A DNA stretch of 64,000 nt, taken from positions 1,550,001-1,614,000 of the forward strand of contig NZ_CP073754.1 in the NCBI RefSeq assembly GCF_018734325.1, read 5' to 3'. A program made the position numbers and the translations under genes. The notes beneath the pieces were generated by a model. The model searched no databases. It was not told the origin of the DNA and worked only from the letters and a program-made list of their open reading frames with translations. The DNA comes from Methylomonas paludis (GTDB lineage Bacteria > Pseudomonadota > Gammaproteobacteria > Methylococcales > Methylomonadaceae). The number at the start of each line of letters is the position of its first letter. Position 1 is the first letter of the stretch. Below, one piece after another: positions 1 to 64,000 of the stretch.

Positions 1-713
1 CGGGCCGGCAGGTGGTGTTTTTTGCCATCGGCTTTGAAACCACGGCGCCGGCCACTGCCGTTGCCCTGCAGCAGGCCCAAGCCGCTGGCTTGGCTAATTT
101 TTCGGTGTTTTGCAATCATGTGCTCACCCCGGTGGCGATGCAGGCTATTCTGGATACCCTGCAGCCGGCTGTGATAGACGGCATCCTCGGCCCTTCCCAT
201 GTCAGCAGTGTCATCGGCAGCGCCGCTTATAGCGGACTGGCCCAGCAATATGCCAAACCTATCGTCATTGCCGGTTTTGAACCGCTGGATGTGCTGCAAT
301 CGGTATTGATGCTGATTAAGCAACTGCATCAGGGCCGCGCTGAGGTAGAAAACGAATATACCCGTGCCGTAACACCGGCAGGCAACAGCAAGGCACAGGC
401 ACTGCTCAGCCGTACTTTCAGAGTCAGGCCGCATTTTGAATGGCGCGGCCTGGGGCTGCTGGCCGATAGCGCTTTGGCGGTACATGAGGATTATGCCGAG
501 TTTGATGCCGAACAGCGCTTTGCCATGCCGGCAATCCAGGCCGCTGATGTCAAAGGCTGCGAATGTCCGGCCATTTTACGCGGCCAGAAAAAACCCCAGG
601 ATTGCAAACTGCTGGGCAAAGCCTGTAATCCGGAAAACCCGCTGGGAGCCTGTATGGTATCCGCCGAAGGCGCTTGCGCCGCTTACTGGGCTTATGCCCG
701 TCAGGCCGCATAA
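1..713 (+). CDS. hypD: HypD, hydrogenase maturation protein (5' end outside window)
   Basis: This is the C-terminal part of HypD, the Fe-S scaffold that with HypC assembles the Fe(CN)2CO unit of [NiFe]-hydrogenases in the cytoplasm. The frame is open from base 3, so the gene starts upstream; the GTG at 12 is internal. Recognisable family blocks are the FFAIGFETTAPA segment, the GPSHVS segment, and the cysteine-rich C-terminus (GCECPAILRG, then DCKLLGKACNPENPLGACMVS) that holds the [4Fe-4S] ligands. About 237 residues are present; full HypD proteins are roughly 370 residues. hypE follows 43 bp downstream on the same strand, as usual for hyp operons. Confidence 0.95.
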   Translation, partial: GRQVVFFAIGFETTAPATAVALQQAQAAGLANFSVFCNHVLTPVAMQAILDTLQPAVIDGILGPSHVSSVIGSAAYSGLAQQYAKPIVIAGFEPLDVLQSVLMLIKQLHQGRAEVENEYTRAVTPAGNSKAQALLSRTFRVRPHFEWRGLGLLADSALAVHEDYAEFDAEQRFAMPAIQAADVKGCECPAILRGQKKPQDCKLLGKACNPENPLGACMVSAEGACAAYWAYARQAA

Positions 714-756
714 CTCTTGGTAGAACGCCAATCCCTGTTATTGAGATGATCTTATC

Positions 757-1791
757 GTGAATACCCCCGCTGCATTTCCCGCAGATGCCATTATCGATTT
801 AAGCCACGGTGCTGGTGGCCGGGCCATGCACCGGCTGATCGAGCAAATATTTATCAAGCATTTTGATAACAACTGGTTGCGTCAGGCCAACGATCAGGCC
901 ATGTTTGCCAGTGCCAATGGCCGCATGGTCATCAGCACCGATGCCCATGTGATTACCCCGCTGTTTTTCCCCGGTGGCGATATCGGTTCACTGGCGGTGC
1001 ACGGCACCTTAAACGATGTGGCGATGGCCGGGGCCAAGCCACTTTACCTGAGTGCCGCCTTTATTCTGGAAGCCGGACTGCCGATAGCCGATCTGGAAAG
1101 AATCGTGATTAGTATGGCCGCTGCCGCCAAGCTGGCCGGTACCCCGATTATTACCGGCGATACCAAAGTGGTCGAACGCGGCAAAGGCGATGGTGTGTAT
1201 ATCACCACCACCGGGATTGGTGTGGTGCCAGACGGGGTTAATATCGCAGCTGACCTAGCCAAGCCCGGCGATGCCGTAATAATCAGCGGTTCTATCGGCG
1301 ATCACGGTATTGCGGTGATGGCCAGCCGGGAAAATCTGCAATTCGGCACCAGCATTGTTTCCGATTCAGCGGCTTTGCATGAATTGGTGGCGGTGATGCT
1401 GGCCGCCGCTCCCGGTCAGATCCATTGTTTACGCGACCCGACCCGGGGTGGGGTGGCCGCGGTACTTAATGAACTGGCCCAGCAATCCGCAATAGGAATA
1501 CAATTAATCGAGACCGCCATTCCCATCAAGCCGGAAGTCAGCGCCGCCTGCGAATTATTGGGGCTGGACCCTTTATATGTGGCTAACGAAGGCAAGCTGC
1601 TGTGTATCTGTCAGGCTGCAGCAGTAGAGAATTTGCTCAAAGCCATGCGGGCTCACCCTTTAGGCCGCGATGCCATGCAAATCGGCACGGTGCAGGCTGA
1701 TCCATACCATTTGGTGCAAATGCAAACCGGTTTTGGTGGCCGGCGCATCGTCGATGTGCCGGTTGGTGAGCTATTACCCAGAATTTGTTAA
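757..1791 (+). CDS. hypE: HypE, carbamoyl-dehydratase for hydrogenase CN ligand
   Basis: HypE is an AIR-synthetase/PurM-fold ATPase. It takes a carbamoyl group from HypF on its C-terminal cysteine and dehydrates it to a thiocyanate, the source of the cyanide ligands in [NiFe]-hydrogenases. The sequence shows the N-terminal LSHGAGGRAMH block (residues about 15-25), the GDIGSLAVHGTLNDVAMAGA substrate region, ITGDTKVVERGKGDG, and the diagnostic PRIC C-terminus ending in the modified cysteine. The 344-residue length is normal. The GTG at 757 is chosen because it is the first start in frame and gives the expected N-terminus; the ribosome site is weak. It is the last hyp gene here, followed directly by the repeat array. 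Confidence 0.96.
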   Translation: MNTPAAFPADAIIDLSHGAGGRAMHRLIEQIFIKHFDNNWLRQANDQAMFASANGRMVISTDAHVITPLFFPGGDIGSLAVHGTLNDVAMAGAKPLYLSAAFILEAGLPIADLERIVISMAAAAKLAGTPIITGDTKVVERGKGDGVYITTTGIGVVPDGVNIAADLAKPGDAVIISGSIGDHGIAVMASRENLQFGTSIVSDSAALHELVAVMLAAAPGQIHCLRDPTRGGVAAVLNELAQQSAIGIQLIETAIPIKPEVSAACELLGLDPLYVANEGKLLCICQAAAVENLLKAMRAHPLGRDAMQIGTVQADPYHLVQMQTGFGGRRIVDVPVGELLPRIC

Positions 1792-1798
1792 GTGTTGT

Positions 1799-3215
1799 AA
1801 GAGCAAGGGCTACCATAACCAGCATCATCGCGACCCGTAGCCTCGATGCAACGCAGTGGAATCGAGGGGTTCGCAGCGTAGCCTTAATCACAAAGCAGGT
1901 GTCAGGGGATTCAACAATGTCATTGTACCGCTTGAACAAAAATCAACTACTAACGCCAACATAGCCTTTATCAAAGCGACCACCATGTAGGGTGGCTTCG
2001 CCGCCAGGCAAGCCACCAAAACCTCGCGAGTGTTTGGTAAAAACACCCTGGGGCACCATAACCAGCATCATCGCGAGCCGTAGCCTCGATGTAACGCAGT
2101 GGAATCGAGGGGTTCGCAGCGTAGCCTTAATCACAAAGCAGGTGTCAGGAGGGATTCAACAATGTCATTGTACCACTTGAACAAAAATCAACTACTAACG
2201 CCAACATAGCCTTTATCAAAGCGACCACCATGTAGGGTGGCTTCGCCGCTAGGCAAGCCACCAAAACCTCGCGAGTGTTTGGTAAAAACACCCTGAGCAA
2301 AGGGCACCATAACCAGCATCATCGCGACCCGTAGCCTCGATGTAACGCAGTGGAATCGAGGGGTTCGCAGCGTAGCCTTAATCACAAAGCAGGTGTCAGG
2401 CGGGATTCAACAATGTCATTGTACCGCTTGAACAAAAATCAACTACAACGCCAACATAGCCTTTATCAAAGCGACCACCATGTAGGGTGGCTTCGCCGCT
2501 AGGCAAGCCACCAAAACCTCGCGAGTGTTTGGTAAAAACACCCTGAGCAAAGGGCACCATAACCAGCATTATCGCGAGCCGTAGCCTAGATGTAACGCAG
2601 TGGAATCGAGGGGTTCGCAGCGTAGCCTTAATCACAAAGCAGGCGTCAGGAAGGATTCAACAATGTCATTGTACCGCTTGAACAAAAATCAACTACAACG
2701 CCAACATAGCCTTTATCAAAGCGACCACCATGTAGGGTGGCTTCGCCGCTAGGCAAGCCACCAAAACCTCGCGAGTGTTTGGTAAAAACACCCTGAGCAA
2801 AGGGCACCATAACCAGCATCATCGCGACCCGTAGCCTCGATGTAACGCAGTGGAATCGAGGGGTTCGCAGCGTAGCCTTAATCACAAAGCAGGTGTCAGG
2901 AAGGATTCAACAATGTCATTGTACCGCTTGAACAAAAATCAACTACTAACGCCAACATAGCCTTTATCAAAGCGACCACCATGTAGGGTGGCTTCGCCGC
3001 TAGGCAAGCCACCAAAACCTCGCGAGTGTTTGGTAAAAACACCCTGAGCAAAGGGCACCATAACCAGCATTATCGCGAGCCGTAGCCTCGATGTAACGCA
3101 GTGGAATCGAGGGGTTCGCAGCGTAGCCTTAATCACAAAGCAGGTGTCAGGAAGGATTCAACAATGTCATTGTACCGCTTGAACAAAAATCAACTACAAC
3201 GCCAACATAGCTTTA
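1799..3215. repeat. Six tandem ~250-bp units, each with two REP palindromes
   Basis: Units begin near 1799, 2041, 2292, 2542, 2792 and 3043. Measured at CCTCGAT the period is 243, 251, 250, 250 and 251 bp. Each unit holds one GTAG-headed palindrome with arms CCTCGAT/ATCGAGG (1837, 2081, 2331, 2581, 2831, 3082). Five units also hold a second GTAG-headed palindrome with arms GGTGGCTT/AAGCCACC (1988, 2232, 2482, 2732, 2983). GTAG followed by an imperfect hairpin is the known architecture of REP sequences mobilised by RAYT transposases. Copies differ by few bases (small indels, CGACCC versus CGAGCC). The sixth copy breaks off near 3210 and runs into a REP of another family. Short antisense reading frames in each unit are repeat artefacts. 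Confidence 0.9.
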
Positions 3216-3229
3216 AAAAACAGTTAGTT

Positions 3230-3260
3230 GTAGGATGTGCTAAACGCAGTGCAGCGCACC
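3230..3260 (+). repeat. REP family B palindrome
   Basis: A GTAG head is followed by arms GATGTGCT and AGCGCACC. The same element occurs at 29380-29405 and 54012-54042 in the window, each time followed by related sequence ending near TTACGCT. It directly abuts the last unit of the 250-bp array. Confidence 0.75.
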
Positions 3261-3299
3261 ATTCGAAGCAAAGTACTAGTATAAAAATGCATCATGCAA

Positions 3300-3740
3300 C
3301 ATTACGCTAGGGAATTACAGTTTTGTTAATAAGAATGGGGCATGATCTATAAATTTCAGGGCATTTTAACTGCTTGTATTATCAATGCCTTATATTTATG
3401 CTGAGCCTGATTGGTGCATATATTGAAAAAGTTATGCACAATTTCAGGCAGTTGTCATGCAGTTTATTTTTAGCAGCTGTTTTAAGTGGCATGCTGTAGT
3501 TAACTTGTTGATTTTATATTGCAAACCCGATTGGCTTTTTTTTGGGCAATTTAACAAAACCCCGCTGAAAATCAATGCTGGACTGGGTTTTGGGGGAGTA
3601 ATCCACAAAGTTATCCACAGAATTTGTGGATAACTCGGTTTAATTGAACTAGTGCAATCACTTAGCGCCATGTACTGAAATCATACTTTAACTGACTCAC
3701 CGCCTTCGACCCAGAGCCGACAATGGGTTATAAATTCTGA
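3300..3740. other. Intergenic AT-rich region with DnaA-box cluster
   Basis: No convincing gene is seen over this stretch of more than 400 bp. It contains TTATGCACA at 3432-3440 and an inverted pair, TTATCCACA at 3611-3619 and TGTGGATAA at 3625-3633. All three match the TTATNCACA DnaA-box consensus exactly, and a near match (TAATCCACA) lies at 3599-3607. AT-rich sequence lies between the boxes. No dnaA, dnaN, rpmH or mnmG is in view, so this may be a DnaA-titration site or coincidence rather than an origin. Confidence 0.45.
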
Positions 3741-3786
3741 TGCCTGCTTTAGATCATATTCCGGTCATTGATGCCGCAAAAAGCTG

Positions 3787-3820
3787 TAGGGTGGGCACAG
3801 GCTTTTTGTGCCCACGCGTG
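3787..3820 (+). repeat. REP family E palindrome, left of RAYT relic
   Basis: GTAG head followed by arms GTGGGCAC and GTGCCCAC around a short T-rich loop. It interrupts the beginning of the RAYT relic. A related copy in inverse orientation (GCCTTTTGCCCACCCTAC) lies on the other side of the relic at about 4213-4231. Confidence 0.75.
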
Positions 3821-4135
3821 AAAACCGATGCCGATTTTTCAAGCGGTTGGGGCAGGATAAAAAGACTCGTCAGCATGGATTGCGGAAACGCCTATCACCG
3901 CGACGAATGGATGGCTGCCTCAAAAAAGAAACATCCGGAATCGACAATATGGCAACGCCGATTTTGCGAACATCAAATACGTGACGAAAAGGATTTTATT
4001 CAGCCTATGGATTATGTCCATTATAATCCGGTCAAGCATGGCATGAGCAGGCGCGTGGTGGATTGGCCTTACTCAACATTTCACCGCTATGTCAAAAATG
4101 GGGTTTATCCGTCAGTGGGGTGGCGATGGCATTGA
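3815..4135 (+). pseudogene. RAYT (REP-associated Y1 transposase) relic, N-terminus lost
   Basis: The reading frame keeps the C-terminal part of a REP-associated tyrosine transposase: TDADFSSGWGRIKR, STIWQRRFCEHQIRDEKDF, YVHYNPVKHGM and the WPYSTFHRYVKNGVYP tail. The N-terminal half with the HUH metal site is missing; the frame upstream of about 3815 is REP-derived sequence and not RAYT-like. The intact relative at 46669-47202 in this window shows what was lost. The Tyr of the YVHYNP motif, the expected nucleophile, is present, but without the HUH pair the protein cannot be active. Inverted REPs on both sides support the assignment. Confidence 0.8.
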
Positions 4136-4149
4136 ATCTCTGGATATTG

Positions 4150-4234
4150 GCGAATAACCGCGTGGGCAAAAGGCGCGTGACGGTTATAAAATACATGAAA
4201 AGTGACTGTGTTGCGCCTTTTGCCCACCCTACCG
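4150..4234. repeat. Inverted REP pair (BIME-like) right of RAYT relic
   Basis: GTGGGCAAAAGGCG near 4161 and its reverse complement CGCCTTTTGCCCAC near 4212 form a long imperfect hairpin. The minus-strand copy carries the GTAG head. It sits between the RAYT relic and vapC. Confidence 0.65.
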
Positions 4235-4262
4235 GGCTCATCTCGCCGCCACGGTTTATGGC

Positions 4263-4676
4263 TCAGAAGCCATGCATCCAATCTTCGATAGTCAAAACGC
4301 CATCGGGAACCAGGCTAAATGCTTTATCATGGCTGACAAGTATGGTATTGGCAGCTATTGCATGCGCGGCGATCATCATGTCGAGTGCCCCAAGTGAAAT
4401 GCCAACCGTCATGCAAGAAGCGCGTAAATCGCCGTAAACGCTGGCGGCTTGCTCGTCCCAAGGTAACGTTTCAACCCGAAATAGAAATTCCCGGATCAGT
4501 TTTGCCAGAGTGGCAGGATATCCCTTTCGGGCTAAGCCATATAAAAGTTCACCTTGTGTGACTGCGGATATGGTAATGCTGTCCATTGGCAGGGATGCCA
4601 GCCGCTTACGAATCTCAGGGGGATGGTTTTTGATAATATAGCTGACCGTATTGGTATCCAGCATATAACGCATCAA
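4263..4676 (-). CDS. vapC: VapC-type PIN-domain toxin ribonuclease
   Basis: A PIN-domain endoribonuclease, the toxin of a VapBC module; such toxins cleave tRNA or rRNA when freed from the antitoxin. The 137-residue protein shows the four acidic PIN positions: D7 in MLDTNTVSYI, E43 in GELLYGL, D99 in LGALDMMIAAHA, and D117 in VSHDKAF. Length is typical. Its start overlaps the vapB stop by 4 bp (ATGA), so the pair is translationally coupled in a vapB-vapC order. It lies between a RAYT relic and an accessory island, a common location for such modules. The target RNA cannot be read from the sequence. Confidence 0.93.
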   Translation of the reverse strand: MMRYMLDTNTVSYIIKNHPPEIRKRLASLPMDSITISAVTQGELLYGLARKGYPATLAKLIREFLFRVETLPWDEQAASVYGDLRASCMTVGISLGALDMMIAAHAIAANTILVSHDKAFSLVPDGVLTIEDWMHGF

Positions 4677-4915
4677 AACAAATCCCTTTCTTGGCTCGGC
4701 AGGTCCTCACGATCTGTCATGAAATCGGCAGGAATCTTGGTGTGGTCGGCAAGCTCGAAAAATTCCGCCCAGGATGCCGGTTTGGGCGAGAGTATCACTT
4801 CGCCAGTCATGGGATCACGCCGAATATATACTTCCGTTCCATGAAAACGGAATTCTTTTGGCAGCCGTAGCGCTTGACTTCGGCCAGTGACAAATAACTT
4901 GGCAGTGGTATGCAT
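4673..4915 (-). CDS. vapB: VapB-type AbrB-fold antitoxin
   Basis: An 80-residue antitoxin with a swapped-hairpin AbrB/SpoVT N-terminus (AKLFVTGRSQALRLPKEFRF), typical of VapB proteins whose partner is a PIN-domain VapC. The C-terminal half (ASWAEFFELADHTKIP to the end) would wrap the toxin. It is the first gene of the pair and overlaps vapC by 4 bp. An inverted repeat just upstream (4930-4953) is the likely site at which the VapBC complex represses its own promoter. Confidence 0.92.
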   Translation of the reverse strand: MHTTAKLFVTGRSQALRLPKEFRFHGTEVYIRRDPMTGEVILSPKPASWAEFFELADHTKIPADFMTDREDLPSQERDLF

Positions 4916-4929
4916 ATTAACCCCCTATT

Positions 4930-4953
4930 GGATACATACCAGAAGTATATACC
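4930..4953. promoter_or_regulatory. Putative vapBC operator
   Basis: Inverted repeat GGATACATAC-5 bp-GTATATACC lies 15 bp upstream of the vapB start. VapBC modules commonly autoregulate through such palindromes; binding is inferred. Confidence 0.5.
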
Positions 4954-5148
4954 CTGTGTTGGTGTTTATCAATAATAGCTATCAAGCTAGTTCGATAGCA
5001 GAAAATAAATACGGTGCTGATTTAAAGCCTCCAGAGTTATTCTAATCACGATGCACGCACCGCCGGATACCGTGAGCTTCATAGCGGGGTTAAAGGAAAA
5101 GCGCGAGGCATGTCATTATCTGCAAATGAGCTTGAATTTATCCGTATA

Positions 5149-5385
5149 GGGGGGTCTAAGCCCAAACCGCCGAAAATTCCTTCCAGCCATGGGTGTTAAG
5201 TCTTAACCTATTTTTCACTATAAAAATATACAAGTTGCTCGCGTCTTATATGGTATTTATGTTTTTCAGATTGATAATCTCTTAACGACCGTTATTTGAT
5301 ATACAGAGATTAATATTGATACATCAATAGGTTACAATTTCCTTATTGCTGTTCGGAAATTTCGGCGGTTCGGGCTTAGAACCCC
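5149..5385. mobile_element. Short element with ~31-bp imperfect terminal inverted repeats (MITE-like)
   Basis: Left end 5149-5180 (GGGGGGTCTAAGCCCAAACC followed by GCCGAAAATTCC) is mirrored at 5355-5385 (GGAAATTTCGGCGG then TTCGGGCTTAGAACCCC). The 237-bp element has an AT-rich centre with no gene. ATA borders both ends and could be a 3-bp target duplication, too short to be decisive. A 29-codon frame starts at 5110 and reads through the left repeat; it may be a decayed gene start. The rest of 4954-5657 has nothing I recognise. Confidence 0.5.
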
Positions 5386-5657
5386 ATAATGGTTGATTGT
5401 CTTGGTTGATCCCGCTATCAAACAACCGCTGATTTGTTCTTGCAAGGCGCGGTCGCTGACCGATATCGGGAAGACTAAATCAATATCTGAATGTCTGCAA
5501 GGGGTCGGGGGGAGCCGATGGACTCACTTTTTTATAACTTATTTTGAACGACAGCTATCCGGAATATATTTCCGGTACGAAATGAATAGTCACAATCAGC
5601 CACTTGGAGACATCCAAAGATTTTCAGCGTATGGCGGCTGCAAAACAGAAAACTGCC

Positions 5658-5710
5658 GTTCAACGCCAAGCTAAGGGGCGCGTAGCGTCCCTTTGAGCGC
5701 AATGTTAGGC
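5658..5710 (-). other. Integron attC site 1
   Basis: Bounded by GTTCAAC (RYYYAAC) at 5658-5664 and GTTAGGC (GTTRRRY) at 5704-5710. Between them the arms AAGCTAAGGGGCG and CGTCCCTTTGAGCG pair with small bulges, the recombinogenic hairpin of an attC. The stop codon of the minus-strand cassette gene (TAA, 5705-5707) lies inside the GTTAGGC core, as often seen in cassettes. Length 53 bp. Confidence 0.8.
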
Positions 5711-6283
5711 ATTTTTATTTCTTGCGATTACAGTTAAAAGCATATTCTTAATATATTGAATTAATTGCAAAACTGTGAAAATTACTATTGAAAATTTATG
5801 CCAGAAAAATTCTTGCGCATCGTCTCTGCTCATCCATAAATCAAACTTTTCCTTTTTCGATTTTTTGGCATGAGACAACCCACCATATATAAATGTATCC
5901 ATTAACATTTGGTTTGAAATATTTTCGTCTTTGAATGTCAAGTTAGTGCTTTCCGACAGGAATGAATTCAGATTGCTTCGTGCAGCATTGAACTTACTTT
6001 TCTCTTCAATAGTTACAAATTCAGAATCAAAAAATTTTTGTAAGTTTCTGATTGAAGTTGCTTCGTTGTCTTGTATGAAAAACCGGAAAGTCAATATAAA
6101 GGCATCGATATTTTCTTGGTTTGGCCTGATGCTTCTGATGTTTAATGGGTCTTCACGGGTTAAGTCAATGCTTATATCCAAAGTGAACTCTTCTTTTATT
6201 TTTTTCACAAAACCGCTATTTTCAAGCTTATCCGCTTTCTCAATAAATAATTCTAACTCTGGGAGGTGTGAATCAAAAGCCAT
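5705..6283 (-). CDS. Cassette-encoded hypothetical protein
   Basis: A 192-residue protein of unknown function on an integron-type cassette. I chose the ATG at 6283 (MAFDSHLPELELF) because the frame upstream of it runs into attC site 2, which cannot be part of the gene. The sequence is rich in Lys, Glu, Phe and Asn, mostly predicted helical. It has no signal peptide, and a C-terminal hydrophobic stretch (FSIVIFTVLQLIQYIKNMLL, residues about 165-184) could be a membrane anchor or amphipathic helix. Base composition is clearly more AT-rich than that of the core genes. No known domain is recognised. Its own attC (5658-5710) lies at its 3' end, so gene plus attC make one complete cassette. Confidence 0.7.
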   Translation of the reverse strand: MAFDSHLPELELFIEKADKLENSGFVKKIKEEFTLDISIDLTREDPLNIRSIRPNQENIDAFILTFRFFIQDNEATSIRNLQKFFDSEFVTIEEKSKFNAARSNLNSFLSESTNLTFKDENISNQMLMDTFIYGGLSHAKKSKKEKFDLWMSRDDAQEFFWHKFSIVIFTVLQLIQYIKNMLLTVIARNKNA

Positions 6284-6301
6284 GCTTACTTTCCAAAAGA
6301 T

Positions 6302-6423
6302 ACCTAACGTAGAGCTAAGGGGCGTGCCGCTCACGGACGCTAAACAAAGCACCAAAGCTTGGTAAATTACAAAACTTTAAAACCGTCATGAGGCGGCACG
6401 TCCCTTTGAGCGCCATGTTAGGC
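6302..6423 (-). other. Integron attC site 2 (long form)
   Basis: Bounded by ACCTAAC at 6302-6308 and GTTAGGC at 6417-6423. The inner arms AGCTAAGGGGCGTGCCGC and GCGGCACGTCCCTTTGAGCG pair almost completely, with an unpaired central part of about 55 bases. At 122 bp it is in the size range of VCR-like sites. The outer arm sequence matches attC 1 closely (GCTAAGGGGCG; TCCCTTTGAGCGC), so both belong to one array. Confidence 0.85.
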
Positions 6424-6483
6424 TTATTCAAAGCATGAACAAAAAACCTGCCAACCATGCCAATCTTATTCGCTAGGAAAAAG

Positions 6484-6855
6484 TCAACCTTTAGAGTTGC
6501 GACGCCTCAAAATGAGCCTTTCTTTTGAGTACTCAATTTCCTCGTAGTCTTTGAATAAGGCGATGATCAAACTAATTCCTAAGGATGCAGCAACGATAAT
6601 GGTGGCAATCTCAAGTCCACTCAGTGCTGCAGCAGGAGCTGCAAAAGCATAGGATAATCCGCCTGTAATAGGAGCCGTAACTGTTGCAGTACCGAGCAAA
6701 GCTATAACTGCCACCAAGGTGCCAGCACCAAGTAGCGTAATTTTTTTTGCGCGTTTTAGTTTATTAGCAAGCTCGCCTGTAACGATAATTTCGGTTGCTT
6801 TTTCGTCCTTTGCCTGTGACAACTCTTCTTTGGTGTTAACGGTAACAGTTTTCAT
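6484..6855 (-). CDS. Small membrane protein on integron cassette, function unknown
   Basis: A 123-residue protein with a charged N-terminal domain (KTVTVNTKEELSQAKDEKA, then EIIVTGELANKLKRAKKI) followed by hydrophobic segments at about residues 39-57 (ITLLGAGTLVAVIALLGTA) and 80-102, and a basic tail ending RRRNSKG. A GGAG ribosome site lies 8 bp before the ATG at 6855, so the start is well supported. attC site 2 is at its 3' end. No named family is recognised; the layout suggests an inner-membrane protein with a cytoplasmic N-terminal domain. The gene upstream (6932-7189) is on the same strand with a hairpin between them; no attC separates the two, so they may share one cassette. Confidence 0.72.
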   Translation of the reverse strand: MKTVTVNTKEELSQAKDEKATEIIVTGELANKLKRAKKITLLGAGTLVAVIALLGTATVTAPITGGLSYAFAAPAAALSGLEIATIIVAASLGISLIIALFKDYEEIEYSKERLILRRRNSKG

Positions 6856-6885
6856 TGATTTTGCTCCTTTGCTAGTTGCGGTAAA

Positions 6886-6910
6886 GTGGGCAATAATTTT
6901 TATTGTCCAC
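6886..6910. other. Hairpin between two cassette genes
   Basis: GTGGGCAATAA and TTATTGTCCAC form an 11-bp stem with one mismatch and a 3-nt loop. There is no clear U-tract on the minus strand, so it may be a weak terminator, an RNA-processing site or an operator for 6484-6855. Confidence 0.4.
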
Positions 6911-6931
6911 CAGTTTTCAAAGCTACTCCGG

Positions 6932-7189
6932 TTATTTTAAAGAAGCTGCAACAGCCTCAAACGCTTCCTTGCTCTTGGATGTAACATCAAGCGAAAGTGT
7001 TTTTTCGCCAGATACGAAGCCATCCGCGTATTCGACAAACGTTTCAAGACCTTTGCTATCTTCATCAAAGATGTCAGCAATTTCATGAATAGAAAGCCCC
7101 TTTGCCTGCATCTCTTTAATGCGTGAATAATTTGTAACAAGGCGGGCCATACCTACTGGATTTTTAGCAATACGTGAAAATGTACTCAT
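6932..7189 (-). CDS. Small protein with possible helix-turn-helix, function unknown
   Basis: An 85-residue protein starting MSTFSRIAKNPVG; the ATG at 7189 has a GGGGA ribosome site and is preferred over a longer frame that adds 19 residues. Residues about 22-45 (YSRIKEMQAKGLSIHEIADI) look like a helix-turn-helix of the kind found in Mor or resolvase C-termini; the second half is acidic. It sits upstream of the membrane-protein gene at 6484-6855 on the same strand in the cassette region. No attC follows it directly. Confidence 0.55.
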   Translation of the reverse strand: MSTFSRIAKNPVGMARLVTNYSRIKEMQAKGLSIHEIADIFDEDSKGLETFVEYADGFVSGEKTLSLDVTSKSKEAFEAVAASLK

Positions 7190-7681
7190 TCGAAAAGTCC
7201 CCAAAAAACTGAAAAGGTTAGATGCGCCCATTAAAATGAGCTGCATCGACTATATTGGGGTGGTATTGAGAATTTAAAGAAGTTCGCATGTTTTTAGTCT
7301 GCCCATAAGTTACAAATACGATAGCCTAACTATAATTAGACATCCTAATAGACGCAAAACATTGCGTCATCAGGTTGCCTAATTCGGTTTGAAAAAAATA
7401 AATCATAATGTTTTTAGTATATTATCAAAAATTAGTCTTCCCTAAAAAAACGCAAAATACGTCCGCCCAATTAGCAGAAAGTTCAACGAAATTGCTGGAT
7501 CAGGTGCGTACAAAATCCAATTGAAACATTACAAGGAATTCACTAAATTTGTATTTCATCAAGATACTCCATTGATTAGCGACTGGTAAAGGGTCTATTG
7601 CCGTCATCCATTAAAATAACATATACGTCAGCTTGGGGTCGATAGCGACATTTCGCCCAATTAAGAGCCGACTGTCACAAC
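7190..7681. other. Non-coding stretch at the edge of a truncated Tn3-family transposon
   Basis: No gene is seen. GACGCAAAACATTGCGTC (7352-7369) is a hairpin, and GCCTAAC at 7324-7330 resembles an attC core without a matching partner. GGGGTCGATAGCG at 7635 begins like a Tn3-family terminal repeat (GGGGTC, ending TTAAG near 7665) and would face into the transposon, but with the other end missing this cannot be confirmed. Confidence 0.35.
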
Positions 7682-8239
7682 TTATGGGTTCGCAGATGCA
7701 GGAATCCATCGATATAGAGTCGGCACCGAAACACCAAGATTCTTTGCCACATCCCGTGGCGGCACTCCGTTAGCCAGCAACTTCTTGGCTGACTCAATCT
7801 TACTGTCGGTCATCTGCCGCTTACGGCCTCCTTTTCGGCCAAGTTGTCGTGCGACTTCTAGTCCAGCTCGGGTTCGTTCAACGGTCAGTTCTCTCTCCAT
7901 TTCCGCCAAACTCGCCATGACGTGGAAAAAGAATCGACCGGATGGGGTGCCTGTATCAATGGCATCGGTGAGGCTTTTGAATTGAACACCTTGCTTGTGC
8001 AGTTCGCCAACCAGATTAACCAGATTCTTAACACTTCGACCTAGCCTATCCAGTTTCCAAACAACGAGCGTATCGTCTTCACGTAACATTTCCAGTGCAT
8101 TGGTCAGGCCTGGGCGCTCAGCACGACTGCCGCTGATTTTGTCATCAAAAATTTTCTTGCAACCAGCCTTAGTCAAGGCATCGATTTGAAGTTCAAGGTT
8201 TTGGTCTTGCGTCGAGACACGTGCATAGCCAATAAGCAT
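7682..8239 (-). CDS. tnpR: TnpR-type serine resolvase
   Basis: A 185-residue small serine recombinase of the resolvase/invertase family, which resolves Tn3-family cointegrates at res. The N-terminal catalytic domain shows the active-site serine in YARVSTQDQN (S9) and the WKLDRLGRSVKNL and ERTRAGLEVAR blocks. The C-terminal DNA-binding part has a Hin-like helix-turn-helix (VAKNLGVSVPTLYRW). It is followed 4 bp upstream in transcription order by a DUF5615 toxin gene and is part of the left half of a truncated Tn3-family element whose transposase starts at 9023 on the other strand. Confidence 0.92.
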   Translation of the reverse strand: MLIGYARVSTQDQNLELQIDALTKAGCKKIFDDKISGSRAERPGLTNALEMLREDDTLVVWKLDRLGRSVKNLVNLVGELHKQGVQFKSLTDAIDTGTPSGRFFFHVMASLAEMERELTVERTRAGLEVARQLGRKGGRKRQMTDSKIESAKKLLANGVPPRDVAKNLGVSVPTLYRWIPASANP

Positions 8240-8243
8240 TTAT

Positions 8244-8621
8244 CTAATCCAGAGACCAAGTCAATGGTAGTAGTCGCATTCGGGTGCGGTTCGGATCGAT
8301 GGTCAGCAAGGCACCAGCCTCCAATTCAGATACCATTTGCCCCAAAGCGGCGATAACCTGCAACCCGATCACGTCCGGACTAACATCATCCGCACGAATT
8401 TGCACGACGCTGGGTTTCTTGCCATGTGTGGCGGCAAGGATTGCACTGAAGTCCAAATCATGGGTGAGGACTACATAATCGTTTAAACTGGCATAGGTCA
8501 TGATTTCAGAATCAGGTGCGTTGTTCGCCCCTAATTCTGACCAGTGTGCTGCCTCAATACCTGCATTGACCAACCATCCGGCCCAGCGCGGAGACAGATT
8601 CATATCAACGATCAGCTTCAT
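8244..8621 (-). CDS. DUF5615 PIN-like toxin
   Basis: A 125-residue PIN-like (Mut7-C-type) protein of the DUF5615 family, usually the toxic partner of a DUF433 antitoxin. Acidic residues expected for the metal site are visible in MKLIVDMNLSPRW (D6) and VVLTHDLDFSAIL (D55, D57), with the conserved WSELG and DSEIM segments between. The start overlaps the DUF433 gene by 4 bp (ATGA), giving translational coupling in antitoxin-toxin order. The pair sits between tnpR and the transposase of a Tn3-family element, so it is a passenger that could stabilise the transposon. Confidence 0.85.
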   Translation of the reverse strand: MKLIVDMNLSPRWAGWLVNAGIEAAHWSELGANNAPDSEIMTYASLNDYVVLTHDLDFSAILAATHGKKPSVVQIRADDVSPDVIGLQVIAALGQMVSELEAGALLTIDPNRTRMRLLPLTWSLD

Positions 8622-8848
8622 GCGGAGGCTAGTGCGACCTCGCGTTCTTCAGCTAGCCAGGCCGCATAACGAAGTGCCTGCATAATATCTTCGCGCTCAA
8701 GATAGGGATAATCGGTGAGAATTTCTTCAATGCTGTGTCCAGCACCGACTTGTCCCACAATCATACCGACTGTGACGCGCATTCCACGGATACAGGCTTT
8801 TCCACCCATCATTTCGGGGGCTTGGGTAATCCGATTTAGTTGTCCCAT
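8618..8848 (-). CDS. DUF433 antitoxin
   Basis: A 76-residue DUF433 protein, a helix-turn-helix antitoxin family. The conserved ACIRGMRVTVGMIVGQVGAG and LTDYPYLEREDIMQALRYAAW segments are both clear. The ATG at 8848 is preferred over one 57 bp upstream because a GGAG ribosome site precedes it at normal spacing. It is first in a two-gene operon with the DUF5615 toxin and divergent from the transposase fragment at 9023. The 170-bp gap up to 9023 should hold both promoters and probably the res site of the truncated transposon. Confidence 0.87.
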   Translation of the reverse strand: MGQLNRITQAPEMMGGKACIRGMRVTVGMIVGQVGAGHSIEEILTDYPYLEREDIMQALRYAAWLAEEREVALASA

Positions 8849-9022
8849 GCTCGACTCCTTATCAAAACTCGTTGTCATAGTAGTGGATTGAGAATATAGT
8901 TTCAAGAACTATTTATGAGAATAGTAACGCCTTGATTCTATTGATCGCCACTGTGATCATTCAAGGCTTATCAAAAACCCTCGTTTTCAAGAAAAACTTA
9001 TAAAAGGATTTTCCGCCCATTC

Positions 9023-10417
9023 ATGCGTGCCAATAAGAATAAACGGTTAACCGTTCTGTCTGAAGCAGAAAAACAGGCGCTATACGATTTGCCCGATTTC
9101 GATGATTTTCAACGTGCTGAGTTTTTCGAGATGACGGAGAAAGAACATGGCATTGTATTTCAACGGAATGGTCTTCGCTCACAGCTCTATTGTCTATTAC
9201 AGATTGGTTACTTTAAGGCGAAGCAAGCCTTTTTCCGGTTTTCGCTACAAGATGTGCCGGAAGAAGACATCACCTTCGTAATGCAGCGGTATTTCCCGGG
9301 AATGACTGTGGCATTGCAACCCTTGCAAATGACTGAATATTATTTGCAGCGCAACGTGATCGCGGAATTATTCGGCTATCGGCTTTGGTTAGAAAGCGAT
9401 GTGACATCGCTATTGGATAAAGCCACTGAACTGGCAAGGCAAGATGCAACCCCGACATTTATCCTGACCGAATTGATTGTCTTTTTAAACAATCAGAAAA
9501 TTGTGCGCCCAGGGTATACAACCCTACAAACGATCATTGGCGATGCCTTGACTGCCGAACGCAACCGTTTGGAGCAATTGATCGACGAAATCGTAGATGA
9601 GTCCGCACGGACAGAGCTTAAAAAGCTACTCGTTCGCGAAGACACCTTATCTGGATTGGCGGCCATCAAGCAAGACACCAAGAACTTCAGCTACCAAATG
9701 ATGGTGGTCGAGCGCCAGAAACGGGCAACGCTGGAGCCTTTGTACCAGATAGCGAAAACACTCCTGCCAAAACTCGAAATTTCGCAGCAAAATAAAAATT
9801 ACTACGCCAGTCTCGCCAATTTTTACAGTATCTATGACTTAAGACGATTGAAGCCTGGGCAAACCTATTTGTACTTGTTGTGCTACGCTTGGCAACGTTA
9901 CCGGCAACTGAGCGATAACCTGGTCAGCAGTTTTTGTTACCAGCTTAAAAAACTGGAAGAAGAAACCAAGAACGAGTCCAAGCAGCTGTTTAATCAATCC
10001 TTATCCAGCAAAAAACAAGAGTCTCCACAGGTAGGTCGTCTGATTTTATTGTATGTTGATGAGGCGATAGACGATGCTACATTATTCGGTACAGTACGCG
10101 ATCAGGCATTCAACATCATGCCGAAGGACTCTTTAATCACTGCCGGGCAACGCTTATGCGAAAAATCACCCAGTCAAATGGCTTTTCGCTGGGAGGCGGT
10201 AGACACTATCACCGCGCGCTGCAAGAAAAATTTGCGTCCTCTGGCAATGTCCACCGAATTTTCCAGTACCGATCCCCAGAATCCCTGGCTAATGGCGCTG
10301 AGCTGGATGAAAACTGTTTTTTCCCGTCAACAAACTTTGGCACAACGTCCTGTTAGTGAAATCCCTGCTGGCACGATACCCAAACGCCTGCGACAACATC
10401 TGCTGGTATTGGGGTAG
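9023..10417 (+). pseudogene. tnpA: Tn3-family transposase, N-terminal half only
   Basis: Residues 1-464 match the N-terminal DUF4158-type region of Tn3-family transposases (FDDFQRAEFFEMTEKE, RNGLRSQLYCLLQIGYFKAKQAFFRF). The catalytic DDE half is absent. The frame ends in TAG inside the terminal repeat of a second transposon that begins at 10411, so the gene was cut there. No continuation is found on the far side of that element, which instead borders an IS21 fragment, so the missing half was deleted rather than displaced. Together with tnpR and the toxin-antitoxin pair to the left it defines one truncated element of at least 2.7 kb. Confidence 0.9.
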
Positions 10418-10451
10418 TGTGCACATAGCTGCAAAAGCCGCCACGTAATTT
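10411..10451 (+). repeat. Left terminal inverted repeat of Tn3-family element
   Basis: It begins GGGGTAGTGTGCACATAGCT and ends GCCACGTAATTT. It matches 14262-14302 on the opposite strand with about two mismatches over 41 bp. Confidence 0.93.
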
Positions 10452-10464
10452 TCGGGGTAACGAT

Positions 10465-11034
10465 TTACCCTTTTTCATTTTGAGATTGCAGGGCCAGCAA
10501 ACGGGAAACAGTTGCCGGATGGATTTTGAACAAACGCGCTGTTTCAGCAGCCGTTTTCTTGCCGGAAGTCACCATCGCGACAATTTCTTGCTGTTGATGC
10601 ACGTCGAGTTTGGGTCTGCGTCCTCCAATACGGCCTTGCTTGCGTGCCGACTCCAATCCTGCTTTGGTGCGCTCCCGGATCATCGACCGTTCAAACTCTC
10701 CAAACGATCCTATCATCTGCATCATCATACGTCCGGCCGGCGTCGTTGTGTCGATTGCTTCGGTCAGGCTGCGAAAGCCGGCGCCGAGTTGGTCGATCCG
10801 CTCCATGATCGTCAGCAAATCCTTCAGTGAGCGTGACAGCCGATCAAGTTTCCAGACCACAAGCACATCGCCGGCACGTAGTTGATCCAACGCACGAGCA
10901 AGTTGCGGACGATCCCATCGTCCACCGGACGCCGTTTCTGGAAATATCTTTTTGCACCCTGCCTGTTGGAGGGCCGATTCCTGGGCAACCGTTTCTTGTT
11001 CTTCTGTTGAAACGCGAGCGTATCCGATGAGCAT
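10465..11034 (-). CDS. tnpR: TnpR resolvase of the intact Tn3-family element
   Basis: A 189-residue serine resolvase: YARVSTEEQ with the catalytic serine at position 9, WKLDRLSRSLKDL, GSFGEFERSMIRERTKAGLE, and a C-terminal helix-turn-helix (ETARLFKIHPATVSRLL). It cleaves and rejoins DNA at res to resolve the cointegrate made by the transposase. Its start lies 4 bp from the long palindrome at 11039, as expected for a resolvase that also represses its own gene from res. It is distinct from the resolvases at 7682 and 21439. Confidence 0.95.
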   Translation of the reverse strand: MLIGYARVSTEEQETVAQESALQQAGCKKIFPETASGGRWDRPQLARALDQLRAGDVLVVWKLDRLSRSLKDLLTIMERIDQLGAGFRSLTEAIDTTTPAGRMMMQMIGSFGEFERSMIRERTKAGLESARKQGRIGGRRPKLDVHQQQEIVAMVTSGKKTAAETARLFKIHPATVSRLLALQSQNEKG

Positions 11035-11038
11035 AATC

Positions 11039-11150
11039 GTTGCACAAACCTATTGCATTAATATTTCATTATGCAACAGGTTTGTGCAACATGGGAAGCC
11101 CCGCACGATGGTGATGTTCCCTGTGTTGCGCAAACGTTCCTTTGCGCAAC
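11039..11150. promoter_or_regulatory. res site of the Tn3-family element
   Basis: Two palindromes lie between tnpR and tnpA. The first, 11039-11090, has arms GTTGCACAAACCT and AGGTTTGTGCAAC enclosing a second pair (TTGCAT/ATGCAA). The second, 11125-11150, is GTTGCGCAAA-6 bp-TTTGCGCAAC. Shared half-site TTGCRCAAA suggests the resolvase recognition sequence. Confidence 0.7.
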
Positions 11151-11189
11151 GAGGTATTTGGTCAACAAAACCTTGCTCAGTGATTATAT

Positions 11190-14100
11190 CTATGCCGCCA
11201 GCGCAAGATCAGCTTCGATTGGGAGCCGTTTACTCATGTCCAAATCAAATCGCCCATACGGATTTACATGACTATAAATCAACGGCGACAATGCTCTCAA
11301 GTCCGCAGTTTTCATCCTGTTACACCAGGGCTTTTCCGATAGCACGCGTTGAATCATCAATGTATTGACGTACACCAAGCATAATTGCAACAAATGCAGC
11401 GACAATACCGATAATTCCTGATCTTCCAGCCGGTTGCTGGCGACCTCTCCGCTCTTGCCGTAGAAGATAAATCCATTGGCGCTGTTCCAGTTTTCTACGA
11501 CGTTCAACCCCTCGTGAATCTCGCGGCGCAGCCCTTCCGAATCAATATACCGGCACAAGAAAATGGTTTTCAACACCTTGCCAAGTTCCGCTAATGCTTG
11601 GTAAGTCGGATGTTGCAGGTTGCCACGCGTAAAGCGGCGAAGAATGGCTTCGGCTTCTGCAGTGCCCAGGCGCAACGCGGTTGCGTATTTGATCATTTCA
11701 TCATACTGTTGGCGGATCAAATCCCATTTGATTGGACGCGTCAAAATATCAGTGAGATTGGAGTAATTGCCGGCACTGTCTGTTTCAGGCAAGTACAACT
11801 TTTGTGAAGCGACGGCTTTCAGACGTGGCAACAAATCGAAGCCGAGCAGATGACAAAAAGCGAAGCCGACTTCGCTCTGCCCGTGGCTGTCCGTGTAGCT
11901 TTTCTGAACATCCATATCGGTGTCGTGTCGCAATACACCTTCAATCATAGCCGACACTTCGGAGGAGGAGCATCGTTTCAGTTGCGAGTAGATACAGACC
12001 GATTTGCTCTCGACATGCCAGTAGATCATCACGCCACGACCACCGTAGCGAATATGCCACTCGGTCATCAAATTCTGATCCCAGGAGCCGAATTTCTTTG
12101 AGTCCGACGCGCAGGTGGTCGTGCCTTCGCCCCATATTTCCGGAAGACGCACAGCGAAAGTCGCATTGGCGACCTGGGAAATCGCTGCCCGCAATGTACT
12201 TTTTTCGATGAAACGGTGGCGTACGTAACGCAATTCCTGATAAGTCGTCTCATGTCCCGCTGCGGCGATTCGTTTGAGTCCGGCGTTCGTGCCTAGCGCA
12301 TAGAGGCTCAGTAGCAAACGCCGTTGCAAGATATCACGATCCAGCGTTTCACGCTGCCGGCTGCTCTGGAACAAATCGGTGAAACCTACCCGCAGATCGG
12401 CTTCCTTGAGGATGTCCAACAAGCTAGTGGATGACCAGCGCTCAAATATTTCGGCTTTCAGGTGCTTGAGGTTTTCCGGGTCAGGTTGCGCATCCAGCGG
12501 AGTAATGCAAATACGGTTCTTGCCTCGATCAAGAATTTTGACTCGTGGATTTTTTGGCATTCCCTTGTTCAACATGCCTAGGGCGTCCGTCATCGTTTTC
12601 TTCAACCCTTCGATGAATGCCTTGATGTCCTGTGGTTGCTTTAGCGCTTCATAGTAGGCAGCGCGGTTGGTTTCAAAGTCGGCAGGCAAATCCTCATCCG
12701 GGTTACGGAAGCGGTCGGCGCCAACGACCCAGATTTCTTTGCTGCGCAGCCGCTCGCGCAATGTTTGCAATACACAAATTTCATAGTTGATGCGATTAAT
12801 ACGTTCTTTGTCATTCTTGTCTTTCTCCACAACAATGTCGCGCCATTTGCCTTTGACGATACCCGCAATCGGCACCACATCGTCAGCGGAAAAATATTGT
12901 TGCGTGCTGTCGCGGTAGGTTTTGAGCAGAGCCAAGGCTTCAATCACCGGTCGGTGCGCGGTGTTGTTGGAACGGAATTCCAGCGCATCAAGTATCTGCG
13001 GCAACATCCGGCGGTAGTAATTGCTATATGAGGAACGAATGACCTTATGTACCACCTTGGTATAGGCAGGGCCGCTGGCCTTAAATTCTTTGACTAAGTC
13101 TTTCAGTGTTTCCAATCCGACCACCGGATACAATACATCCTTGACGATGCCATCTGGTTCATCGATGGCCGCTTCCGCCAATTTGAACAAGACATTGGTT
13201 TTGCCACGCACACGGCGTAAATCGTTAAGCAATTCTTGCTCGACCTTATTTTCGGCGCGAACACCGATCTTGTGAATGACCAGAATTAGCAAATCGATCA
13301 ATGCGTCGATGATCTCGTGCTCTCGTTGCCAGCAGTACGCCGCTGCCAAGGCATAGCGTATTTCCGGCGGATGCCGTCGCAATTCCCAACTTGACTCGGT
13401 GCTGACTCGGCGACAGTATTTTTGTAACCATTTGATGGGAAGCGCAGCCAATGATTTACTCGGTAACGCAAGCTTACGAATTCTGGACAGTTTGGCGAGC
13501 TCCTGCAACACGCTATCCAGGCCGATTCGGCCAGCGTCGCCTTTGAGGTGCGACAAACCAAGATCGTCGTCTTTGACGATGGAAGTCTTCTCGACGGCAC
13601 CATTTTCATCCTTGACGTTTGGCTCTTCGACCGTCAATAGTTTGTCTATCGATGTCTTGGTTTCGGAACTTAGCAGGTTAGCGATGGATTGGAATAGCTC
13701 AGCCTCGAAAGCATGAATGGCTGATCGAAGTAACCGTTCTAATGGCGTGGGATCAAGCGGTGCCAACGATTGTCGGGCGAACCACTCAACAGCCAATTCC
13801 TTCAATCGATCAAATGGAACATCCAGCACCAAGACTTCAGCGGTCAACCATGTGCGCAGTTTCTGCAAATCCTCACTTGATGAGCGACGTAGTCCCAGAA
13901 AGCCCAGGATTTTCTTGCGATGCCGCTGGCCGGTGCGCCCATCCCATTCGTAAATATCCAGATCTGCAACCGCCGAATTGGTTGCATGCGCAAGGTAGAC
14001 AGCAATCTCGTGCGGTATGCCTTTTTGACTGTCGGGAAAGAAACCTTGAAATTGAAAAAATTTCAATAGAATTGCAAATCCAAGTCTGCCGCTATCCGTG

Positions 14101-14198
14101 CGGCCAGGAAGCAATGCCGCTTCCGCGACCGATAATGACCAATGCATCTCCAATTCGTCTTCGTTCCAGTGCCACTTCACAAATTCTCCTTGTAACAC
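11190..14198 (-). CDS. tnpA: Tn3-family transposase TnpA, full length
   Basis: A 1,002-residue DDE transposase that catalyses replicative transposition of the 10411-14302 element. The catalytic acids are visible at D699 ([11 protein letters not shown]), D770 ([13 protein letters not shown]) and E902 ([14 protein letters not shown] followed by IFYGKSGE). The N-terminal DUF4158-like region ([12 protein letters not shown]) recognises the terminal repeats in relatives. Length is normal and no frameshift is seen, so the element may be active. The gene is on the same strand as tnpR, separated from it by res. Confidence 0.96.
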
Positions 14199-14261
14199 AC
14201 CGAAAATGTAGGATGGTGTGCTTTTTGAGAGTCATTTTAGCGTGAGGAGGCATATGCTGCG

Positions 14262-14302
14262 AAATTACGTGGCGCTTTTTGCAGCTATGTGCACACTACC
14301 CC
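14262..14302 (-). repeat. Right terminal inverted repeat of Tn3-family element
   Basis: Reverse complement of the left repeat, ending CACTACCCC at 14302; it adjoins the truncated istA. Confidence 0.93.
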
Positions 14303-14634
14303 GGATAGTGCTGGGCATACTCTTCCCAGAGCAATTGTTTCGTTAAGCCTTTTTTCTTCAACTCCAGGTGAATGTCTATCCAGACCGGTTCCTGGTATTT
14401 GGAAGAAGGCCGGGCATCCGAACGAGGATAAAACTTAAGGGCTAAGGTTTGATCATCCCAATCATCCGGCAGCGGCCAGGATATAGCCAGCTTTTCGGCC
14501 AGCTTTAAGATGTTTTGGATGCTGCCGACACTGATTTTGGTGCTGGCGCTGATTTTTCGGATGCTTAATCCGGCGCTGAAACTCAGCCTAAGGACTTCTC
14601 TTAAATTTCGCATTGTTGTTCTCTTTGCTGACAT
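14303..14634 (-). pseudogene. istA: IstA fragment of an IS21-family element
   Basis: The N-terminal ~110 residues of an IS21-type IstA transposase: the helix-turn-helix (LRLSFSAGLSIRKISASTKI) and the linker ending TKQLLWEEYAQHYPG, a hallmark of this family just before the catalytic domain. I take MSAKRTTMRNL at 14634 as the start. The catalytic domain and istB are missing; the gene stops where the Tn3-family element begins at 14302. It shows that the Tn3-family insertion or a later deletion removed most of the IS. Confidence 0.85.
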
Positions 14635-14684
14635 TTCCTTTCCAAAAAGGGCGGAAAGAATAGTCTGGTTTGATAAACAATGCG

Positions 14685-14853
14685 TTAGGTGTGATTCTGG
14701 CAACTTGAACAGCTATTCTGGCATGTTGAACACCGATTCTGGAAAATCCAGAAAAGTGTTCAGCTTGAAACCAGAATCGGTGTTCAAATTAAATCAGAAT
14801 AGGTGTTCAGATTGGGCCGGAATGGGTGTTCAACTTGAGCCAGAATATGCAAC
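14685..14853. repeat. Terminal repeat region of the IS21-family element
   Basis: At least five copies of a motif of the form CCAGAATCGGTGTTCA occur in both orientations (for example near 14695, 14718, 14775, 14800 and 14820). Multiple short end repeats upstream of istA are typical of IS21-family ends, where they bind IstA. The outer end is near 14853. Confidence 0.65.
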
Positions 14854-15270
14854 AAAGCGCTACACCGCTTCAAACATCGCATCAAACAACTCACTGGGCG
14901 CTCGTGGGGCGTCAGCCTAGCTTACCGCTACCGCGAATTGCGCCGCTATATCGTGGGTTGGATGAACTACTTTGCGTTATCGGAATATTACCGACCAGTG
15001 CCCGAACTGGATGAATGGCTACGGCGGCGCATGCGCTGCTGCTACTGGAAACAGTGGCGGTGGCCGCGAACCAAGATTAGCCATCTGGTCAGTCTGGGCG
15101 TCAGCTTAAAGGAAGCGATCAAAACCGGTGTTAGCTCGAAAGGGCCTTACGCCATGTCGCGGACACCGATTACGCAAATGGCGATGAACAACGAGTGGTT
15201 AAAAGCCGAGGGCTTGGTGTCGATCAAAGATCAGTGGGTTCGTTTTCATTACCCTGTTTCAACCGCCTAG
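14851..15270 (+). pseudogene. ltrA: Group II intron-encoded protein, C-terminal fragment
   Basis: The frame begins inside a reverse transcriptase/maturase: RFKHRIKQLTGRSWGVSL, then the GIIM maturase block LRRYIVGWMNYFALSEYYRP, the ELDEWLRRRMRCCYWKQWRW segment and the tail ending WVRFHYPVSTA. About 140 of roughly 420 residues remain. The catalytic reverse transcriptase domains and the intron 5' end are missing, cut by the IS21 end at about 14853. The intron 3' RNA domains follow directly. Confidence 0.88.
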
Positions 15271-15329
15271 TGCGGACCCGCATGCTAGGTGGTGTGGGGA
15301 GGGCGAGAGAGAAACTCGCTATTACCCGA
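14851..15329 (+). mobile_element. 3' part of a group II intron (class C, attC-targeting type)
   Basis: The maturase fragment is followed by TGCGGACCCGCATGCTAGG and GTGGTGTGGGGAGGGCGAGA, ending CTATTACCCGAT. This is what I expect of domains V-VI and the 3' end of class C introns. The base after the intron opens TTAGGC (15330-15335), the right half of an integron GTTAGGC core. The intron lies opposite to the cassette gene, as known for attC-invading class C introns. The 5' half was lost with the IS21/Tn3 rearrangements. Confidence 0.75.
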
Positions 15330-16208
15330 TTAGGCCTCACCGGAGTTCGATGAACTGGAGGCCTTAAGTTGAACTAGTGGCTTCAGCGGGCGGACGGAAG
15401 GTCGCCGCGGAGGCATAAGCGCTGGAATGACCATTGGAGGCGACGACGCCAAAGACGCTGGTAGTCTGAGCTCCAACAGTTCGGCGGTAGAGACACTAGC
15501 GCAAATGTCTCGGATTGAGCCGATGTTCAGATTTAGTGGCTTCCTGTTTGCATCTGTCGCCACCTTACCACCTTGGTTAATGAACATTAGCCGCGCGAAG
15601 TCAGTCATGCTCTCCCATGACTCCGGATCAATCTTCCCCTCATTCAGATCAACTGCGAACCGAAACTCCTTCTGCCAAGCATAACGCGGCAGCTTGGAGA
15701 ATCCGTCATAGGTCGCAGTCAGCGACAGCTCTACATCGTAGGTGACACGCTTGGCGCCGGCCCAGTATTCGTTCTTGGTTCTATGGTACAAGCCTTCAAA
15801 TACACGATGTATGAACTGTCTTGGGTCAGTTACGATGATCGCGGTGTCACCGAATTGTTGTAGTTCGATGCTTGGTGATACGAAGCGTCCCCTTGAGGCC
15901 GAATACTCTAAGCAGTACATCGAGTAGACCAAGGTCTCCTGAAGCGAAATGAACCCCGCTCCGGCTATCGCATCCGCATCACTGCCGAAGACATCGTGAA
16001 AGAACGGAGTTCCTGGCCTGACATCGGCAAAACTCTGGACGATTCCTTCCCTAATGTCGCCGCGAAAGCTATTGTCACTTGCAGTTGGGCGTTTCTCGAT
16101 GTCCGCGAAGTCTGACAATGGGCGCATGAATATTTCACCGTCCAGAAGCTTGTCTGCCCACCTACTTTCTGCAATCTTTACCAAATAGAAGGCATGGGCC
16201 TCTGTCAT
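15330..16208 (-). CDS. Hypothetical protein on integron cassette
   Basis: A 292-residue protein of unknown function (MTEAHAFYLVKIAESRWADK). No signal peptide or membrane segment. The body is mixed alpha/beta (RFVSPSIELQQFGDTAIIV; EFRFAVDLNEG), while the last 45 residues are Pro/Ser-rich and low in complexity. Similar proteins are, to my knowledge, uncharacterised. Its TAA stop (15330-15332) lies in the TTAGGC half-core left beside the group II intron, and attC site 3 lies 70 bp upstream of its start. The gene therefore fills one cassette whose own attC was invaded by the intron. GC content is higher than in the 5705-7189 cassettes, so it has a different origin. Confidence 0.72.
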   Translation of the reverse strand: MTEAHAFYLVKIAESRWADKLLDGEIFMRPLSDFADIEKRPTASDNSFRGDIREGIVQSFADVRPGTPFFHDVFGSDADAIAGAGFISLQETLVYSMYCLEYSASRGRFVSPSIELQQFGDTAIIVTDPRQFIHRVFEGLYHRTKNEYWAGAKRVTYDVELSLTATYDGFSKLPRYAWQKEFRFAVDLNEGKIDPESWESMTDFARLMFINQGGKVATDANRKPLNLNIGSIRDICASVSTAELLELRLPASLASSPPMVIPALMPPRRPSVRPLKPLVQLKASSSSNSGEA

Positions 16209-16278
16209 GGACGTCTCTCCCCTACTATTAGCAGTCTAGCGAAAAATGAGTCGGGTGACTCGCTGGCGTGCCTGTGAG

Positions 16279-16372
16279 GCCTAACGTTTGAATTAAAGGT
16301 CAAGTCAGCTCAAGAGTCTTGAGCAATGCGATTAATTTACTCTGACTTGTACCTTTCAATGAAGCGTTGAAC
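16279..16372 (-). other. Integron attC site 3
   Basis: Bounded by GCCTAAC (16279-16285) and GTTGAAC (16366-16372). Arms TTGAATTAAAGGTCAAGTCAG and CTGACTTGTACCTTTCAATGAA pair with one bulged A. The centre contains a second palindrome, CTCAAGAGTCTTGAG. Length 94 bp. It marks the boundary between the 15330-16208 cassette and whatever followed to the right. Confidence 0.78.
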
Positions 16373-16443
16373 GCCATACGGGACATCCTCAAATTGGGTG
16401 CATTTGGCCTTGAATTAAAGCGTTGAAATTCGTTTTCCAGATA

Positions 16444-16503
16444 AAACCGCTTTGCAGCTGTTCGTCATTAACTCCGTTATGCGACAGCTGCAAAGCGGCT
16501 TTA
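16444..16503. repeat. Long inverted repeat next to attC site 3
   Basis: CCGCTTTGCAGCTGT on the left and ACAGCTGCAAAGCGG on the right form a perfect 15-bp stem, extended by near matches, around a 30-nt loop that holds TTAACTCCGTTA. It could be a terminator or an unusual attC-like fold without consensus cores. From 16504 to 16945 I see no gene. Confidence 0.5.
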
Positions 16504-16945
16504 GTACCATTTTTTCAGCGCTTAGTCAAAATCCAGAAATGGCCCATAACTGTCGGGTATGTTGATCAACGTGATGTATACGACATCAGATGTCCAATAA
16601 TCCAGTGCATTTGTCGTATAACTCCAGTTGTTTATTCATAAATAATTGATTTTATAGACAAGTTATAATTCAACACCCCAGTTGGTATTGAAAAATACGA
16701 CACTAAAAAACATACAGGAAACTATATCATTCCAAACAACACGCATCTAAGCAATAAACTCTGGAATTCTCTTTGACAGCGATCAGCCTATCTTGTGTCG
16801 GTCTGCAATGAGAAACTAAGCTGCCAGCCTAAATACTGTCCGATCAGGCCGCTTAGGGTCGATTTTTGACGATCAGAACACCGTGAATTTTGCCGGCGTC
16901 AATGACTGCTTTATTGCACTACTGTTCAACAACCCCCTTATACCA

Positions 16946-17233
16946 GGGGTTTGAGGTGCAGTGGAACGAATAACCGAGTTAGCGTCTATTATGATGCGCT
17001 TTATAAGTTTATCTATTAAAACGGCCCAATTGAGATTGATAAAAGCAGATAATGCCATACCCTGACATATAGCCAATTTAGATAGTCAAAAAGGAAGTAG
17101 CCAAATTACATTGCGTTTTGCATTATTGGCTAGCTGATTTATAGTTAGCCAAATTGAGTACACTCAATTTGGCCATTAATCCACTTACTTTAACCACTAA
17201 CCTGGTTATTCGTTCCACTGCACCTTAAACCCC
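16946..17233. mobile_element. 288-bp palindromic element with 30-bp terminal inverted repeats
   Basis: GGGGTTTGAGGTGCAGTGGA continuing ACGAATAACC (16946-16975) is mirrored at 17204-17233 with a single mismatch. Inside are repeated TAGCCAAATT motifs and the perfect hairpin GCCAAATTGAGT/ACTCAATTTGGC at 17144-17173. No gene is carried. It looks like a MITE or a repeat unit. A frame to the right (ending TAA near 17366, residues rich in Lys, Gln and Arg) reads out of the right repeat and may be a gene relic. Confidence 0.55.
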
Positions 17234-17404
17234 ATCTACGCAAAAAGCAGCAAGCCGCCGCCAGTGCCGCGCAAAGTAGGGTCATTGAAGAAGAAATGCA
17301 GAAACTCAAGACATTCAGACGGTTCAGGCAGCAGCAAATCAAGCCGATTAAACCGAGCGACCTATAATTTTGAAGGCAATCAAAAGCCAGTAAGGGGTGA
17401 ACCT

Positions 17405-17492
17405 ATGAAAGTAACTACAGAGCAAGAGCTATCAAGTTATTTCTCAATTTTAAAGTAGCTATTACCACCTATTTCAGTAAAGATGGTAATAG
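17405..17492 (+). other. 17-codon reading frame followed by a perfect hairpin
   Basis: ATG at 17405 has an AAGGGG ribosome site and encodes MKVTTEQELSSYFSILK. It ends just inside the hairpin GCTATTACCA-16 nt-TGGTAATAGC (17457-17492). It may be a small peptide gene with its terminator, or chance. Nothing else is seen in 17234-17527. Confidence 0.3.
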
Positions 17493-17527
17493 CCGATAGA
17501 AAAATAGACTAAATTTTTGTTGACTAA

Positions 17528-18706
17528 CTAGTTGGTAATATAGTCCATAGCCGTAAAATTATCTTTATGTACAATGCTATCCAATATCCAATATTCTGAC
17601 GCGTATGAAGCTCTTAAAGCTAATCTAGATGCGGCAGATTTTACGATTGTCCCTAATGTTTGATTATCTCCGATAGAAATTTTCCCAAAAAATCCAAGAG
17701 AAACACCTATACCACCACTGCTTTGAGTTACTAACCCACTAACCGTAGCCGCTTCATCACTGGCAAAGTTAGCTACATCTTGCAAAAGGTGTACTGTTTC
17801 TTGATTGATACCACATGTACCTTTGTCTTCTATTTTTCTATATGGTGCGTTAGGATTAATAAGTACAGTTGGTTTATCCTTTGTCAGGCCATAATACTCT
17901 GTTGTTTCATCAGGAATTATCGTATTACCAATAACAGGAGTTGGATCAGTTAAATCGATCACATATTCAAGAAAAACCGTGATGGCATTGGCAATATCTG
18001 TATCATTTGCATTAATAGAGATAGGCAAGGTTTGTCCGCTAAATAGTTGCGGTTTCTGAATTTTTCGCCCTAATCTATCAACAAATTTACCTTCATAATA
18101 AGCAACAAAATACTTAATAAATTCATCGCCTTTATTAGTGGTTTTATTTGAGGATGTGCTTAATTTGTATTCACTGGTAAATAAATTCGCAAAGTCTTTT
18201 AATTCGGAATGCGATAAATAAGTCGGAACATAGTATGAGTCAATTTTAGCTTTTTCTGCATCATATGAGATAACAGTTTTATTATCAGAATCAATTAAAG
18301 GAATGAGATTTCCTTTATCGTCTTTTTTATCGAATAAACCTGATTTATACGCAACTTCAAGTTGAGATTTTGCGGATGTTTTTATCATTAAAGAAAATAT
18401 TGCATTAACAACAGAATTGTCTTTTAGTTTGTCTGGCAATTTTTCTTTAGCAGAAGAAATTCTTGAAGAATAATCAGTGAAATTATTTACAGTTTTTCCT
18501 TTAACGGCATTTAAATTATTTACAGTTTTTTCTTGAACTGATGCTGGTAGCAAATAGACAAAGTTATCTACATTTGTAGCCGTAAGACTTTTTTTTGAGT
18601 TACATTTTCCAGCATCATTTAATACAGGAGTAATGTCACTAATAGGTATGGCCGTACAGCCACTAAAAAAAACTATAAAAAGAATTAATATAAAGTTATT
18701 TTTCAT
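17528..18706 (-). CDS. Predicted lipoprotein, function unknown
   Basis: A 392-residue secreted protein with a short signal peptide (MKNNFILILFIVFFSGC) and a lipobox-like FSGC, so Cys17 should be lipidated. The mature part is rich in Asn, Lys, Ser and Asp, without a family I recognise; residues about 240-262 (ANDTDIANAITVFLEYVIDL) and a Gly-rich C-terminal stretch (SGGIGVSLGFFGKISIG) stand out. Base composition is strongly AT-rich relative to the core genes, which suggests transfer. It stands alone on the minus strand between the cassette region and the IS pair. A long perfect inverted repeat (18741-18790) lies 35 bp upstream of its start. Confidence 0.75.
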   Translation of the reverse strand: MKNNFILILFIVFFSGCTAIPISDITPVLNDAGKCNSKKSLTATNVDNFVYLLPASVQEKTVNNLNAVKGKTVNNFTDYSSRISSAKEKLPDKLKDNSVVNAIFSLMIKTSAKSQLEVAYKSGLFDKKDDKGNLIPLIDSDNKTVISYDAEKAKIDSYYVPTYLSHSELKDFANLFTSEYKLSTSSNKTTNKGDEFIKYFVAYYEGKFVDRLGRKIQKPQLFSGQTLPISINANDTDIANAITVFLEYVIDLTDPTPVIGNTIIPDETTEYYGLTKDKPTVLINPNAPYRKIEDKGTCGINQETVHLLQDVANFASDEAATVSGLVTQSSGGIGVSLGFFGKISIGDNQTLGTIVKSAASRLALRASYASEYWILDSIVHKDNFTAMDYITN

Positions 18707-18740
18707 GAGTTATTTTCTTGTTTAATTTTAATAGTAAACT

Positions 18741-18790
18741 CTTATTATCAGTAAATTATACTCTATAAAATATTATTTACTGATAATAAG
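18741..18790. promoter_or_regulatory. Perfect 16-bp inverted repeat upstream of lipoprotein gene
   Basis: CTTATTATCAGTAAAT and ATTTACTGATAATAAG are separated by 18 bp. The position, 35-85 bp before the lipoprotein start, suggests an operator or RNA hairpin in the leader. No U-tract follows, so a terminator is less likely. Confidence 0.45.
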
Positions 18791-19008
18791 AATATATGAA
18801 TGATGTTGTTTGTTGTTTGTTGTATTAATCAGTTAGTTCGCCTCCATAGTTTTTTAAAAAAATTTTAAAGATAAGTTCTCTGTACACGACAAAACCCTCT
18901 GTACACGACAAAACCTAAAAACCGGCTAAAGAAGATGATCTAAGCTTATGACTTGAAAGCCCATCGCAAATCTGTTTCACTCTCTAATGACTAAAAAAGG
19001 GGGTGAAC

Positions 19009-20130
19009 ATGGACTTAAACGATGGGCTTAGAGCGATTTTAAAAGACCATGTGTCTTGGAGCAAGCGCCGTTTAGATTGTTTTATCGGTCTGTTACTGGC
19101 GTTAATCCAATCCAGGCACATGAATTTAACGCAATTAGCGGTGAATTTTGGTGGACAGGCGACCTTAAAGTCCCGGTACAGGCGGCTTCAGCGTTTTTTT
19201 CAAACCGTTGTTTTTGATTATGACGCCGTGGCGCATCTGATCATGCAGTTGTTTGATTTTAAGGGCCAGTCGTATTATTTGACTCTGGATCGCACTAACT
19301 GGAAATGGGGAAAGGCCAATCTGAATATCCTCACCCTGGCGATTGCTTATAAAGGCATGGCGGTGCCGGTGTACTGGTTGGTGTTGAATAAGCAGGGTAA
19401 CTCCAATCAGCGTGAACGAATCGCCTTATTGCAACGCTTCATCCGGCAGTTTGGTCGGCATGGCATTCAAGGCGTATTGGCTGACCGGGAGTTTATTGGC
19501 GATCAGTGGTGGCAATGGTTAACAGACCATACCATTCCGTATTTGATTCGGATGAAAGACAATCAGTTACTGACCAATCGCCGCCACGCCGGAAAGCCCG
19601 TTCAAGCCCTATTCCGGGATTTAAAGGCGGGCGAGCAGCGCGTACTGAGGAAAAGACAGCGCATTGGCGATCAGTGGGTTTGGTTGAACGCCTTAAAATT
19701 AGAGACCAACGAGCTATTAGTGTTGGCCAGTAACCAGCGCTTGGCTCAGGCGATTCAAGTTTACGGCCAGCGCTGGCAAATTGAAAACCTGTTCCAATGC
19801 TTGAAAGGGCGCGGCTTCCATTTAGAAGAGACCCGGCTGACCCGGTATTATCGGATTAAGAAAGTCATGGCGCTCCAAGCCATTGCTTTTTGCTGGGCCC
19901 ATAAAGTCGGGGAATGGAAACATCGAGCCGTTAAGCCGTTAACCATCAAACAACACGGTCGCCCGGAATGTAGCTTGTTTCGTTATGGGCTAGACGAGCT
20001 GAATAACTTTTTGTTGAAAACGGTTAAATCGGCTGATGAGATGCTTCGATTCTGGATTTTGTTTTTATGTCCGCCGACTATGATCGATTATGACCGAAGT
20101 CGGTCTGGGAAAATAACCCTCAGAATTTAA
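19009..20130 (+). CDS. IS4-family transposase, copy 1
   Basis: A 373-residue DDE transposase. Catalytic residues are D94 (LTLDRTNWKWG), D159 (GVLADREFIGDQWW) and E259 within the Y-2-R-3-E-6-K signature of IS4-family enzymes (YGQRWQIENLFQCLK). I start at the ATG at 19009, preceded by a GGGGG ribosome site 5 bp away, rather than the GTG two codons earlier. Complete and apparently functional. It differs from copy 2 at three residues (A207, Q243, E274 here). Confidence 0.95.
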   Translation: MDLNDGLRAILKDHVSWSKRRLDCFIGLLLALIQSRHMNLTQLAVNFGGQATLKSRYRRLQRFFQTVVFDYDAVAHLIMQLFDFKGQSYYLTLDRTNWKWGKANLNILTLAIAYKGMAVPVYWLVLNKQGNSNQRERIALLQRFIRQFGRHGIQGVLADREFIGDQWWQWLTDHTIPYLIRMKDNQLLTNRRHAGKPVQALFRDLKAGEQRVLRKRQRIGDQWVWLNALKLETNELLVLASNQRLAQAIQVYGQRWQIENLFQCLKGRGFHLEETRLTRYYRIKKVMALQAIAFCWAHKVGEWKHRAVKPLTIKQHGRPECSLFRYGLDELNNFLLKTVKSADEMLRFWILFLCPPTMIDYDRSRSGKITLRI

Positions 20131-20257
20131 GTGGCGCGTTTTGTCGTGTACAGAGGACAAAACCTAAAAACCGGCTAAAGAAGATGATCTAAGCTTATGA
20201 CTTGAAAGCCCATCGCAAATCTGTTTCACTCTCTAATGACTAAAAAAGGGGGTGAAC

Positions 20258-21379
20258 ATGGACTTAAACGATGGGCTTAGAGCGATTTTAAAAGACCATG
20301 TGTCTTGGAGCAAGCGCCGTTTAGATTGTTTTATCGGTCTGTTACTGGCGTTAATCCAATCCAGGCACATGAATTTAACGCAATTAGCGGTGAATTTTGG
20401 TGGACAGGCGACCTTAAAGTCCCGGTACAGGCGGCTTCAGCGTTTTTTTCAAACCGTTGTTTTTGATTATGACGCCGTGGCGCATCTGATCATGCAGTTG
20501 TTTGATTTTAAGGGCCAGTCGTATTATTTGACTCTGGATCGCACTAACTGGAAATGGGGAAAGGCCAATCTGAATATCCTCACCCTGGCGATTGCTTATA
20601 AAGGCATGGCGGTGCCGGTGTACTGGTTGGTGTTGAATAAGCAGGGTAACTCCAATCAGCGTGAACGAATCGCCTTATTGCAACGCTTCATCCGGCAGTT
20701 TGGTCGGCATGGCATTCAAGGCGTATTGGCTGACCGGGAGTTTATTGGCGATCAGTGGTGGCAATGGTTAACAGACCATACCATTCCGTATTTGATTCGG
20801 ATGAAAGACAATCAGTTACTGACCAATCGCCGCCACGCCGGAAAGCCCGTTCAAGCCCTATTCCGGGATTTAAAGGTGGGCGAGCAGCGCGTACTGAGGA
20901 AAAGACAGCGCATTGGCGATCAGTGGGTTTGGTTGAACGCCTTAAAATTAGAGACCAACGAGCTATTAGTGTTGGCCAGTAACCGGCGCTTGGCTCAGGC
21001 GATTCAAGTTTACGGCCAGCGCTGGCAAATTGAAAACCTGTTCCAATGCTTGAAAGGGCGCGGCTTCCATTTAGAAGATACCCGGCTGACCCGGTATTAT
21101 CGGATTAAGAAAGTCATGGCGCTCCAAGCCATTGCTTTTTGCTGGGCCCATAAAGTCGGGGAATGGAAACATCGAGCCGTTAAGCCGTTAACCATCAAAC
21201 AACACGGTCGCCCGGAATGTAGCTTGTTTCGTTATGGGCTAGACGAGCTGAATAACTTTTTGTTGAAAACGGTTAAATCGGCTGATGAGATGCTTCGATT
21301 CTGGATTTTGTTTTTATGTCCGCCGACTATGATCGATTATGACCGAAGTCGGTCTGGGAAAATAACCCTCAGAATTTAA
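20258..21379 (+). CDS. IS4-family transposase, copy 2
   Basis: Same length, ribosome site and catalytic residues as copy 1, with V207, R243 and D274 in place of A, Q and E. The three changes mean the tandem pair is not a very recent exact duplication, or that two slightly different copies of the element met here. The promoter region inside the left end is intact except for the first 10 bases of the terminal repeat, so transcription should not be affected. Confidence 0.95.
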   Translation: MDLNDGLRAILKDHVSWSKRRLDCFIGLLLALIQSRHMNLTQLAVNFGGQATLKSRYRRLQRFFQTVVFDYDAVAHLIMQLFDFKGQSYYLTLDRTNWKWGKANLNILTLAIAYKGMAVPVYWLVLNKQGNSNQRERIALLQRFIRQFGRHGIQGVLADREFIGDQWWQWLTDHTIPYLIRMKDNQLLTNRRHAGKPVQALFRDLKVGEQRVLRKRQRIGDQWVWLNALKLETNELLVLASNRRLAQAIQVYGQRWQIENLFQCLKGRGFHLEDTRLTRYYRIKKVMALQAIAFCWAHKVGEWKHRAVKPLTIKQHGRPECSLFRYGLDELNNFLLKTVKSADEMLRFWILFLCPPTMIDYDRSRSGKITLRI

Positions 21380-21438
21380 GTGGCGCGTTTTGTCGTGTAC
21401 AGAGAGATAAGTTACTTAAATTAGAAACTAAACAGGTG

Positions 21439-21990
21439 TTATATTTTCTTCTGCAATGCCCTGTAAAGTGTTCGCCTCGATACGTTTAGAGATCGAGCTA
21501 CCATGTCGTGATGTTCACCTTGTTCGATCAGCTTTTTGGCGTGTTCAACCTGTTGTGGGGTTAGCTTTGATTTTCGCCCCATCTTCACGCCACGAACAAC
21601 CGCCGCCGCCCTTCCCGCTTTTGTCCGTTCCTGAATAAGAGAGCGTTCAAGTTCTGCCAGTATCCCGACCATTTGCCACATAGCCCGACCAGTCGGGGTT
21701 TTGGTGTCTATGGCTTCGGTTACGGACTGGAAGGCTACCCCTCGTGATTTTAGTTCATCCATGAGGCTTATCAAATCATGTAGCGACCGTCCTAAGCGGT
21801 CAAGCTTCCAAACGACAAGCGTATCATCCTTACTTAGAGCCTTGAGGCATTTGGTCAATTCAGGCCGTTTGACATTCGCACCCGTGGCCTTGTCCGTAAA
21901 GATGCGATCACATCCCGCCGCTTTTAGCGCGGTAAGCTGTAAATCTGGATTCTGGTCTTCGGTTGAGACACGAGCATAGCCAATTTTCAT
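21439..21990 (-). CDS. Serine recombinase (resolvase/invertase family)
   Basis: A 183-residue small serine recombinase. MKIGYARVSTEDQNPDLQLT carries the catalytic serine (S9); WKLDRLGRSLHDL and ERTKAGRAAAVVRG follow; the C-terminal helix-turn-helix is VARSLNVSRRTLYRAL. It is a third type in this window, closer to Pin/Hin-like resolvases in sequence feel than to either Tn3-associated TnpR. No transposase of its own is nearby, so it may be a leftover of another element. TTTGGCAC and GTGCCAAAG lie just upstream of its start (about 22000-22062) and could be recombinase half-sites. Confidence 0.9.
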   Translation of the reverse strand: MKIGYARVSTEDQNPDLQLTALKAAGCDRIFTDKATGANVKRPELTKCLKALSKDDTLVVWKLDRLGRSLHDLISLMDELKSRGVAFQSVTEAIDTKTPTGRAMWQMVGILAELERSLIQERTKAGRAAAVVRGVKMGRKSKLTPQQVEHAKKLIEQGEHHDMVARSLNVSRRTLYRALQKKI

Positions 21991-22202
21991 GCCTTATTTT
22001 GGCACTGATTTATGGCACACACAAGCCGTTGATTTATCAGCAGTGAAAAGTTGTGCCAAAGTTCTTCATTTCTGGGACAGATAGTATTGTATTGAACGTT
22101 AGCTATCAAGCTTTGATTTACCATTGGTCAGAGAATCTGTCCGTCTCAAACTGGCCGGGTGCCGCCAGTATACCATTTAAGATACCCATATCAGTCGTTC
22201 TG

Positions 22203-22294
22203 CTGAGACACATTTTCTGTCTCAATAGGGTTGTTTTAGTTGTTTTATTGGCGTCCAAGTACTATTCTAAAAGGGTCTTCATCCTATTGAGACA
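22203..22294. repeat. TGAGACA inverted repeats upstream of DUF29 gene
   Basis: TGAGACA and TGTCTCA form a hairpin at 22204-22224, and TGTCTCAATAGG (22218-22229) is repeated in inverse orientation as CCTATTGAGACA (22283-22294). A further GTCTCA lies at 22143. They lie between the recombinase at 21439 and DUF29, so recombinase sites or operators are both possible. Confidence 0.4.
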
Positions 22295-22310
22295 CACGAG
22301 GGCATTATTG

Positions 22311-22739
22311 ATGCATAACTACGAAACCGACGTAATAGCATGGGCCAATGAACAAGCGGCATTTATTCGTTCTGGCCGCTTTGACTTGCTCGACCTTGAA
22401 CATATTGCGGATGAGATTGAAGACGTGGGAAAAAGTGAGCGACGCGAACTAAAAAGTCGAATGGCTGTGTTATTGGCTCATCTGCTGAAATGGCAATATC
22501 AGGTTGGTTACCAAAGTAATAGTTGGCGACGGACAATTAAGGAACAACGGCGGGGAATTGCTGGGTGTTTCAAGGAAACTCCAAGCCTTAAGTCCGATCT
22601 TGATCAGCTTGATTGGTGGGATTTGCTATGGTCTGATGCCATTAGTATTGCGGTAAAGGAAACTGGATTAGATTGTTTTCCTGAATCTTGCCCGTGGAGC
22701 TTTGATCAGATCATGAATTCTGAGTTCTGGCCAGAATAA
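22311..22739 (+). CDS. DUF29 family protein
   Basis: A 142-residue protein of the DUF29 family: YETDVIAWANEQAAFIRSGR, DLLDLEHIADEIEDVGKSE, RELKSRMAVLLAHLLKWQYQ and the tail CFPESCPWSFDQIMNSEFWP are characteristic. I start at 22311 because the family always begins with the YETDVxxWxxEQA motif; the longer frame from 22053 adds 86 residues of non-homologous sequence. DUF29 proteins are small cytoplasmic helical proteins of unknown function, frequent in cyanobacteria and mobile regions. A GAGGG ribosome site precedes the ATG. Confidence 0.88.
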   Translation: MHNYETDVIAWANEQAAFIRSGRFDLLDLEHIADEIEDVGKSERRELKSRMAVLLAHLLKWQYQVGYQSNSWRRTIKEQRRGIAGCFKETPSLKSDLDQLDWWDLLWSDAISIAVKETGLDCFPESCPWSFDQIMNSEFWPE

Positions 22740-22888
22740 CGGGTTTCTAGCGCCGATCAGGATGGCTTGTTCGAAGCTAAGTACTTGTTTAAAAAAGTGC
22801 CGCGAAACCTTACACTGAGTTTTAAGTGATTAGACCAAGCATCTTCGCAGCATTCTATCGGATTTTAGGTCGGTCTGCTTCGATGTTG

Positions 22889-22917
22889 CTCGATTCCACT
22901 ACCTTGCATCGAGGCTA
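22889..22917 (-). repeat. REP family A palindrome, minus orientation
   Basis: Reverse complement of the GTAGCCTCGATG-type REP found in the 250-bp array (arms ATCGAGG). It lies 60 bp past the end of the efflux operon. The rest of 22740-22974 has a degenerate family B-like stretch (AAGTACTTGTTTAAA) and no gene. Confidence 0.7.
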
Positions 22918-22974
22918 CAGTGACTATCAGGTTTAGCTGCGCCGGTCATGACCGGCGAGCCCCTCAGCCTGAAA

Positions 22975-24459
22975 TCACCACCCCCCGCCCAAGGCCTTAA
23001 ATAAAGCCACATGCGCGGTAGCCCAGTTCGAGCGGCTTTGCACCAGCTGTTCGCGGGCATTGTGCCAAACCCGGCGGCTATCCAGCACACTTTGCAGATT
23101 GGTTTCGCCTTCGCTGTAATAGGCCAGGGCGGTTTCTGCGGCTTGCCGGGCGGTTTGCTCGGCTTGTTCCAGGGCCAGCCGGCGGCTGTGTTCACCCTGT
23201 ATGGTTGCCAGACCATCTTCAACTTCTTTTAACGCGGTCAGTACCGATTTATCGTAAGCCGCCAAGGCCTCCTGGTGACGGGCTTCCTGGGCTTCGACAT
23301 TGGCTTTCAGCCGCCCGGCCTGGAAAATCGGCAGTGATAGGCGAGGGCCAAAACCGTAAAAACCGCTGGACATATTGGTAAAATTACTCAAATCCTGGCT
23401 TTGGAATCCCGCCGTGCCGGTCAGGGTTAGCTTAGGAAACATTTCGGCCACCGCTGCGCCGATAGCGGCGGAAGCAGATGCCACTGAGCGTTCCGCCTGA
23501 CGGATGTCTGGCCGGCGCCGTAATAGATCGGCAGGCATACCGGGCTGAATCACAGGCGGCATAGGAATTACTGCTGGAACACCGGCCAGCTCAGTTTCCA
23601 GCCCTCCCGGTGGTAAACCTGATAATAGCGCCAGCGCATGTCTGGTGTTTTTGAGCTGCGCGGTCAGTGGTGCCAGGCTGCTTTCAGCAGTTTCCTGTTC
23701 GGCTTTGGCCTGCTGCACATCCAGTGCGGTTACCATGCCTTCCTGGTAACTGGCGGCGGCCAGCCGATATAGCTCGGTCTGGGTTTTTACTCTATCCTCA
23801 GCTATTACCAGCTGAGCCTGCTGTGCGCTTAGTTCCAGGTATAGTCTTGCTGTTTCGGCTGCCAGACTGAGCTGCACGTCATGCAGATTCTCGATGATGG
23901 CATCGGCGTTGGCGGCGGCTACTTCCTGTTGGCGGCTGATACTGCCAAACAGATCCAGTTCCCAGGAGCTGTCGAAACCGGCCTGGAACAGACTGAATGG
24001 TTGGCCGATCGGCCCCAGCGTTGACAGCAGGCTGCTGCTCTTGGTCTGGCTGCCACCCTGTATCGAACCCAGCGCACCCAGCAACGCATTGGGACTGATG
24101 CGTTGGCGTTGATAAGCGGTGGACGCATTGATGGTGGGCCAGCTTTTGGCATCGGTCGCCAGACGTTCGGCTCTGGCGGTCTGGATGCGGGCTGTGGCTG
24201 CCTTCAGGTCCAGGTTGTTCTGCAATACCCGTTCAACCAAACGATTCAGGCGCTCGTCGTTAAAACCATGCCACCATGCGCTTAAATCGGAGCCGGCGTC
24301 GGCAGCCGGCGCTGTGGTTTCCAGCCAATGTTCAGGCATGACCGGTTGGGGGGCATGGTAATCAGGCCCAACCGTACAGGCGCTGAGTAAAGCCGTGAGG
24401 CTGGCCGTTCCCAGCCGTTGAATGCGCTGCCGCTTGCATAATGAAATCAGCATCTTCAT
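22975..24459 (-). CDS. RND efflux outer-membrane lipoprotein (NodT/OprM family)
   Basis: An outer-membrane factor forming the exit duct of a tripartite RND pump. The lipobox is LLSAC with Cys28, followed by TVGPDYHAPQ, the usual mature N-terminus. Two OEP repeats follow, with the coiled-coil segments NADAIIENLHDVQLSLAAETARLYLEL and later DLLRRRPDIRQAERSVASASA and PRLSLPIFQAGRLKANVEAQEA. Start is taken at 24459, overlapping the RND stop by 4 bp (ATGA); a second ATG at 24453 has better ribosome-site spacing. About 495 residues, normal length. Last gene of tetR-MFP-RND-OMF. Confidence 0.93.
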   Translation of the reverse strand: MKMLISLCKRQRIQRLGTASLTALLSACTVGPDYHAPQPVMPEHWLETTAPAADAGSDLSAWWHGFNDERLNRLVERVLQNNLDLKAATARIQTARAERLATDAKSWPTINASTAYQRQRISPNALLGALGSIQGGSQTKSSSLLSTLGPIGQPFSLFQAGFDSSWELDLFGSISRQQEVAAANADAIIENLHDVQLSLAAETARLYLELSAQQAQLVIAEDRVKTQTELYRLAAASYQEGMVTALDVQQAKAEQETAESSLAPLTAQLKNTRHALALLSGLPPGGLETELAGVPAVIPMPPVIQPGMPADLLRRRPDIRQAERSVASASAAIGAAVAEMFPKLTLTGTAGFQSQDLSNFTNMSSGFYGFGPRLSLPIFQAGRLKANVEAQEARHQEALAAYDKSVLTALKEVEDGLATIQGEHSRRLALEQAEQTARQAAETALAYYSEGETNLQSVLDSRRVWHNAREQLVQSRSNWATAHVALFKALGGGW

Positions 24460-27400
24460 TGCTCCTTTATACCAAACCAGGCCGCATACAGGGCCGGCAG
24501 GAATAATAGTGTTAATACGGTGGCCACCAGTAAACCGCCCATGATCACCACCGCCATCGGCCCCCAAAATACGCTGCTGGTTAGCGGTATCATGGCCAGA
24601 ATTGCAGCGGCGGCAGTGAGCAGGATAGGCCGCAAGCGGCGGGTGGCGGCTTCGATAATGGCATCCCAGGGCCGGACGCCGGCGGCAATATCCTGATCAA
24701 TCTGATCCACCAGGATCACCGAGTTACGCATAATCATACCCGACAGTGCAATCACCCCCAGGGTGGCGACAAAGCCAAACGGCACCTTAAACAGCAGCAG
24801 AAACACAGTGACGCCTATCATGCCCAGCGGGGCTGTCAATAACACCATCGCGGTGCGTTTGACGCTTTGTAATTGCATCATCAGCAAGGTCACTAAACTG
24901 AACAGCATGACCGGCATCACCGCATTGATAGAGGCTTGGGCTTTTTGACTGCTTTCCACCGCACCGCCTAATTCGATGCGGTAGCCGTCCGGCAATTTGG
25001 CCCGCAAGGGTGCTAGCAAAGGCTCGATTTGCGCAGCCACATCCAGCGCCTGAGTGTTATCGCGGATATCACTCCTAACCGTAAAGGTGGGGAACCGGTC
25101 GCGCCGCCAGATTATGCCTTCTTCAAAACCGTATTCGCTGTGCACCAATTGGCTGAGCGGCACCGATTTACCGTTACGGGCCTGAATATTCACTTCCTCT
25201 ATCAGGGCCGGATTGTTGCGTTCGTCAGCTTCGCCACGCCCCAAAACCTCGATCAATTTGTTACGCTCCCGGTAATCGGTGATTTTATATCCCGATAACA
25301 TGGTATTTAGCACTAAGGAAATATCGCTGGAACTGACACCCAATACTCTGGCTTTGTCCTGATCCACGTTCAGGCGCACCACTTTGCTTGGCTCACCCCA
25401 ATCCAACTGCACATCTTGAGTGTGCGGGTTGCTGCGCATGATTTTGGCTACTTCATCGGCAATAAGCCGGGTCTGGGCTATGTCGCGGCCGGAAACCCGG
25501 AACTGCACTGGAAAGCCCACCGGCGGCCCGTTCTCCAGCCGGTTAAGGCGCACCCGCAGCAGGGTGAAATCGTTGTCCAGCGCGGTACGCAAACGACTCA
25601 GCACTCGTTCGCGGGCTGCCAGATCCTTGGTCAACACCACCAACTGGGCAAAGTTATTTCTATCCAGTTGTTGATCCAGTGGCAGATAAAAGCGGGGCGA
25701 GCCGGCGCCGACATAGCTGACGAAGTTGACAATGTCCGGATCATCTTTAAGCAGGGCTTCGGCTTTCTTGGTTTCGCGTTCTGTAGTCAGAATCGATGAA
25801 CCCTGGGGCAGCAATAAATCCATCAGTATTTCCGGGCGGTCGGAGTAGGGGAAGAACTGTTGTTCGACCATACGGAACGCACCCATGACCAGTACGAATA
25901 ATAAGGCGGTGCCGGTCAGCACCCAGCGCCGGTGGCGCAAACACCCGGCTATCAGTTGCCGAAAGCGCGGATAGATGCCCCGGCTGTAAACATCGGCTTC
26001 GTTATGGATGTTGTCGCTGTGTACATCCGGCAAAATCAGATAGCCGATATAAGGGGTAAAGACAACGGCTACCAGCCAGGACACCAGCAGGGCAATACCG
26101 ACCACAGCGAAAATGGTGAAACAATATTCACCGGCTGAGGACTTGGCGAAACCGACCGGGGTGAATGCGGCTGCCGTGACCAGGGTGCCGGTCAGCATCG
26201 GAAAGGCAGTGGAAGTATAGGCAAAGGTTGCGGCCTTGATCCGGTCCCAGCCTTGTTCCATTTTTACCACGATCATTTCGGTGGAGATAATCGCATCGTC
26301 CACCAATAGTCCCAAGGCGATAATCAGCGCGCCCAGCGATATGCGCTGTAAGTCTATGCCTAGTATTTTCATCACCAGGAAAGTGATGGCCAATACCAGC
26401 GGAATGGATAAGGCCACCACCAGTCCGGTGCGCCAGCCTAGCGACAGGAAGCTGACCGCCAGCACAATGATCACCGCCTCACCCAGACTTTTCATGAATT
26501 CGTTGACCGAATGTTTGACCACGCGCGGCTGATCAGATACCTGATGCACTTCTATGCCGACCGGCAGATTGGCTGACAGGCGGGCGATTTCCGCAGACAG
26601 TTGTTCGCCCAAGGCTAAAATGTCGCCGCCTTTGGTCATTGATACTGCGATGGCAATGCCATCCTCACCCATATAGCGAAATTTGGGCGTGATGGGGTCG
26701 GCATAGCCGCGATACACCTTGGCGATATCACCCAGCCGGAATTGATGGCCATTGGCAACGATGCCGATTTCGCGGATCGCCTCAACCGACTTCAGGTCGC
26801 CGCTGATGCGCAGATAGATCTTGTCGCTGGCGGTCTCGACGCTGCCGCCTGGATTCATGGCGTTCTGCTGGCGCAAGGTCTGGACGATGATCATCGGGTC
26901 TAGACCCAGGGTGGCCAATTTGCGGTGTGAAACCTCGATATAGACTTTTTCCTGTTGCACGCCGATCAAATCCACCTTGGCCACATTGGGTATTCTCAGC
27001 AGTTCCTGGCGCACATCGTCGACATTATCTTTCAGCTCGGCATGAGTGAAACCATCGGCGGTAAAGGCGTAAATAGTGCCGTAGGTATCACCAAATTCGT
27101 CATTAAAAAATGGCCCACGCACACCTTCAGGCAAGGTATTGCTGATATCGGCCAGTTTTTTACGTACCTGATACCAGGCATTGGGTACCTGGGCATTGGG
27201 GGCATAATCCTTGAGATTGACGAAGATGAAACAGCGGCCCGGTTCGGAATAGCTCTGCACAAAATCCAGCCAGGGTGTCTCCTGCAGTTTCTTTTCCAGG
27301 CGGTCGGTTACTTGCTGTTCCATTTCCCGCGCTGTTGAGCCCGGCCATTCGGCAGTGACGATCATCGTCCTGATGGTAAAATCCGGATCTTCAGCCCGGC

Positions 27401-27506
27401 CTAAGCTGAAATAGGCTAGGCCGCCCATCAGGATGGTGACGGCCAACAGATAGGCAATAAAAGACTGATGGCGTAAAGCCCAGTCGGACAAATTCAGGGG
27501 TTTCAT
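24456..27506 (-). CDS. RND-family efflux pump permease
   Basis: A 1,016-residue inner-membrane proton/substrate antiporter of the hydrophobe/amphiphile (HAE1) RND type. It shows the expected layout: TM1 near residues 12-32 (HQSFIAYLLAVTILMGGLAY), a large periplasmic porter domain, TM2-6 (about 335-480) with GLLVDDAIISTEMIVVKMEQ, where the Asp pair of TM4 relays protons, a second periplasmic loop, and TM7-12 near the end. FLSLGWRTGLVVALSIPLVL and GMIMRNSVILVDQI are typical. The sequence resembles the TriC/VexF-like branch, but substrate cannot be predicted. Start overlaps the MFP stop by 4 bp. Confidence 0.95.
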   Translation of the reverse strand: MKPLNLSDWALRHQSFIAYLLAVTILMGGLAYFSLGRAEDPDFTIRTMIVTAEWPGSTAREMEQQVTDRLEKKLQETPWLDFVQSYSEPGRCFIFVNLKDYAPNAQVPNAWYQVRKKLADISNTLPEGVRGPFFNDEFGDTYGTIYAFTADGFTHAELKDNVDDVRQELLRIPNVAKVDLIGVQQEKVYIEVSHRKLATLGLDPMIIVQTLRQQNAMNPGGSVETASDKIYLRISGDLKSVEAIREIGIVANGHQFRLGDIAKVYRGYADPITPKFRYMGEDGIAIAVSMTKGGDILALGEQLSAEIARLSANLPVGIEVHQVSDQPRVVKHSVNEFMKSLGEAVIIVLAVSFLSLGWRTGLVVALSIPLVLAITFLVMKILGIDLQRISLGALIIALGLLVDDAIISTEMIVVKMEQGWDRIKAATFAYTSTAFPMLTGTLVTAAAFTPVGFAKSSAGEYCFTIFAVVGIALLVSWLVAVVFTPYIGYLILPDVHSDNIHNEADVYSRGIYPRFRQLIAGCLRHRRWVLTGTALLFVLVMGAFRMVEQQFFPYSDRPEILMDLLLPQGSSILTTERETKKAEALLKDDPDIVNFVSYVGAGSPRFYLPLDQQLDRNNFAQLVVLTKDLAARERVLSRLRTALDNDFTLLRVRLNRLENGPPVGFPVQFRVSGRDIAQTRLIADEVAKIMRSNPHTQDVQLDWGEPSKVVRLNVDQDKARVLGVSSSDISLVLNTMLSGYKITDYRERNKLIEVLGRGEADERNNPALIEEVNIQARNGKSVPLSQLVHSEYGFEEGIIWRRDRFPTFTVRSDIRDNTQALDVAAQIEPLLAPLRAKLPDGYRIELGGAVESSQKAQASINAVMPVMLFSLVTLLMMQLQSVKRTAMVLLTAPLGMIGVTVFLLLFKVPFGFVATLGVIALSGMIMRNSVILVDQIDQDIAAGVRPWDAIIEAATRRLRPILLTAAAAILAMIPLTSSVFWGPMAVVIMGGLLVATVLTLLFLPALYAAWFGIKEQ

Positions 27507-28633
27507 GGATTTGCTCCCAGGATGCGCACTTTTTGTCCCGCGATCAGTTTGTGGACGCCGGCAGTAATCACCGCTTCGCCGGCGCTGATGCCACCCAGCA
27601 CTTTGGCGTTAGCCTCGTCATAACCGGCCATGGTGACGGTACGGATCTGGACGGTACTGGTCTGTTTATCAAATACCCACACTGCCGGTTGGCCGTGTTG
27701 CTGAGTCAGCGCAGTCAAGGGCAGCCAAGCCACGGGTTGTGGCTCGTTTCTTTCCACCTGCACGGTGGCGGTCATGCCCATGACCACGTTCGCATCAGCG
27801 CCGGGTATCGATACCTTGACCGTATAAGTGCGCAGCACCTGATCCACGCTAGGGGAAACCTCCCGCAGTCGCCCGACATAGAAATGCTCAGGATAGGCCC
27901 ATAAACTGACTTTGATTGAGCTGGCGGCACGCAGATCCTGCAAGCGATTTTCCGGGACGCTGATCACAACTTCTTGTTCATTGGTTTGGGCCAGCCGCAC
28001 GATGCTTTGACCGGACGCAACGATTTGCCCCGGTTCGGCATCGACTGCGGTGATAACGCCGGCTTGCTCAGCCCGCAGTTCTGTGTAATTTGATTTGCGG
28101 GCATAGCTGCCCAGCGTGGCGCGTGCCGCTGCCAGGCGGGCAGCAGTGGTGCGGACTTGGTCCTGGCGACGCTCCACAGCGGCCGGACTGGCTAGGTTCT
28201 GTTTCTGCAGATTGCTAAGATGATTTAGATCTTTGTTGGCCTGATCCAGCTCGGCCTGTGCTGCCGCCAATTGTGCCGATACTCCGGCTTCGTCAAGCCG
28301 GACATCAGCCGGATCCAGAGTTGCCAGCAACTGGCCGCGCTCGACGGCGGTTCCCACGTCCACCAGACGCTTGAGCAGTTTGCCGCCAACCTGAAAAGCC
28401 AGCGGGCTTTCATGGCGAGCGCGGATTTCACCTGAATAACGGGCGGTGATGGCGGCTTGGCGAAATTGCACATCGGTAATCCTGACCGGCCTGGGTGCCG
28501 GCTCTGTGGTGTCGGGTTCGGAGCAGGCGGCCAGAAAAATGCTGCCGGCTAACAGTATAGCCACCCTCAACCACTGCTTACCCGTGCCTAATGGACGATC
28601 TGATGTCTGGAATAGGGTGTTGGCATGGCTCAT
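27503..28633 (-). CDS. RND efflux periplasmic adaptor (membrane fusion protein)
   Basis: Links the permease to the outer-membrane duct. The ATG at 28633 (MSHANTLFQTSD) has a GAGGAG ribosome site and overlaps the tetR stop by 4 bp; longer frames upstream overlap tetR and are unlikely. A signal peptide with lipobox FLAAC places a lipidated Cys at position 37. Then come the barrel/lipoyl halves (PLAFQVGGKLLKRLVDVGTA; ELRAEQAGVITAVDAEPGQI) around an alpha-hairpin coiled coil (AQLAAAQAELDQANKDLNHL), a beta-barrel and the membrane-proximal domain. 376 residues, normal. Confidence 0.94.
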   Translation of the reverse strand: MSHANTLFQTSDRPLGTGKQWLRVAILLAGSIFLAACSEPDTTEPAPRPVRITDVQFRQAAITARYSGEIRARHESPLAFQVGGKLLKRLVDVGTAVERGQLLATLDPADVRLDEAGVSAQLAAAQAELDQANKDLNHLSNLQKQNLASPAAVERRQDQVRTTAARLAAARATLGSYARKSNYTELRAEQAGVITAVDAEPGQIVASGQSIVRLAQTNEQEVVISVPENRLQDLRAASSIKVSLWAYPEHFYVGRLREVSPSVDQVLRTYTVKVSIPGADANVVMGMTATVQVERNEPQPVAWLPLTALTQQHGQPAVWVFDKQTSTVQIRTVTMAGYDEANAKVLGGISAGEAVITAGVHKLIAGQKVRILGANP

Positions 28634-29253
28634 CGTTGCACTCCTCTGATCATTGCATTTATGGTTAAGTTTGCAGTGGCTTCTACGCTGCACCACTCGA
28701 TCCAGGGATCGCCATATTTGGTGATATGCAGCGCGGTGACCCCATGCACGCCGGCCCAAAAAGCCTGGGCCAGCAAGTTGGCATCTGCCAGTTCCGGCAG
28801 CAGCAGTTGCCGGGCAATGGCTTCGCTGAGGGTGTTCAACAGCAGCAGATAACCGTCGGTTTCCGGATTGCCATGGCCCATTTCCGCCAGTTCTTCGACT
28901 TCGGAGTGGCGGTTGCTCATAAACATCAGCCGGTAGTGGTTGGGGTGGGTGATACCGAACGCTACATAAGCCATGCCTATTTTACGCAACCGTTCCAACG
29001 GCTCCGGCTCAGTGGCGACGCTTTGCACGGCTTGAGTCAAAGCCATCGAATCCACCCGGCACAGCTCACGTATCAATGCGTCTTTGTCCTTGAAATGCAG
29101 ATAAATGGTGGTAGCGGAATACTCGATCACCCCGGCTATGCTGCGCATGGTCACAGCATCATAGCCTTCGGTGGCAAACAGTTCGCGTGCGGCATCCAAG
29201 ATTTTGTTGCGGATTTTTAGGCGGTCCCGCTCCCGCCGTTCGGAAATGCTCAT
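28630..29253 (-). CDS. TetR-family repressor of the efflux operon
   Basis: An N-terminal TetR helix-turn-helix (ILDAARELFATEGYDAVTMR, then SIAGVIEYSATTIYLHFKDKDAL) and an all-helical ligand-binding domain with a TetR_C-type ending. I start at 29253 (MSISERRERDRLK), since the frame upstream runs through an inverted repeat (29273-29299) that is better read as the operator. First gene of the tetR-MFP-RND-OMF operon, with overlapping stop/start codons throughout. By analogy it represses the whole operon until a substrate of the pump binds; the inducer is unknown. Confidence 0.92.
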   Translation of the reverse strand: MSISERRERDRLKIRNKILDAARELFATEGYDAVTMRSIAGVIEYSATTIYLHFKDKDALIRELCRVDSMALTQAVQSVATEPEPLERLRKIGMAYVAFGITHPNHYRLMFMSNRHSEVEELAEMGHGNPETDGYLLLLNTLSEAIARQLLLPELADANLLAQAFWAGVHGVTALHITKYGDPWIEWCSVEATANLTINAMIRGVQR

Positions 29254-29272
29254 AAACACCATTAATTTACTT

Positions 29273-29299
29273 AACAGTGTTATCTTAATTATCATTGTT
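29273..29299. promoter_or_regulatory. Putative TetR operator
   Basis: Inverted repeat AACAGTGTTA-7 bp-ATCATTGTT lies 20-46 bp upstream of the repressor start, in an AT-rich promoter-like stretch. A palindrome directly in front of an autoregulated tetR is the usual arrangement. Confidence 0.6.
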
Positions 29300-29379
29300 A
29301 TTTATTGTCAACAGATATTTGATCATAACTGAATTAATTCTAACTGCTGTGCTAATTATTAATTTAAAAACAAGCAGTT

Positions 29380-29405
29380 GTAGGATGTGTTAAACGCAGT
29401 GCATC
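29380..29405 (+). repeat. REP family B palindrome
   Basis: GTAG head followed by GATGTGTTAAACGCAGTGCATC, with downstream sequence (AAGTACTTG, ATGGATCATGCT, TTTACGCTG) shared with the copies at 3230 and 54012. Stands between the efflux operon and the PEP-CTERM gene. Confidence 0.7.
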
Positions 29406-29605
29406 ACTCGGTGCTAAGTACTTGTTTAAATATGGATCATGCTACTTTACGCTGAATAATGCCTAAAATTGTCCCCAAAACTTATTGTGAAATAATTAGC
29501 TAATATGCTAGAGTTCGGCAGCGTACATACACTTAGCCCCTATAAACCCAAGTTATTCTTATTGAGGCATACTAAAGTCTAGTGTCCACCAATCTTATTT
29601 TGCCG

Positions 29606-29662
29606 GATACGGTGGCGGATGCGCTGAACGCAGTGATGCGTATCAATCGCGCGCGATACGCT
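29606..29662. repeat. REP-like palindromes upstream of PEP-CTERM gene
   Basis: GGATGCGCTGAACGCAGTGA resembles family B, and GCGTATCAATCGCGCGCGAT ACGC (29639-29662) is a hairpin with arms GCGTATC/GATACGC. No gene is seen between 29300 and 29730. Confidence 0.45.
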
Positions 29663-29730
29663 TCCAGATTTACGTTGAATAATTACCAAATTTATAATCA
29701 ATCTGAAACACACGAGCCAAGGAAAAACAC

Positions 29731-30492
29731 ATGCAACACGGGAAAATCCTATTGACTGCCACTATGCTGTTGAGCCTCAACAGCCTAAATGCCCAAGCTA
29801 ATTTATACATCACTGGCGGCGGCCTAGGGGTTTACGACAGCGGCATCAATGCCACCTGGACTCGAGATGCCAACCTGTTAGGCAGTTGGGAAGGCGCTTA
29901 TCAATCCACCAGTTACAATAATATCGTCACTGCGATCATCAATGCCAGTAGTGGGGTAATCCATGATACCCCCAATGGTTTCGATCCTACCGGCACTTAC
30001 ACCCTGACTGCCGCTGATTTTGGCAGTGGTGGCACGGTAGACTGGTGGGCTGGTCTGGCGTTTGTCAATTACCTGGATACCCAGCATTATGCCGGCTCAA
30101 GTCAATGGGCTTTACCCTCGACTCCAGATACGGTTCCATCATATGGTTACAACCAAACCGACAGTCAACTAGGTGAGCTGTTTTACAACGAATTAGGTGG
30201 CACAGCATCCAATCCCATTCCCTCTGGTCCGTTCAGCAATGTGCAATCCCTTGCGTACTGGTCTGGTACGGAGTTTACGGCCAATCCTTCCCTGGCACCT
30301 ACTCCTTACCTGGCATGGAACTTCCTTAGCTACAATGGCTTCCAGGATATCAACTTTAAGAACGCCCAGTTTTCGGTATGGGCAGTCAGCCCCGGCAGCA
30401 TTGCCGCCGTACCGGAAGCCAATATAATCTACTTGTTTGGCACCGGCTTGTTAGGTTTGCTTGGCTTAAAACGACGCGGCACCATTAAGTAA
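29731..30492 (+). CDS. Secreted DUF1566-like protein with PEP-CTERM-type sorting signal
   Basis: A 253-residue exported protein. Signal peptide MQHGKILLTATMLLSLNSLN-AQA is followed by an Lcl/DUF1566-like domain (DANLLGSWEGAY; TVDWWAGLAFVNYLDTQHYA; WALPSTPDT; SLAYWSGTEF; FSVWAVSPG), an architecture seen in many surface proteins. The C-terminus has VPEA, a hydrophobic helix (YLFGTGLLGLLGL) and a basic KRR end, the tripartite PEP-CTERM signal recognised by exosortase. It should thus be cleaved and anchored or released at the cell surface. Binding partner unknown. Good ribosome site (AAGGAA) 9 bp before the ATG. Confidence 0.85.
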   Translation: MQHGKILLTATMLLSLNSLNAQANLYITGGGLGVYDSGINATWTRDANLLGSWEGAYQSTSYNNIVTAIINASSGVIHDTPNGFDPTGTYTLTAADFGSGGTVDWWAGLAFVNYLDTQHYAGSSQWALPSTPDTVPSYGYNQTDSQLGELFYNELGGTASNPIPSGPFSNVQSLAYWSGTEFTANPSLAPTPYLAWNFLSYNGFQDINFKNAQFSVWAVSPGSIAAVPEANIIYLFGTGLLGLLGLKRRGTIK

Positions 30493-30497
30493 TTCGA

Positions 30498-31907
30498 TTA
30501 GTTGGCATTTTTTGTGGTTTTGCTGGATTCGCCGTCGGGCAATCCAGCAAAACCGCTAGCAACCGGTTTGCGCATGGTGACAAACTCTTCGGCAGCGGTG
30601 GGGTGGATGCCTATGGTGGAATCAAACACGGCTTTGCTGGCTCCGGCGCGGATGGCGATGGCCATACCCTGGATAATTTCGCCGGCATCGGCACCCACCA
30701 TGTGTACTCCCAGCACTTTATCGGTGCTGCGTTCGACCACCAATTTCATCAGGGTCTTCTGATTCAGGCCGGACAGGGTGTGTTTCATCGGCGTGAATAC
30801 CGATTTATAAACATCAATGTCCGGATAACGTTTGCGGGCGGCGGCTTCAGTTAAACCCACTGTGCCGATATTGGGCTGGCTGAACACGGCGGTGGGGATA
30901 TGATCGTAATCAACCGGGCTGGCACTGTGACCATACAGCTGGTTGACCAAAGCCGTGGCTTCGGCGGTGGCAACCGGAGTCAGATTGAAGCTGTTGGCCA
31001 CATCACCCAAGGCGTAGATAGACGGGATATTGGTCTGGTAAGCCGGATTTATCTGGATAGCGCCTTTATCGGTCAGCGCCACGCCGACCGCTTCCAGCCC
31101 CAAACCGGCGGTATTGGCGGTTCTGCCGGTGGCATATAACACCAGATCGGCGGCGATGGCCTGATTCTCCCCGAAATGGGCCAGCAAGCCATCTGCAGTT
31201 TGGCTAATCCGGCTGATATCGGTATTGAGGCGAATGTCGATGCCTTGTTTGCGCATTTCCTCGGCCAGAAAATCGCGGATATCATTATCAAAGCCGCGCA
31301 GTAAGCGGTCTCCCCGATAACACAGCGTGGTTGCAACGCCCAGACCATGCAGTATACCGGCAAATTCCACGGCTATATAACCACCGCCGACGATCAGCAC
31401 CCGTTTGGGTAGTGCCGGCAAGGCAAACATTTCGTTGGAACTCACCACCAGTTCGCGGCCCGGAATGTCCGGGATAGCCGGCCAGGCCCCGGTGGCGATC
31501 AGAATTCGTTCGCAGCTAAAGGTCTGTTCACCCACCCTGACAGTATGGGCATCCACCAGACTGGCCTGGCCGTTGATGATTTGCACACCGGTATTTTCCA
31601 GCAGGCCGGCATAAATTTTTTGCAGGCGTTGAATTTCCCGGTCTTTATGGGCCAGTAACACCGACCAATCGAATTTCGGCGTACCCAGCGACCAGCCAAA
31701 GCCGGGAGCGGCGGCAAAATCTTCTTGAAAATGGGCGGCATAGACAAACAGTTTTTTCGGCACACAGCCGACATTGACGCAGGTGCCGCCCAGGTAGCGA
31801 TTTTCGGCAATCGCGACCCTAACTCCCAGGCCGGCGGCCATCCGCGCTGCCCGAACCCCGGCTGAACCGGCACCTATTACAAATAAATCAACATCGTAGT
31901 CAGTCAT
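30498..31907 (-). CDS. gor: Glutathione-disulfide reductase
   Basis: A flavoprotein that reduces oxidised glutathione with NADPH in the cytoplasm. FAD site GAGSAGVRAARMAA near residue 12, redox-active disulfide C43/C48 in GGTCVNVGCVPKK, NAD(P) site VGGGYIAVEFAGILHGLGV, second FAD motif YALGDVANSFNLTPVA and the C-terminal GIHPTAAEEFVTMRKP block with the catalytic His. The 469 residues are slightly longer than usual: the last ~15 (GFAGLPDGESSKTTKNAN) are encoded by a REP-like palindrome (30516-30554). The gene lies next to a peroxiredoxin and divergent oxyR, forming a peroxide-defence cluster. Confidence 0.93.
   Translation of the reverse strand: MTDYDVDLFVIGAGSAGVRAARMAAGLGVRVAIAENRYLGGTCVNVGCVPKKLFVYAAHFQEDFAAAPGFGWSLGTPKFDWSVLLAHKDREIQRLQKIYAGLLENTGVQIINGQASLVDAHTVRVGEQTFSCERILIATGAWPAIPDIPGRELVVSSNEMFALPALPKRVLIVGGGYIAVEFAGILHGLGVATTLCYRGDRLLRGFDNDIRDFLAEEMRKQGIDIRLNTDISRISQTADGLLAHFGENQAIAADLVLYATGRTANTAGLGLEAVGVALTDKGAIQINPAYQTNIPSIYALGDVANSFNLTPVATAEATALVNQLYGHSASPVDYDHIPTAVFSQPNIGTVGLTEAAARKRYPDIDVYKSVFTPMKHTLSGLNQKTLMKLVVERSTDKVLGVHMVGADAGEIIQGMAIAIRAGASKAVFDSTIGIHPTAAEEFVTMRKPVASGFAGLPDGESSKTTKNAN
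30516..30554. repeat. Perfect palindrome inside the 3' end of gor
   Basis: Arms GGTTTTGCTGGATT and AATCCAGCAAAACC (14 bp, no mismatch) with an 11-nt loop CGCCGTCGGGC. The core resembles the palindrome at 45890-45918 (GCTGGAT, CGCCG.CAGGC, ATCCAGC). It codes for the last residues of the reductase and could also fold in the mRNA as a terminator-like hairpin. Confidence 0.8.
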
Positions 31908-31965
31908 GGGATTTTTCCGTCAGAATAAAAGTGACCGGGCTGAACAGGCCCGGTCTGTCGGGTGA

Positions 31966-32490
31966 TTAAGCCTGCTGCAGATAAGCCAGCATGTTATCGG
32001 CAGCGCTGATGGTGAATGGGTCTTCCGGGTGATTATCGGCTTTACCGGGTTCACTGAACAGTTTAATAATCTTGCCGTCCTCTACCAGCATGGCATAACG
32101 CCAGGAACGATAGCCAAAGCCCAGATTTTCCTTTTTGACCAGCATGCCCATGCCTCTGCTAAAGTCGCCATTACCGTCCGGCAACATTTTTATATGGCTG
32201 ATGCCAAGATGTTTGCCCCACTGAAACATGGTGAAGGCATCGTTGACACTCAAGCAATAGATGTCATCGATACCCTGATCGATAAACGCTTGATATTTAG
32301 CCTCATAGCCCGGCAAATGGGTGTTGGAACAAGTTGGTGTGAAAGCACCGGGCAGCGCCACAATCACCACTGTTTTGCCGCTGAAAATATCGCTGCTGCT
32401 GACATCCTGCCAGCGGAACGGGTTATCACCGCCCAGGCTTTCATCGCGAACACGGGTTTTAAAGATTACATCAGGTACGTTTACAGTCAT
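31966..32490 (-). CDS. Peroxiredoxin (Prx5 family)
   Basis: A thiol peroxidase of 174 residues. The peroxidatic cysteine is C54 in PGAFTPTCSNTHLPGY, the signature of the Prx5 group; the IKMLPDGNGDFSRGMGMLV block and RSWRYAMLVEDGKI are also typical. It matches the peroxiredoxin part of hybrid Prx5-glutaredoxin proteins but has no glutaredoxin domain, so it probably uses glutathione or a separate glutaredoxin, which fits the neighbouring gor. It is divergent from oxyR with a 147-bp shared promoter region and is a likely OxyR target. Confidence 0.92.
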   Translation of the reverse strand: MTVNVPDVIFKTRVRDESLGGDNPFRWQDVSSSDIFSGKTVVIVALPGAFTPTCSNTHLPGYEAKYQAFIDQGIDDIYCLSVNDAFTMFQWGKHLGISHIKMLPDGNGDFSRGMGMLVKKENLGFGYRSWRYAMLVEDGKIIKLFSEPGKADNHPEDPFTISAADNMLAYLQQA

Positions 32491-32608
32491 GGAAATCTCC
32501 AGTTTTTTATTAAGTAGCTTGCAGGCAGTGCCTGCTGGTTTTGTTTGGTACGCTGATAGTCTAAAACCGGATTGTTGCTAAATAAAATCGATTGTTTTTA
32601 TAATAACG

Positions 32609-32623
32609 ATAGATTGCGTCTAT
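32609..32623. promoter_or_regulatory. Candidate OxyR-binding half
   Basis: ATAGATTGCGTCTAT fits the ATAG-N7-CTAT spacing of OxyR sites. It lies 15 bp before the oxyR start and in the region shared with the divergent peroxiredoxin. A second half at the expected spacing is weak. Confidence 0.5.
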
Positions 32624-32637
32624 TTATACACTAAGTC

Positions 32638-33528
32638 ATGAACTTGCGAGATTTACATTATTTGGTAGCAGTGGCCGACCTGCACAGTTTTGTCCAGGCA
32701 GCCCAACGCTGTTTTATCAGTCAGCCGACTTTGAGTATGCAAATCAAAAAATTGGAAGACAGTCTGGGGGTGCAGATTTTTGAGCGCAGTAATAAAAAAG
32801 TGCTGATTACCCCTATCGGTGCGGCCATTATTGCTTCAGCACGGCGCATTATTCAGGAAACCGAGCTGATCGAAGCGCTGGCGGAAAATGCCCAAGACCC
32901 CTTGGCCGGCAAGTTGCGACTGGGCGGCTTTCCCACCTTATCAACTTATCTGTTTCCGCAATTGGCGATATTGATCAAGCAGAACCTGCCCGGTATTCAT
33001 CTGATCCTGGTGGAAGAAAAAACCGACGGCTTGCTGCAGCAATTAAAAAATGGCGAACTGGATGCGGCCTTGCTGGCCTTGCCGCTGGCAGAAGAAGGTC
33101 TGGAAACCTGCTTGTTATTTAGCGATGAATTTTTGCTGGCAGTGCCCAGCACTGATGCTCTGGCCGCCAGAACAAAGATAAAACAGGTGGATTTGGCCGG
33201 CCGGCAAGTATTATTGCTGGACGAAGGTCATTGTTTGCGCGGTCAGGCCCTGCAGGTTTGCCGGATCAATGGTGCCGACGAACATCAGGATTTACGCGCC
33301 ACCGGCCTGGAAACCCTCCGACAAATGGTAAAAGCCGGTGCCGGTATGACTTTTATGCCGGAAATTGCCGTCCGGCCCGACGAAGCCGGCATCCGCTACC
33401 TCCGCTTCGCCGCACCAGCCCCGTATCGTCATATCGCCCTGGTGTGGCGCAAGACCAGTGTGCGGACAACATTGTTTAACGAATTAAGCCGTTTGGTGCA
33501 GCAGGCCGTTCAACCACCCAGTTGCTGA
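32638..33528 (+). CDS. oxyR: OxyR, peroxide-sensing LysR-type regulator
   Basis: A 296-residue LysR-family activator that senses H2O2 through an intramolecular disulfide. The N-terminal winged helix-turn-helix is at about residues 1-60 (RDLHYLVAVADLHSFVQAAQ, FISQPTLSMQIKKLEDSLGV). The sensing cysteines fall exactly at C199 and C208 in LLDEGHCLRGQALQVC, the positions known from E. coli OxyR, followed by the conserved ATGLETLRQMVKAGAGMTFM. This makes OxyR much more likely than another LysR protein. Divergent from the peroxiredoxin gene, with gor beyond; autoregulation through the intergenic site is likely. Confidence 0.95.
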   Translation: MNLRDLHYLVAVADLHSFVQAAQRCFISQPTLSMQIKKLEDSLGVQIFERSNKKVLITPIGAAIIASARRIIQETELIEALAENAQDPLAGKLRLGGFPTLSTYLFPQLAILIKQNLPGIHLILVEEKTDGLLQQLKNGELDAALLALPLAEEGLETCLLFSDEFLLAVPSTDALAARTKIKQVDLAGRQVLLLDEGHCLRGQALQVCRINGADEHQDLRATGLETLRQMVKAGAGMTFMPEIAVRPDEAGIRYLRFAAPAPYRHIALVWRKTSVRTTLFNELSRLVQQAVQPPSC

Positions 33529-33616
33529 TCTGCTGGATAAATACCCCGGCCAGATCAGGCCAAGCGTTTAAAATAGTCAGATATTGACTATGCCCCTGTA
33601 ACCTAAATAAGCAGAA

Positions 33617-34636
33617 ATGAAGAAAAGCGATTTTAATTATGATTTACCGGCTGACCTGATTGCCCAGCAGCCCCTGGCTGAGCGCGGTGCCAGCCGCATG
33701 CTGCAATTGGATAAACACCATGGCAGCTGGCAGGATGCCTGGTTTAGCGGCTTTATAGATTTACTTAAACCTGAGGATTTACTGGTATTTAACGACACCA
33801 AGGTGATACCGGCCCGGCTGTATGCCCAGAAAACCAGCGGCGGCAAGGTGGAAATGCTGATCGAACGGGTGGTGGACAACCGGCAAGCCTGGGCGCATAT
33901 CAAAGCCAGCAAAGCGCCTAAAGCCGATGCCGAATTAATATTAAGCAACGGCCAGACCTGCCGGGTACTGGGCCGCGAACATGATCTATTCCTGGTGGAA
34001 TTTCCGGCCCAGCAAAGCTTATTAAGCTTGCTGGCCGAAATAGGTCATATACCCTTGCCGCCCTATATTACCCGCGCCGATACCGCCGCCGACCTGGAAC
34101 GCTATCAGACCGTATTTGCCAAGAATGCCGGCGCAGTGGCGGCACCAACCGCCGGCCTGCATTTCGATCAAGCCCTGCTGGACGAGCTGGATCGGCGCGG
34201 TATCGGCAAAAGCTATGTCACCCTGCATGTCGGCAGCGGCACCTTTCAGCCGGTAAGAGTGGAAAATCTGGCCGAACATATCATGCATCAGGAGTTTTTC
34301 CAGGTATCCGCTGCCACAGTAGCGGCAGTCAGGCAGACCAGGGCGCGTGGGGGCAGGGTGGTGGCCATCGGCACCACAGCGGTACGAGCCTTGGAATCAG
34401 CAGCAGCCGGCGGTGAACTAGAGGCCGGTTTTGGCGATACCCGTCTGTTCATCACCCCCGGCTACCAGTTTAAAGTGGTAGATGCCTTGTTGACCAATTT
34501 CCATTTGCCGGAATCAACCCTGTTAATGCTGATCTCAGCTTTTGCCGGTTATGAACCGGTGATGGCCGCCTATCGCCACGCCATTGCCCAGCGCTACCGG
34601 TTTTTTAGTTATGGCGATGCGATGGCAATTTTTTAA
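33617..34636 (+). CDS. queA: S-adenosylmethionine:tRNA ribosyltransferase-isomerase
   Basis: QueA transfers and isomerises the ribosyl part of SAM onto preQ1 in tRNA, the step giving epoxyqueuosine. Hallmarks: FNYDLPADLIAQQPLAERGASRML at the N-terminus, VFNDTKVIPARL, AAPTAGLHFD, VTLHVGSGTFQPV and TNFHLPESTLLML. 339 residues, normal length. No tgt follows; a bidirectional terminator separates it from the convergent pnp. A start at 33617 gives the family N-terminus MKKSDFNYDLP. Confidence 0.97.
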   Translation: MKKSDFNYDLPADLIAQQPLAERGASRMLQLDKHHGSWQDAWFSGFIDLLKPEDLLVFNDTKVIPARLYAQKTSGGKVEMLIERVVDNRQAWAHIKASKAPKADAELILSNGQTCRVLGREHDLFLVEFPAQQSLLSLLAEIGHIPLPPYITRADTAADLERYQTVFAKNAGAVAAPTAGLHFDQALLDELDRRGIGKSYVTLHVGSGTFQPVRVENLAEHIMHQEFFQVSAATVAAVRQTRARGGRVVAIGTTAVRALESAAAGGELEAGFGDTRLFITPGYQFKVVDALLTNFHLPESTLLMLISAFAGYEPVMAAYRHAIAQRYRFFSYGDAMAIF

Positions 34637-34660
34637 GACTGACCGATTATTAGCCAAAAA

Positions 34661-34695
34661 AAAACCCGCACGGCAAAATTTGCGGTGTGGGTTTT
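34661..34695. terminator. Bidirectional terminator between queA and pnp
   Basis: AAAACCCGCAC and GTGTGGGTTTT form an 11-bp stem with one wobble, flanked by A-rich sequence on the left and T-rich on the right. It serves the convergent genes queA (+) and pnp (-). Confidence 0.85.
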
Positions 34696-34735
34696 ATTGG
34701 TACTGAACCGCTGAGCGGTTCAGCCCGGACAGGTT

Positions 34736-36814
34736 TTATTCGCTGTCGATTTCTTTCATGCTCAGGCGGACCCGACCTTGACGGTCAATTTCCAGCACTT
34801 TCACTCTAACCACATCACCTTCAGAGAGTTTGTCGCTGACTTTCTCAACGCGCTCATCGGAGATTTGTGAAATATGTACCAGGCCGTCTTTGCCAGGCAG
34901 GATAGTCACGAAAGCACCAAAGTCCATCAGGCGTACCACTTTCCCTTCGTAGATTTTGCCCACTTCAACTTCAGCGGTGATTTCTTCTATCATGCGGCGG
35001 GCTTCTTCGCCGGCAGCTTTATCCACAGAAGCGATATTGACCACACCATCGTCGTTCAGATCAATGCTGGCACCGGTTTGTTCGGTAATGCTGCGAATGG
35101 TTACGCCGCCTTTGCCGATAACTTCGCGGATTTTGCTGGGATCGATTTTGAAAGTAATGATACGTGGCGCAAAATCGGACATATGCGAACGGGTGCTGGA
35201 CAAAGCCTTATTCATTTCACCCAGAATATGCAAACGGCCTTGTTTAGCCTGTTCCAGCGCAACCCGCATAATTTCGGCAGTAATACCGTCGATTTTAATG
35301 TCCATTTGCAGCGCAGTAATACCGTTTTCGGAACCGGCCACTTTGAAATCCATATCGCCCAGATGATCTTCATCACCCAGAATGTCCGACAGCACCGCAA
35401 AATTATCGCCTTCCTTAATCAGACCCATAGCAATACCGGCTACCGGCGCTTTGATCGGCACACCGGCATCCATCAACGCCAAACTGCTGCCGCATACGCT
35501 GGCCATAGAGCTGGAGCCATTGGATTCAGTAATTTCCGAAACCACCCGCACCACATAAGGAAATTCAGCCATATTAGGCAAAACAGCCAGTACACCGCGT
35601 TTGGCCAGACGGCCATGACCGATTTCCCGGCGTTTCGGCGAACCGACAAAACCGGTTTCGCCAACGCTGAACGGCGGGAAATTATAATGCAGCATAAACG
35701 GATCTTTATATTCACCGGCCAGCGCATCAATGATTTGCGCATCGCGGTCGGTACCCAACGTGGCAACCACCAGCGCCTGAGTTTCACCCCGGGTGAACAG
35801 CGCCGAACCATGAGTTCTAGGCAAAACACCGGTTCTGATGCTGATCGGTCTCACCGTGCTCAGATCGCGGCCATCAATACGTTTGCGGTCAACCAGAATC
35901 GCGCTACGCACCACATCGTATTCCAGATGCTCAATAGCACCACGAATCTCTTTTTCAGTATACAAGCCATCGGCAGTGAGTTTTTCCACCACCTGGCTAC
36001 GAATAGCACTAAGCTGATCTTGTCTGACCAGTTTTTCCGCCACTTGATAAGCGGCTTTAATACTTTGCTCCGCTTCAGCAGCGACAGCCGCTTTCAGCTC
36101 GGCATTGTCGGCAGCGGCAGACCAGTTGAATTCTGGAGCAGTCACAGCAGCGGCAAATTCTTTAATAGCATTGATAGCGGTTTGCAATTGCTCGTGACCG
36201 AACAATACCGCGCCCAGCATCACATCTTCAGATAGCAGATCGGCTTCCGATTCCACCATCAATACCGCTTTCTCAGTACCGGCAACCACCAGTTGCAAAC
36301 GTGATTCTTTCAGAGCCGGCAGGGAAGGGTTTAACACATAAGCATCGTCGATATAACCAACGCAAGCTGCACCCAGCGGGCCGTTGAAAGGCAGGCCGGA
36401 AACCGCCAGAGCGGCAGAAGCACCCAGCAAAGCCGGGATTTCAGTATCCACTTCAGGATTCAGCGACACCACAGTGGCGATGATCTGAACTTCGTTGGTA
36501 AAGCTTTCGGGAAACAGAGGGCGGATAGGTCTGTCGATCAGTCGGGATATCAAGGTCTCATTTTCGCTGGGACGTCCTTCCCGTTTAAAAAAACCACCAG
36601 GGATTTTACCGGCGGCAAAAGCTTTTTCTTGATAATTGACGGTGAGCGGGAAAAAATCGCCGCCGGTGGCTTCTTTTTTACTGACTACTGTGACCAGCAA
36701 GGAAGTGCCTTCGACATCAATCACCACTGCACCATTGGCTTGACGTGCGATTTCACCGGTTTCTAAAGTGACGAGACGGTCGCCGTACTGAAATTGTTTC
36801 CTGATAGGATTCAC
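34736..36814 (-). CDS. pnp: Polyribonucleotide nucleotidyltransferase (PNPase)
   Basis: A trimeric 3'-5' phosphorolytic exoribonuclease of the RNA degradosome. Two RNase PH domains ([38 protein letters not shown], then [20 protein letters not shown]), the [16 protein letters not shown] region, a KH domain ([22 protein letters not shown]) and an S1 domain ([21 protein letters not shown]) ending [11 protein letters not shown]. 692 residues, normal. It follows rpsO by 80 bp on the same strand, as in many proteobacteria; the hairpin between them could be an RNase III processing or autoregulation site. Confidence 0.98.
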
Positions 36815-36854
36815 TATAAGGTTCCTGCTTTGGGTTGTTTGGAAGAGATGGCGG

Positions 36855-36888
36855 CCGTTACCGGCATAGCGGACTATACCGGTAACGG
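36855..36888 (-). other. Perfect hairpin between rpsO and pnp
   Basis: CCGTTACCGG-14 nt-CCGGTAACGG, no U-tract on the minus strand. In E. coli the rpsO-pnp leader is an RNase III site through which PNPase controls its own mRNA; a similar role is inferred. Confidence 0.6.
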
Positions 36889-36894
36889 ATGGTA

Positions 36895-37164
36895 TTATTT
36901 ACGGATGCCTAGGCGTTCGATCAGTGAGCGATAACGGACTACATCAGTGTTTTTCAAGTAATCCAGTAATTTACGACGCTGATTTACCATGCGCAACAAA
37001 CCGCGGCGTGAATGGTTATCATTTTTATGCGTACTAAAGTGCGGAGTAAGCTGATTGATGTTGGCTGTCAGTAAAGCAACCTGGACTTCAGTAGAGCCGG
37101 TATCTGATTCCGACAGGCGGTATTCGGCTACAACGGCGTGTTTTTGTTCTGCGGTTAACGACAT
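36895..37164 (-). CDS. rpsO: 30S ribosomal protein S15
   Basis: An 89-residue primary 16S rRNA-binding protein. [60 protein letters not shown] and [20 protein letters not shown] are textbook S15. An AGGGA ribosome site lies 8 bp before the ATG. A terminator-like hairpin with a U-tract ends 26 bp upstream of the start, so its translation or transcription is probably controlled there. Confidence 0.98.
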
Positions 37165-37189
37165 GGTTAATCCCTATCAAGTTTTAAGT

Positions 37190-37215
37190 AAAAAGAAAGC
37201 CGTCAAAATGACGGC
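37190..37215 (-). terminator. Terminator-like hairpin directly upstream of rpsO
   Basis: GCCGTCA-3 nt-TGACGGC followed on the minus strand by TTTCTTTTT. It ends truB transcription or acts as an attenuator; only 26 bp remain to the rpsO start. Confidence 0.8.
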
Positions 37216-37292
37216 GGATAAACACGGCATCCACAATAGGGTGTAGAAGCCAGTGAGACAGTGCTCTGCATAAATCATTTAACATTATGTTG

Positions 37293-38204
37293 CTAATGTA
37301 ATTGATTATCCAGATTAAATAATTTTTTCGGGGCTAGTTTACCATTTAATAGCAATTCACCCAACCCCAAAAAGTCCTGTTCACAGTAAATTCTGACTAA
37401 ACCCGGCAAGCCGGCCGACATCGTAATCTGCTGGCCTTGTTTGATACACAAACATTGCGCCGCCGATAATTGCAGCGCCGGAATATCCGCCAAAGGCGCA
37501 TCCACATCAATCAAACAGTTTTGCAACTGCTCCGGGCGCATAGCCTGCAATTGCTCCAGAGTATAAGCGGCACTTAAATCAAACTGACCGGCTGCGCTGC
37601 GCCGTAAACTGGCCACCGTACCGCAACTGCCCAATTTAGTGGCGATATCTTCCGCCAGCGAGCGTATATACGTCCCCTTCGAGCAACTCACATCCAGGCA
37701 CAGATAATCCGCGCCATAATCCAGCAAGTTTAAAGCATAAATACTGATGCGCCGGGGCGGTCTGTCTATACTAATCCCCGCTCTGGCCAGTTCGTACAGC
37801 TTTTGGCCTTGATGTTTCAAAGCCGAATACATAGGCGGCACCTGATCAATCTCGCCGATAAAGCTGTCCAGGCAGGCTGCCAGAGTCGTTTCAGAAAACG
37901 CCGGAACCGGCATTTCAGCAATCACCTGACCTTCCGCATCACCGGTATCAGTCATCACCCCCAGCCGCACCCGAACCTGATAACGTTTATCCTGATCCAG
38001 CATCATCCCCGACACCTTGGTCGCCTCACCGAAACACAGCGGCAACAGTCCGGTAGCCAAAGGATCCAAACTGCCGGTATGACCGGCTTTATTGGCATTC
38101 AGCAGCCGTCTGACTTCCTGCAAAGCCCGATTGGAAGAAACGCCTTCACGTTTATCCAGCAACAAAATACCGTGGATATCCAGACCGGATTTACGCTTGG
38201 CCAT
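37293..38204 (-). CDS. truB: tRNA pseudouridine-55 synthase
   Basis: TruB makes pseudouridine 55 in the T-loop of tRNAs. The catalytic Asp is in HTGSLDPLATGLLPLC; GILLLDKREGVSSNRALQEV and DQVPPMYSALKHQGQKLYEL are also diagnostic, and SCSKGTYIRSLAEDIA follows. A C-terminal PUA-like part (PGLVRIYCEQDFLGLGELLL) is present. 303 residues. The start overlaps the rbfA stop by 14 bp, indicating coupled translation. Confidence 0.96.
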   Translation of the reverse strand: MAKRKSGLDIHGILLLDKREGVSSNRALQEVRRLLNANKAGHTGSLDPLATGLLPLCFGEATKVSGMMLDQDKRYQVRVRLGVMTDTGDAEGQVIAEMPVPAFSETTLAACLDSFIGEIDQVPPMYSALKHQGQKLYELARAGISIDRPPRRISIYALNLLDYGADYLCLDVSCSKGTYIRSLAEDIATKLGSCGTVASLRRSAAGQFDLSAAYTLEQLQAMRPEQLQNCLIDVDAPLADIPALQLSAAQCLCIKQGQQITMSAGLPGLVRIYCEQDFLGLGELLLNGKLAPKKLFNLDNQLH

Positions 38205-38565
38205 TACCTGAATCGGAATTATTCACTTCCTGCAACAATTCCGCCACCCGCATACCCGTGTCAAAGGAATGATCATAATAAAAATGCAGCACCGAAATAT
38301 GTCTTAACCTCATGCGCTTGGCCAATTCATGGCGAATAAACGGCGCCATTTCGTTTAAAGTCTCCACATTGCGCTGTTTGGCGCGTTCATCGCCATTCAG
38401 CACCGTGATATAAATTTTGGCAGAAGCCAGATCTTTGGACAGCACCACCTCATTAATAGTGACAAAGCCCAGGCGCGGATCATGTACATCCCGCTGCAGA
38501 ATCAACGCTAACTCCTTCTGCATTTGTGAAGCCACCCGCTGGCTGCGGCCAAAATCATTGGGCAT
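38191..38565 (-). CDS. rbfA: 30S ribosome-binding factor A
   Basis: A KH-like protein for 16S rRNA maturation and cold adaptation. RSQRVASQMQKELALILQRD, DPRLGFVTINEVVLSKDLAS, AKIYITVLNGD and LAKRMRLRHISVLHFYYDHS are typical. 124 residues. It follows infB with a single base between stop and start and overlaps truB. Confidence 0.95.
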   Translation of the reverse strand: MPNDFGRSQRVASQMQKELALILQRDVHDPRLGFVTINEVVLSKDLASAKIYITVLNGDERAKQRNVETLNEMAPFIRHELAKRMRLRHISVLHFYYDHSFDTGMRVAELLQEVNNSDSGNGQA

Positions 38566-38566
38566 A

Positions 38567-41281
38567 TTACAGCTCCCTTTTCACTTCAATGCGTTCAAAC
38601 ACCTCGATTTGATCACCGGGTTTGACATCGTTGTAATTTTTCACGCCGATACCGCATTCCATGCCCATTTTCACCTCATTGACATCGTCTTTGAAGCGGC
38701 GCAAAGATTCCAGCTGGCCTTCATAAATCACCACATTATTCCGCAGCACCCGGATAGGCAGATTGCGTTTCACGAAACCGTCAATCACCATACAGCCGGC
38801 GATAGCACCGAATTTTGGTGAACGGAATACATCGCGCACCTCGGCCAGACCAACAATTTTCTCCTGAATTTCCGGAGCCAACATACCGCTGATCGCGCGT
38901 TTTACTTCGTCGATAGCCTCATAAATGATGCTGTAATAATGCAGATCAATATCTTTTTCTTCAATCAGTTTCCGGGCCACCGCATCGGCACGCACATTAA
39001 AGCCGATCAGAATCGCACTGGAAGCCAGCGCCAGATTCGCGTCACCCTCATTGATACCGCCCACACCGCCGTAAATACATTTAACCTGCACTTCGTCGTT
39101 GGACAGACCGACCAGCGATTCACGCAACGCTTCCAAACTGCCCTGCACATCGGTTTTAATAACCAGATTCAGAGTCAGCGTTTCACCGTTCGACATTCTG
39201 GAGAACACATCATCCAGTTTGGCGGCATGTTGAGCCGCATGGCGGGTCGAACGTTTGCGATCTTCACGGTGAGCCGCCAGTTCTCTGGCAATCCGTTCGT
39301 TTTGCACCACCAGAAACTCATCGCCCGCATCCGGCGTACTGGACAAGCCCAAAATTTCCACCGGCGCACTAGGGCCGGCAGACTTGATCGCATGAGCGTT
39401 CTCGTCAAACATCGCCCGAATCCGGCCATATTCATGACCGCACAGCACAAACTCACCTTTACTCAAAGTACCTTTCTGAATCAGAATGGTAGCCACCGCG
39501 CCACGGCCCTTATCCAGGCGCGATTCGATACAGATACCCGAGGCTATGCCTTCGGCAGGCGCTTTCAATTCCAGCACCTCAGCCTGTACGATCAAAGCTT
39601 CGATTAATTCATCGATACCTTCACCGGATTTGGCCGAAACTTTCAGGAATTGCACATCGCCACCCCATTCTTCCGGCACCACATTCAAAGTAGCCAGTTC
39701 CTGCATCACCTTATCGGGATTGGCTTCTTTTTTATCGATTTTGTTCAGAGCGACAATAATCGGCACATTAGCGGCACGGGCATGGTCTATCGCTTCGCGA
39801 GTTTGCGGCATCACCCCGTCATCGGCAGCAACCACCACAATCACAATATCAGTCACTTCCGCACCACGGGCCCGCATCGCGGTAAACGCCGCATGGCCCG
39901 GAGTATCCAGAAAAGTCACCGCACCGTGATCGGTTTTAACCTGATAAGCACCAATGTGCTGAGTAATACCACCGGCTTCGCCGGCAGCCACTCTGGTTTT
40001 ACGGATGTAATCCAGCAAAGAAGTCTTACCGTGGTCAACGTGACCCATAATGGTAACGATAGGCGCTCTAGGCAGTAACTTACGGTTATCGCCTTCGCTT
40101 TTCACCTCGGCCAGCATTTCCTGTTCAAAGTCATCTTCACTTTGCGGCACAGGGGTGTGACCCATTTCTTCCACCAGAATCACCGCCGTTTCCTGATCAA
40201 TGGCCTGGTTGATAGTAGACATCACGCCCAATTTCATCAAATGCTTGATTACTTCGGCAGCTTTAATACTCATTTTGGCAGCCAGTTCGGAAACGATAAT
40301 CGTTTCCGGAATCGTTACCTGATGCACCACCGGCACCACCGGTTTTTCAAATTTATGCCGGGACGGCTGACCACCGATCTCGAATTCCGGTTTTTCCTTA
40401 CGCGGCTTGTTTTTCTTACTTTTACCACGACGCCCAGCTTCACTACGGCCTTCCACATCCAAATCCACAGTCACGCCGCGAGCAGGTTTGAATTCCTGCT
40501 TTTTCTTATGCAAAGTCTGTTGCTTGGCTTCAGCCTGCTTTTTAACCTTTTCAGCATTACGCTGTACAGCGGCTTCCAGGCGTTCTTTACGCTCTATTTC
40601 CAACTGCTCTTCTTTGCTTACCGCTGCCGGGGCAGGGGTTGCAACTGTCGCTTCAACAGCGGCTGGGGCAGCAGCCTCACTAACAGGCTCACTGAGCACA
40701 GCCTCAATTGGGGCCGGGGCCGGGGTTTCAATAGCAGGTGCTTCAGCGGCAGATACTGGTGCTATGCCGGTATCGGAGGACAGATCAGCAGCGGCAGCAA
40801 TAATTTCAGCTGCTTCCACCTGCTGAGTGCCGGTCTCTACCTGAGTTTGAATAGCTTCGACCGCAGCCGTTTGCAATACTGATTCTACATCGCTTGCCTG
40901 ACCCAGTTCGGCCAATTGTTTGTCTGCCTCACTATCAACAGAAGCTGCTTGCTGGCCGATATCCGGCCGTTTAATGTAGGTCGTCTTCTTACGCACTTCA
41001 ACACTAACGGTTTTTGCCGCCGTGCCGGGCGTAGTGGACTGGCGCAATTCCGTTTTAGTACTGCGTTTTAAAGTAATGCGTTTAGGCCCGGCATCTTCCT
41101 GCTGGCTATCCGGTTTGCCGTGGCGTTTGCGCAAATGGGCCAGCAGCTTAAGTTTTTCATCTTCGCTGATCACATCATCCGCTGCATCGGCGCTTAAGCC
41201 CGCTTCTTTTAGCTGCACCAAAAACCTGTCGAGAGGGATGCCGACGACTTCCGCCAATTCCTGTACTGTTTTATCACTCAT
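38567..41281 (-). CDS. infB: Translation initiation factor IF-2
   Basis: The GTPase that delivers initiator tRNA to the ribosome. A long N-terminal region (residues 1-300) has the IF2_N motif ([20 protein letters not shown]), an Ala/Pro/Glu-rich low-complexity stretch and a basic segment. The GTPase domain starts near residue 400 with G1 [16 protein letters not shown], then G3 [15 protein letters not shown] and G4 [12 protein letters not shown]. The C-terminal domains end in [13 protein letters not shown]. 904 residues. Downstream of nusA with 21 bp between. Confidence 0.98.
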
Positions 41282-41302
41282 AGTCTAGTATCCTCCAGTG
41301 CC

Positions 41303-42814
41303 TTAGGCCTTGTCTTCAGCGAACCAAGATTCGCGAGCCTTCATAATCAGTTTACCGGCCAGTTCTTCATTCAGGCCTGGCAACTCTATAATATCGTCGA
41401 TGGCCTGTTCGGCCAGATCATCCACAGTGACAACGCCTTTGCCGGCCAAACCCTTGGCAAGTTCGGCATTCATGCCCTCCATAGCCAGTAACTCGGCACT
41501 AGGCTCAGCAGTCTCGATTTTTTCTTCAGAGGCAATGGCTTTAATCAACAAAGCATCCTTAGCACGGCTGCGCAAGGCTTCCACCAATTCCAAGTCAAAC
41601 CCCTCGATTTCCAGCATTTCATTCACCGGAATATAAGCAATCTCTTCAATATTGCTCAAACCAACCTCAACCAGAATATCGGCAATTTCTTCATCAACAT
41701 CCAGTAATTCGATAAACTCTTTTTTGGCTTTGGCGATGGATTCATCGTGATTTTTATCAGTCTTGGCAGAGTCGTGAATATTCAGTTCCCAACCGGTCAA
41801 TTCCGTGGCCAGCCGCACATTCTGACCGCCACGACCGATAGCCTGAGATAAATTGTCGGTAGGTACCGCCACTTCCATACTGTGCTTGTCTTCATCCACC
41901 ACAATAGACTGAATTTCAGCCGGAGACAAAGCATTGATCACAAATTGGGCTTCATTAGGGTTCCACAAAATAATGTCTACCCGTTCGCCGGCCAGTTCAT
42001 TAGAAATGGCTTGCACCCTGGAACCGCGCATACCCACACAAGCCCCCACCGGGTCCAGACGCGGATCATGGGTTTTCACCGCAATTTTAGCTCTGGAGCC
42101 TGGGTCTCTGGCGGCCGCCATAATTTCGATCAGACCTTCGCCAACTTCCGGCACTTCCAGACGAAACAGCGCAGTCAACAATTCCGGAGCAGTACGGCTA
42201 ACAAACAATTGCGGACCGCGCGGTTCGGAACGCACCGATTTTAAATAGCCGCGCACCCGGTCACCCATGCGGATCGGTTCTTTAGGGATCATGTCCTCAC
42301 GGGCAATATAAGCCTCCACATGGCCGCCCAAGTCCAGATAGACACTGCCTTTTTCCAGACGTTTTACCACACCGGTAATTAATTCGCCTACTCTGTCTTG
42401 ATAAGCTTCAACAATTTTACGCCGCTCGGCTTCCCGTACTTTCTGGATAATCACCTGTTTGGCGGTTTGCGCCGCAATCCGGCAAAAATCCACGGATTCA
42501 ATTTCTTCTTCGACATAATCGCCCACAGCGAGGTTCGGCTCGTCGATTTGCGCGGCTTCCAGCAAAATCTGGGTGCCGGGAAATTCCACGTCACCGTTAA
42601 TGTCCGGGTTAGGCTCCACAACCTGCCAGCGCCGGTAAGTCAAATAATCCCCGGTTTGCCGGTTAATGGCCACTCTGGCTTTGATCGGTGTTTCGTAACG
42701 TTTGACAGTCGCGGCTTCCAGGGCAGATTCTATGGCCTGAAAGATAATCTCTTTATCGATTTCTTTTTCATTAGCAAAAACGTCTGCTACCAATAAGATT
42801 TCTTTATTTGCCAT
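41303..42814 (-). CDS. nusA: Transcription termination/antitermination factor NusA
   Basis: Binds RNA polymerase and nascent RNA to control pausing and termination. An N-terminal RNAP-binding domain (ILLVADVFANEKEIDKEIIF), S1 (GELITGVVKRLEKGSVYLDL), KH1 and KH2 (GACVGMRGSRVQAISNELAG; LSQAIGRGGQNVRLATELTG) and two C-terminal acidic repeats ending MKARESWFAEDKA. 503 residues. It overlaps rimP by 11 bp. NusA often autoregulates this operon through upstream terminators, and such hairpins are present before rimP. Confidence 0.98.
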   Translation of the reverse strand: MANKEILLVADVFANEKEIDKEIIFQAIESALEAATVKRYETPIKARVAINRQTGDYLTYRRWQVVEPNPDINGDVEFPGTQILLEAAQIDEPNLAVGDYVEEEIESVDFCRIAAQTAKQVIIQKVREAERRKIVEAYQDRVGELITGVVKRLEKGSVYLDLGGHVEAYIAREDMIPKEPIRMGDRVRGYLKSVRSEPRGPQLFVSRTAPELLTALFRLEVPEVGEGLIEIMAAARDPGSRAKIAVKTHDPRLDPVGACVGMRGSRVQAISNELAGERVDIILWNPNEAQFVINALSPAEIQSIVVDEDKHSMEVAVPTDNLSQAIGRGGQNVRLATELTGWELNIHDSAKTDKNHDESIAKAKKEFIELLDVDEEIADILVEVGLSNIEEIAYIPVNEMLEIEGFDLELVEALRSRAKDALLIKAIASEEKIETAEPSAELLAMEGMNAELAKGLAGKGVVTVDDLAEQAIDDIIELPGLNEELAGKLIMKARESWFAEDKA

Positions 42815-43289
42815 TGCGACCTCCTTTATTAATTAAATACTCGGGCACCAAGCGTGCCTTGCTGATCGCCGCAAAGGGAATTCGAAAACACCGCTCACCT
42901 TCAACGAGCAGAATCTCTTCACCTTCCACGGCCTGTATGAGTCCGGTAATTTTTTTGCGTTTATCAACGGGGCTAAACAAATTCAGGGCGACCGTGCTGC
43001 CGATATAAGCCTGAAACTGGCTGAGTTTAAAAAATGGCCGATCTGCGCCTGGGGAAGACACTTCCAGCTGATAATTGCCTTGAATAGGATCTTCCACATC
43101 CAGCACACCGCTGATTTGATGGCTGACTTTACTGCAATCGTCCACTAAAATACCGTCTGGACTATCGATATAGATGCGCAACATGCCGTGCAGCGGATGA
43201 GGATTGTATTCAATGCCCACGCATTCATAGCCTAGGCCTTCCACAATTGGTTCTAGCAAAGTCACCAAATGCTCTGGAGCCTGTTTCAT
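42804..43289 (-). CDS. rimP: Ribosome maturation factor RimP
   Basis: A 161-residue 30S assembly factor, first gene of the nusA operon. LEPIVEGLGYECVGIEYNPH, RIYIDSPDGILVDDCSKVSH, VLDVEDPIQGNYQLEVSSPG and DRPFFKLSQFQAYIG are characteristic. A terminator-like hairpin ends only 23 bp upstream of the ATG, so expression probably depends on readthrough from the tRNA-Phe genes or on a promoter overlapping that hairpin. Confidence 0.95.
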   Translation of the reverse strand: MKQAPEHLVTLLEPIVEGLGYECVGIEYNPHPLHGMLRIYIDSPDGILVDDCSKVSHQISGVLDVEDPIQGNYQLEVSSPGADRPFFKLSQFQAYIGSTVALNLFSPVDKRKKITGLIQAVEGEEILLVEGERCFRIPFAAISKARLVPEYLINKGGRNGK

Positions 43290-43311
43290 TAACGCCTCGC
43301 CTAATTTAACC

Positions 43312-43336
43312 CAAAAAAAAAGAGCCTCTGGCTCTT
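43312..43336 (-). terminator. Terminator-like hairpin directly upstream of rimP
   Basis: AGAGCC-4 nt-GGCTCTT with a run of nine U on the minus strand, ending about 23 bp before the rimP ATG. Confidence 0.85.
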
Positions 43337-43352
43337 CCCTAAATAAAACTCT

Positions 43353-43404
43353 GTGGCTTTATGAAAGTGCAGGCCACAAAATAAAAAACCCCATATAGGG
43401 GTTA
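43353..43404 (-). terminator. Two more hairpins after the tRNA-Phe genes
   Basis: On the minus strand AACCCC-5 nt-GGGGTT (43387-43403) is followed by TTTTTTATTTTG, and GTGGCC...GCCAC (43353-43377) by AGAGTTTTATTT. With the hairpin at 43312 this makes three possible terminators in series between the tRNAs and rimP. Confidence 0.7.
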
Positions 43405-43425
43405 TACTTTTATCCATGCCAAGCA

Positions 43426-43501
<76 letters not shown>

Positions 43502-43519
43502 GCTATTTAATAACAATCA

Positions 43520-43595
<76 letters not shown>

Positions 43596-43705
43596 GCTAA
43601 GAGCCGCTTATTAAACTAATTAACAGGCGTTTAGTCAAGGAAAATAGTAAACACATAATATAAATGCCTAAAAATTCTTGATATAACAGCCTATTGGCAT
43701 AAAAA

Positions 43706-43900
43706 TTAATTAGCCCTGCAGGGTGAAATCACCGCAGGCAAACCACCAAAACTTCTATAGCCAGTGTCAACGCCACCGTAGCCTCGATGCAACGCAGTGG
43801 AATCGAGGAATCGCAGCGTAGCCTTAATCAAACCAAGGTCAGCGGAATTCAACAGAGCCCTGTGCGCTTGCACCAAAATGCAAACATAGCCTTTAAAAAG
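43706..43900 (+). repeat. Single diverged copy of the 250-bp REP unit
   Basis: It contains the family A palindrome at 43778-43808 (GTAGCCTCGATG...ATCGAGG) followed by GCAGCGTAGCCTTAATC, GAATTCAACA and AACATAGCCTTT, in the same order as in the array at 1799-3215. A family C-like palindrome (CAGGCAAACCACCAAAAC) precedes it. The rest of 43596-44056 has no gene. Confidence 0.75.
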
Positions 43901-44056
43901 GTGTTAACAACAGTCTCACCGCTGCAAGCAAAATCCACCAATATTTTGCCTAAAGCCTAGACACCACCCGCCATTCTATGCAATTCTTTTCCGCTTGCCG
44001 AGCTGTCCGGCGCAACCAGACTACCTGCATCTTACTTTTTTCACCGAGACCCGATT

Positions 44057-44896
44057 ATGCAAACTTTTACAGATATCCGCGCCTTAATTATAGACATGGA
44101 TGGCGTACTCTGGCATGGCGATCAGGCGCAAGCCGGACTGATAGAATTTTTTGCCGCATTGCGCCAATTAAACCTGCCCTTTGTGCTGGCAACCAATAAT
44201 GCCAGCCTGACCGCCGCCCAATACGTCGAAAAACTGGCCGGCATGGGCGTGACAGTGGCGTTACCGGAAGTCCTGACCTCCGGCATGGCAACCGCTTTAT
44301 ATCTAAGCAAATTATATCAACCCGAACAAACCAGAGTCTTCGTCATCGGCGGCATAGGCGCACGTCAGCCCTTGCTGGACTTAGGGTTTACCTTAACCGG
44401 GCTGTATGAAACCGGGCCAGGGCAGGGTGCCGATCTGGTGGTCAGCGGCCTGGACCGGGAACTATCCTGGGATAAGCTGGCTACCGCCACCTTAAATATA
44501 CGCGCCGGCGCCAAGTTTATCGGCACCAACGGTGACACCACCCTGCCTACCGAGCGTGGCGTTACCCATGGAAACGGCGCAATCCTGGCGGCATTGCAGG
44601 TGGCCAGCGGCGTAAGCCCTACCATAATCGGCAAACCTGAGCCGATCATTTATCAACAGGCCCTGGAATTATTGGGAACCGATATGGCCACTACCATTGC
44701 CATAGGCGATAGACTGGATACCGATATACTCGGCGCAGTACGCACCGGCATCCGCAGCTTGCTGGTGTTAAGCGGAGTCAGCACCACAGCCGATCTGCAA
44801 AATATAGATTATGCGCCGACCTGGGTCATGGCAGATATCCGCGAAGTCACCCAGGCCTTAACTTCCTCAGCCAAAATTCGCCCAGACACGCTATGA
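44057..44896 (+). CDS. HAD-IIA family phosphatase (NagD/glycerol-3-phosphatase-like)
   Basis: A 279-residue HAD hydrolase of subclass IIA. Motif I is IIDMDGVLWHG (nucleophile and acid/base Asp), motif II LATNNAS, the C2 cap lies between, then the Lys motif IIGKPEPIIYQQAL and motif IV IAIGDRLDTDILGAV. Relatives dephosphorylate glycerol-3-phosphate, phosphoglycolate or nucleotides. Its stop overlaps the dhaK start by 4 bp, so both are translated together; this suggests a substrate in triose/glycerol metabolism, such as glycerol phosphate. The exact reaction is inferred. Confidence 0.88.
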   Translation: MQTFTDIRALIIDMDGVLWHGDQAQAGLIEFFAALRQLNLPFVLATNNASLTAAQYVEKLAGMGVTVALPEVLTSGMATALYLSKLYQPEQTRVFVIGGIGARQPLLDLGFTLTGLYETGPGQGADLVVSGLDRELSWDKLATATLNIRAGAKFIGTNGDTTLPTERGVTHGNGAILAALQVASGVSPTIIGKPEPIIYQQALELLGTDMATTIAIGDRLDTDILGAVRTGIRSLLVLSGVSTTADLQNIDYAPTWVMADIREVTQALTSSAKIRPDTL

Positions 44897-45879
44897 AAAA
44901 ATTTATCGATACCCCGGAAACCCTGCTGGAAACCAGTTTACAGGGCTATGCCCACGCTCATGCCGATATCCTTACCCTGCATACCCAGCCTTTATTTATC
45001 AGCCGTAACACTAAAAAACCCGGCAAAGTCGCCTTGATTTCCGGGGGCGGCTCCGGTCATGAACCCCTGCACAGCGGCTTTGTCGGCTACGGCATGCTCG
45101 ATGCCGCCTGTCCGGGCCAGGTATTTACCTCACCCACCCCCGATCAAATGCTCTCGGCGGCACAGGCAGTGGATAACGGCGCAGGTGTGCTGTTTATAGT
45201 CAAAAATTATGCCGGCGATGTAATGAATTTTGAAATGGCCGCCGAAATGCTGGAAATAGCCAATGCCAGCGTCCTGGTCAACGATGATATCGCCTTACCC
45301 AAAACCCACAGCATAGGCCGGCGCGGCGTGGCAGGCACCTTAATTGTGGAAAAAATTGTCGGCGCCGCCGCCGAAGCCGGCCTGGATCTGGCAGCCTGTC
45401 AGGCCCTGGGCGAGCGCGTCAACCAGGCCACAGCCTCTATCGGCGTTGCCTTAAGCAGTTGTACCGTTCCGGCCCTGGGTCATCCAACCTTTAATCTGGC
45501 CGAAGATGAAATGGAACTGGGGGTAGGCATCCACGGCGAACATGGCCGGGAAACCATCAAACTGCAATCCGCCAGCCAAATTAGCCAACTGCTGGCCCAC
45601 AGCCTGGAGCAGGAACTCCAGCCCCAACCCGGCCAGCAAGTGTTATTACATGTCAACGGCTTTGGCGCCACCCCGCTGATAGAACTGCATCTGCTTTACC
45701 AACTGGCCTGGCAATACTGGCAGCAGCGCGGCGTAAAAGTAGTACGCTCCCTGGTCGGCAACTACACCACCTCATTGGACATGGCCGGCGCCTCAATCAC
45801 CCTTACCTTACTGGATGAGGAATTGCTGAAATACTGGGATGCCCCAGTCAACACCGCCGCCTTGCGCTGGGGTTGTTAA
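44893..45879 (+). CDS. dhaK: Dihydroxyacetone kinase subunit DhaK
   Basis: The substrate-binding subunit of dihydroxyacetone kinase. It binds dihydroxyacetone covalently through a His: H214 in GVGIHGEHGRE. Other blocks are LISGGGSGHEPLHSGFVGYG, IVKNYAGDVMNFEMAAEM, VNDDIALPKTHSIGRRGVAG and LPxxTTSLDMAGASIT-like NYTTSLDMAGASITLTLLD. 328 residues, normal. It needs DhaL, which here lies 1.5 kb away on the opposite strand, the two being split by a RAYT locus. No DhaM phosphotransfer subunit is in view. Confidence 0.94.
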   Translation: MKKFIDTPETLLETSLQGYAHAHADILTLHTQPLFISRNTKKPGKVALISGGGSGHEPLHSGFVGYGMLDAACPGQVFTSPTPDQMLSAAQAVDNGAGVLFIVKNYAGDVMNFEMAAEMLEIANASVLVNDDIALPKTHSIGRRGVAGTLIVEKIVGAAAEAGLDLAACQALGERVNQATASIGVALSSCTVPALGHPTFNLAEDEMELGVGIHGEHGRETIKLQSASQISQLLAHSLEQELQPQPGQQVLLHVNGFGATPLIELHLLYQLAWQYWQQRGVKVVRSLVGNYTTSLDMAGASITLTLLDEELLKYWDAPVNTAALRWGC

Positions 45880-45889
45880 AAAACCAGTA

Positions 45890-45918
45890 AGCTGGATTCG
45901 CCGCCAGGCCATCCAGCT
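45890..45918. repeat. REP-like palindrome after dhaK
   Basis: AGCTGGAT-13 nt-ATCCAGCT, with the same loop style (TCGCCGCCAGGCC) as the palindrome inside gor. It may end dhaK transcription. Confidence 0.65.
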
Positions 45919-45984
45919 AAGCTTTGCAAGGTGCCTGGCGTTTTACTATAGCCCCCTGTCCAGCCTGGTATTGGCAACCGACAC

Positions 45985-46015
45985 CCTCGATTCCGCGTTG
46001 CTGCATCGAGGCTAC
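45985..46015 (-). repeat. REP family A palindrome, minus orientation
   Basis: CCTCGAT...ATCGAGGCTAC, the reverse complement of the GTAGCCTCGAT element. It stands between dhaK and the 119-bp array. Confidence 0.75.
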
Positions 46016-46078
46016 GAAAGATAACATGGTTACATTAATAAAACCCGCATAAACGCCATATTGCGTTCTTTTGTGAAA

Positions 46079-46672
46079 CCCCACCATCAAACTCAAAATT
46101 GTGGTTAATCCCTGCTTAACGGCAATCCATCCCAAATCATTGGTGCAACAGCCCAGTAGGATGTGGTGAGGCACGAACCGCATCATAAAACCTCGTTCCC
46201 CACCATCAAACTCAAAATTATGGTTAATCCCTGTTTAACCGGATTCCATCCCACACCCCCGGTGCAACAGCCCAGTAGGATGTGGTGAGGCACGAACCGC
46301 ATCATAAAACCTCGTTCCCCGCCATCAAACTCAAAATTATGGTTAATCCCTGCTTAACGGCAATCCATCCCGCATCATTGGTGCAACAGCCCCGTAGGAT
46401 GTGGTGAGGCACGAACCGCATCATAAAACCTCGTTCCCCACCATCAATCTCAAAATTATGGTTAATCCCTGTTTAACCGGATTCCATCCCACATCCCCGG
46501 TGCAGCAGCCCAGTAGGATGTGGTGAGGCACGAACCGCATCATAAAGCCTCGTTCCCCGCCATCAAACTCAAAATTGTGGTTAATCCCTGTTTAACCGGA
46601 TTCCATCCCACATCCCTAGTGCAACAGCCCAGTAGGATGTGGTGAGGCACGAACCGCATCATAAAGCCTTAT
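46079..46672. repeat. Five tandem 119-bp units joining a RAYT 3' fragment to a REP
   Basis: GTAGGATGTGGTGAGG occurs at 46156, 46275, 46394, 46513 and 46632, a period of exactly 119 bp. Each unit has three parts. First, ATCAAACTCAAAATT.TGG, matching the last bases of the RAYT gene at 46681. Then GGTTAATCC.TGTTTAAC and GGATTCCA, matching an internal RAYT segment at 46783-46808. Finally a REP of family D with arms GATGTGGT/ACCGCATC. The two RAYT pieces are joined at a shared GGTTAA, as if 85 bp had been deleted. Copies differ by only a few bases. Confidence 0.9.
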
Positions 46673-47202
46673 TCGCCGAAATCAATCTCAAAATTGTGGT
46701 TAAGATTACACCAATTCTCTGGATAAAATCCGGCATTAACAAAGCGCTGAAAACTGGAATATGGCCAATCGGCGGCATTTTTGGTTAATCCATGTTTAAC
46801 GGGATTCCAATGAATATAATCAAGATGCGCATATAAATCATTTTCATCGCGAATCAGGTGATCCCAAAACCGTCTTTGCCAAATCCCGCGTTCGCCACGT
46901 TTATTTCGACTGCTCGATAGACTCTCACCTTTTGCGATACCTCTGGAAAAATCAGCTTTTATTAAACCCCATCGGGTAGAAAAATCGCTATCGCCTTCTG
47001 GTAAGGATAATATGCAATGTAAATGATCAGGCAAAACCACAATGGCGATAATTTTAAATGGATGATCTTTACGAACTTTGATGAAAGATCCCCGTAAATT
47101 TTCAATGTGATCCAATAATAATTGATGGCCTTTCCGCTTTGCCAAATTGACCGTAAAAAACCAAGTTGAGCCGGGTATATAAATTCTTCGGTAATCAGTC
47201 AT
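46669..47202 (-). CDS. REP-associated tyrosine transposase (RAYT), intact
   Basis: A 177-residue Y1 HUH transposase related to the IS200/IS605 enzymes that are thought to spread REP sequences. The metal site is H60/H62 in VLPDHLHCILSLPEGD, the nucleophile Tyr129 in LDYIHWNPVKHGL; WFFTVNLAKRKGHQLL, RWGLIKADFSRGI, GIWQRRFWDHLIRDENDLY and WPYSSFQRFVNAGFYP are family blocks. GTAG-headed REPs of one family lie on both sides: five tandem units starting at its 3' end and one at 47329, fitting the known RAYT-REP association. It splits dhaK from dhaL. Confidence 0.93.
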   Translation of the reverse strand: MTDYRRIYIPGSTWFFTVNLAKRKGHQLLLDHIENLRGSFIKVRKDHPFKIIAIVVLPDHLHCILSLPEGDSDFSTRWGLIKADFSRGIAKGESLSSSRNKRGERGIWQRRFWDHLIRDENDLYAHLDYIHWNPVKHGLTKNAADWPYSSFQRFVNAGFYPENWCNLNHNFEIDFGE

Positions 47203-47328
47203 GGTTAAGGTTATCCCTTATTTAAGGCATGATGCGGTTCGCTGCTGGCTTCGATATAGCGTTTCAAAATTAATAGCTTACAAAATAAAGCTTTGTTTTT
47301 CGGCTTAAATTATCATGCCTACCACCCC

Positions 47329-47360
47329 GTAGGATGTGGTGAGGCACGAACCGCATCATA
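47329..47360 (+). repeat. REP family D palindrome on the 5' side of the RAYT
   Basis: GTAG head, then GATGTGGT and ACCGCATC arms around GAGGCACGA. Same sequence as in the 119-bp units on the other side, in the same orientation. 47203-47428 holds no gene. Confidence 0.85.
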
Positions 47361-47428
47361 AAGCCTTATTCCGCACCACCAACTAAAATCGTGACCAAAA
47401 CCACTCGCATTTACAACAGGATACTAAA

Positions 47429-48067
47429 CTACTCCCCCGCCTGCGCCAAAACCGAACTAACCGCCGCTATCATCAGCTGCGCCGTCTTAGCCCCGGCATC
47501 AATATGACCAATACTGCGCTCCCCCAAAAACGACGCTCGGCCCTTGGTAGCCAACATATCACGCGTGGCAGCCACACCGGCCTCGGCACTGGCGCGTACA
47601 TCCGCATAAATTTCCGCCAAAGTCAGACCGGCAGCCGCATCCTGTTGCAGCTTAACAGCCACCGGAATCAGCACATCCAGCATGGTTTTCTCACCGGCGT
47701 CGGCTTTGCCGCGCTGTTTGACGGCAGTAACCGCCAAATCGAACAGCCTGGCAAACTCCACGACGCTCAAGGTACTGTCTTTGCTGTTTTTAGCCAGATT
47801 AATAAATAAAGTGGCATATAAAGACCCGGAAGCACCGCCCACCGAAGACATTAACAGCATGCCGATTTTTTGCCAGGCCGCCGGCCAGTCCAGGCCGCTG
47901 ATCTCAGGCGCTGCCGCCTGTAGTGCCTGAATACCGCGCTGCAGATTAAACACATGATCGCCATCACCGATGGCTTGATCCAGTTCGGTGACGGCATCGG
48001 CCTGTTCAGTAATAGTCTCAGCAATGGCGCTAATTAATGCAGGAAATAAAGCAGGGGTTAAAGTCAT
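47429..48067 (-). CDS. dhaL: Dihydroxyacetone kinase subunit DhaL
   Basis: The nucleotide-binding subunit of dihydroxyacetone kinase, which phosphorylates the dihydroxyacetone held by DhaK. The metal/phosphate loop is LDQAIGDGDHVFNLQRG; MSSVGGASGSLYATLFINLA, KADAGEKTMLDVLIPVA and GRASFLGERSIGHIDAGAKT are the other blocks. I begin at 48067 (MTLTPALFPALI), the family N-terminus; the longer frame adds 24 unrelated residues. 212 residues. It converges on dhaK from the other side of the RAYT locus, so the two subunits cannot share a transcript. Confidence 0.93.
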   Translation of the reverse strand: MTLTPALFPALISAIAETITEQADAVTELDQAIGDGDHVFNLQRGIQALQAAAPEISGLDWPAAWQKIGMLLMSSVGGASGSLYATLFINLAKNSKDSTLSVVEFARLFDLAVTAVKQRGKADAGEKTMLDVLIPVAVKLQQDAAAGLTLAEIYADVRASAEAGVAATRDMLATKGRASFLGERSIGHIDAGAKTAQLMIAAVSSVLAQAGE

Positions 48068-48170
48068 GACATTGCCCGGAGTGTTGTAGTTAACGACTAA
48101 GCATAACGGCAGCCGCTCTGCTTTGTCCAGATAAGGCACACTGGGAGAAGGGGTAAGGGCTGAAGCAGGC

Positions 48171-48713
48171 TTATTCCGCGCTGTCCGCTTCGCTGGATGT
48201 ATTGCTGAGCTGGTATTTGACGCGCAGATAATCTTCCAGCCATTCGCTGGTATTGGCCTGTTTGCAGGCAGCGGCTTCCTGCGTTTGCATCAGGCGTTGA
48301 CGTACAGCGTGGTGGGGTAACAATAATAATTCGATATCAGACATGGCCACAAATTTATCCGGCGTGGTGTTTTTGCCGTTGAAAATTTTGAATAACTGAT
48401 TCTTTTTTAAACCTAAATTGATATTCAGCTCTTCGCGGAACTCCAAAAACAGCGGGAGCAGATCGCTACCCGCACAAGTGTCATCCAGCAATTTACTCAG
48501 CCTGTGCATCATATGAAACACAGCAAATCGATACAGTTCCGACTCGCGAACAAATAACCGGGCAGCAGTGGAGCGCACCGCCAGCCGATCGGTATTGTTT
48601 AGTCGCATCGAGACTATGTGTTTTTTATCGTTTAAAAATAGATCGTTATCGTTCAATGCAGGTTCCATTTGATTGCAGCAGCAATACATCTGGCGGTTAA
48701 ACCGCCATGCCAT
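48171..48713 (-). CDS. Hypothetical protein, possible DNA-binding regulator
   Basis: A 180-residue protein without a family I recognise. HIVSMRLNNTDRLAVRSTAA and LFVRESELYRFAVFHMMHRL read like a ribbon-helix-helix or similar small DNA-binding fold, and the rest is helical with an acidic end (NTSSEADSAE). The N-terminus is uncertain: MAWRFNRQMYCCCNQ may be untranslated and MEPALNDNDLF at 48668 the real start. It lies 104 bp upstream of dhaL on the same strand and could be cotranscribed with it. On its other side is the long non-coding region with near-palindromes at 48800 and 48967. Confidence 0.6.
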   Translation of the reverse strand: MAWRFNRQMYCCCNQMEPALNDNDLFLNDKKHIVSMRLNNTDRLAVRSTAARLFVRESELYRFAVFHMMHRLSKLLDDTCAGSDLLPLFLEFREELNINLGLKKNQLFKIFNGKNTTPDKFVAMSDIELLLLPHHAVRQRLMQTQEAAACKQANTSEWLEDYLRVKYQLSNTSSEADSAE

Positions 48714-48799
48714 CCGCTAATCGTAAAACATTAATGTTACAGATTTATAACAAAACCATGTCAAACCCGGCCAAGACCATACCAAACGCGGCGTTATTT

Positions 48800-48984
48800 G
48801 TATTACACATGTAATACGAAATTAGCGAATGTCATTGTCATGTAACGGAATTTTCTTAATAACTCAGCATAATCAACTACAACAAAGTGCTTTGCTCACA
48901 AGCAAGTTTTTAACTGAATTGACGCGACTGCTTACCGATAAGCAGCAGGCAGGCATAAACGCCTAGGTAATACATGTGTATTAC
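48800..48984. promoter_or_regulatory. Two 18-bp near-palindromes 167 bp apart
   Basis: GTATTACACATGTAATAC (48800-48817) and GTAATACATGTGTATTAC (48967-48984) are each self-complementary except at the centre and are built from the same blocks. They lie in the non-coding region between the 48171 gene (-) and the GGA-rich RNA candidate (+). Operators for a dimeric regulator are the simplest explanation. Confidence 0.5.
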
Positions 48985-49069
48985 ATTTCTGCAGACTGTC
49001 ATATACGTGTCACGAAAAAAAAACATTTAGTTTGGATAATTCCAAAAGTATTGCGGCGTTATGGCCGAG

Positions 49070-49420
49070 ATTTGGATACAGGGAACGGCAGGGACAGACC
49101 TCAGGGATGGCAGACGCAGGACGGCGTCAGGGAACTTAAGGAGCAGGGAAGAGATGCCTGGATAGGGCAAGGGAATTAAGCGGCAGGGATGCCGGGCGCC
49201 AGGATGACGCATGGACATACAGGGAACAGGGACGGCACGCACAGGGATAAAGCAAGGGAAGATGTTAGGGAGTCAGTTGGATATATGCTCACTATGGTAG
49301 CGGGGGATGTGGACACCTCTAATGGTGATCAGTGATAAGCGGTCAAAACCTGCAGCTATTTGGACAGGGAATGTTGTTTGAGGATAGCCATAACAATGGT
49401 TTTGAGCTTGTATTTTTTAA
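49070..49420 (+). ncRNA. Candidate CsrA/RsmA-binding RNA (GGA-rich)
   Basis: No protein gene is convincing here. About 19 GGA motifs, most as CAGGGA or AAGGGA, occur between 49074 and 49281, with more at 49305, 49311, 49362, 49368 and 49382. Several lie in hairpin loops on the plus strand: GACGC-AGGACG-GCGTC (49113-49128), TGCC-TGGATAG-GGCA (49155-49169) and CGGCA-GGGA-TGCCG (49181-49194). Many loop-exposed GGA motifs are the hallmark of CsrB/RsmZ-type RNAs that sequester CsrA. A GGATAAT at 49034 could be the -10 box. A T-rich end (TATTTTTT near 49411) follows a weak CCATAACAATGG hairpin. The stretch could instead be the leader of the gene at 49459. Confidence 0.5.
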
Positions 49421-49458
49421 TAACGTAGTACTTTTTTTTAATACTCGGAGAGTAATAT

Positions 49459-50214
49459 ATGAACTTTTCTAAATCTTTGTTGGCTGTTGCCATTCTGGCT
49501 ACTGCCGGCTCTGCGCAAGCAACACTGTTGAATGACGGTGATGCTTATTTGCAAGTCTATGATGCAACCAATGCACAAACTTATGACCTGAATCTGGCTG
49601 CAGTTGCTGGTTTGACTTTGGCTTCTCTGAAAACAGATACAACTATTATCACTGTCGATTTGAGCCAAGATTCTACCTGGAACGCTTTTAAAGCAACTCT
49701 GGATACTGGCAATGCTGTTTGGGGTGTAGGCGATTCTACCAAAACTGATTACCAAGCCACTACTACTGGCACTGGTGCAATCATTCCGACTGGAACTCTG
49801 TATAGCTCTGCAGCTTTCGGTGTTGAACTGTTAGAAGGTCGTGTTAACTCTAGCTTGGCTACATCTAACAGCGTTGTGGTAGCTGATGCTGTTGCTGACC
49901 AAGGTGGCTGGGCAATTGCACCAGGTTCATCATCTACATTCGCCAACCTGTTTGCTGGTATTCCTTCAGCTAATGCCGGTATTGCTTTCGGCGCTACCGG
50001 TAACTTCTACGATATTACTGGTACTACAACTGGTTCAGGTATCCACAAAACCTTTACCGAGCACAACAACGATCTGGGTACCTTTAGCCTGAGCGGCAAC
50101 ACCCTGACCTTTACACCTGTTGCTGCTTCTGCTGTACCAGTACCAGCTGCAGTGTGGATGTTCGGCACAGGCCTGCTGGGTCTGCTGGGTCTGAACCGTC
50201 GTAAAGCGGTTTAA
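49459..50214 (+). CDS. Secreted protein with VPXPA/PEP-CTERM sorting signal
   Basis: A 251-residue exported protein: signal peptide MNFSKSLLAVAILATAGSAQA, a Thr/Ser/Gly-rich beta-type body (VDLSQDSTWNAFKATLDTGN; WAIAPGSSSTFANLFAGIPS), and a C-terminal VPVPAAVWMFGTGLLGLLGL followed by NRRK, the exosortase sorting signal. No binding domain is recognised. The codons used (mostly GCT, GGT, GTT, CTG, CGT, AAC) are those of very abundant proteins and differ from the neighbours. A GGAG ribosome site lies 11 bp before the ATG. The next gene, 91 bp downstream, has the same codon style. Confidence 0.85.
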   Translation: MNFSKSLLAVAILATAGSAQATLLNDGDAYLQVYDATNAQTYDLNLAAVAGLTLASLKTDTTIITVDLSQDSTWNAFKATLDTGNAVWGVGDSTKTDYQATTTGTGAIIPTGTLYSSAAFGVELLEGRVNSSLATSNSVVVADAVADQGGWAIAPGSSSTFANLFAGIPSANAGIAFGATGNFYDITGTTTGSGIHKTFTEHNNDLGTFSLSGNTLTFTPVAASAVPVPAAVWMFGTGLLGLLGLNRRKAV

Positions 50215-50304
50215 TTGATCGGGTTATATCGGCGTAAACGGCCTTAGCTGCTTTAATGCCGATATAACCACTCTTAGCGAATTTATAAAAAACGGGAAAC
50301 AATT

Positions 50305-51927
50305 ATGAAAAAGCAAATCTTAAGTACAGCGATTCTGGCTGTTCTGGCTTCTGCCAATGCGCAAGCAGCCGCAGTAACCGGTCCAACCATTGATCCAAGC
50401 ACTACCACCACTCTGTATATCGGCGGTGCTTCAGCTCAACGTACCTACATCCAAGAAGCCGTCACCGGTACTGCTGGTTCTGGTGTTACTTTGGCTGCTG
50501 CTGATAAATTGTGTGATACCACCCAACCTATCTACTGGTGGGGCGATAACAACGGTACTAACGCTGCCGGTAAAAACTATGATGCTTGGTATTGCACCAA
50601 ACAACCTAGCAACACTGCTCTGGCCTCTGCCAAAGCTCATCTGCTGATCCACAAACGCAGTGCCGGTGGTTCAGATTTCGGTGTAGCTCCTATCGTCAAC
50701 CCACAAAATGTTGGCTTTTTGAACATCGCCAACTCTAACTGTACTGATAACGGCACTTCTACTGTTGCTGGTATTTCTACCGTTCAGTTACTGTGCAGCT
50801 CTTCTACTCTGGTTAACGCCACTCCTGACCTGGGTGTGTCTGACGTTGATCCAGGTAAATTCGTTGGTTTGAACGTCACTGCAGGCAGCATCAATGGCAC
50901 TCCTTTTTCTGCCATTAAAGCTAGCGACTTGGCTAAAATCACCGTTAAATCAACTTCTACTGTTGTTTTCGGCGAGCAAGTAACTTCTCATTTGTTTAAC
51001 GCACTGCAACAAGCTCAAATCGCAACCGGTTATTTGGCAGCAGGTTGCGCGGGTCAGCACACAGAAGCCTGTTTGCCTAGCCTGTCTTCAGCCACTATCG
51101 CTGCGCTGCACACTGGCGTCGCATACGACTGGGATTTGATCCAAGTTGGCAACACCGGTTTAGGTTTGTATTCCTGGGCTTCTGCTAATGACGCGGCTGA
51201 TGCACCATTTGCCTCTAGTGTTCATATCGTACGCCGTGCCAATGGTTCCGGTACTCAAGCTCAACATGGCATTCATTTCCTGAACTATCCTTGCGATACC
51301 ACTGCTGCCGGCGTAACTTTGCCTGCCAATGATGTTGGTCAAAGCGAAGGCGTTGAAGGTTATGTCATTCATGAAGCTTCTTCTGCCGGTAACGTCAATG
51401 CTTCATTAAAAGCCTTGGATACCGCAACTTCATCTTCCGCTTTGGCTACCGGCACTCATGCTGCTGGTGATTTTACTAGCGGTGTACGTTGGGCTGTGGG
51501 CTTGAACTCCCTGGAGCAAACAACCAATGCCAACTACGAGTTTGTTAAAATTGACGGTGTTGCCCCAACTTTGGCTAACGTAGTTGCCGGCAAATATCAT
51601 GACTGGGCGGAAAATACTTTCCAATACAATAGTGTTGGTGGTCATCCTGTCACTACCGATGTAGCGGCTGTGCGTGATGCCTTGATTGCCAAAGCAGCTC
51701 GTCCAGAAGTGTTAAGCGCTCTGAACACCACTTTGACTCACGCGTTTGGTAACGGTGCTTATCTGGCTACCCCAAGCTTGTACCCAATCACTACCGGTTC
51801 AGCTACTTATAATGCAACCAGTCCTATCAACGTATTCTCTTTGGCACCAAATGGTTCTACAGTTGATAACTGCCGCGTACCTACTCCGTACAACGATGGT
51901 ACCGATGCTCCTTCATTCTCGCTGTAA
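50305..51927 (+). CDS. Abundant secreted protein, possibly periplasmic-binding-protein-like
   Basis: A 540-residue exported protein with signal peptide MKKQILSTAILAVLASANAQA and no C-terminal sorting signal. The start of the mature part (TLYIGGASAQRTYIQEAVTG) and HKRSAGGSDFGVAPIVN hint at a phosphate-binding-protein-like fold, but I do not assign a family. Eight or more cysteines (CDTTQ, WYCTK, NSNCTD, GCAGQHTEACLP, YPCDTT, DNCRVP) suggest disulfides or ligand binding. Codon use is strongly biased toward preferred codons, as in the preceding gene. Two hairpins follow, the second a strong terminator. Surface layer or solute-binding roles are both possible. Confidence 0.75.
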   Translation: MKKQILSTAILAVLASANAQAAAVTGPTIDPSTTTTLYIGGASAQRTYIQEAVTGTAGSGVTLAAADKLCDTTQPIYWWGDNNGTNAAGKNYDAWYCTKQPSNTALASAKAHLLIHKRSAGGSDFGVAPIVNPQNVGFLNIANSNCTDNGTSTVAGISTVQLLCSSSTLVNATPDLGVSDVDPGKFVGLNVTAGSINGTPFSAIKASDLAKITVKSTSTVVFGEQVTSHLFNALQQAQIATGYLAAGCAGQHTEACLPSLSSATIAALHTGVAYDWDLIQVGNTGLGLYSWASANDAADAPFASSVHIVRRANGSGTQAQHGIHFLNYPCDTTAAGVTLPANDVGQSEGVEGYVIHEASSAGNVNASLKALDTATSSSALATGTHAAGDFTSGVRWAVGLNSLEQTTNANYEFVKIDGVAPTLANVVAGKYHDWAENTFQYNSVGGHPVTTDVAAVRDALIAKAARPEVLSALNTTLTHAFGNGAYLATPSLYPITTGSATYNATSPINVFSLAPNGSTVDNCRVPTPYNDGTDAPSFSL

Positions 51928-51934
51928 GCTGATT

Positions 51935-52012
51935 TAATCGGGGCAATCCCGATTAGCGGTCAGGGATGACCATCGCTGTTAAGCCAACCGTCTTCGGACG
52001 GTTGGCTTTTTT
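51935..52012 (+). terminator. Terminator pair after the secreted-protein genes
   Basis: TAATCGGG-5 nt-CCCGATTA (51935-51955) is followed by AGCCAACCGTC-4 nt-GACGGTTGGCT with TTTTT (51982-52012), a strong intrinsic terminator. Confidence 0.9.
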
Positions 52013-52016
52013 CGTT

Positions 52017-52046
52017 GTAGGCTGGCTTCGCCGCAGGCAATCCACC
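52017..52046 (+). repeat. REP family C-like palindrome
   Basis: GTAG head, GCTGGCTTCGCCGCAGGCAA and TCCACC, close to the second palindrome of the 250-bp array (GGTGGCTTCGCCGC). It directly follows the terminator. No gene is seen from 52047 to 52242. Confidence 0.65.
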
Positions 52047-52242
52047 AAAACCTCCCAGTCTATCCGGTGCTTAGCCATCGCGACTCGTCTGAGCACGAAG
52101 TAAAAACCCCTTATGCTAAATCGCCGGTATTTCAACTCAAATTCACATGTTTGTCATAAAAGCTTAATGTTAGCTAACTATAATTACGCTTTGGTAGCTG
52201 TCAAGGGGATGGCTGCACTCAATATTTGCCGATTTATCCTAC

Positions 52243-53940
52243 ATGCAGTTACACCGGACTAAACACCTTAGCCCCATCATCTGGCTGGCAGGCACAGCGC
52301 TGTCCTTGGCTTATGCCGAATCAGCCTGGACTCAGACGGTAGCCCCAGAGCAAGTCGAAGTAGCCGTCGATCCAGCCGAGCAGACTACCCGCCAGCAGCA
52401 GGCCGCTAACTCTCAGCCCCAGACTCAGGAACAGCCGCCATCCGGCAGTTTCGATTTATTGGAGTTGCGGATCAAAGGTAATACCGTGCTGGACAAAAAG
52501 CTGCTGGAACGGGTGATTTATCCGTTTCTGGGGCTGAAAAAAACCATAGATGATGTCGAAAAAGCCCGGGCGACCCTGGAAGAGCAATATCGAAGCCTGG
52601 GCTATCAAACCGTAGCAGTGGATATACCGGAACAGGATGTCAAAAACGGCATTGTTTATCTGCAGGTTATGGAAGGCAAGGTCGGTCGCTTACGCGTCAA
52701 AGATTCCCGTTATTTCTCGCTGGGCGCCATCAAGGCCGGGGTGCCGGAATTGGCGGAAGGCAATGTACCTAATCTGCCCAAAATGCAAAAACAGTTGGCC
52801 GATTTGATTGCCCAAAGCCCGGATCGGCAAATTCAGCCGGTGCTGCGCGCCGGTGACACACCCGGCACCCTGGAAGTGGATTTAAAAATCAAAGATGAAA
52901 TGCCCTTGCATGGCCGGGTAGAGTTAAACGGTCGTAATACTTCCACCACCTCACGGCTCAGACTGGTTAACTCCTTACATTACGATAATCTCTGGCAAAA
53001 AATGCACAGTGCTTCAGTGATGTATCAGGTGTCACCGGAAAACAGCGCAGAAGTGGATGTCTGGGCCGGTACTTATGCGATACCTTTATCGGATAGCGGC
53101 TCACGTTTAGCTTTTTACACGGTTTCCTCTTCATCCAGCTCCCAGATTGCCAATGCCGGAGCCTTATCGGTAATTGGTAACGGTAGTATTTACGGCGCCC
53201 GCTATGTCATACCCATGCAGGGCTTGGAAAGTTATTTTCACAGCGCCACCTTAGGTGCCGACTACAAAAGTTTTAAGGAAGATCTGCATCTGCAAAACTC
53301 CAAAGGTATCCTCACGCCTATCGAATATATGCCGTTTCTGGTGCAATACAGCGGCAATTTTCGCGCTAAAGAATATTTCGGCAGCCTGGATTTGGGCTTG
53401 CATTTTGGGGTTTCCGGTCTGGTTAATAATCAAGCCCAGTTTGAAAACAAACGTTATTTATCCAGAGCCGGCTATATGTACCTGACCGGTGATTTTAAAT
53501 ACCAGCATGATTTGCCTTTGGGTATGGAAGTGCGTACCCATTTCTCCGGACAGGCCGCCGATTCGCCTTTGATCAGTAACGAGCAATACTCGCTGGGTGG
53601 CGCAACCACAGTGCGCGGCTATTTTGAAACTCAGGCACTGGCCGATCACGGCGTATTGGGTTCAGTGGAACTGCATTCCCCACATTTGGCCCCGGCCGAT
53701 TGGGAAGCGGTTAACAAGTTGAAAATCCTGGCCTTCCTGGATGCCGGCAAGGGCTGGATGATAAGTCCCTTGGCCGGTAATCCCAAGGGCTACGATTTGA
53801 GCAGCGGCGGGGTGGGCTTGTCCTTCCAGCTCTGGAAACGGCTGATGGGCAATTTTGATGTCGGTATTCCGTTTACCTCTTTGACCGTGGTCAAAAGCGG
53901 CGAACCGCGTCTGCACTTTAGTGTAGCCACCGAATTTTAA
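52243..53940 (+). CDS. TpsB outer-membrane transporter (ShlB/FhaC/HecB family)
   Basis: A 565-residue two-partner-secretion pore that exports the TpsA encoded downstream. A signal peptide (to about residue 30) is followed by a Gln-rich linker and two POTRA domains (FDLLELRIKGNTVLDKKLLE..., residues about 70-145, and GRLRVKDSRYFSLGAIKAGV..., about 150-220). A 16-strand barrel comes next, with the YSLGGATTVRGYFE motif that plugs and gates the pore (L6 loop VRGY) near residue 455, ending in a C-terminal Phe (HFSVATEF) typical of BAM substrates. 194 bp upstream of tpsA, same strand. Confidence 0.94.
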   Translation: MQLHRTKHLSPIIWLAGTALSLAYAESAWTQTVAPEQVEVAVDPAEQTTRQQQAANSQPQTQEQPPSGSFDLLELRIKGNTVLDKKLLERVIYPFLGLKKTIDDVEKARATLEEQYRSLGYQTVAVDIPEQDVKNGIVYLQVMEGKVGRLRVKDSRYFSLGAIKAGVPELAEGNVPNLPKMQKQLADLIAQSPDRQIQPVLRAGDTPGTLEVDLKIKDEMPLHGRVELNGRNTSTTSRLRLVNSLHYDNLWQKMHSASVMYQVSPENSAEVDVWAGTYAIPLSDSGSRLAFYTVSSSSSSQIANAGALSVIGNGSIYGARYVIPMQGLESYFHSATLGADYKSFKEDLHLQNSKGILTPIEYMPFLVQYSGNFRAKEYFGSLDLGLHFGVSGLVNNQAQFENKRYLSRAGYMYLTGDFKYQHDLPLGMEVRTHFSGQAADSPLISNEQYSLGGATTVRGYFETQALADHGVLGSVELHSPHLAPADWEAVNKLKILAFLDAGKGWMISPLAGNPKGYDLSSGGVGLSFQLWKRLMGNFDVGIPFTSLTVVKSGEPRLHFSVATEF

Positions 53941-54011
53941 TCAAGCCCTGGTAATTTTTTTTAGTTTGTAACTACTCAGCGTCCATGTATCCCTTTAAAA
54001 AACAGCTGGTT

Positions 54012-54042
54012 GTAGGATGTGCTAAACGCAGTGCAGCGCATC
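54012..54042 (+). repeat. REP family B palindrome between tpsB and tpsA
   Basis: GTAG head with arms GATGTGCT and AGCGCATC. The surrounding sequence (AAAAAACAG before it, TTACGCTGA near 54082) matches the copy at 3230. A REP inside a two-gene operon may form an mRNA hairpin that lowers or protects one cistron. Confidence 0.8.
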
Positions 54043-54134
54043 ATTCTAAGCTAGTGATTGTTTATAAAGGATGATGTAGCGTTACGCTGAGTAATTCTTT
54101 AGTTTAAATGTTAAATCTGCAGAAGGCTTTAGTG

Positions 54135-57100
54135 ATGCCCAAAATACCTCAATCTTCAAACCGTAAAGTTTCGGATCAATTTTTCCAATTGAAACCGTTG
54201 GTGGCCGGCATCCGGATTGTGGTGGTGGGTGGTCTGTTTGTTAGTTCACCCACACCGGTACGCGCCGAATTGCCGGTAGCCGGCGCTACCTTGCCGGATG
54301 GTACCGCATTGCCCTGGGTGGGTTACGGCGATGCCAGCAACCATTTGGCTAATAACGGCCATAATTTGGTGATTGATCAGCATTCCGAAAAAGCCATTTT
54401 AAACTGGCAGCATTTTAACGTCGGTAAAGACAATACCGTGCAGTTTGTGCAGCCGGACGGCAGTGCCGTGGCGCTGAACCGGATTTACGATGCCAATGGC
54501 AGCACCATTTTGGGCCATATTACCGCCAACGGTCAGATTTATCTGTATAACCAGAACGGTTTCGTGTTTGAGAAAGGCGCGGTCATCGATGCCAATAGTG
54601 TGGTGGTCAGCACCATGAATGTCAGCGATGATGTGTTCAAGAACAGCAATATAGTCGATGCCTATAACAGCAAAGGTGTGGCGGCTTTTGATCAGGCTAA
54701 TAATGCCGATCCCAGTCAAACGCCCGGCAATGTTAATATTAACAAGGGTGCGCAAATCAAAGCCGCTGACGGTGGCCGCATTATTGTCGCCGGTGCCAAT
54801 GTCCAAAATAACGGTAGCTTGTCTGCCGGGGTGCAAGGCCAGATTTTGCTGGTCGCCAGTCAGGATAAAGTCTATTTACAGGCCAATAATCCGGCTGGCG
54901 GTTCGGCCTGGAACGGCTTATTGGTCGAGGTGGGCACTGGCGGTAAAGTCACTAATGCCGGCGATGTGGCTGTGCGCCAGGGTAATGTCACGCTGGCCGG
55001 TTTTGCCGTCAATCAGGATGGCCGGGTTAATGCCACCACCTCAGTTAATGTCAACGGTTCTATCCGCCTCCAGGCGGCTCAGGGTCTTACCAACGGTACC
55101 AACAAGTCGCTAGATGGTGTGACGACTGCGATTGCGCCGGCTGCCACCATAGACAGTAATAATAAGGCCTCCAGTGTTGAGTTTGGTGCTGGCAGCCAGA
55201 CCCAGATAAATGCCGATAGCGCTGGCGGCTCCTCCCTGGATTCAGCCGTCAAGCCGCAGTCCGCTATTGAGATTGTCAGCAATACTGTGGCGCTGAATGG
55301 CAATGCCGCGATTACTGCGCCGGGTGCCAAGGTCAGCATTACCGCTACTGATGATTTGGTGGATCCGACTCAGGGTCACAGTGGCCGGATTTTTATGGAC
55401 AGCAAAGCCAGTATTGATGTGTCCGGCCTCAAGGATGTGAAAGTGGCCGCCAACCGCAATATCGCCGAAATTTCGGTAGAAAGTTATGAGTTGCGCAATT
55501 CACCCTTACAGTTGACCGGTGTTTTGAAAGGCGCCAACGTCTGGGTGGATACCAGTGTTAATACCAGTATCATCGATACCAGCAAGGCAGCCGCCAATAT
55601 CCAGCGCAGTATCTATGAGCGCATGACCGTCGGCGGTCAGATTGACATGACTTCTAGTGGTGATGTGTTGGTCGATAATAACGCCAAACTGTCGATAACC
55701 GGCGGTTCTGTGGATTATCAGGCCGGTTATGTGCATACCACCAAACTGATTAACGATTTCGGCCAATTGGTGGATATCAGTGCCGCCGATCCCAATCAGC
55801 ATTATGCCGGCATCTATGGTCAGATTACCGAAGCCCATACCAAATGGGGTGTGACCCAAACCTGGAATGTATTTGATCAGGCTGCGCCGGGTACTTATCG
55901 AACCGCCTATACTCAGGGCGCCAATGCCGGTGCGGTGAATATCACTACTTCAGCCTTGTCCTGGAATGGTGAGCTGGCGGCAGGTGCCAACAGTGGAGCC
56001 AATCAGCGCACGCTGGCCAATACCCCCAATGGCGGCAGTTTTAATATTGATTTGGCCACCCTTAATTCTGTACAAAATGTGCAGTTTCAGACTGCCCAAA
56101 ATTTTGTCGATTTTACCCCGACCAGTGCTTTCCCTAAAAACGCCAATACCGGTAAACCAAATGATTTGATATTGGATGCCGGTTTATTGAATGGTTCCGG
56201 CGTGCAAAGCGTCTCAGTTAAAACGACAACTAATGTGCTGGTTACCGCTGATGATAAGATTAATATGCAAGCCGGTGGTCAATTAAGCGTATCGGCCAAT
56301 AATATCAACATCAACGGCAGTATTCATGCTGCCGGGGGTGCGGTTAATTTAACCACGATTACTGGTGATATCACGCTGAGCAAACAAGCGGTAGTTGATG
56401 TGTCCGGGCGCTGGATCAATGATCAGCAGGCGGTATTGCAACAGCCTGGCTTGGTGCCGACAGCACCCTTATATACCCAGGGCGGTTCGGTTAATTTTAA
56501 TGCTTATGATGTGGTTAAACTGCCATCCGGCGCTCAAATTAAAGCCGATGGCGGCGGCTGGGTCTCGGCTGTAGGGGCTTTGACTGGCGGCGCCGGCGGC
56601 AGCATAGATTTGGAAAGTGCCTCGAATAATGGCGGTATCATGCAATTGGCCGGTGGATTATCGGCGTATGGTATGAATCAGGGTGGTACCTTGACTCTGG
56701 GTAGCAATAATATGGTGATCGGCACGGCCGGCACCGGCGATCCCGCCACAGCTTTAGTATTAGGTGTCAGCCACAACAATTTTGATTTTGCCCAGCAACT
56801 GGGATTCAGCACTATCAATTTGAAGGGCAATATTGGTAGTAATACTGGCAATATTAGCGTTAAAAGTGATGCGAAGCTGAATTTAAAAACTGAAAATTTA
56901 TTATTACACAGTAATTTTCACAGCATGGCTACCGGCAGTTCCATCCGTGATTTCAGCAGTGTGGTGTTACTACCGGAAAATCAGCGTCAGGCCGTGAAAC
57001 TGAGTTTAACCGGCGGTGATTCTGCCTTAAATATCGCCCAGGGCAGTTCCATTGTTTTGGATAAAAGCACGCTCAATAATGCCTCTACCCTGAATTTGAC

Positions 57101-60100
57101 CAGCCAGGGCAGTATTTTTGTCGATGGCACTCTAAATGCAGCCGGCGGCCAGATTAATCTGACCATCAATCCCGATATGTCGCTGGCTTATGATCCCACT
57201 CAAGCGGTTTGGTTAGGTCAACACGCCAAACTGCTGGCCACCGGCGATACCCGACTGAATCCGGCTGATGGTTTGGGTCGGCAAACCGGTGTGGTGCTGA
57301 ATGGCGGCGCCATCAATATTAACGTCCAGCGCGGGTATGCGGTGCTGGAAACAGGTTCGCTACTGGATGTATCCGGTACCCATGCTCAAGTGGCCATCCC
57401 CCAGCAGACCGCTACTGGCTATAATGCCGGCACTAATCTCACTGATGTCGGTTCAAATGCCGGTAAAGTTTCGATTACCGCCGCAGAAGGTGCGGTACTG
57501 GATGGCACTTTTAAAGCCTTTGCCGGATCGGCGACTACTCAGGCCGGTAGTTTGACCGTGACTATGAATAATTTTAACCGTAATATAAGTGACACGGCGT
57601 CCATAGCCGACACTTTCTCCTATGGATCCCTCACCATTAATGTTGAACAGGATGCTGGCCGGGTGCTGGCGAATGGAACTGCTTTTGGCAGCAATCTCGA
57701 TCAACTTAATTTGCAAGGTAAGGCCACGCTTAGCACCAACACCATTATGGCCGGCGGTTTTGCCGATGTCAGCTTGGTAGTGCCATCCAATACCTCTACC
57801 TCAACAGGCCAGGTAAATGGACAGGTCAATTTTATCGGTAACGTGGATTTAAATGCGACCGGCCATATCACTATCGATAGCCCGATTATTAATTCGCTGC
57901 CCTTGGCCGGGGAAACCAGCGATACCGTGAAGTTGACCAGTCCATATATTACTCTGGGTTCGTCTACTACCCGCAGTGTCAGCAGCACCGCCACCACCGG
58001 CAACGGTGTGTTTGAGTCTGATGCAATTTGGACCCAACTGCAAGGTGCTTCACAGTGGAACGGCTTTAGCAATATCAGTTTGAATAGCGCTCATGATTTA
58101 AGAACCTTAGGCGTATCACTACTCACTGACCGCGATTTTCTTGGCGAAATGGTCACTGCCGCCACTATTAATCTGCAGGCCAGTCAGATTTATCCCGCCA
58201 CACTGACTGATTTTACCTTTCAAACTACTGGCGCCAACCAGCAAATTAATATCACTGGCAGCAATACCGATACCTCACCCTTGTCAGCTGGCGGCAGTAT
58301 CACCTTCCAGGCCCCGATCATCAATCAAAGCGGCGTGATTAAAGCCCCGCTGGGCACGATTAATCTGCAGGCCAGCCAAAAGCTGACCTTGGGGGCCAAC
58401 AGCCTGACGTCGGTTTCTGCCGCCGGACTAGTGATTCCGTTTGGGGTGGTACAAGGTGGACTGGACTGGTTGTATCCGCTGGATAACGGCCAGAACTTGA
58501 TTATTGCCACGCCACCGACCAAACAAGTTAACTTGAGTGCGCCGGTTATCGACCAGGTCAAAGGCAGTACCGTTGATTTATCCGGTGGTGGGGATTTGCT
58601 CAGTTCCGAATTTAAACCGGTAACCAGCGATTTTCCGGATTTTCTGAAGCCCGGCAGCAGTTCTTACGACGGCAGTTTTGCTGTGATTCCTTCTCTGGGC
58701 TCGGCTTTGGCGCCGTATGATCCGGCTACCATGCTCACTTGGAATAATGCCGCCACCGGTACTGCTTATGCCGAGGGCAGTCAGGTTTATTTGCAGGGCA
58801 GTGCGGACTTGCCGGCTGGACAATATACTATTTTACCGGCGTATTATGCCTTATTGCCCGGTGCTTACCTGATCACGCCGCAAGCCAATTCTCAAGATCG
58901 CAGTGTCACCACCTACAGTACCAGTGGTTTGCCAATAGTCTCCGGTTATGAGACCCTGGCCGGCACTGCGGTTAAGGATGCCCGCACCAGCGCTTTTCAG
59001 GTAGAAACCTCGGCCCAGCTGTTGCTTAACCATCCGCAGTATGATTTGTATTGTGCCGGTAGTTGCAGCACTACGCTGACCAGCCAGGAAACGGCGCTGA
59101 AAGCGGCTAATCAGGGGGTTTTGGCCGCCAATATTGCCTCCGGCCTGGATTATCTGACCAGCAAAACCCTGCTGACCCAAAATTTCTATGCCGCCAAAGC
59201 CAAGACCAATAGCGCAGCCACACCTTTGCTGCCGGTCGATAGCGGCCAGATTACCATCGCCGCTCAACAGGGGCTGACCCTGGATGGCGCTATTAATGTC
59301 GCAGCTCCAGGTGGCCGCGGCGCAAGTATGGATATTGCTGCCGATAATATTGAAGTGGTAAGCAGTTTAAGCGCGACACCGGCCCCCGATACCTTGCAAA
59401 TTCTGGACAGTAACCTGAATAATCTCAAGGTGGATAGTTTATTCCTGGGTGGCACCCGCACCACTAATGAAGATAGCTTTACTTTAATCGCTCCGGCCAG
59501 CTCCGGCAGCACCAGCTTGACCTTGGTCAGTACCGTGGATTGGGCCGTGGGTGATGTGGTTAAAGGCACAGGTATTGCCGATGGTACGGTTATTAATAGT
59601 ATTTCCGGTAATACGGTGACGCTGAGCAAGGCCATTACCACTGATCTCGGCACCGGTACCACCATTACCGATACCAATACCGCCTTGATCAATGGTGCTA
59701 CCAATTTGGCGGTCACTGCCCAGCAGGTGATATTTGATAGTGGCGTCAATTTAAAATTGACCGATCTGGTGGCGGCGGCCACCGATAAAGTGGTGGTCAA
59801 CAGCGGCACCAATTTAACCGCCAGCGGCACTGTTAATACCGGTGAATCCAAGTTCAATTTGCTGGGCGATAGCGCCTTGCTTAGATTGTCTGCCGACCAG
59901 CAGTTGGCGGTGAACCGGGTTTATTACGGCACCACGCCCGGCCAGAGCGGCCAGTTGGCAGTTGATAAAAACGCTACTTTAAGCGCCACCAAATCCATGT
60001 TGCTGGACAGTTCCTTATCGACTCAGGTTGACGGTAATATCGTCATGCATGGCGGTTCGCTGTACCTAAGCGCCGGTAATATCAATATCGGTGATGTCGG

Positions 60101-63100
60101 TAGCGGTGCTGCCCTGCAGAATGCACTGAATTTAAGTAATCAGCAATTAGCCGGCCTGAATGTCGATCAGCTGATTTTAAACAGTCGGGGTAATGTCAGC
60201 TTTTACGGTAATGTCGGCGCAGAAGATAGTAGTGGTAACCAGATACTGGGCAGTGACGGCTCTCAGCTGCCGCTGAATTTTAATCAACTGGTGATTAATG
60301 CCGGCGGTATTTCCGGTTACACCACTAGTTCCACTACGCCTCAAGCTGTTAAGTTCAAAGCCAGCAGCCTGACTCTGGAAAACCTGAACAATGCAGGGGC
60401 TGGCAGTGCAGGAACCGGAAACGGTACCTTGGATTTGACGGCCACTAATTACATTCAAGGACCTGGCAATATGGCTATTAACGGTTTTAATAGCGTTAAT
60501 CTGACTGTAACTAACAGCTTTACTGCCAGTGGTACCAGCAATTTGACGTTGGCCGGCGATACCACACTGACTACCGGCTATCTGACTGCAAATTCCGGTG
60601 CCAAATTAAGCCTGGATGCCAGCGGTCATACCCTGAATGTCAATGGTAACGGTGCCGCGAGTTCAGCAACACCTGCCGGTTTGGGTGGTACCATGAGTTT
60701 TGTCGCCGATAGCGTTGGCTTTAATGCCTATGCTTTATTGCCGTCCGGCAATCTGACTCTGCAGGCTAAAGGCAGCACCGGCAATGTCAGTATCGGTTCG
60801 TCTGCTAATATCGATTTGGCCGGTCGGGCGGTGGCTTATGCCAATACCGTGGACTATACCCCTGGCGGGCAGTTAAGCGCTACGGCTGATCATGGCAATG
60901 TTACTGTAGCGGGTAACGCCAAGGTGGATTTGAGTAGTGGTGGCGGTACGGCAGCCGCCGGTAATTTACTGCTCAATGCAGTTGAACAATCGGTCAGCAT
61001 TGCCGACACTGCTTCTATTAAAGCATCTGGGGGCAGCGCTCAGTTTGATGTGGCCACCTTTAGTAGCGATTCCAGCTTTGATAAATTAATGACGGTGCTG
61101 AAAAACGCCGGTATCAATAATATTATCGATTTCCGGAGCCGCGCTGCCGATATTAATTCCACCACGGATATTAATGCCAAAGCGGTCACCTTGGTCGCGG
61201 ATCATAATAAAATTGAAATCAGTGGCAAAATCAATGCCAATGGTGTTAGCGGTGCTTATCAGACCACGGCCGTCAATGCCGCCAATGTGCTGACTTTGGC
61301 CGATACCCGCGGTCTGCATGTGGGTGATTATTTAAGCGGCCCTGGCTTGGCGGCCAATACCGTGATTACTAAAATATCCGGTAATGATGTCAGCTTGAGT
61401 ACCACACCCAACTCGGCAATTGCGGCTGGAGCTACTATTACCGATATTTCCGCGCTGGGCAATACTCATACCATTACCGGTATTAGTCAAACGGCACCGA
61501 ATTCTTTGACGCTGGATAATACCACTGGCCTGAAGGTTGGCGAATATTTGTTAGGTGCAGGTCTGGCGGCCAATACCACGATCACCGGTATTTCCGGCAA
61601 TACTATCACTTTAAGCTCCCTACCTAGTGCTGATCTCAGCACCGGCACCGCAGTGATTACCGTCGATAGCAGCCGGGTGGGCGATATTAACGGCGGTAGT
61701 ATTAAGCTTTATGCCGGCGACACCATCACTTTGGATAAAGGCAGCAATTTGACCGCCACTAGTGTCTGGGGTAAAGGTGGCGAAGTTTTATTATCCTCAT
61801 TAGCCGCGTCGAGTACCACTGGAGCCATCGTGCTGAATAGTGGCGCTGTGGTCGATGTCAGCGGTGTTAATGCTGCTCAAGGCGGTAGTGTGACCCTGCG
61901 TGCGCTGCAGGATGGCAACAGTATTAATATTCATACTCTGAATGCCACCCTGACCGGCTATACTGCCCTTAATGCCGAAGCGGTCAAGGTGTATACCAAT
62001 GCCGATTTCAATACCAGTCCGGGTGCGGACGGCACGATAGATGCCTCGCTGATTGCCGCGATTCAGGCGGCCACCCAGACTTTTATGGCTAATGCCGATA
62101 TTTCTGCATTGACCGCTCAAAACGCCGCACTTACTTTGCTGCCTGGGGTGGAAATTGATTACACCGGTAATTTGACTCTGGCCGATTTATGGGATTTATC
62201 CACCTGGCGCTATAACGGTAATCCTGGCGATCTGGTGATACGCGCCAGTAATTCCCTGACCTTTAATAACTCGCTGTCCGATGGCTTTACCTCGGGTAAT
62301 TTCATCAATGCCGATGGCTCTAGCGGCACCATGACCGTGACTGACCAGTTAATGCGCGATCAATCCTGGTCGTTTACTTTGTCGGCCGGCGCCGATCTGG
62401 CAAGCGCCGATATTAATCGGGTGTCCGGCACCAGCAATAATGTCACCATCGGTAATGCCGACAATGTAGCAGACGGCGGCGGCCAAATTCAAGTTAGAAC
62501 CGGCACCGGTAATATCCATATCAACGCCGGCGGTGATATCAATATTATGGGCAATGGTACGGTTTATAGTGCCGGCCAGGCTAGCACCTCCAATCCTTAT
62601 GGTCATTTGACCGATAGCCAGGTCAGCAAGTATTTCTTTGTCGAATATCCGATTAATGGCGGTAATCTGGATTTGGCGGCAGGCGGCAATATTAATGGCG
62701 CTTATAGCGGTACCACTTATAACGACTGGTTGCTGCGTATTTGTTGCGACAGTTCGGCCCTGCATAAAAATCCGGCTATTTTTATCCCTACCGCCTGGGG
62801 TGTGGCGCTGGGTTATACAAATTCAAGCAATCAACTGGTTAATAGCAACAATGCCCCGGCTTTTACCCAGAATATCGGTTCTTTTGGTGGTGGTAATGTT
62901 AGTATCAAAGCCTCGGGCAATATTCAAAACTTGGAAGTGGCCATGCCGACCACCGGTAAACCGGTGGGCGCGACCACAACAAAACCAACTTCTGTTCTGG
63001 CCAGTTTTACCAGCAATGTGATTGATATTGAGGGTGGCGGCACTTTACAGGTTAGTGCCGGCGGCGATATTCAGGGCGGCAGTTATTACCTTGGTAAAGG

Positions 63101-64000
63101 CATAGCCGATATTAATGCCGGTGGTGCGGTGACGGTCAGCAGCGCTTGGACCAGTGGCCCGCAGTTATATTCCGGTGATACTCAGTTTAATGTCAATGCC
63201 GTGACTGGTGTGCAACTGGCTGGAGTCGCCGATCCGATGATGAATGGTGTTTCACATCTGCAAGCCAATATCCGTGATTTGCAAAAAGCCGTTAATTTCT
63301 TTAGTTATACTGATGCTAGCGCCTTGTCCCTGCGTTCACTGGCTGGTGATATCATTCTGACAGGTGGTAGCGATTTAGCCAATGTGTTCCCGGCCTCGTT
63401 GCAGGTCAGCGCATTCGGCGGCAGTTTGGTGTTGAACAATAATATCAATTTGTTTCCCTCATCCACCGCTAAGCTGAATGTTTATGCCCAACAGAATATC
63501 ACTTCAGCGAATTCCGTAAATCCGGCAACTTTACGGATGCTGGATTATGCGCCTAATGCCACTGCCGGAGCTTTGCCCACAGCTTATGCCCCAAATCTCG
63601 TCGTCAAAGATATTACCATTCATGCGGTTGATGCATCCAATATGCCGCTGCACATCGATGATTTACTGCCGGCTGTGATTGCCACTCAGTCGGGTGATAT
63701 CCACGATATTGGTTTCAATATACCGAAATTGACTATCATCAAAGCCGGGCGTGACATCAGCAATGCCAATATCAGTATTCAGAATATCCATAACAGCGAT
63801 GTGTCGATTGTCGATGCCGGACGCGATTTGATTTATCCGCTGCAATTATCGCCAAATACCGGCAAAATTATCAGCTTGGGGGTGCCGCCGCAAATTTCGG
63901 TGGCCGGGCCGGGAGATTTACTGTTAAAAGCTGGGCGTAATGTAGACTTGGGCGCGGCGGCCGGGGTGTTTACCATCGGTGATCGCAACGTGTATAACGC
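54135..64000 (+). CDS. TpsA giant filamentous-haemagglutinin-like exoprotein (3' end outside window)
   Basis: The frame is open from ATG 54135 to the window edge: at least 3,288 residues. A long signal peptide (MPKIPQSSNRK to about residue 44, ending TPVRA-E) is followed by the TPS domain that TpsB recognises: DASNHLANNGHNLVIDQHSE, ILNWQHFNVGKDNTVQFVQP and YLYNQNGFVFEKGAVIDANS, where NQNG replaces the usual NPNG. The remainder is a Gly/Asn/Thr/Ala-rich parallel beta-helix with many GG-x-NIN-x-G turns and very few Cys. Three copies of a module of the type VGDYLSGPGLAANTVIT-KISGN occur at residues about 1793, 2383 and 2455. Probable role: adhesin or biofilm matrix protein at the cell surface. 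The whole stretch lacks other plausible genes. Confidence 0.93.
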   Translation, partial: MPKIPQSSNRKVSDQFFQLKPLVAGIRIVVVGGLFVSSPTPVRAELPVAGATLPDGTALPWVGYGDASNHLANNGHNLVIDQHSEKAILNWQHFNVGKDNTVQFVQPDGSAVALNRIYDANGSTILGHITANGQIYLYNQNGFVFEKGAVIDANSVVVSTMNVSDDVFKNSNIVDAYNSKGVAAFDQANNADPSQTPGNVNINKGAQIKAADGGRIIVAGANVQNNGSLSAGVQGQILLVASQDKVYLQANNPAGGSAWNGLLVEVGTGGKVTNAGDVAVRQGNVTLAGFAVNQDGRVNATTSVNVNGSIRLQAAQGLTNGTNKSLDGVTTAIAPAATIDSNNKASSVEFGAGSQTQINADSAGGSSLDSAVKPQSAIEIVSNTVALNGNAAITAPGAKVSITATDDLVDPTQGHSGRIFMDSKASIDVSGLKDVKVAANRNIAEISVESYELRNSPLQLTGVLKGANVWVDTSVNTSIIDTSKAAANIQRSIYERMTVGGQIDMTSSGDVLVDNNAKLSITGGSVDYQAGYVHTTKLINDFGQLVDISAADPNQHYAGIYGQITEAHTKWGVTQTWNVFDQAAPGTYRTAYTQGANAGAVNITTSALSWNGELAAGANSGANQRTLANTPNGGSFNIDLATLNSVQNVQFQTAQNFVDFTPTSAFPKNANTGKPNDLILDAGLLNGSGVQSVSVKTTTNVLVTADDKINMQAGGQLSVSANNININGSIHAAGGAVNLTTITGDITLSKQAVVDVSGRWINDQQAVLQQPGLVPTAPLYTQGGSVNFNAYDVVKLPSGAQIKADGGGWVSAVGALTGGAGGSIDLESASNNGGIMQLAGGLSAYGMNQGGTLTLGSNNMVIGTAGTGDPATALVLGVSHNNFDFAQQLGFSTINLKGNIGSNTGNISVKSDAKLNLKTENLLLHSNFHSMATGSSIRDFSSVVLLPENQRQAVKLSLTGGDSALNIAQGSSIVLDKSTLNNASTLNLTSQGSIFVDGTLNAAGGQINLTINPDMSLAYDPTQAVWLGQHAKLLATGDTRLNPADGLGRQTGVVLNGGAININVQRGYAVLETGSLLDVSGTHAQVAIPQQTATGYNAGTNLTDVGSNAGKVSITAAEGAVLDGTFKAFAGSATTQAGSLTVTMNNFNRNISDTASIADTFSYGSLTINVEQDAGRVLANGTAFGSNLDQLNLQGKATLSTNTIMAGGFADVSLVVPSNTSTSTGQVNGQVNFIGNVDLNATGHITIDSPIINSLPLAGETSDTVKLTSPYITLGSSTTRSVSSTATTGNGVFESDAIWTQLQGASQWNGFSNISLNSAHDLRTLGVSLLTDRDFLGEMVTAATINLQASQIYPATLTDFTFQTTGANQQINITGSNTDTSPLSAGGSITFQAPIINQSGVIKAPLGTINLQASQKLTLGANSLTSVSAAGLVIPFGVVQGGLDWLYPLDNGQNLIIATPPTKQVNLSAPVIDQVKGSTVDLSGGGDLLSSEFKPVTSDFPDFLKPGSSSYDGSFAVIPSLGSALAPYDPATMLTWNNAATGTAYAEGSQVYLQGSADLPAGQYTILPAYYALLPGAYLITPQANSQDRSVTTYSTSGLPIVSGYETLAGTAVKDARTSAFQVETSAQLLLNHPQYDLYCAGSCSTTLTSQETALKAANQGVLAANIASGLDYLTSKTLLTQNFYAAKAKTNSAATPLLPVDSGQITIAAQQGLTLDGAINVAAPGGRGASMDIAADNIEVVSSLSATPAPDTLQILDSNLNNLKVDSLFLGGTRTTNEDSFTLIAPASSGSTSLTLVSTVDWAVGDVVKGTGIADGTVINSISGNTVTLSKAITTDLGTGTTITDTNTALINGATNLAVTAQQVIFDSGVNLKLTDLVAAATDKVVVNSGTNLTASGTVNTGESKFNLLGDSALLRLSADQQLAVNRVYYGTTPGQSGQLAVDKNATLSATKSMLLDSSLSTQVDGNIVMHGGSLYLSAGNINIGDVGSGAALQNALNLSNQQLAGLNVDQLILNSRGNVSFYGNVGAEDSSGNQILGSDGSQLPLNFNQLVINAGGISGYTTSSTTPQAVKFKASSLTLENLNNAGAGSAGTGNGTLDLTATNYIQGPGNMAINGFNSVNLTVTNSFTASGTSNLTLAGDTTLTTGYLTANSGAKLSLDASGHTLNVNGNGAASSATPAGLGGTMSFVADSVGFNAYALLPSGNLTLQAKGSTGNVSIGSSANIDLAGRAVAYANTVDYTPGGQLSATADHGNVTVAGNAKVDLSSGGGTAAAGNLLLNAVEQSVSIADTASIKASGGSAQFDVATFSSDSSFDKLMTVLKNAGINNIIDFRSRAADINSTTDINAKAVTLVADHNKIEISGKINANGVSGAYQTTAVNAANVLTLADTRGLHVGDYLSGPGLAANTVITKISGNDVSLSTTPNSAIAAGATITDISALGNTHTITGISQTAPNSLTLDNTTGLKVGEYLLGAGLAANTTITGISGNTITLSSLPSADLSTGTAVITVDSSRVGDINGGSIKLYAGDTITLDKGSNLTATSVWGKGGEVLLSSLAASSTTGAIVLNSGAVVDVSGVNAAQGGSVTLRALQDGNSINIHTLNATLTGYTALNAEAVKVYTNADFNTSPGADGTIDASLIAAIQAATQTFMANADISALTAQNAALTLLPGVEIDYTGNLTLADLWDLSTWRYNGNPGDLVIRASNSLTFNNSLSDGFTSGNFINADGSSGTMTVTDQLMRDQSWSFTLSAGADLASADINRVSGTSNNVTIGNADNVADGGGQIQVRTGTGNIHINAGGDINIMGNGTVYSAGQASTSNPYGHLTDSQVSKYFFVEYPINGGNLDLAAGGNINGAYSGTTYNDWLLRICCDSSALHKNPAIFIPTAWGVALGYTNSSNQLVNSNNAPAFTQNIGSFGGGNVSIKASGNIQNLEVAMPTTGKPVGATTTKPTSVLASFTSNVIDIEGGGTLQVSAGGDIQGGSYYLGKGIADINAGGAVTVSSAWTSGPQLYSGDTQFNVNAVTGVQLAGVADPMMNGVSHLQANIRDLQKAVNFFSYTDASALSLRSLAGDIILTGGSDLANVFPASLQVSAFGGSLVLNNNINLFPSSTAKLNVYAQQNITSANSVNPATLRMLDYAPNATAGALPTAYAPNLVVKDITIHAVDASNMPLHIDDLLPAVIATQSGDIHDIGFNIPKLTIIKAGRDISNANISIQNIHNSDVSIVDAGRDLIYPLQLSPNTGKIISLGVPPQISVAGPGDLLLKAGRNVDLGAAAGVFTIGDRNVYN

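Follow-up and report, generated by a model that had tools for sequence, protein, structure and literature searches.

A conserved GGA array before a two-partner-secretion adhesin operon in Methylomonas paludis: a probable CsrA-controlled leader, adjoined by a c-di-GMP riboswitch in most relatives examined

Genes and Features of the Locus

The window analysed here comprises 64,000 nucleotides (bases 1550001-1614000 of a 3.67-Mb single-contig genome), and positions are counted from its first letter. On its plus strand, promoter-like elements are followed by a GGA-rich stretch and then by genes for two-partner secretion, as listed below.

48799-48817, plus strand: palindromic box TGTATTACACATGTAATAC, first of two promoter-like modules (repeat search; putative function)
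48967-48985, plus strand: second palindromic box GTAATACATGTGTATTACA (repeat search; similar boxes seen by eye in congeners)
48997-49013, plus strand: direct repeat TGTCAT-N5-TGTCAC, a response-regulator-like box (read from sequence)
49035-49040, plus strand: putative -10 element GATAAT (read from sequence; AATAAT in congeners by eye)
49074-49281, plus strand: GGA array, 19 GGA spaced 7-15 nt apart (motif counts)
49217-49304, plus strand: conserved core with five ANGGA, GGCACG and, at its end, ATGGTAGCGGG (model R1 and alignments A1, A2 and A3)
49314-49327, plus strand: short hairpin CACC-TCTAAT-GGTG between the array and the riboswitch position (by eye, alignment A1)
49335-49411, plus strand: 77-nt hairpin of -20.9 kcal/mol at the place of the relatives' riboswitch, a possible terminator or attenuator
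49448-49451, plus strand: Shine-Dalgarno (SD) sequence GGAG, inside UACUC-GGA-GAGUA (read from sequence)
49459-50214, plus strand: first gene, a 251-aa exported protein with a PEP-CTERM/VPLPA-CTERM-like tail (NCBIfam TIGR03370)
50305-51927, plus strand: 540-aa protein, exported judging from its N-terminus by eye (open reading frame; homologues in relatives)
52243-53940, plus strand: TpsB transporter with POTRA_2 and ShlB domains (Pfam E 1.8e-15 and 2.6e-15)
54108-64000, plus strand: giant TpsA adhesin extending past the window's end (Pfam TPS secretion domain, E 3.7e-22)

The match of TIGR03370 to the 251-aa protein (E 4.1e-4, 20.3 bits) lies below the NCBIfam cut-off of 25.35. For the 540-aa protein, searches of the Pfam and NCBIfam profile sets returned no family; all 18 fetched loci have a homologue of it. 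For TpsB, a homologue is present in 15 of these 18 at 55-73% identity, the exceptions being L069, which is only a 4.7-kb contig, and L059 and L064, which show none within their 20 kb. The TPS secretion domain falls within the first 800 aa of TpsA, whose open frame runs for at least 3297 aa in the window. The GGA within the SD has no A at -2, and the small hairpin around it is not part of the predicted minimum fold.

A divergent gene upstream of the leader (48171-48713) encodes a 180-aa protein that matched no family in the Pfam/NCBIfam search and that, by eye, resembles ribbon-helix-helix proteins. Upstream of this gene, some 37 nt (48719-48755) are matched by blastn at 90-97% identity in 13 of 60 relatives. 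Elsewhere in the window are a REP-associated tyrosine transposase (46669-47202; NF047646, E 5.1e-59) and another exported protein whose tail looks PEP-CTERM-like by eye (29731-30492).

Judging from the putative -10 element, the transcript is expected to start near 49046; a consensus sigma-70 promoter scan found no site in 48650-49480. Congeners have equivalents of the direct-repeat box, e.g. TGTAAC-N5-TGTAAC (by eye, without statistics). Overall, 48799-49040 reads by eye as two tandem promoter-like modules, each a palindrome with TGTCAT/TGTAAC direct repeats, and similar tandem modules can be seen in L054, L062 and L065.

The GGA Array

The preliminary description of this DNA reported about 19 GGA in 210 nt where some three would be expected by chance, and counting bears this out. 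The stretch 49070-49420 contains 24 GGA, and its best 210 nt, starting at 49070, hold 19 against 3.03 expected from the composition of the window; elsewhere in the window, the maximum per 210 nt is 9 on the plus strand and 11 on the minus strand. With 40% G and 30% A, the array stretch is so rich in purines that ~10 GGA would be expected from its composition alone. Compared with 5000 segment shuffles of 49070-49279, the 18 GGA found there equal the shuffle maximum, and the nine CAGGGA and 14 ANGGA lie above their maxima of 3 and 11, respectively. The wording “mostly CAGGGA” was generous, as this form accounts for 10 of the 24 GGA, and the spacing of 8-15 nt given for CAGGGA-type motifs becomes 7-15 nt when measured between GGAs. 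Five of the six ACARGGA cores on the window's plus strand fall in this 414-nt leader. The array is denser here than in 12 congener loci, where 210 nt contain 10-14 GGA, and a search for a tandem repeat within it found none.

CsrA prefers GGA in loops. The preliminary description placed at least three GGAs in short hairpin loops, and three are indeed present (ACGC-AGGACG-GCGT, GCCT-GGATA-GGGC and GGCA-GGGA-TGCC); their number is that of chance, with a mean of 2.77 when only the letters outside the GGAs are shuffled, and with 278 of 500 such shuffles reaching three. Loop enrichment is likewise missing in 18 congener loci: each has 0-2 such GGAs (zero in 10), a number attained by 67 or more of 200 shuffles in every case. 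The stretch 49060-49440 folds no better than its shuffles (z +1.09). A linear, unpaired array is the description that fits best.

Two other candidates were rejected. A leader peptide was considered because a short frame starting at ATGGTAGCGGGG looked conserved; its ATG is lost in genomes G002 and G022, and the frame shifts between species. Closed plus-strand frames of at least 15 codons in 49045-49458 reach 48 codons at most. A G-quadruplex was discarded since it is the A of GGA that stays constant, whereas GGGA changes at its first G.

A Conserved Core in Relatives

Using blastn with 48700-49460, the stretch around 49221-49273 was found in 17 of 60 relatives, among them the 12 whose GGA-rich leaders were counted above. 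A sequence-only model of the core, R1, was built from 17 sequences, one of them the window, whose own core scores 65 bits (E 1.8e-17). R1 matches 29 of 37 Methylomonas genomes with E-values down to 5e-18, at one locus per matched genome except for one genome with two; three of the eight genomes with no match are among the 31 of good quality. Within the family, 33 of 237 genomes are matched, in 4 of 29 genera, and outside Methylomonas the fraction is 4 of 200. The 34 family matches yielded 33 fetched loci, a match at a contig end (G067) being left out. A pattern scan of a genome collection (84,980 species by its description) returned 41 stretches, 20 of which were tested with R1: six match strongly (53.6-65 bits), all from Methylomonas or Methylococcaceae, one Methylovulum contig end reaches 26 bits, and five other records score 15.5-20.3 bits, as expected of stretches chosen by pattern. 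Distant blastn against a plasmid collection gave no match.

The 33 loci were reduced to 24 clusters in alignment A3, with gaps in partial rows set aside; alignment A2 omits L064 and L056, in which the usual 3' end of the core is missing. In A3, the only departure from GGA at the five sites is one A to T, apart from the absence of site 4 in two of the 24 rows and of site 5 in one. The A at -2 is present in 22/24, 24/24, 23/24, 19/23 and 23/23 rows over the five sites, and the N between this A and the GGA takes three or four letters at each site. The core also keeps GGCACG, ATGGTAGCGGG and nearly rigid spacing. Loss of the GGA motifs in relatives was named at the outset as grounds for abandoning the CsrA proposal; instead, five ANGGA are conserved over the 24 clusters. 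The array looks held by selection, because the first protein downstream is only ~28-36% identical between loci over its long alignments. RNAalifold predicted no pairs in alignment A1, and the stems of the short hairpin at 49314-49327 differ between species by eye.

A c-di-GMP Riboswitch in Most Relatives

Of the 33 fetched loci, 30 have a c-di-GMP-I-GGC riboswitch (RF03167) directly between the core and the gene. The E-values of these matches range from 1.2e-11 to 5.9e-6, and the gathering score of 59 is reached by one leader (L096, 59.3 bits), the others scoring 39.4-58.5 bits. Because the riboswitch directly follows the array in these loci, and a reading frame then follows in those whose sequence was inspected, the array can be placed in a 5' leader; the best reading of the GGA cluster is thus that it forms part of the 5' leader of the two-partner-secretion adhesin operon. 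Across the genus, RF03167 has 1-12 matches per genome in 30 of 37 genomes, and 15 genomes have a match over the cut-off.

The array is present and the riboswitch absent in three of the 33 loci, namely the window itself (L073), L081 (G022) and L097 (G019). The window's genome has no RF03167 match at E 0.01, and the Rfam search of the window found none. In a TpsB tree of 16 sequences (without support values and without G019), the window pairs with the riboswitch-bearing G032 and G022 stands apart, so the absences look separate. The absence in the window may reflect a loss.

In the 200 nt upstream of 30 riboswitches from across the genus, 28 have 0-6 GGA and two have nine, namely the R1 locus L036 and the paralogous leader L024. 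The array is therefore a feature of this leader and of a few paralogous ones (L024, L099), not of the riboswitch in general. Three leaders, L024, L099 and L143, are paralogous combinations of array and riboswitch; in L024 and L099, the gene encodes another exported protein, starting with ARWAL/ARWAF. A second c-di-GMP-I-GGC riboswitch stands directly before a TpsA-like gene (N-terminus judged by eye) in L026-L030, L048 and L050, where the preceding 200 nt contain just 0-5 GGA.

In the relatives, the letters after the aptamer's 3' strand, CACCUU, complement the SD (CCUUAUGU with ACAUAAGG). A script detected an SD-pairing helix covering AGG of 6-9 bp in 24 of the 30 loci and of 5 bp in two more; in the four loci where the script had no anchor (L076, L096, L085 and L092), the SD complement is visible by eye. 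Changes on both sides of the helix occur, as in CCTTGTGA with TCATAAGG (L098) and CCTTAA with TTAAGG (L099). As P1 and the SD helix share a strand, a translational ON-switch is the likely arrangement.

The core's GGCACG (A3 columns 19-24) is complementary, by eye, to the P1 strand GCGUGU. This strand reads [CT]GTGT in 28 of the 30 array-linked aptamers (L085 and L092 do not) against 2 of 28 others (L022 and L030), L024 and L036 having been left out of the latter. Against a pairing of the two, most of the linked aptamers are orthologues, the letters could equally stem from the SD helix, and L090/L091 and L085 have an altered GGCACG with no compensating changes. The pairing is kept only as an idea that the letters might allow.

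CsrA as the Probable Binder

The genome contains one csrA. Over residues 1-58, its product closely matches PDB 1y00 (E 2e-29), the E. coli CsrA entered there as “Carbon storage regulator”. The protein holds L4 and R44, which a figure legend names among the RNA-binding residues of CsrA (PMC7652899). The SELEX consensus RUACARGGAUGU, as quoted in the same source (PMC7652899), probably applies here, since the genome's CsrA matches 1y00 and has both residues. CsrA as the likely binder is thus supported by conserved ANGGA motifs with a free N, by the concentration of ACARGGA cores in the leader and by a CsrA with L4/R44, and CsrA would be expected to bind the leader's ANGGA array.

The preliminary description proposed csrA together with a GacA/UvrY homologue as supporting evidence, and this holds in part: csrA is present, and the best GacA/UvrY-like match reaches 214.8 bits, below the curated cut-off of 280, with one stop within the matched stretch. 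The presence of csrA alone does not discriminate between readings. Counting against this reading, GGA in hairpin loops is at chance, eight of the 37 genus genomes have no R1 match, and none of the conserved core's motifs reaches the SD. A site at the SD is not universal in CsrA leaders, flhDC having none (PMC7652899).

Proposed Mechanism and Its Significance

The array, its conservation, the operon, the adjacency or absence of the riboswitch and the SD complement can be read directly from the letters. On this basis, it is fairly probable that the locus is a CsrA-controlled mRNA leader in front of a two-partner-secretion adhesin operon; most of the relatives examined have a c-di-GMP riboswitch next to the array. 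The preliminary description had offered a CsrA-controlled leader as its second choice, and that choice fits an array of conserved ANGGA placed before riboswitch and gene.

In this mechanism, CsrA dimers would bind ANGGA motifs in a linear, mostly unpaired array, and bound CsrA would act on the operon mRNA at the level of translation, stability or elongation, in the way known from the pgaA leader. Whether control would repress or activate cannot be told from sequence. In the relatives, the P1 strand CACCUU would double as the SD-pairing strand, and binding of c-di-GMP, a response predicted from the aptamer's letters, would free the ribosome site and turn translation on. Two lifestyle inputs, CsrA and c-di-GMP, would then meet on one adhesin mRNA. 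In the window, CsrA would be left as the main input to the leader, as the riboswitch is absent, a plain hairpin stands in its place and the array is denser. Titration of CsrA by the leader is a further possibility.

Among controllers of the switch from motile to attached life, CsrA and c-di-GMP are two of the most widespread. Both inputs appear adjacent in one mRNA leader that is conserved across a genus of methane oxidisers, and the three loci that keep the array and have no riboswitch provide a natural series for how two inputs combine. The leader also offers a starting point for work on attachment in a group that matters to industry and climate. A limited literature search found no description of a CsrA array paired with a c-di-GMP riboswitch, for which novelty is not claimed; judging by titles, it found no paper apparently devoted to Csr in methanotrophs or Methylomonas. 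A known link between CsrA and c-di-GMP is that CsrA represses genes making c-di-GMP (PMC7652899).

Alternative Readings

A dual-function or released leader RNA is a possible but rather unlikely alternative. The array would titrate CsrA in trans and derepress the CsrA regulon upon transcription of the adhesin operon; in the window, the hairpin at 49335-49411 and its U-run would end many transcripts, releasing a ~370-nt sponge. A density of 19 GGA per 210 nt is CsrB-like. The 77-nt hairpin ends one base before the U6 of AUUUUUU (49412-49418), and in the riboswitch-less L065 a hairpin of -7.0 kcal/mol directly abuts a U-run. Titration has precedents in the Salmonella fim leader and Campylobacter flaA mRNA (PMC4894983; PMC6844306). 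Several results weigh against a released sponge. A terminator scan of 48650-49480 found none, and the hairpin is long with inner loops. The best tail hairpins in 100 mononucleotide shuffles average -9.7 kcal/mol (sd 7.4), the strongest reaching -23.1 kcal/mol, and the 146-nt stretch with the hairpin folds no better than shuffles (z 0.29). U-runs occur in riboswitch-bearing leaders too, and among the relatives' leaders inspected by eye, a terminator-like end before the gene is seen only in L065 and L097, the hairpin of L097 lying about seven bases before its U-run. The window's leader may nevertheless be attenuated by hairpin and U-run.

An extended form of the proposal is speculative and doubtful. 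In this form, a two-input device, made up of the five-site CsrA array and the c-di-GMP ON-riboswitch, would jointly gate the adhesin operon, with CsrA occupancy shifting the riboswitch fold via GGCACG-P1 (GCGUGU), and riboswitch-less lineages such as the window would be turning into a terminated, CsrB-like sponge of ~370 nt. If true, the window would show an mRNA leader on its way to becoming an sRNA.

Another ligand, or a structured RNA, would explain why the core keeps letters that CsrA does not need, together with its rigid spacing; the 90-nt core could be a purine-rich stretch bound by some other protein, or an unrecognised structured RNA, such as a helper domain for the riboswitch that adjoins it in 30 of 33 loci. 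This is unlikely. A nearly fixed A at -2, a free N and a fixed GGA, five times over, are what CsrA reads, and models of GG tracts (G-quadruplexes) would neither fix the A nor free the N. No pairs are predicted for the core, and the array persists in the three riboswitch-less loci.

The headline of the preliminary description, a sequestering sRNA of the CsrB/RsmZ type, did not hold up, and a classical free-standing sRNA of this kind is very improbable here. GGA density and spacing speak for it, as does a weak alignment to PrrB_RsmZ; the latter scores 13 bits against a cut-off of 44, with E 1.6 on 621 nt. Rfam at gathering score, applied to the whole window, found two tRNAs and no match from the CsrB/RsmZ clan. 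GGAs in hairpin loops occur at chance, the riboswitch directly after the array in 30 of 33 loci marks a leader position in relatives, and a more CsrB-like candidate exists elsewhere in the genome (2.068 Mb).

Chance purine-rich or low-complexity DNA with no function can be dismissed: local composition does predict about half of the GGA count, and this reading is contradicted by motif conservation over 24 clusters with E-values to 5e-18 and by the lack of a tandem repeat.

A Second GGA-Dense Stretch

The second GGA-dense stretch (L157, minus strand, C1 at ~2067.9-2068.4 kb) contains 20 GGA per 200 nt and lies between a gene resembling that of the 540-aa protein and another TpsA gene. Its fold has z -5.41 over 451 nt, including two long perfect hairpins outside the GGA part, and its end is terminator-like. 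The number of its GGAs in loops is within chance, 84 of 500 shuffles reaching it. Searches gave no Rfam family at cut-off and no blastn match in 36 congeners. L157 is a CsrB-like candidate.

Comparison with Known Systems

The array resembles the CsrB/RsmZ sRNAs (Rfam clan CL00106) in GGA density and spacing. It differs from them in that riboswitch and gene follow in most relatives, GGA is not enriched in loops, and the Rfam score is below cut-off. Leaders of surface-structure genes that titrate CsrA are described for Salmonella fimAICDHF and C. jejuni flaA (PMC4894983; PMC6844306); titration by the present leader is only possible. The flaA mRNA probably binds one CsrA dimer (PMC4894983), whereas the Methylomonas leader has many motifs.

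CsrA and a riboswitch share one mRNA leader in E. coli moaA and L. pneumophila thi (PMC7652899; PMC5338858). The CsrA sites described there are within or overlap the Moco or TPP aptamer, whereas in Methylomonas a separate array lies upstream of a c-di-GMP aptamer. The E. coli pgaABCD leader is likewise a multi-site CsrA leader (six sites) before a biofilm-adhesin operon, and c-di-GMP also acts on the product of that operon (PMC7652899). Unlike pgaABCD, the leader studied here precedes a two-partner-secretion adhesin, its ANGGA motifs are more numerous without any shown to lie at the SD, and in relatives the same leader carries a c-di-GMP riboswitch.
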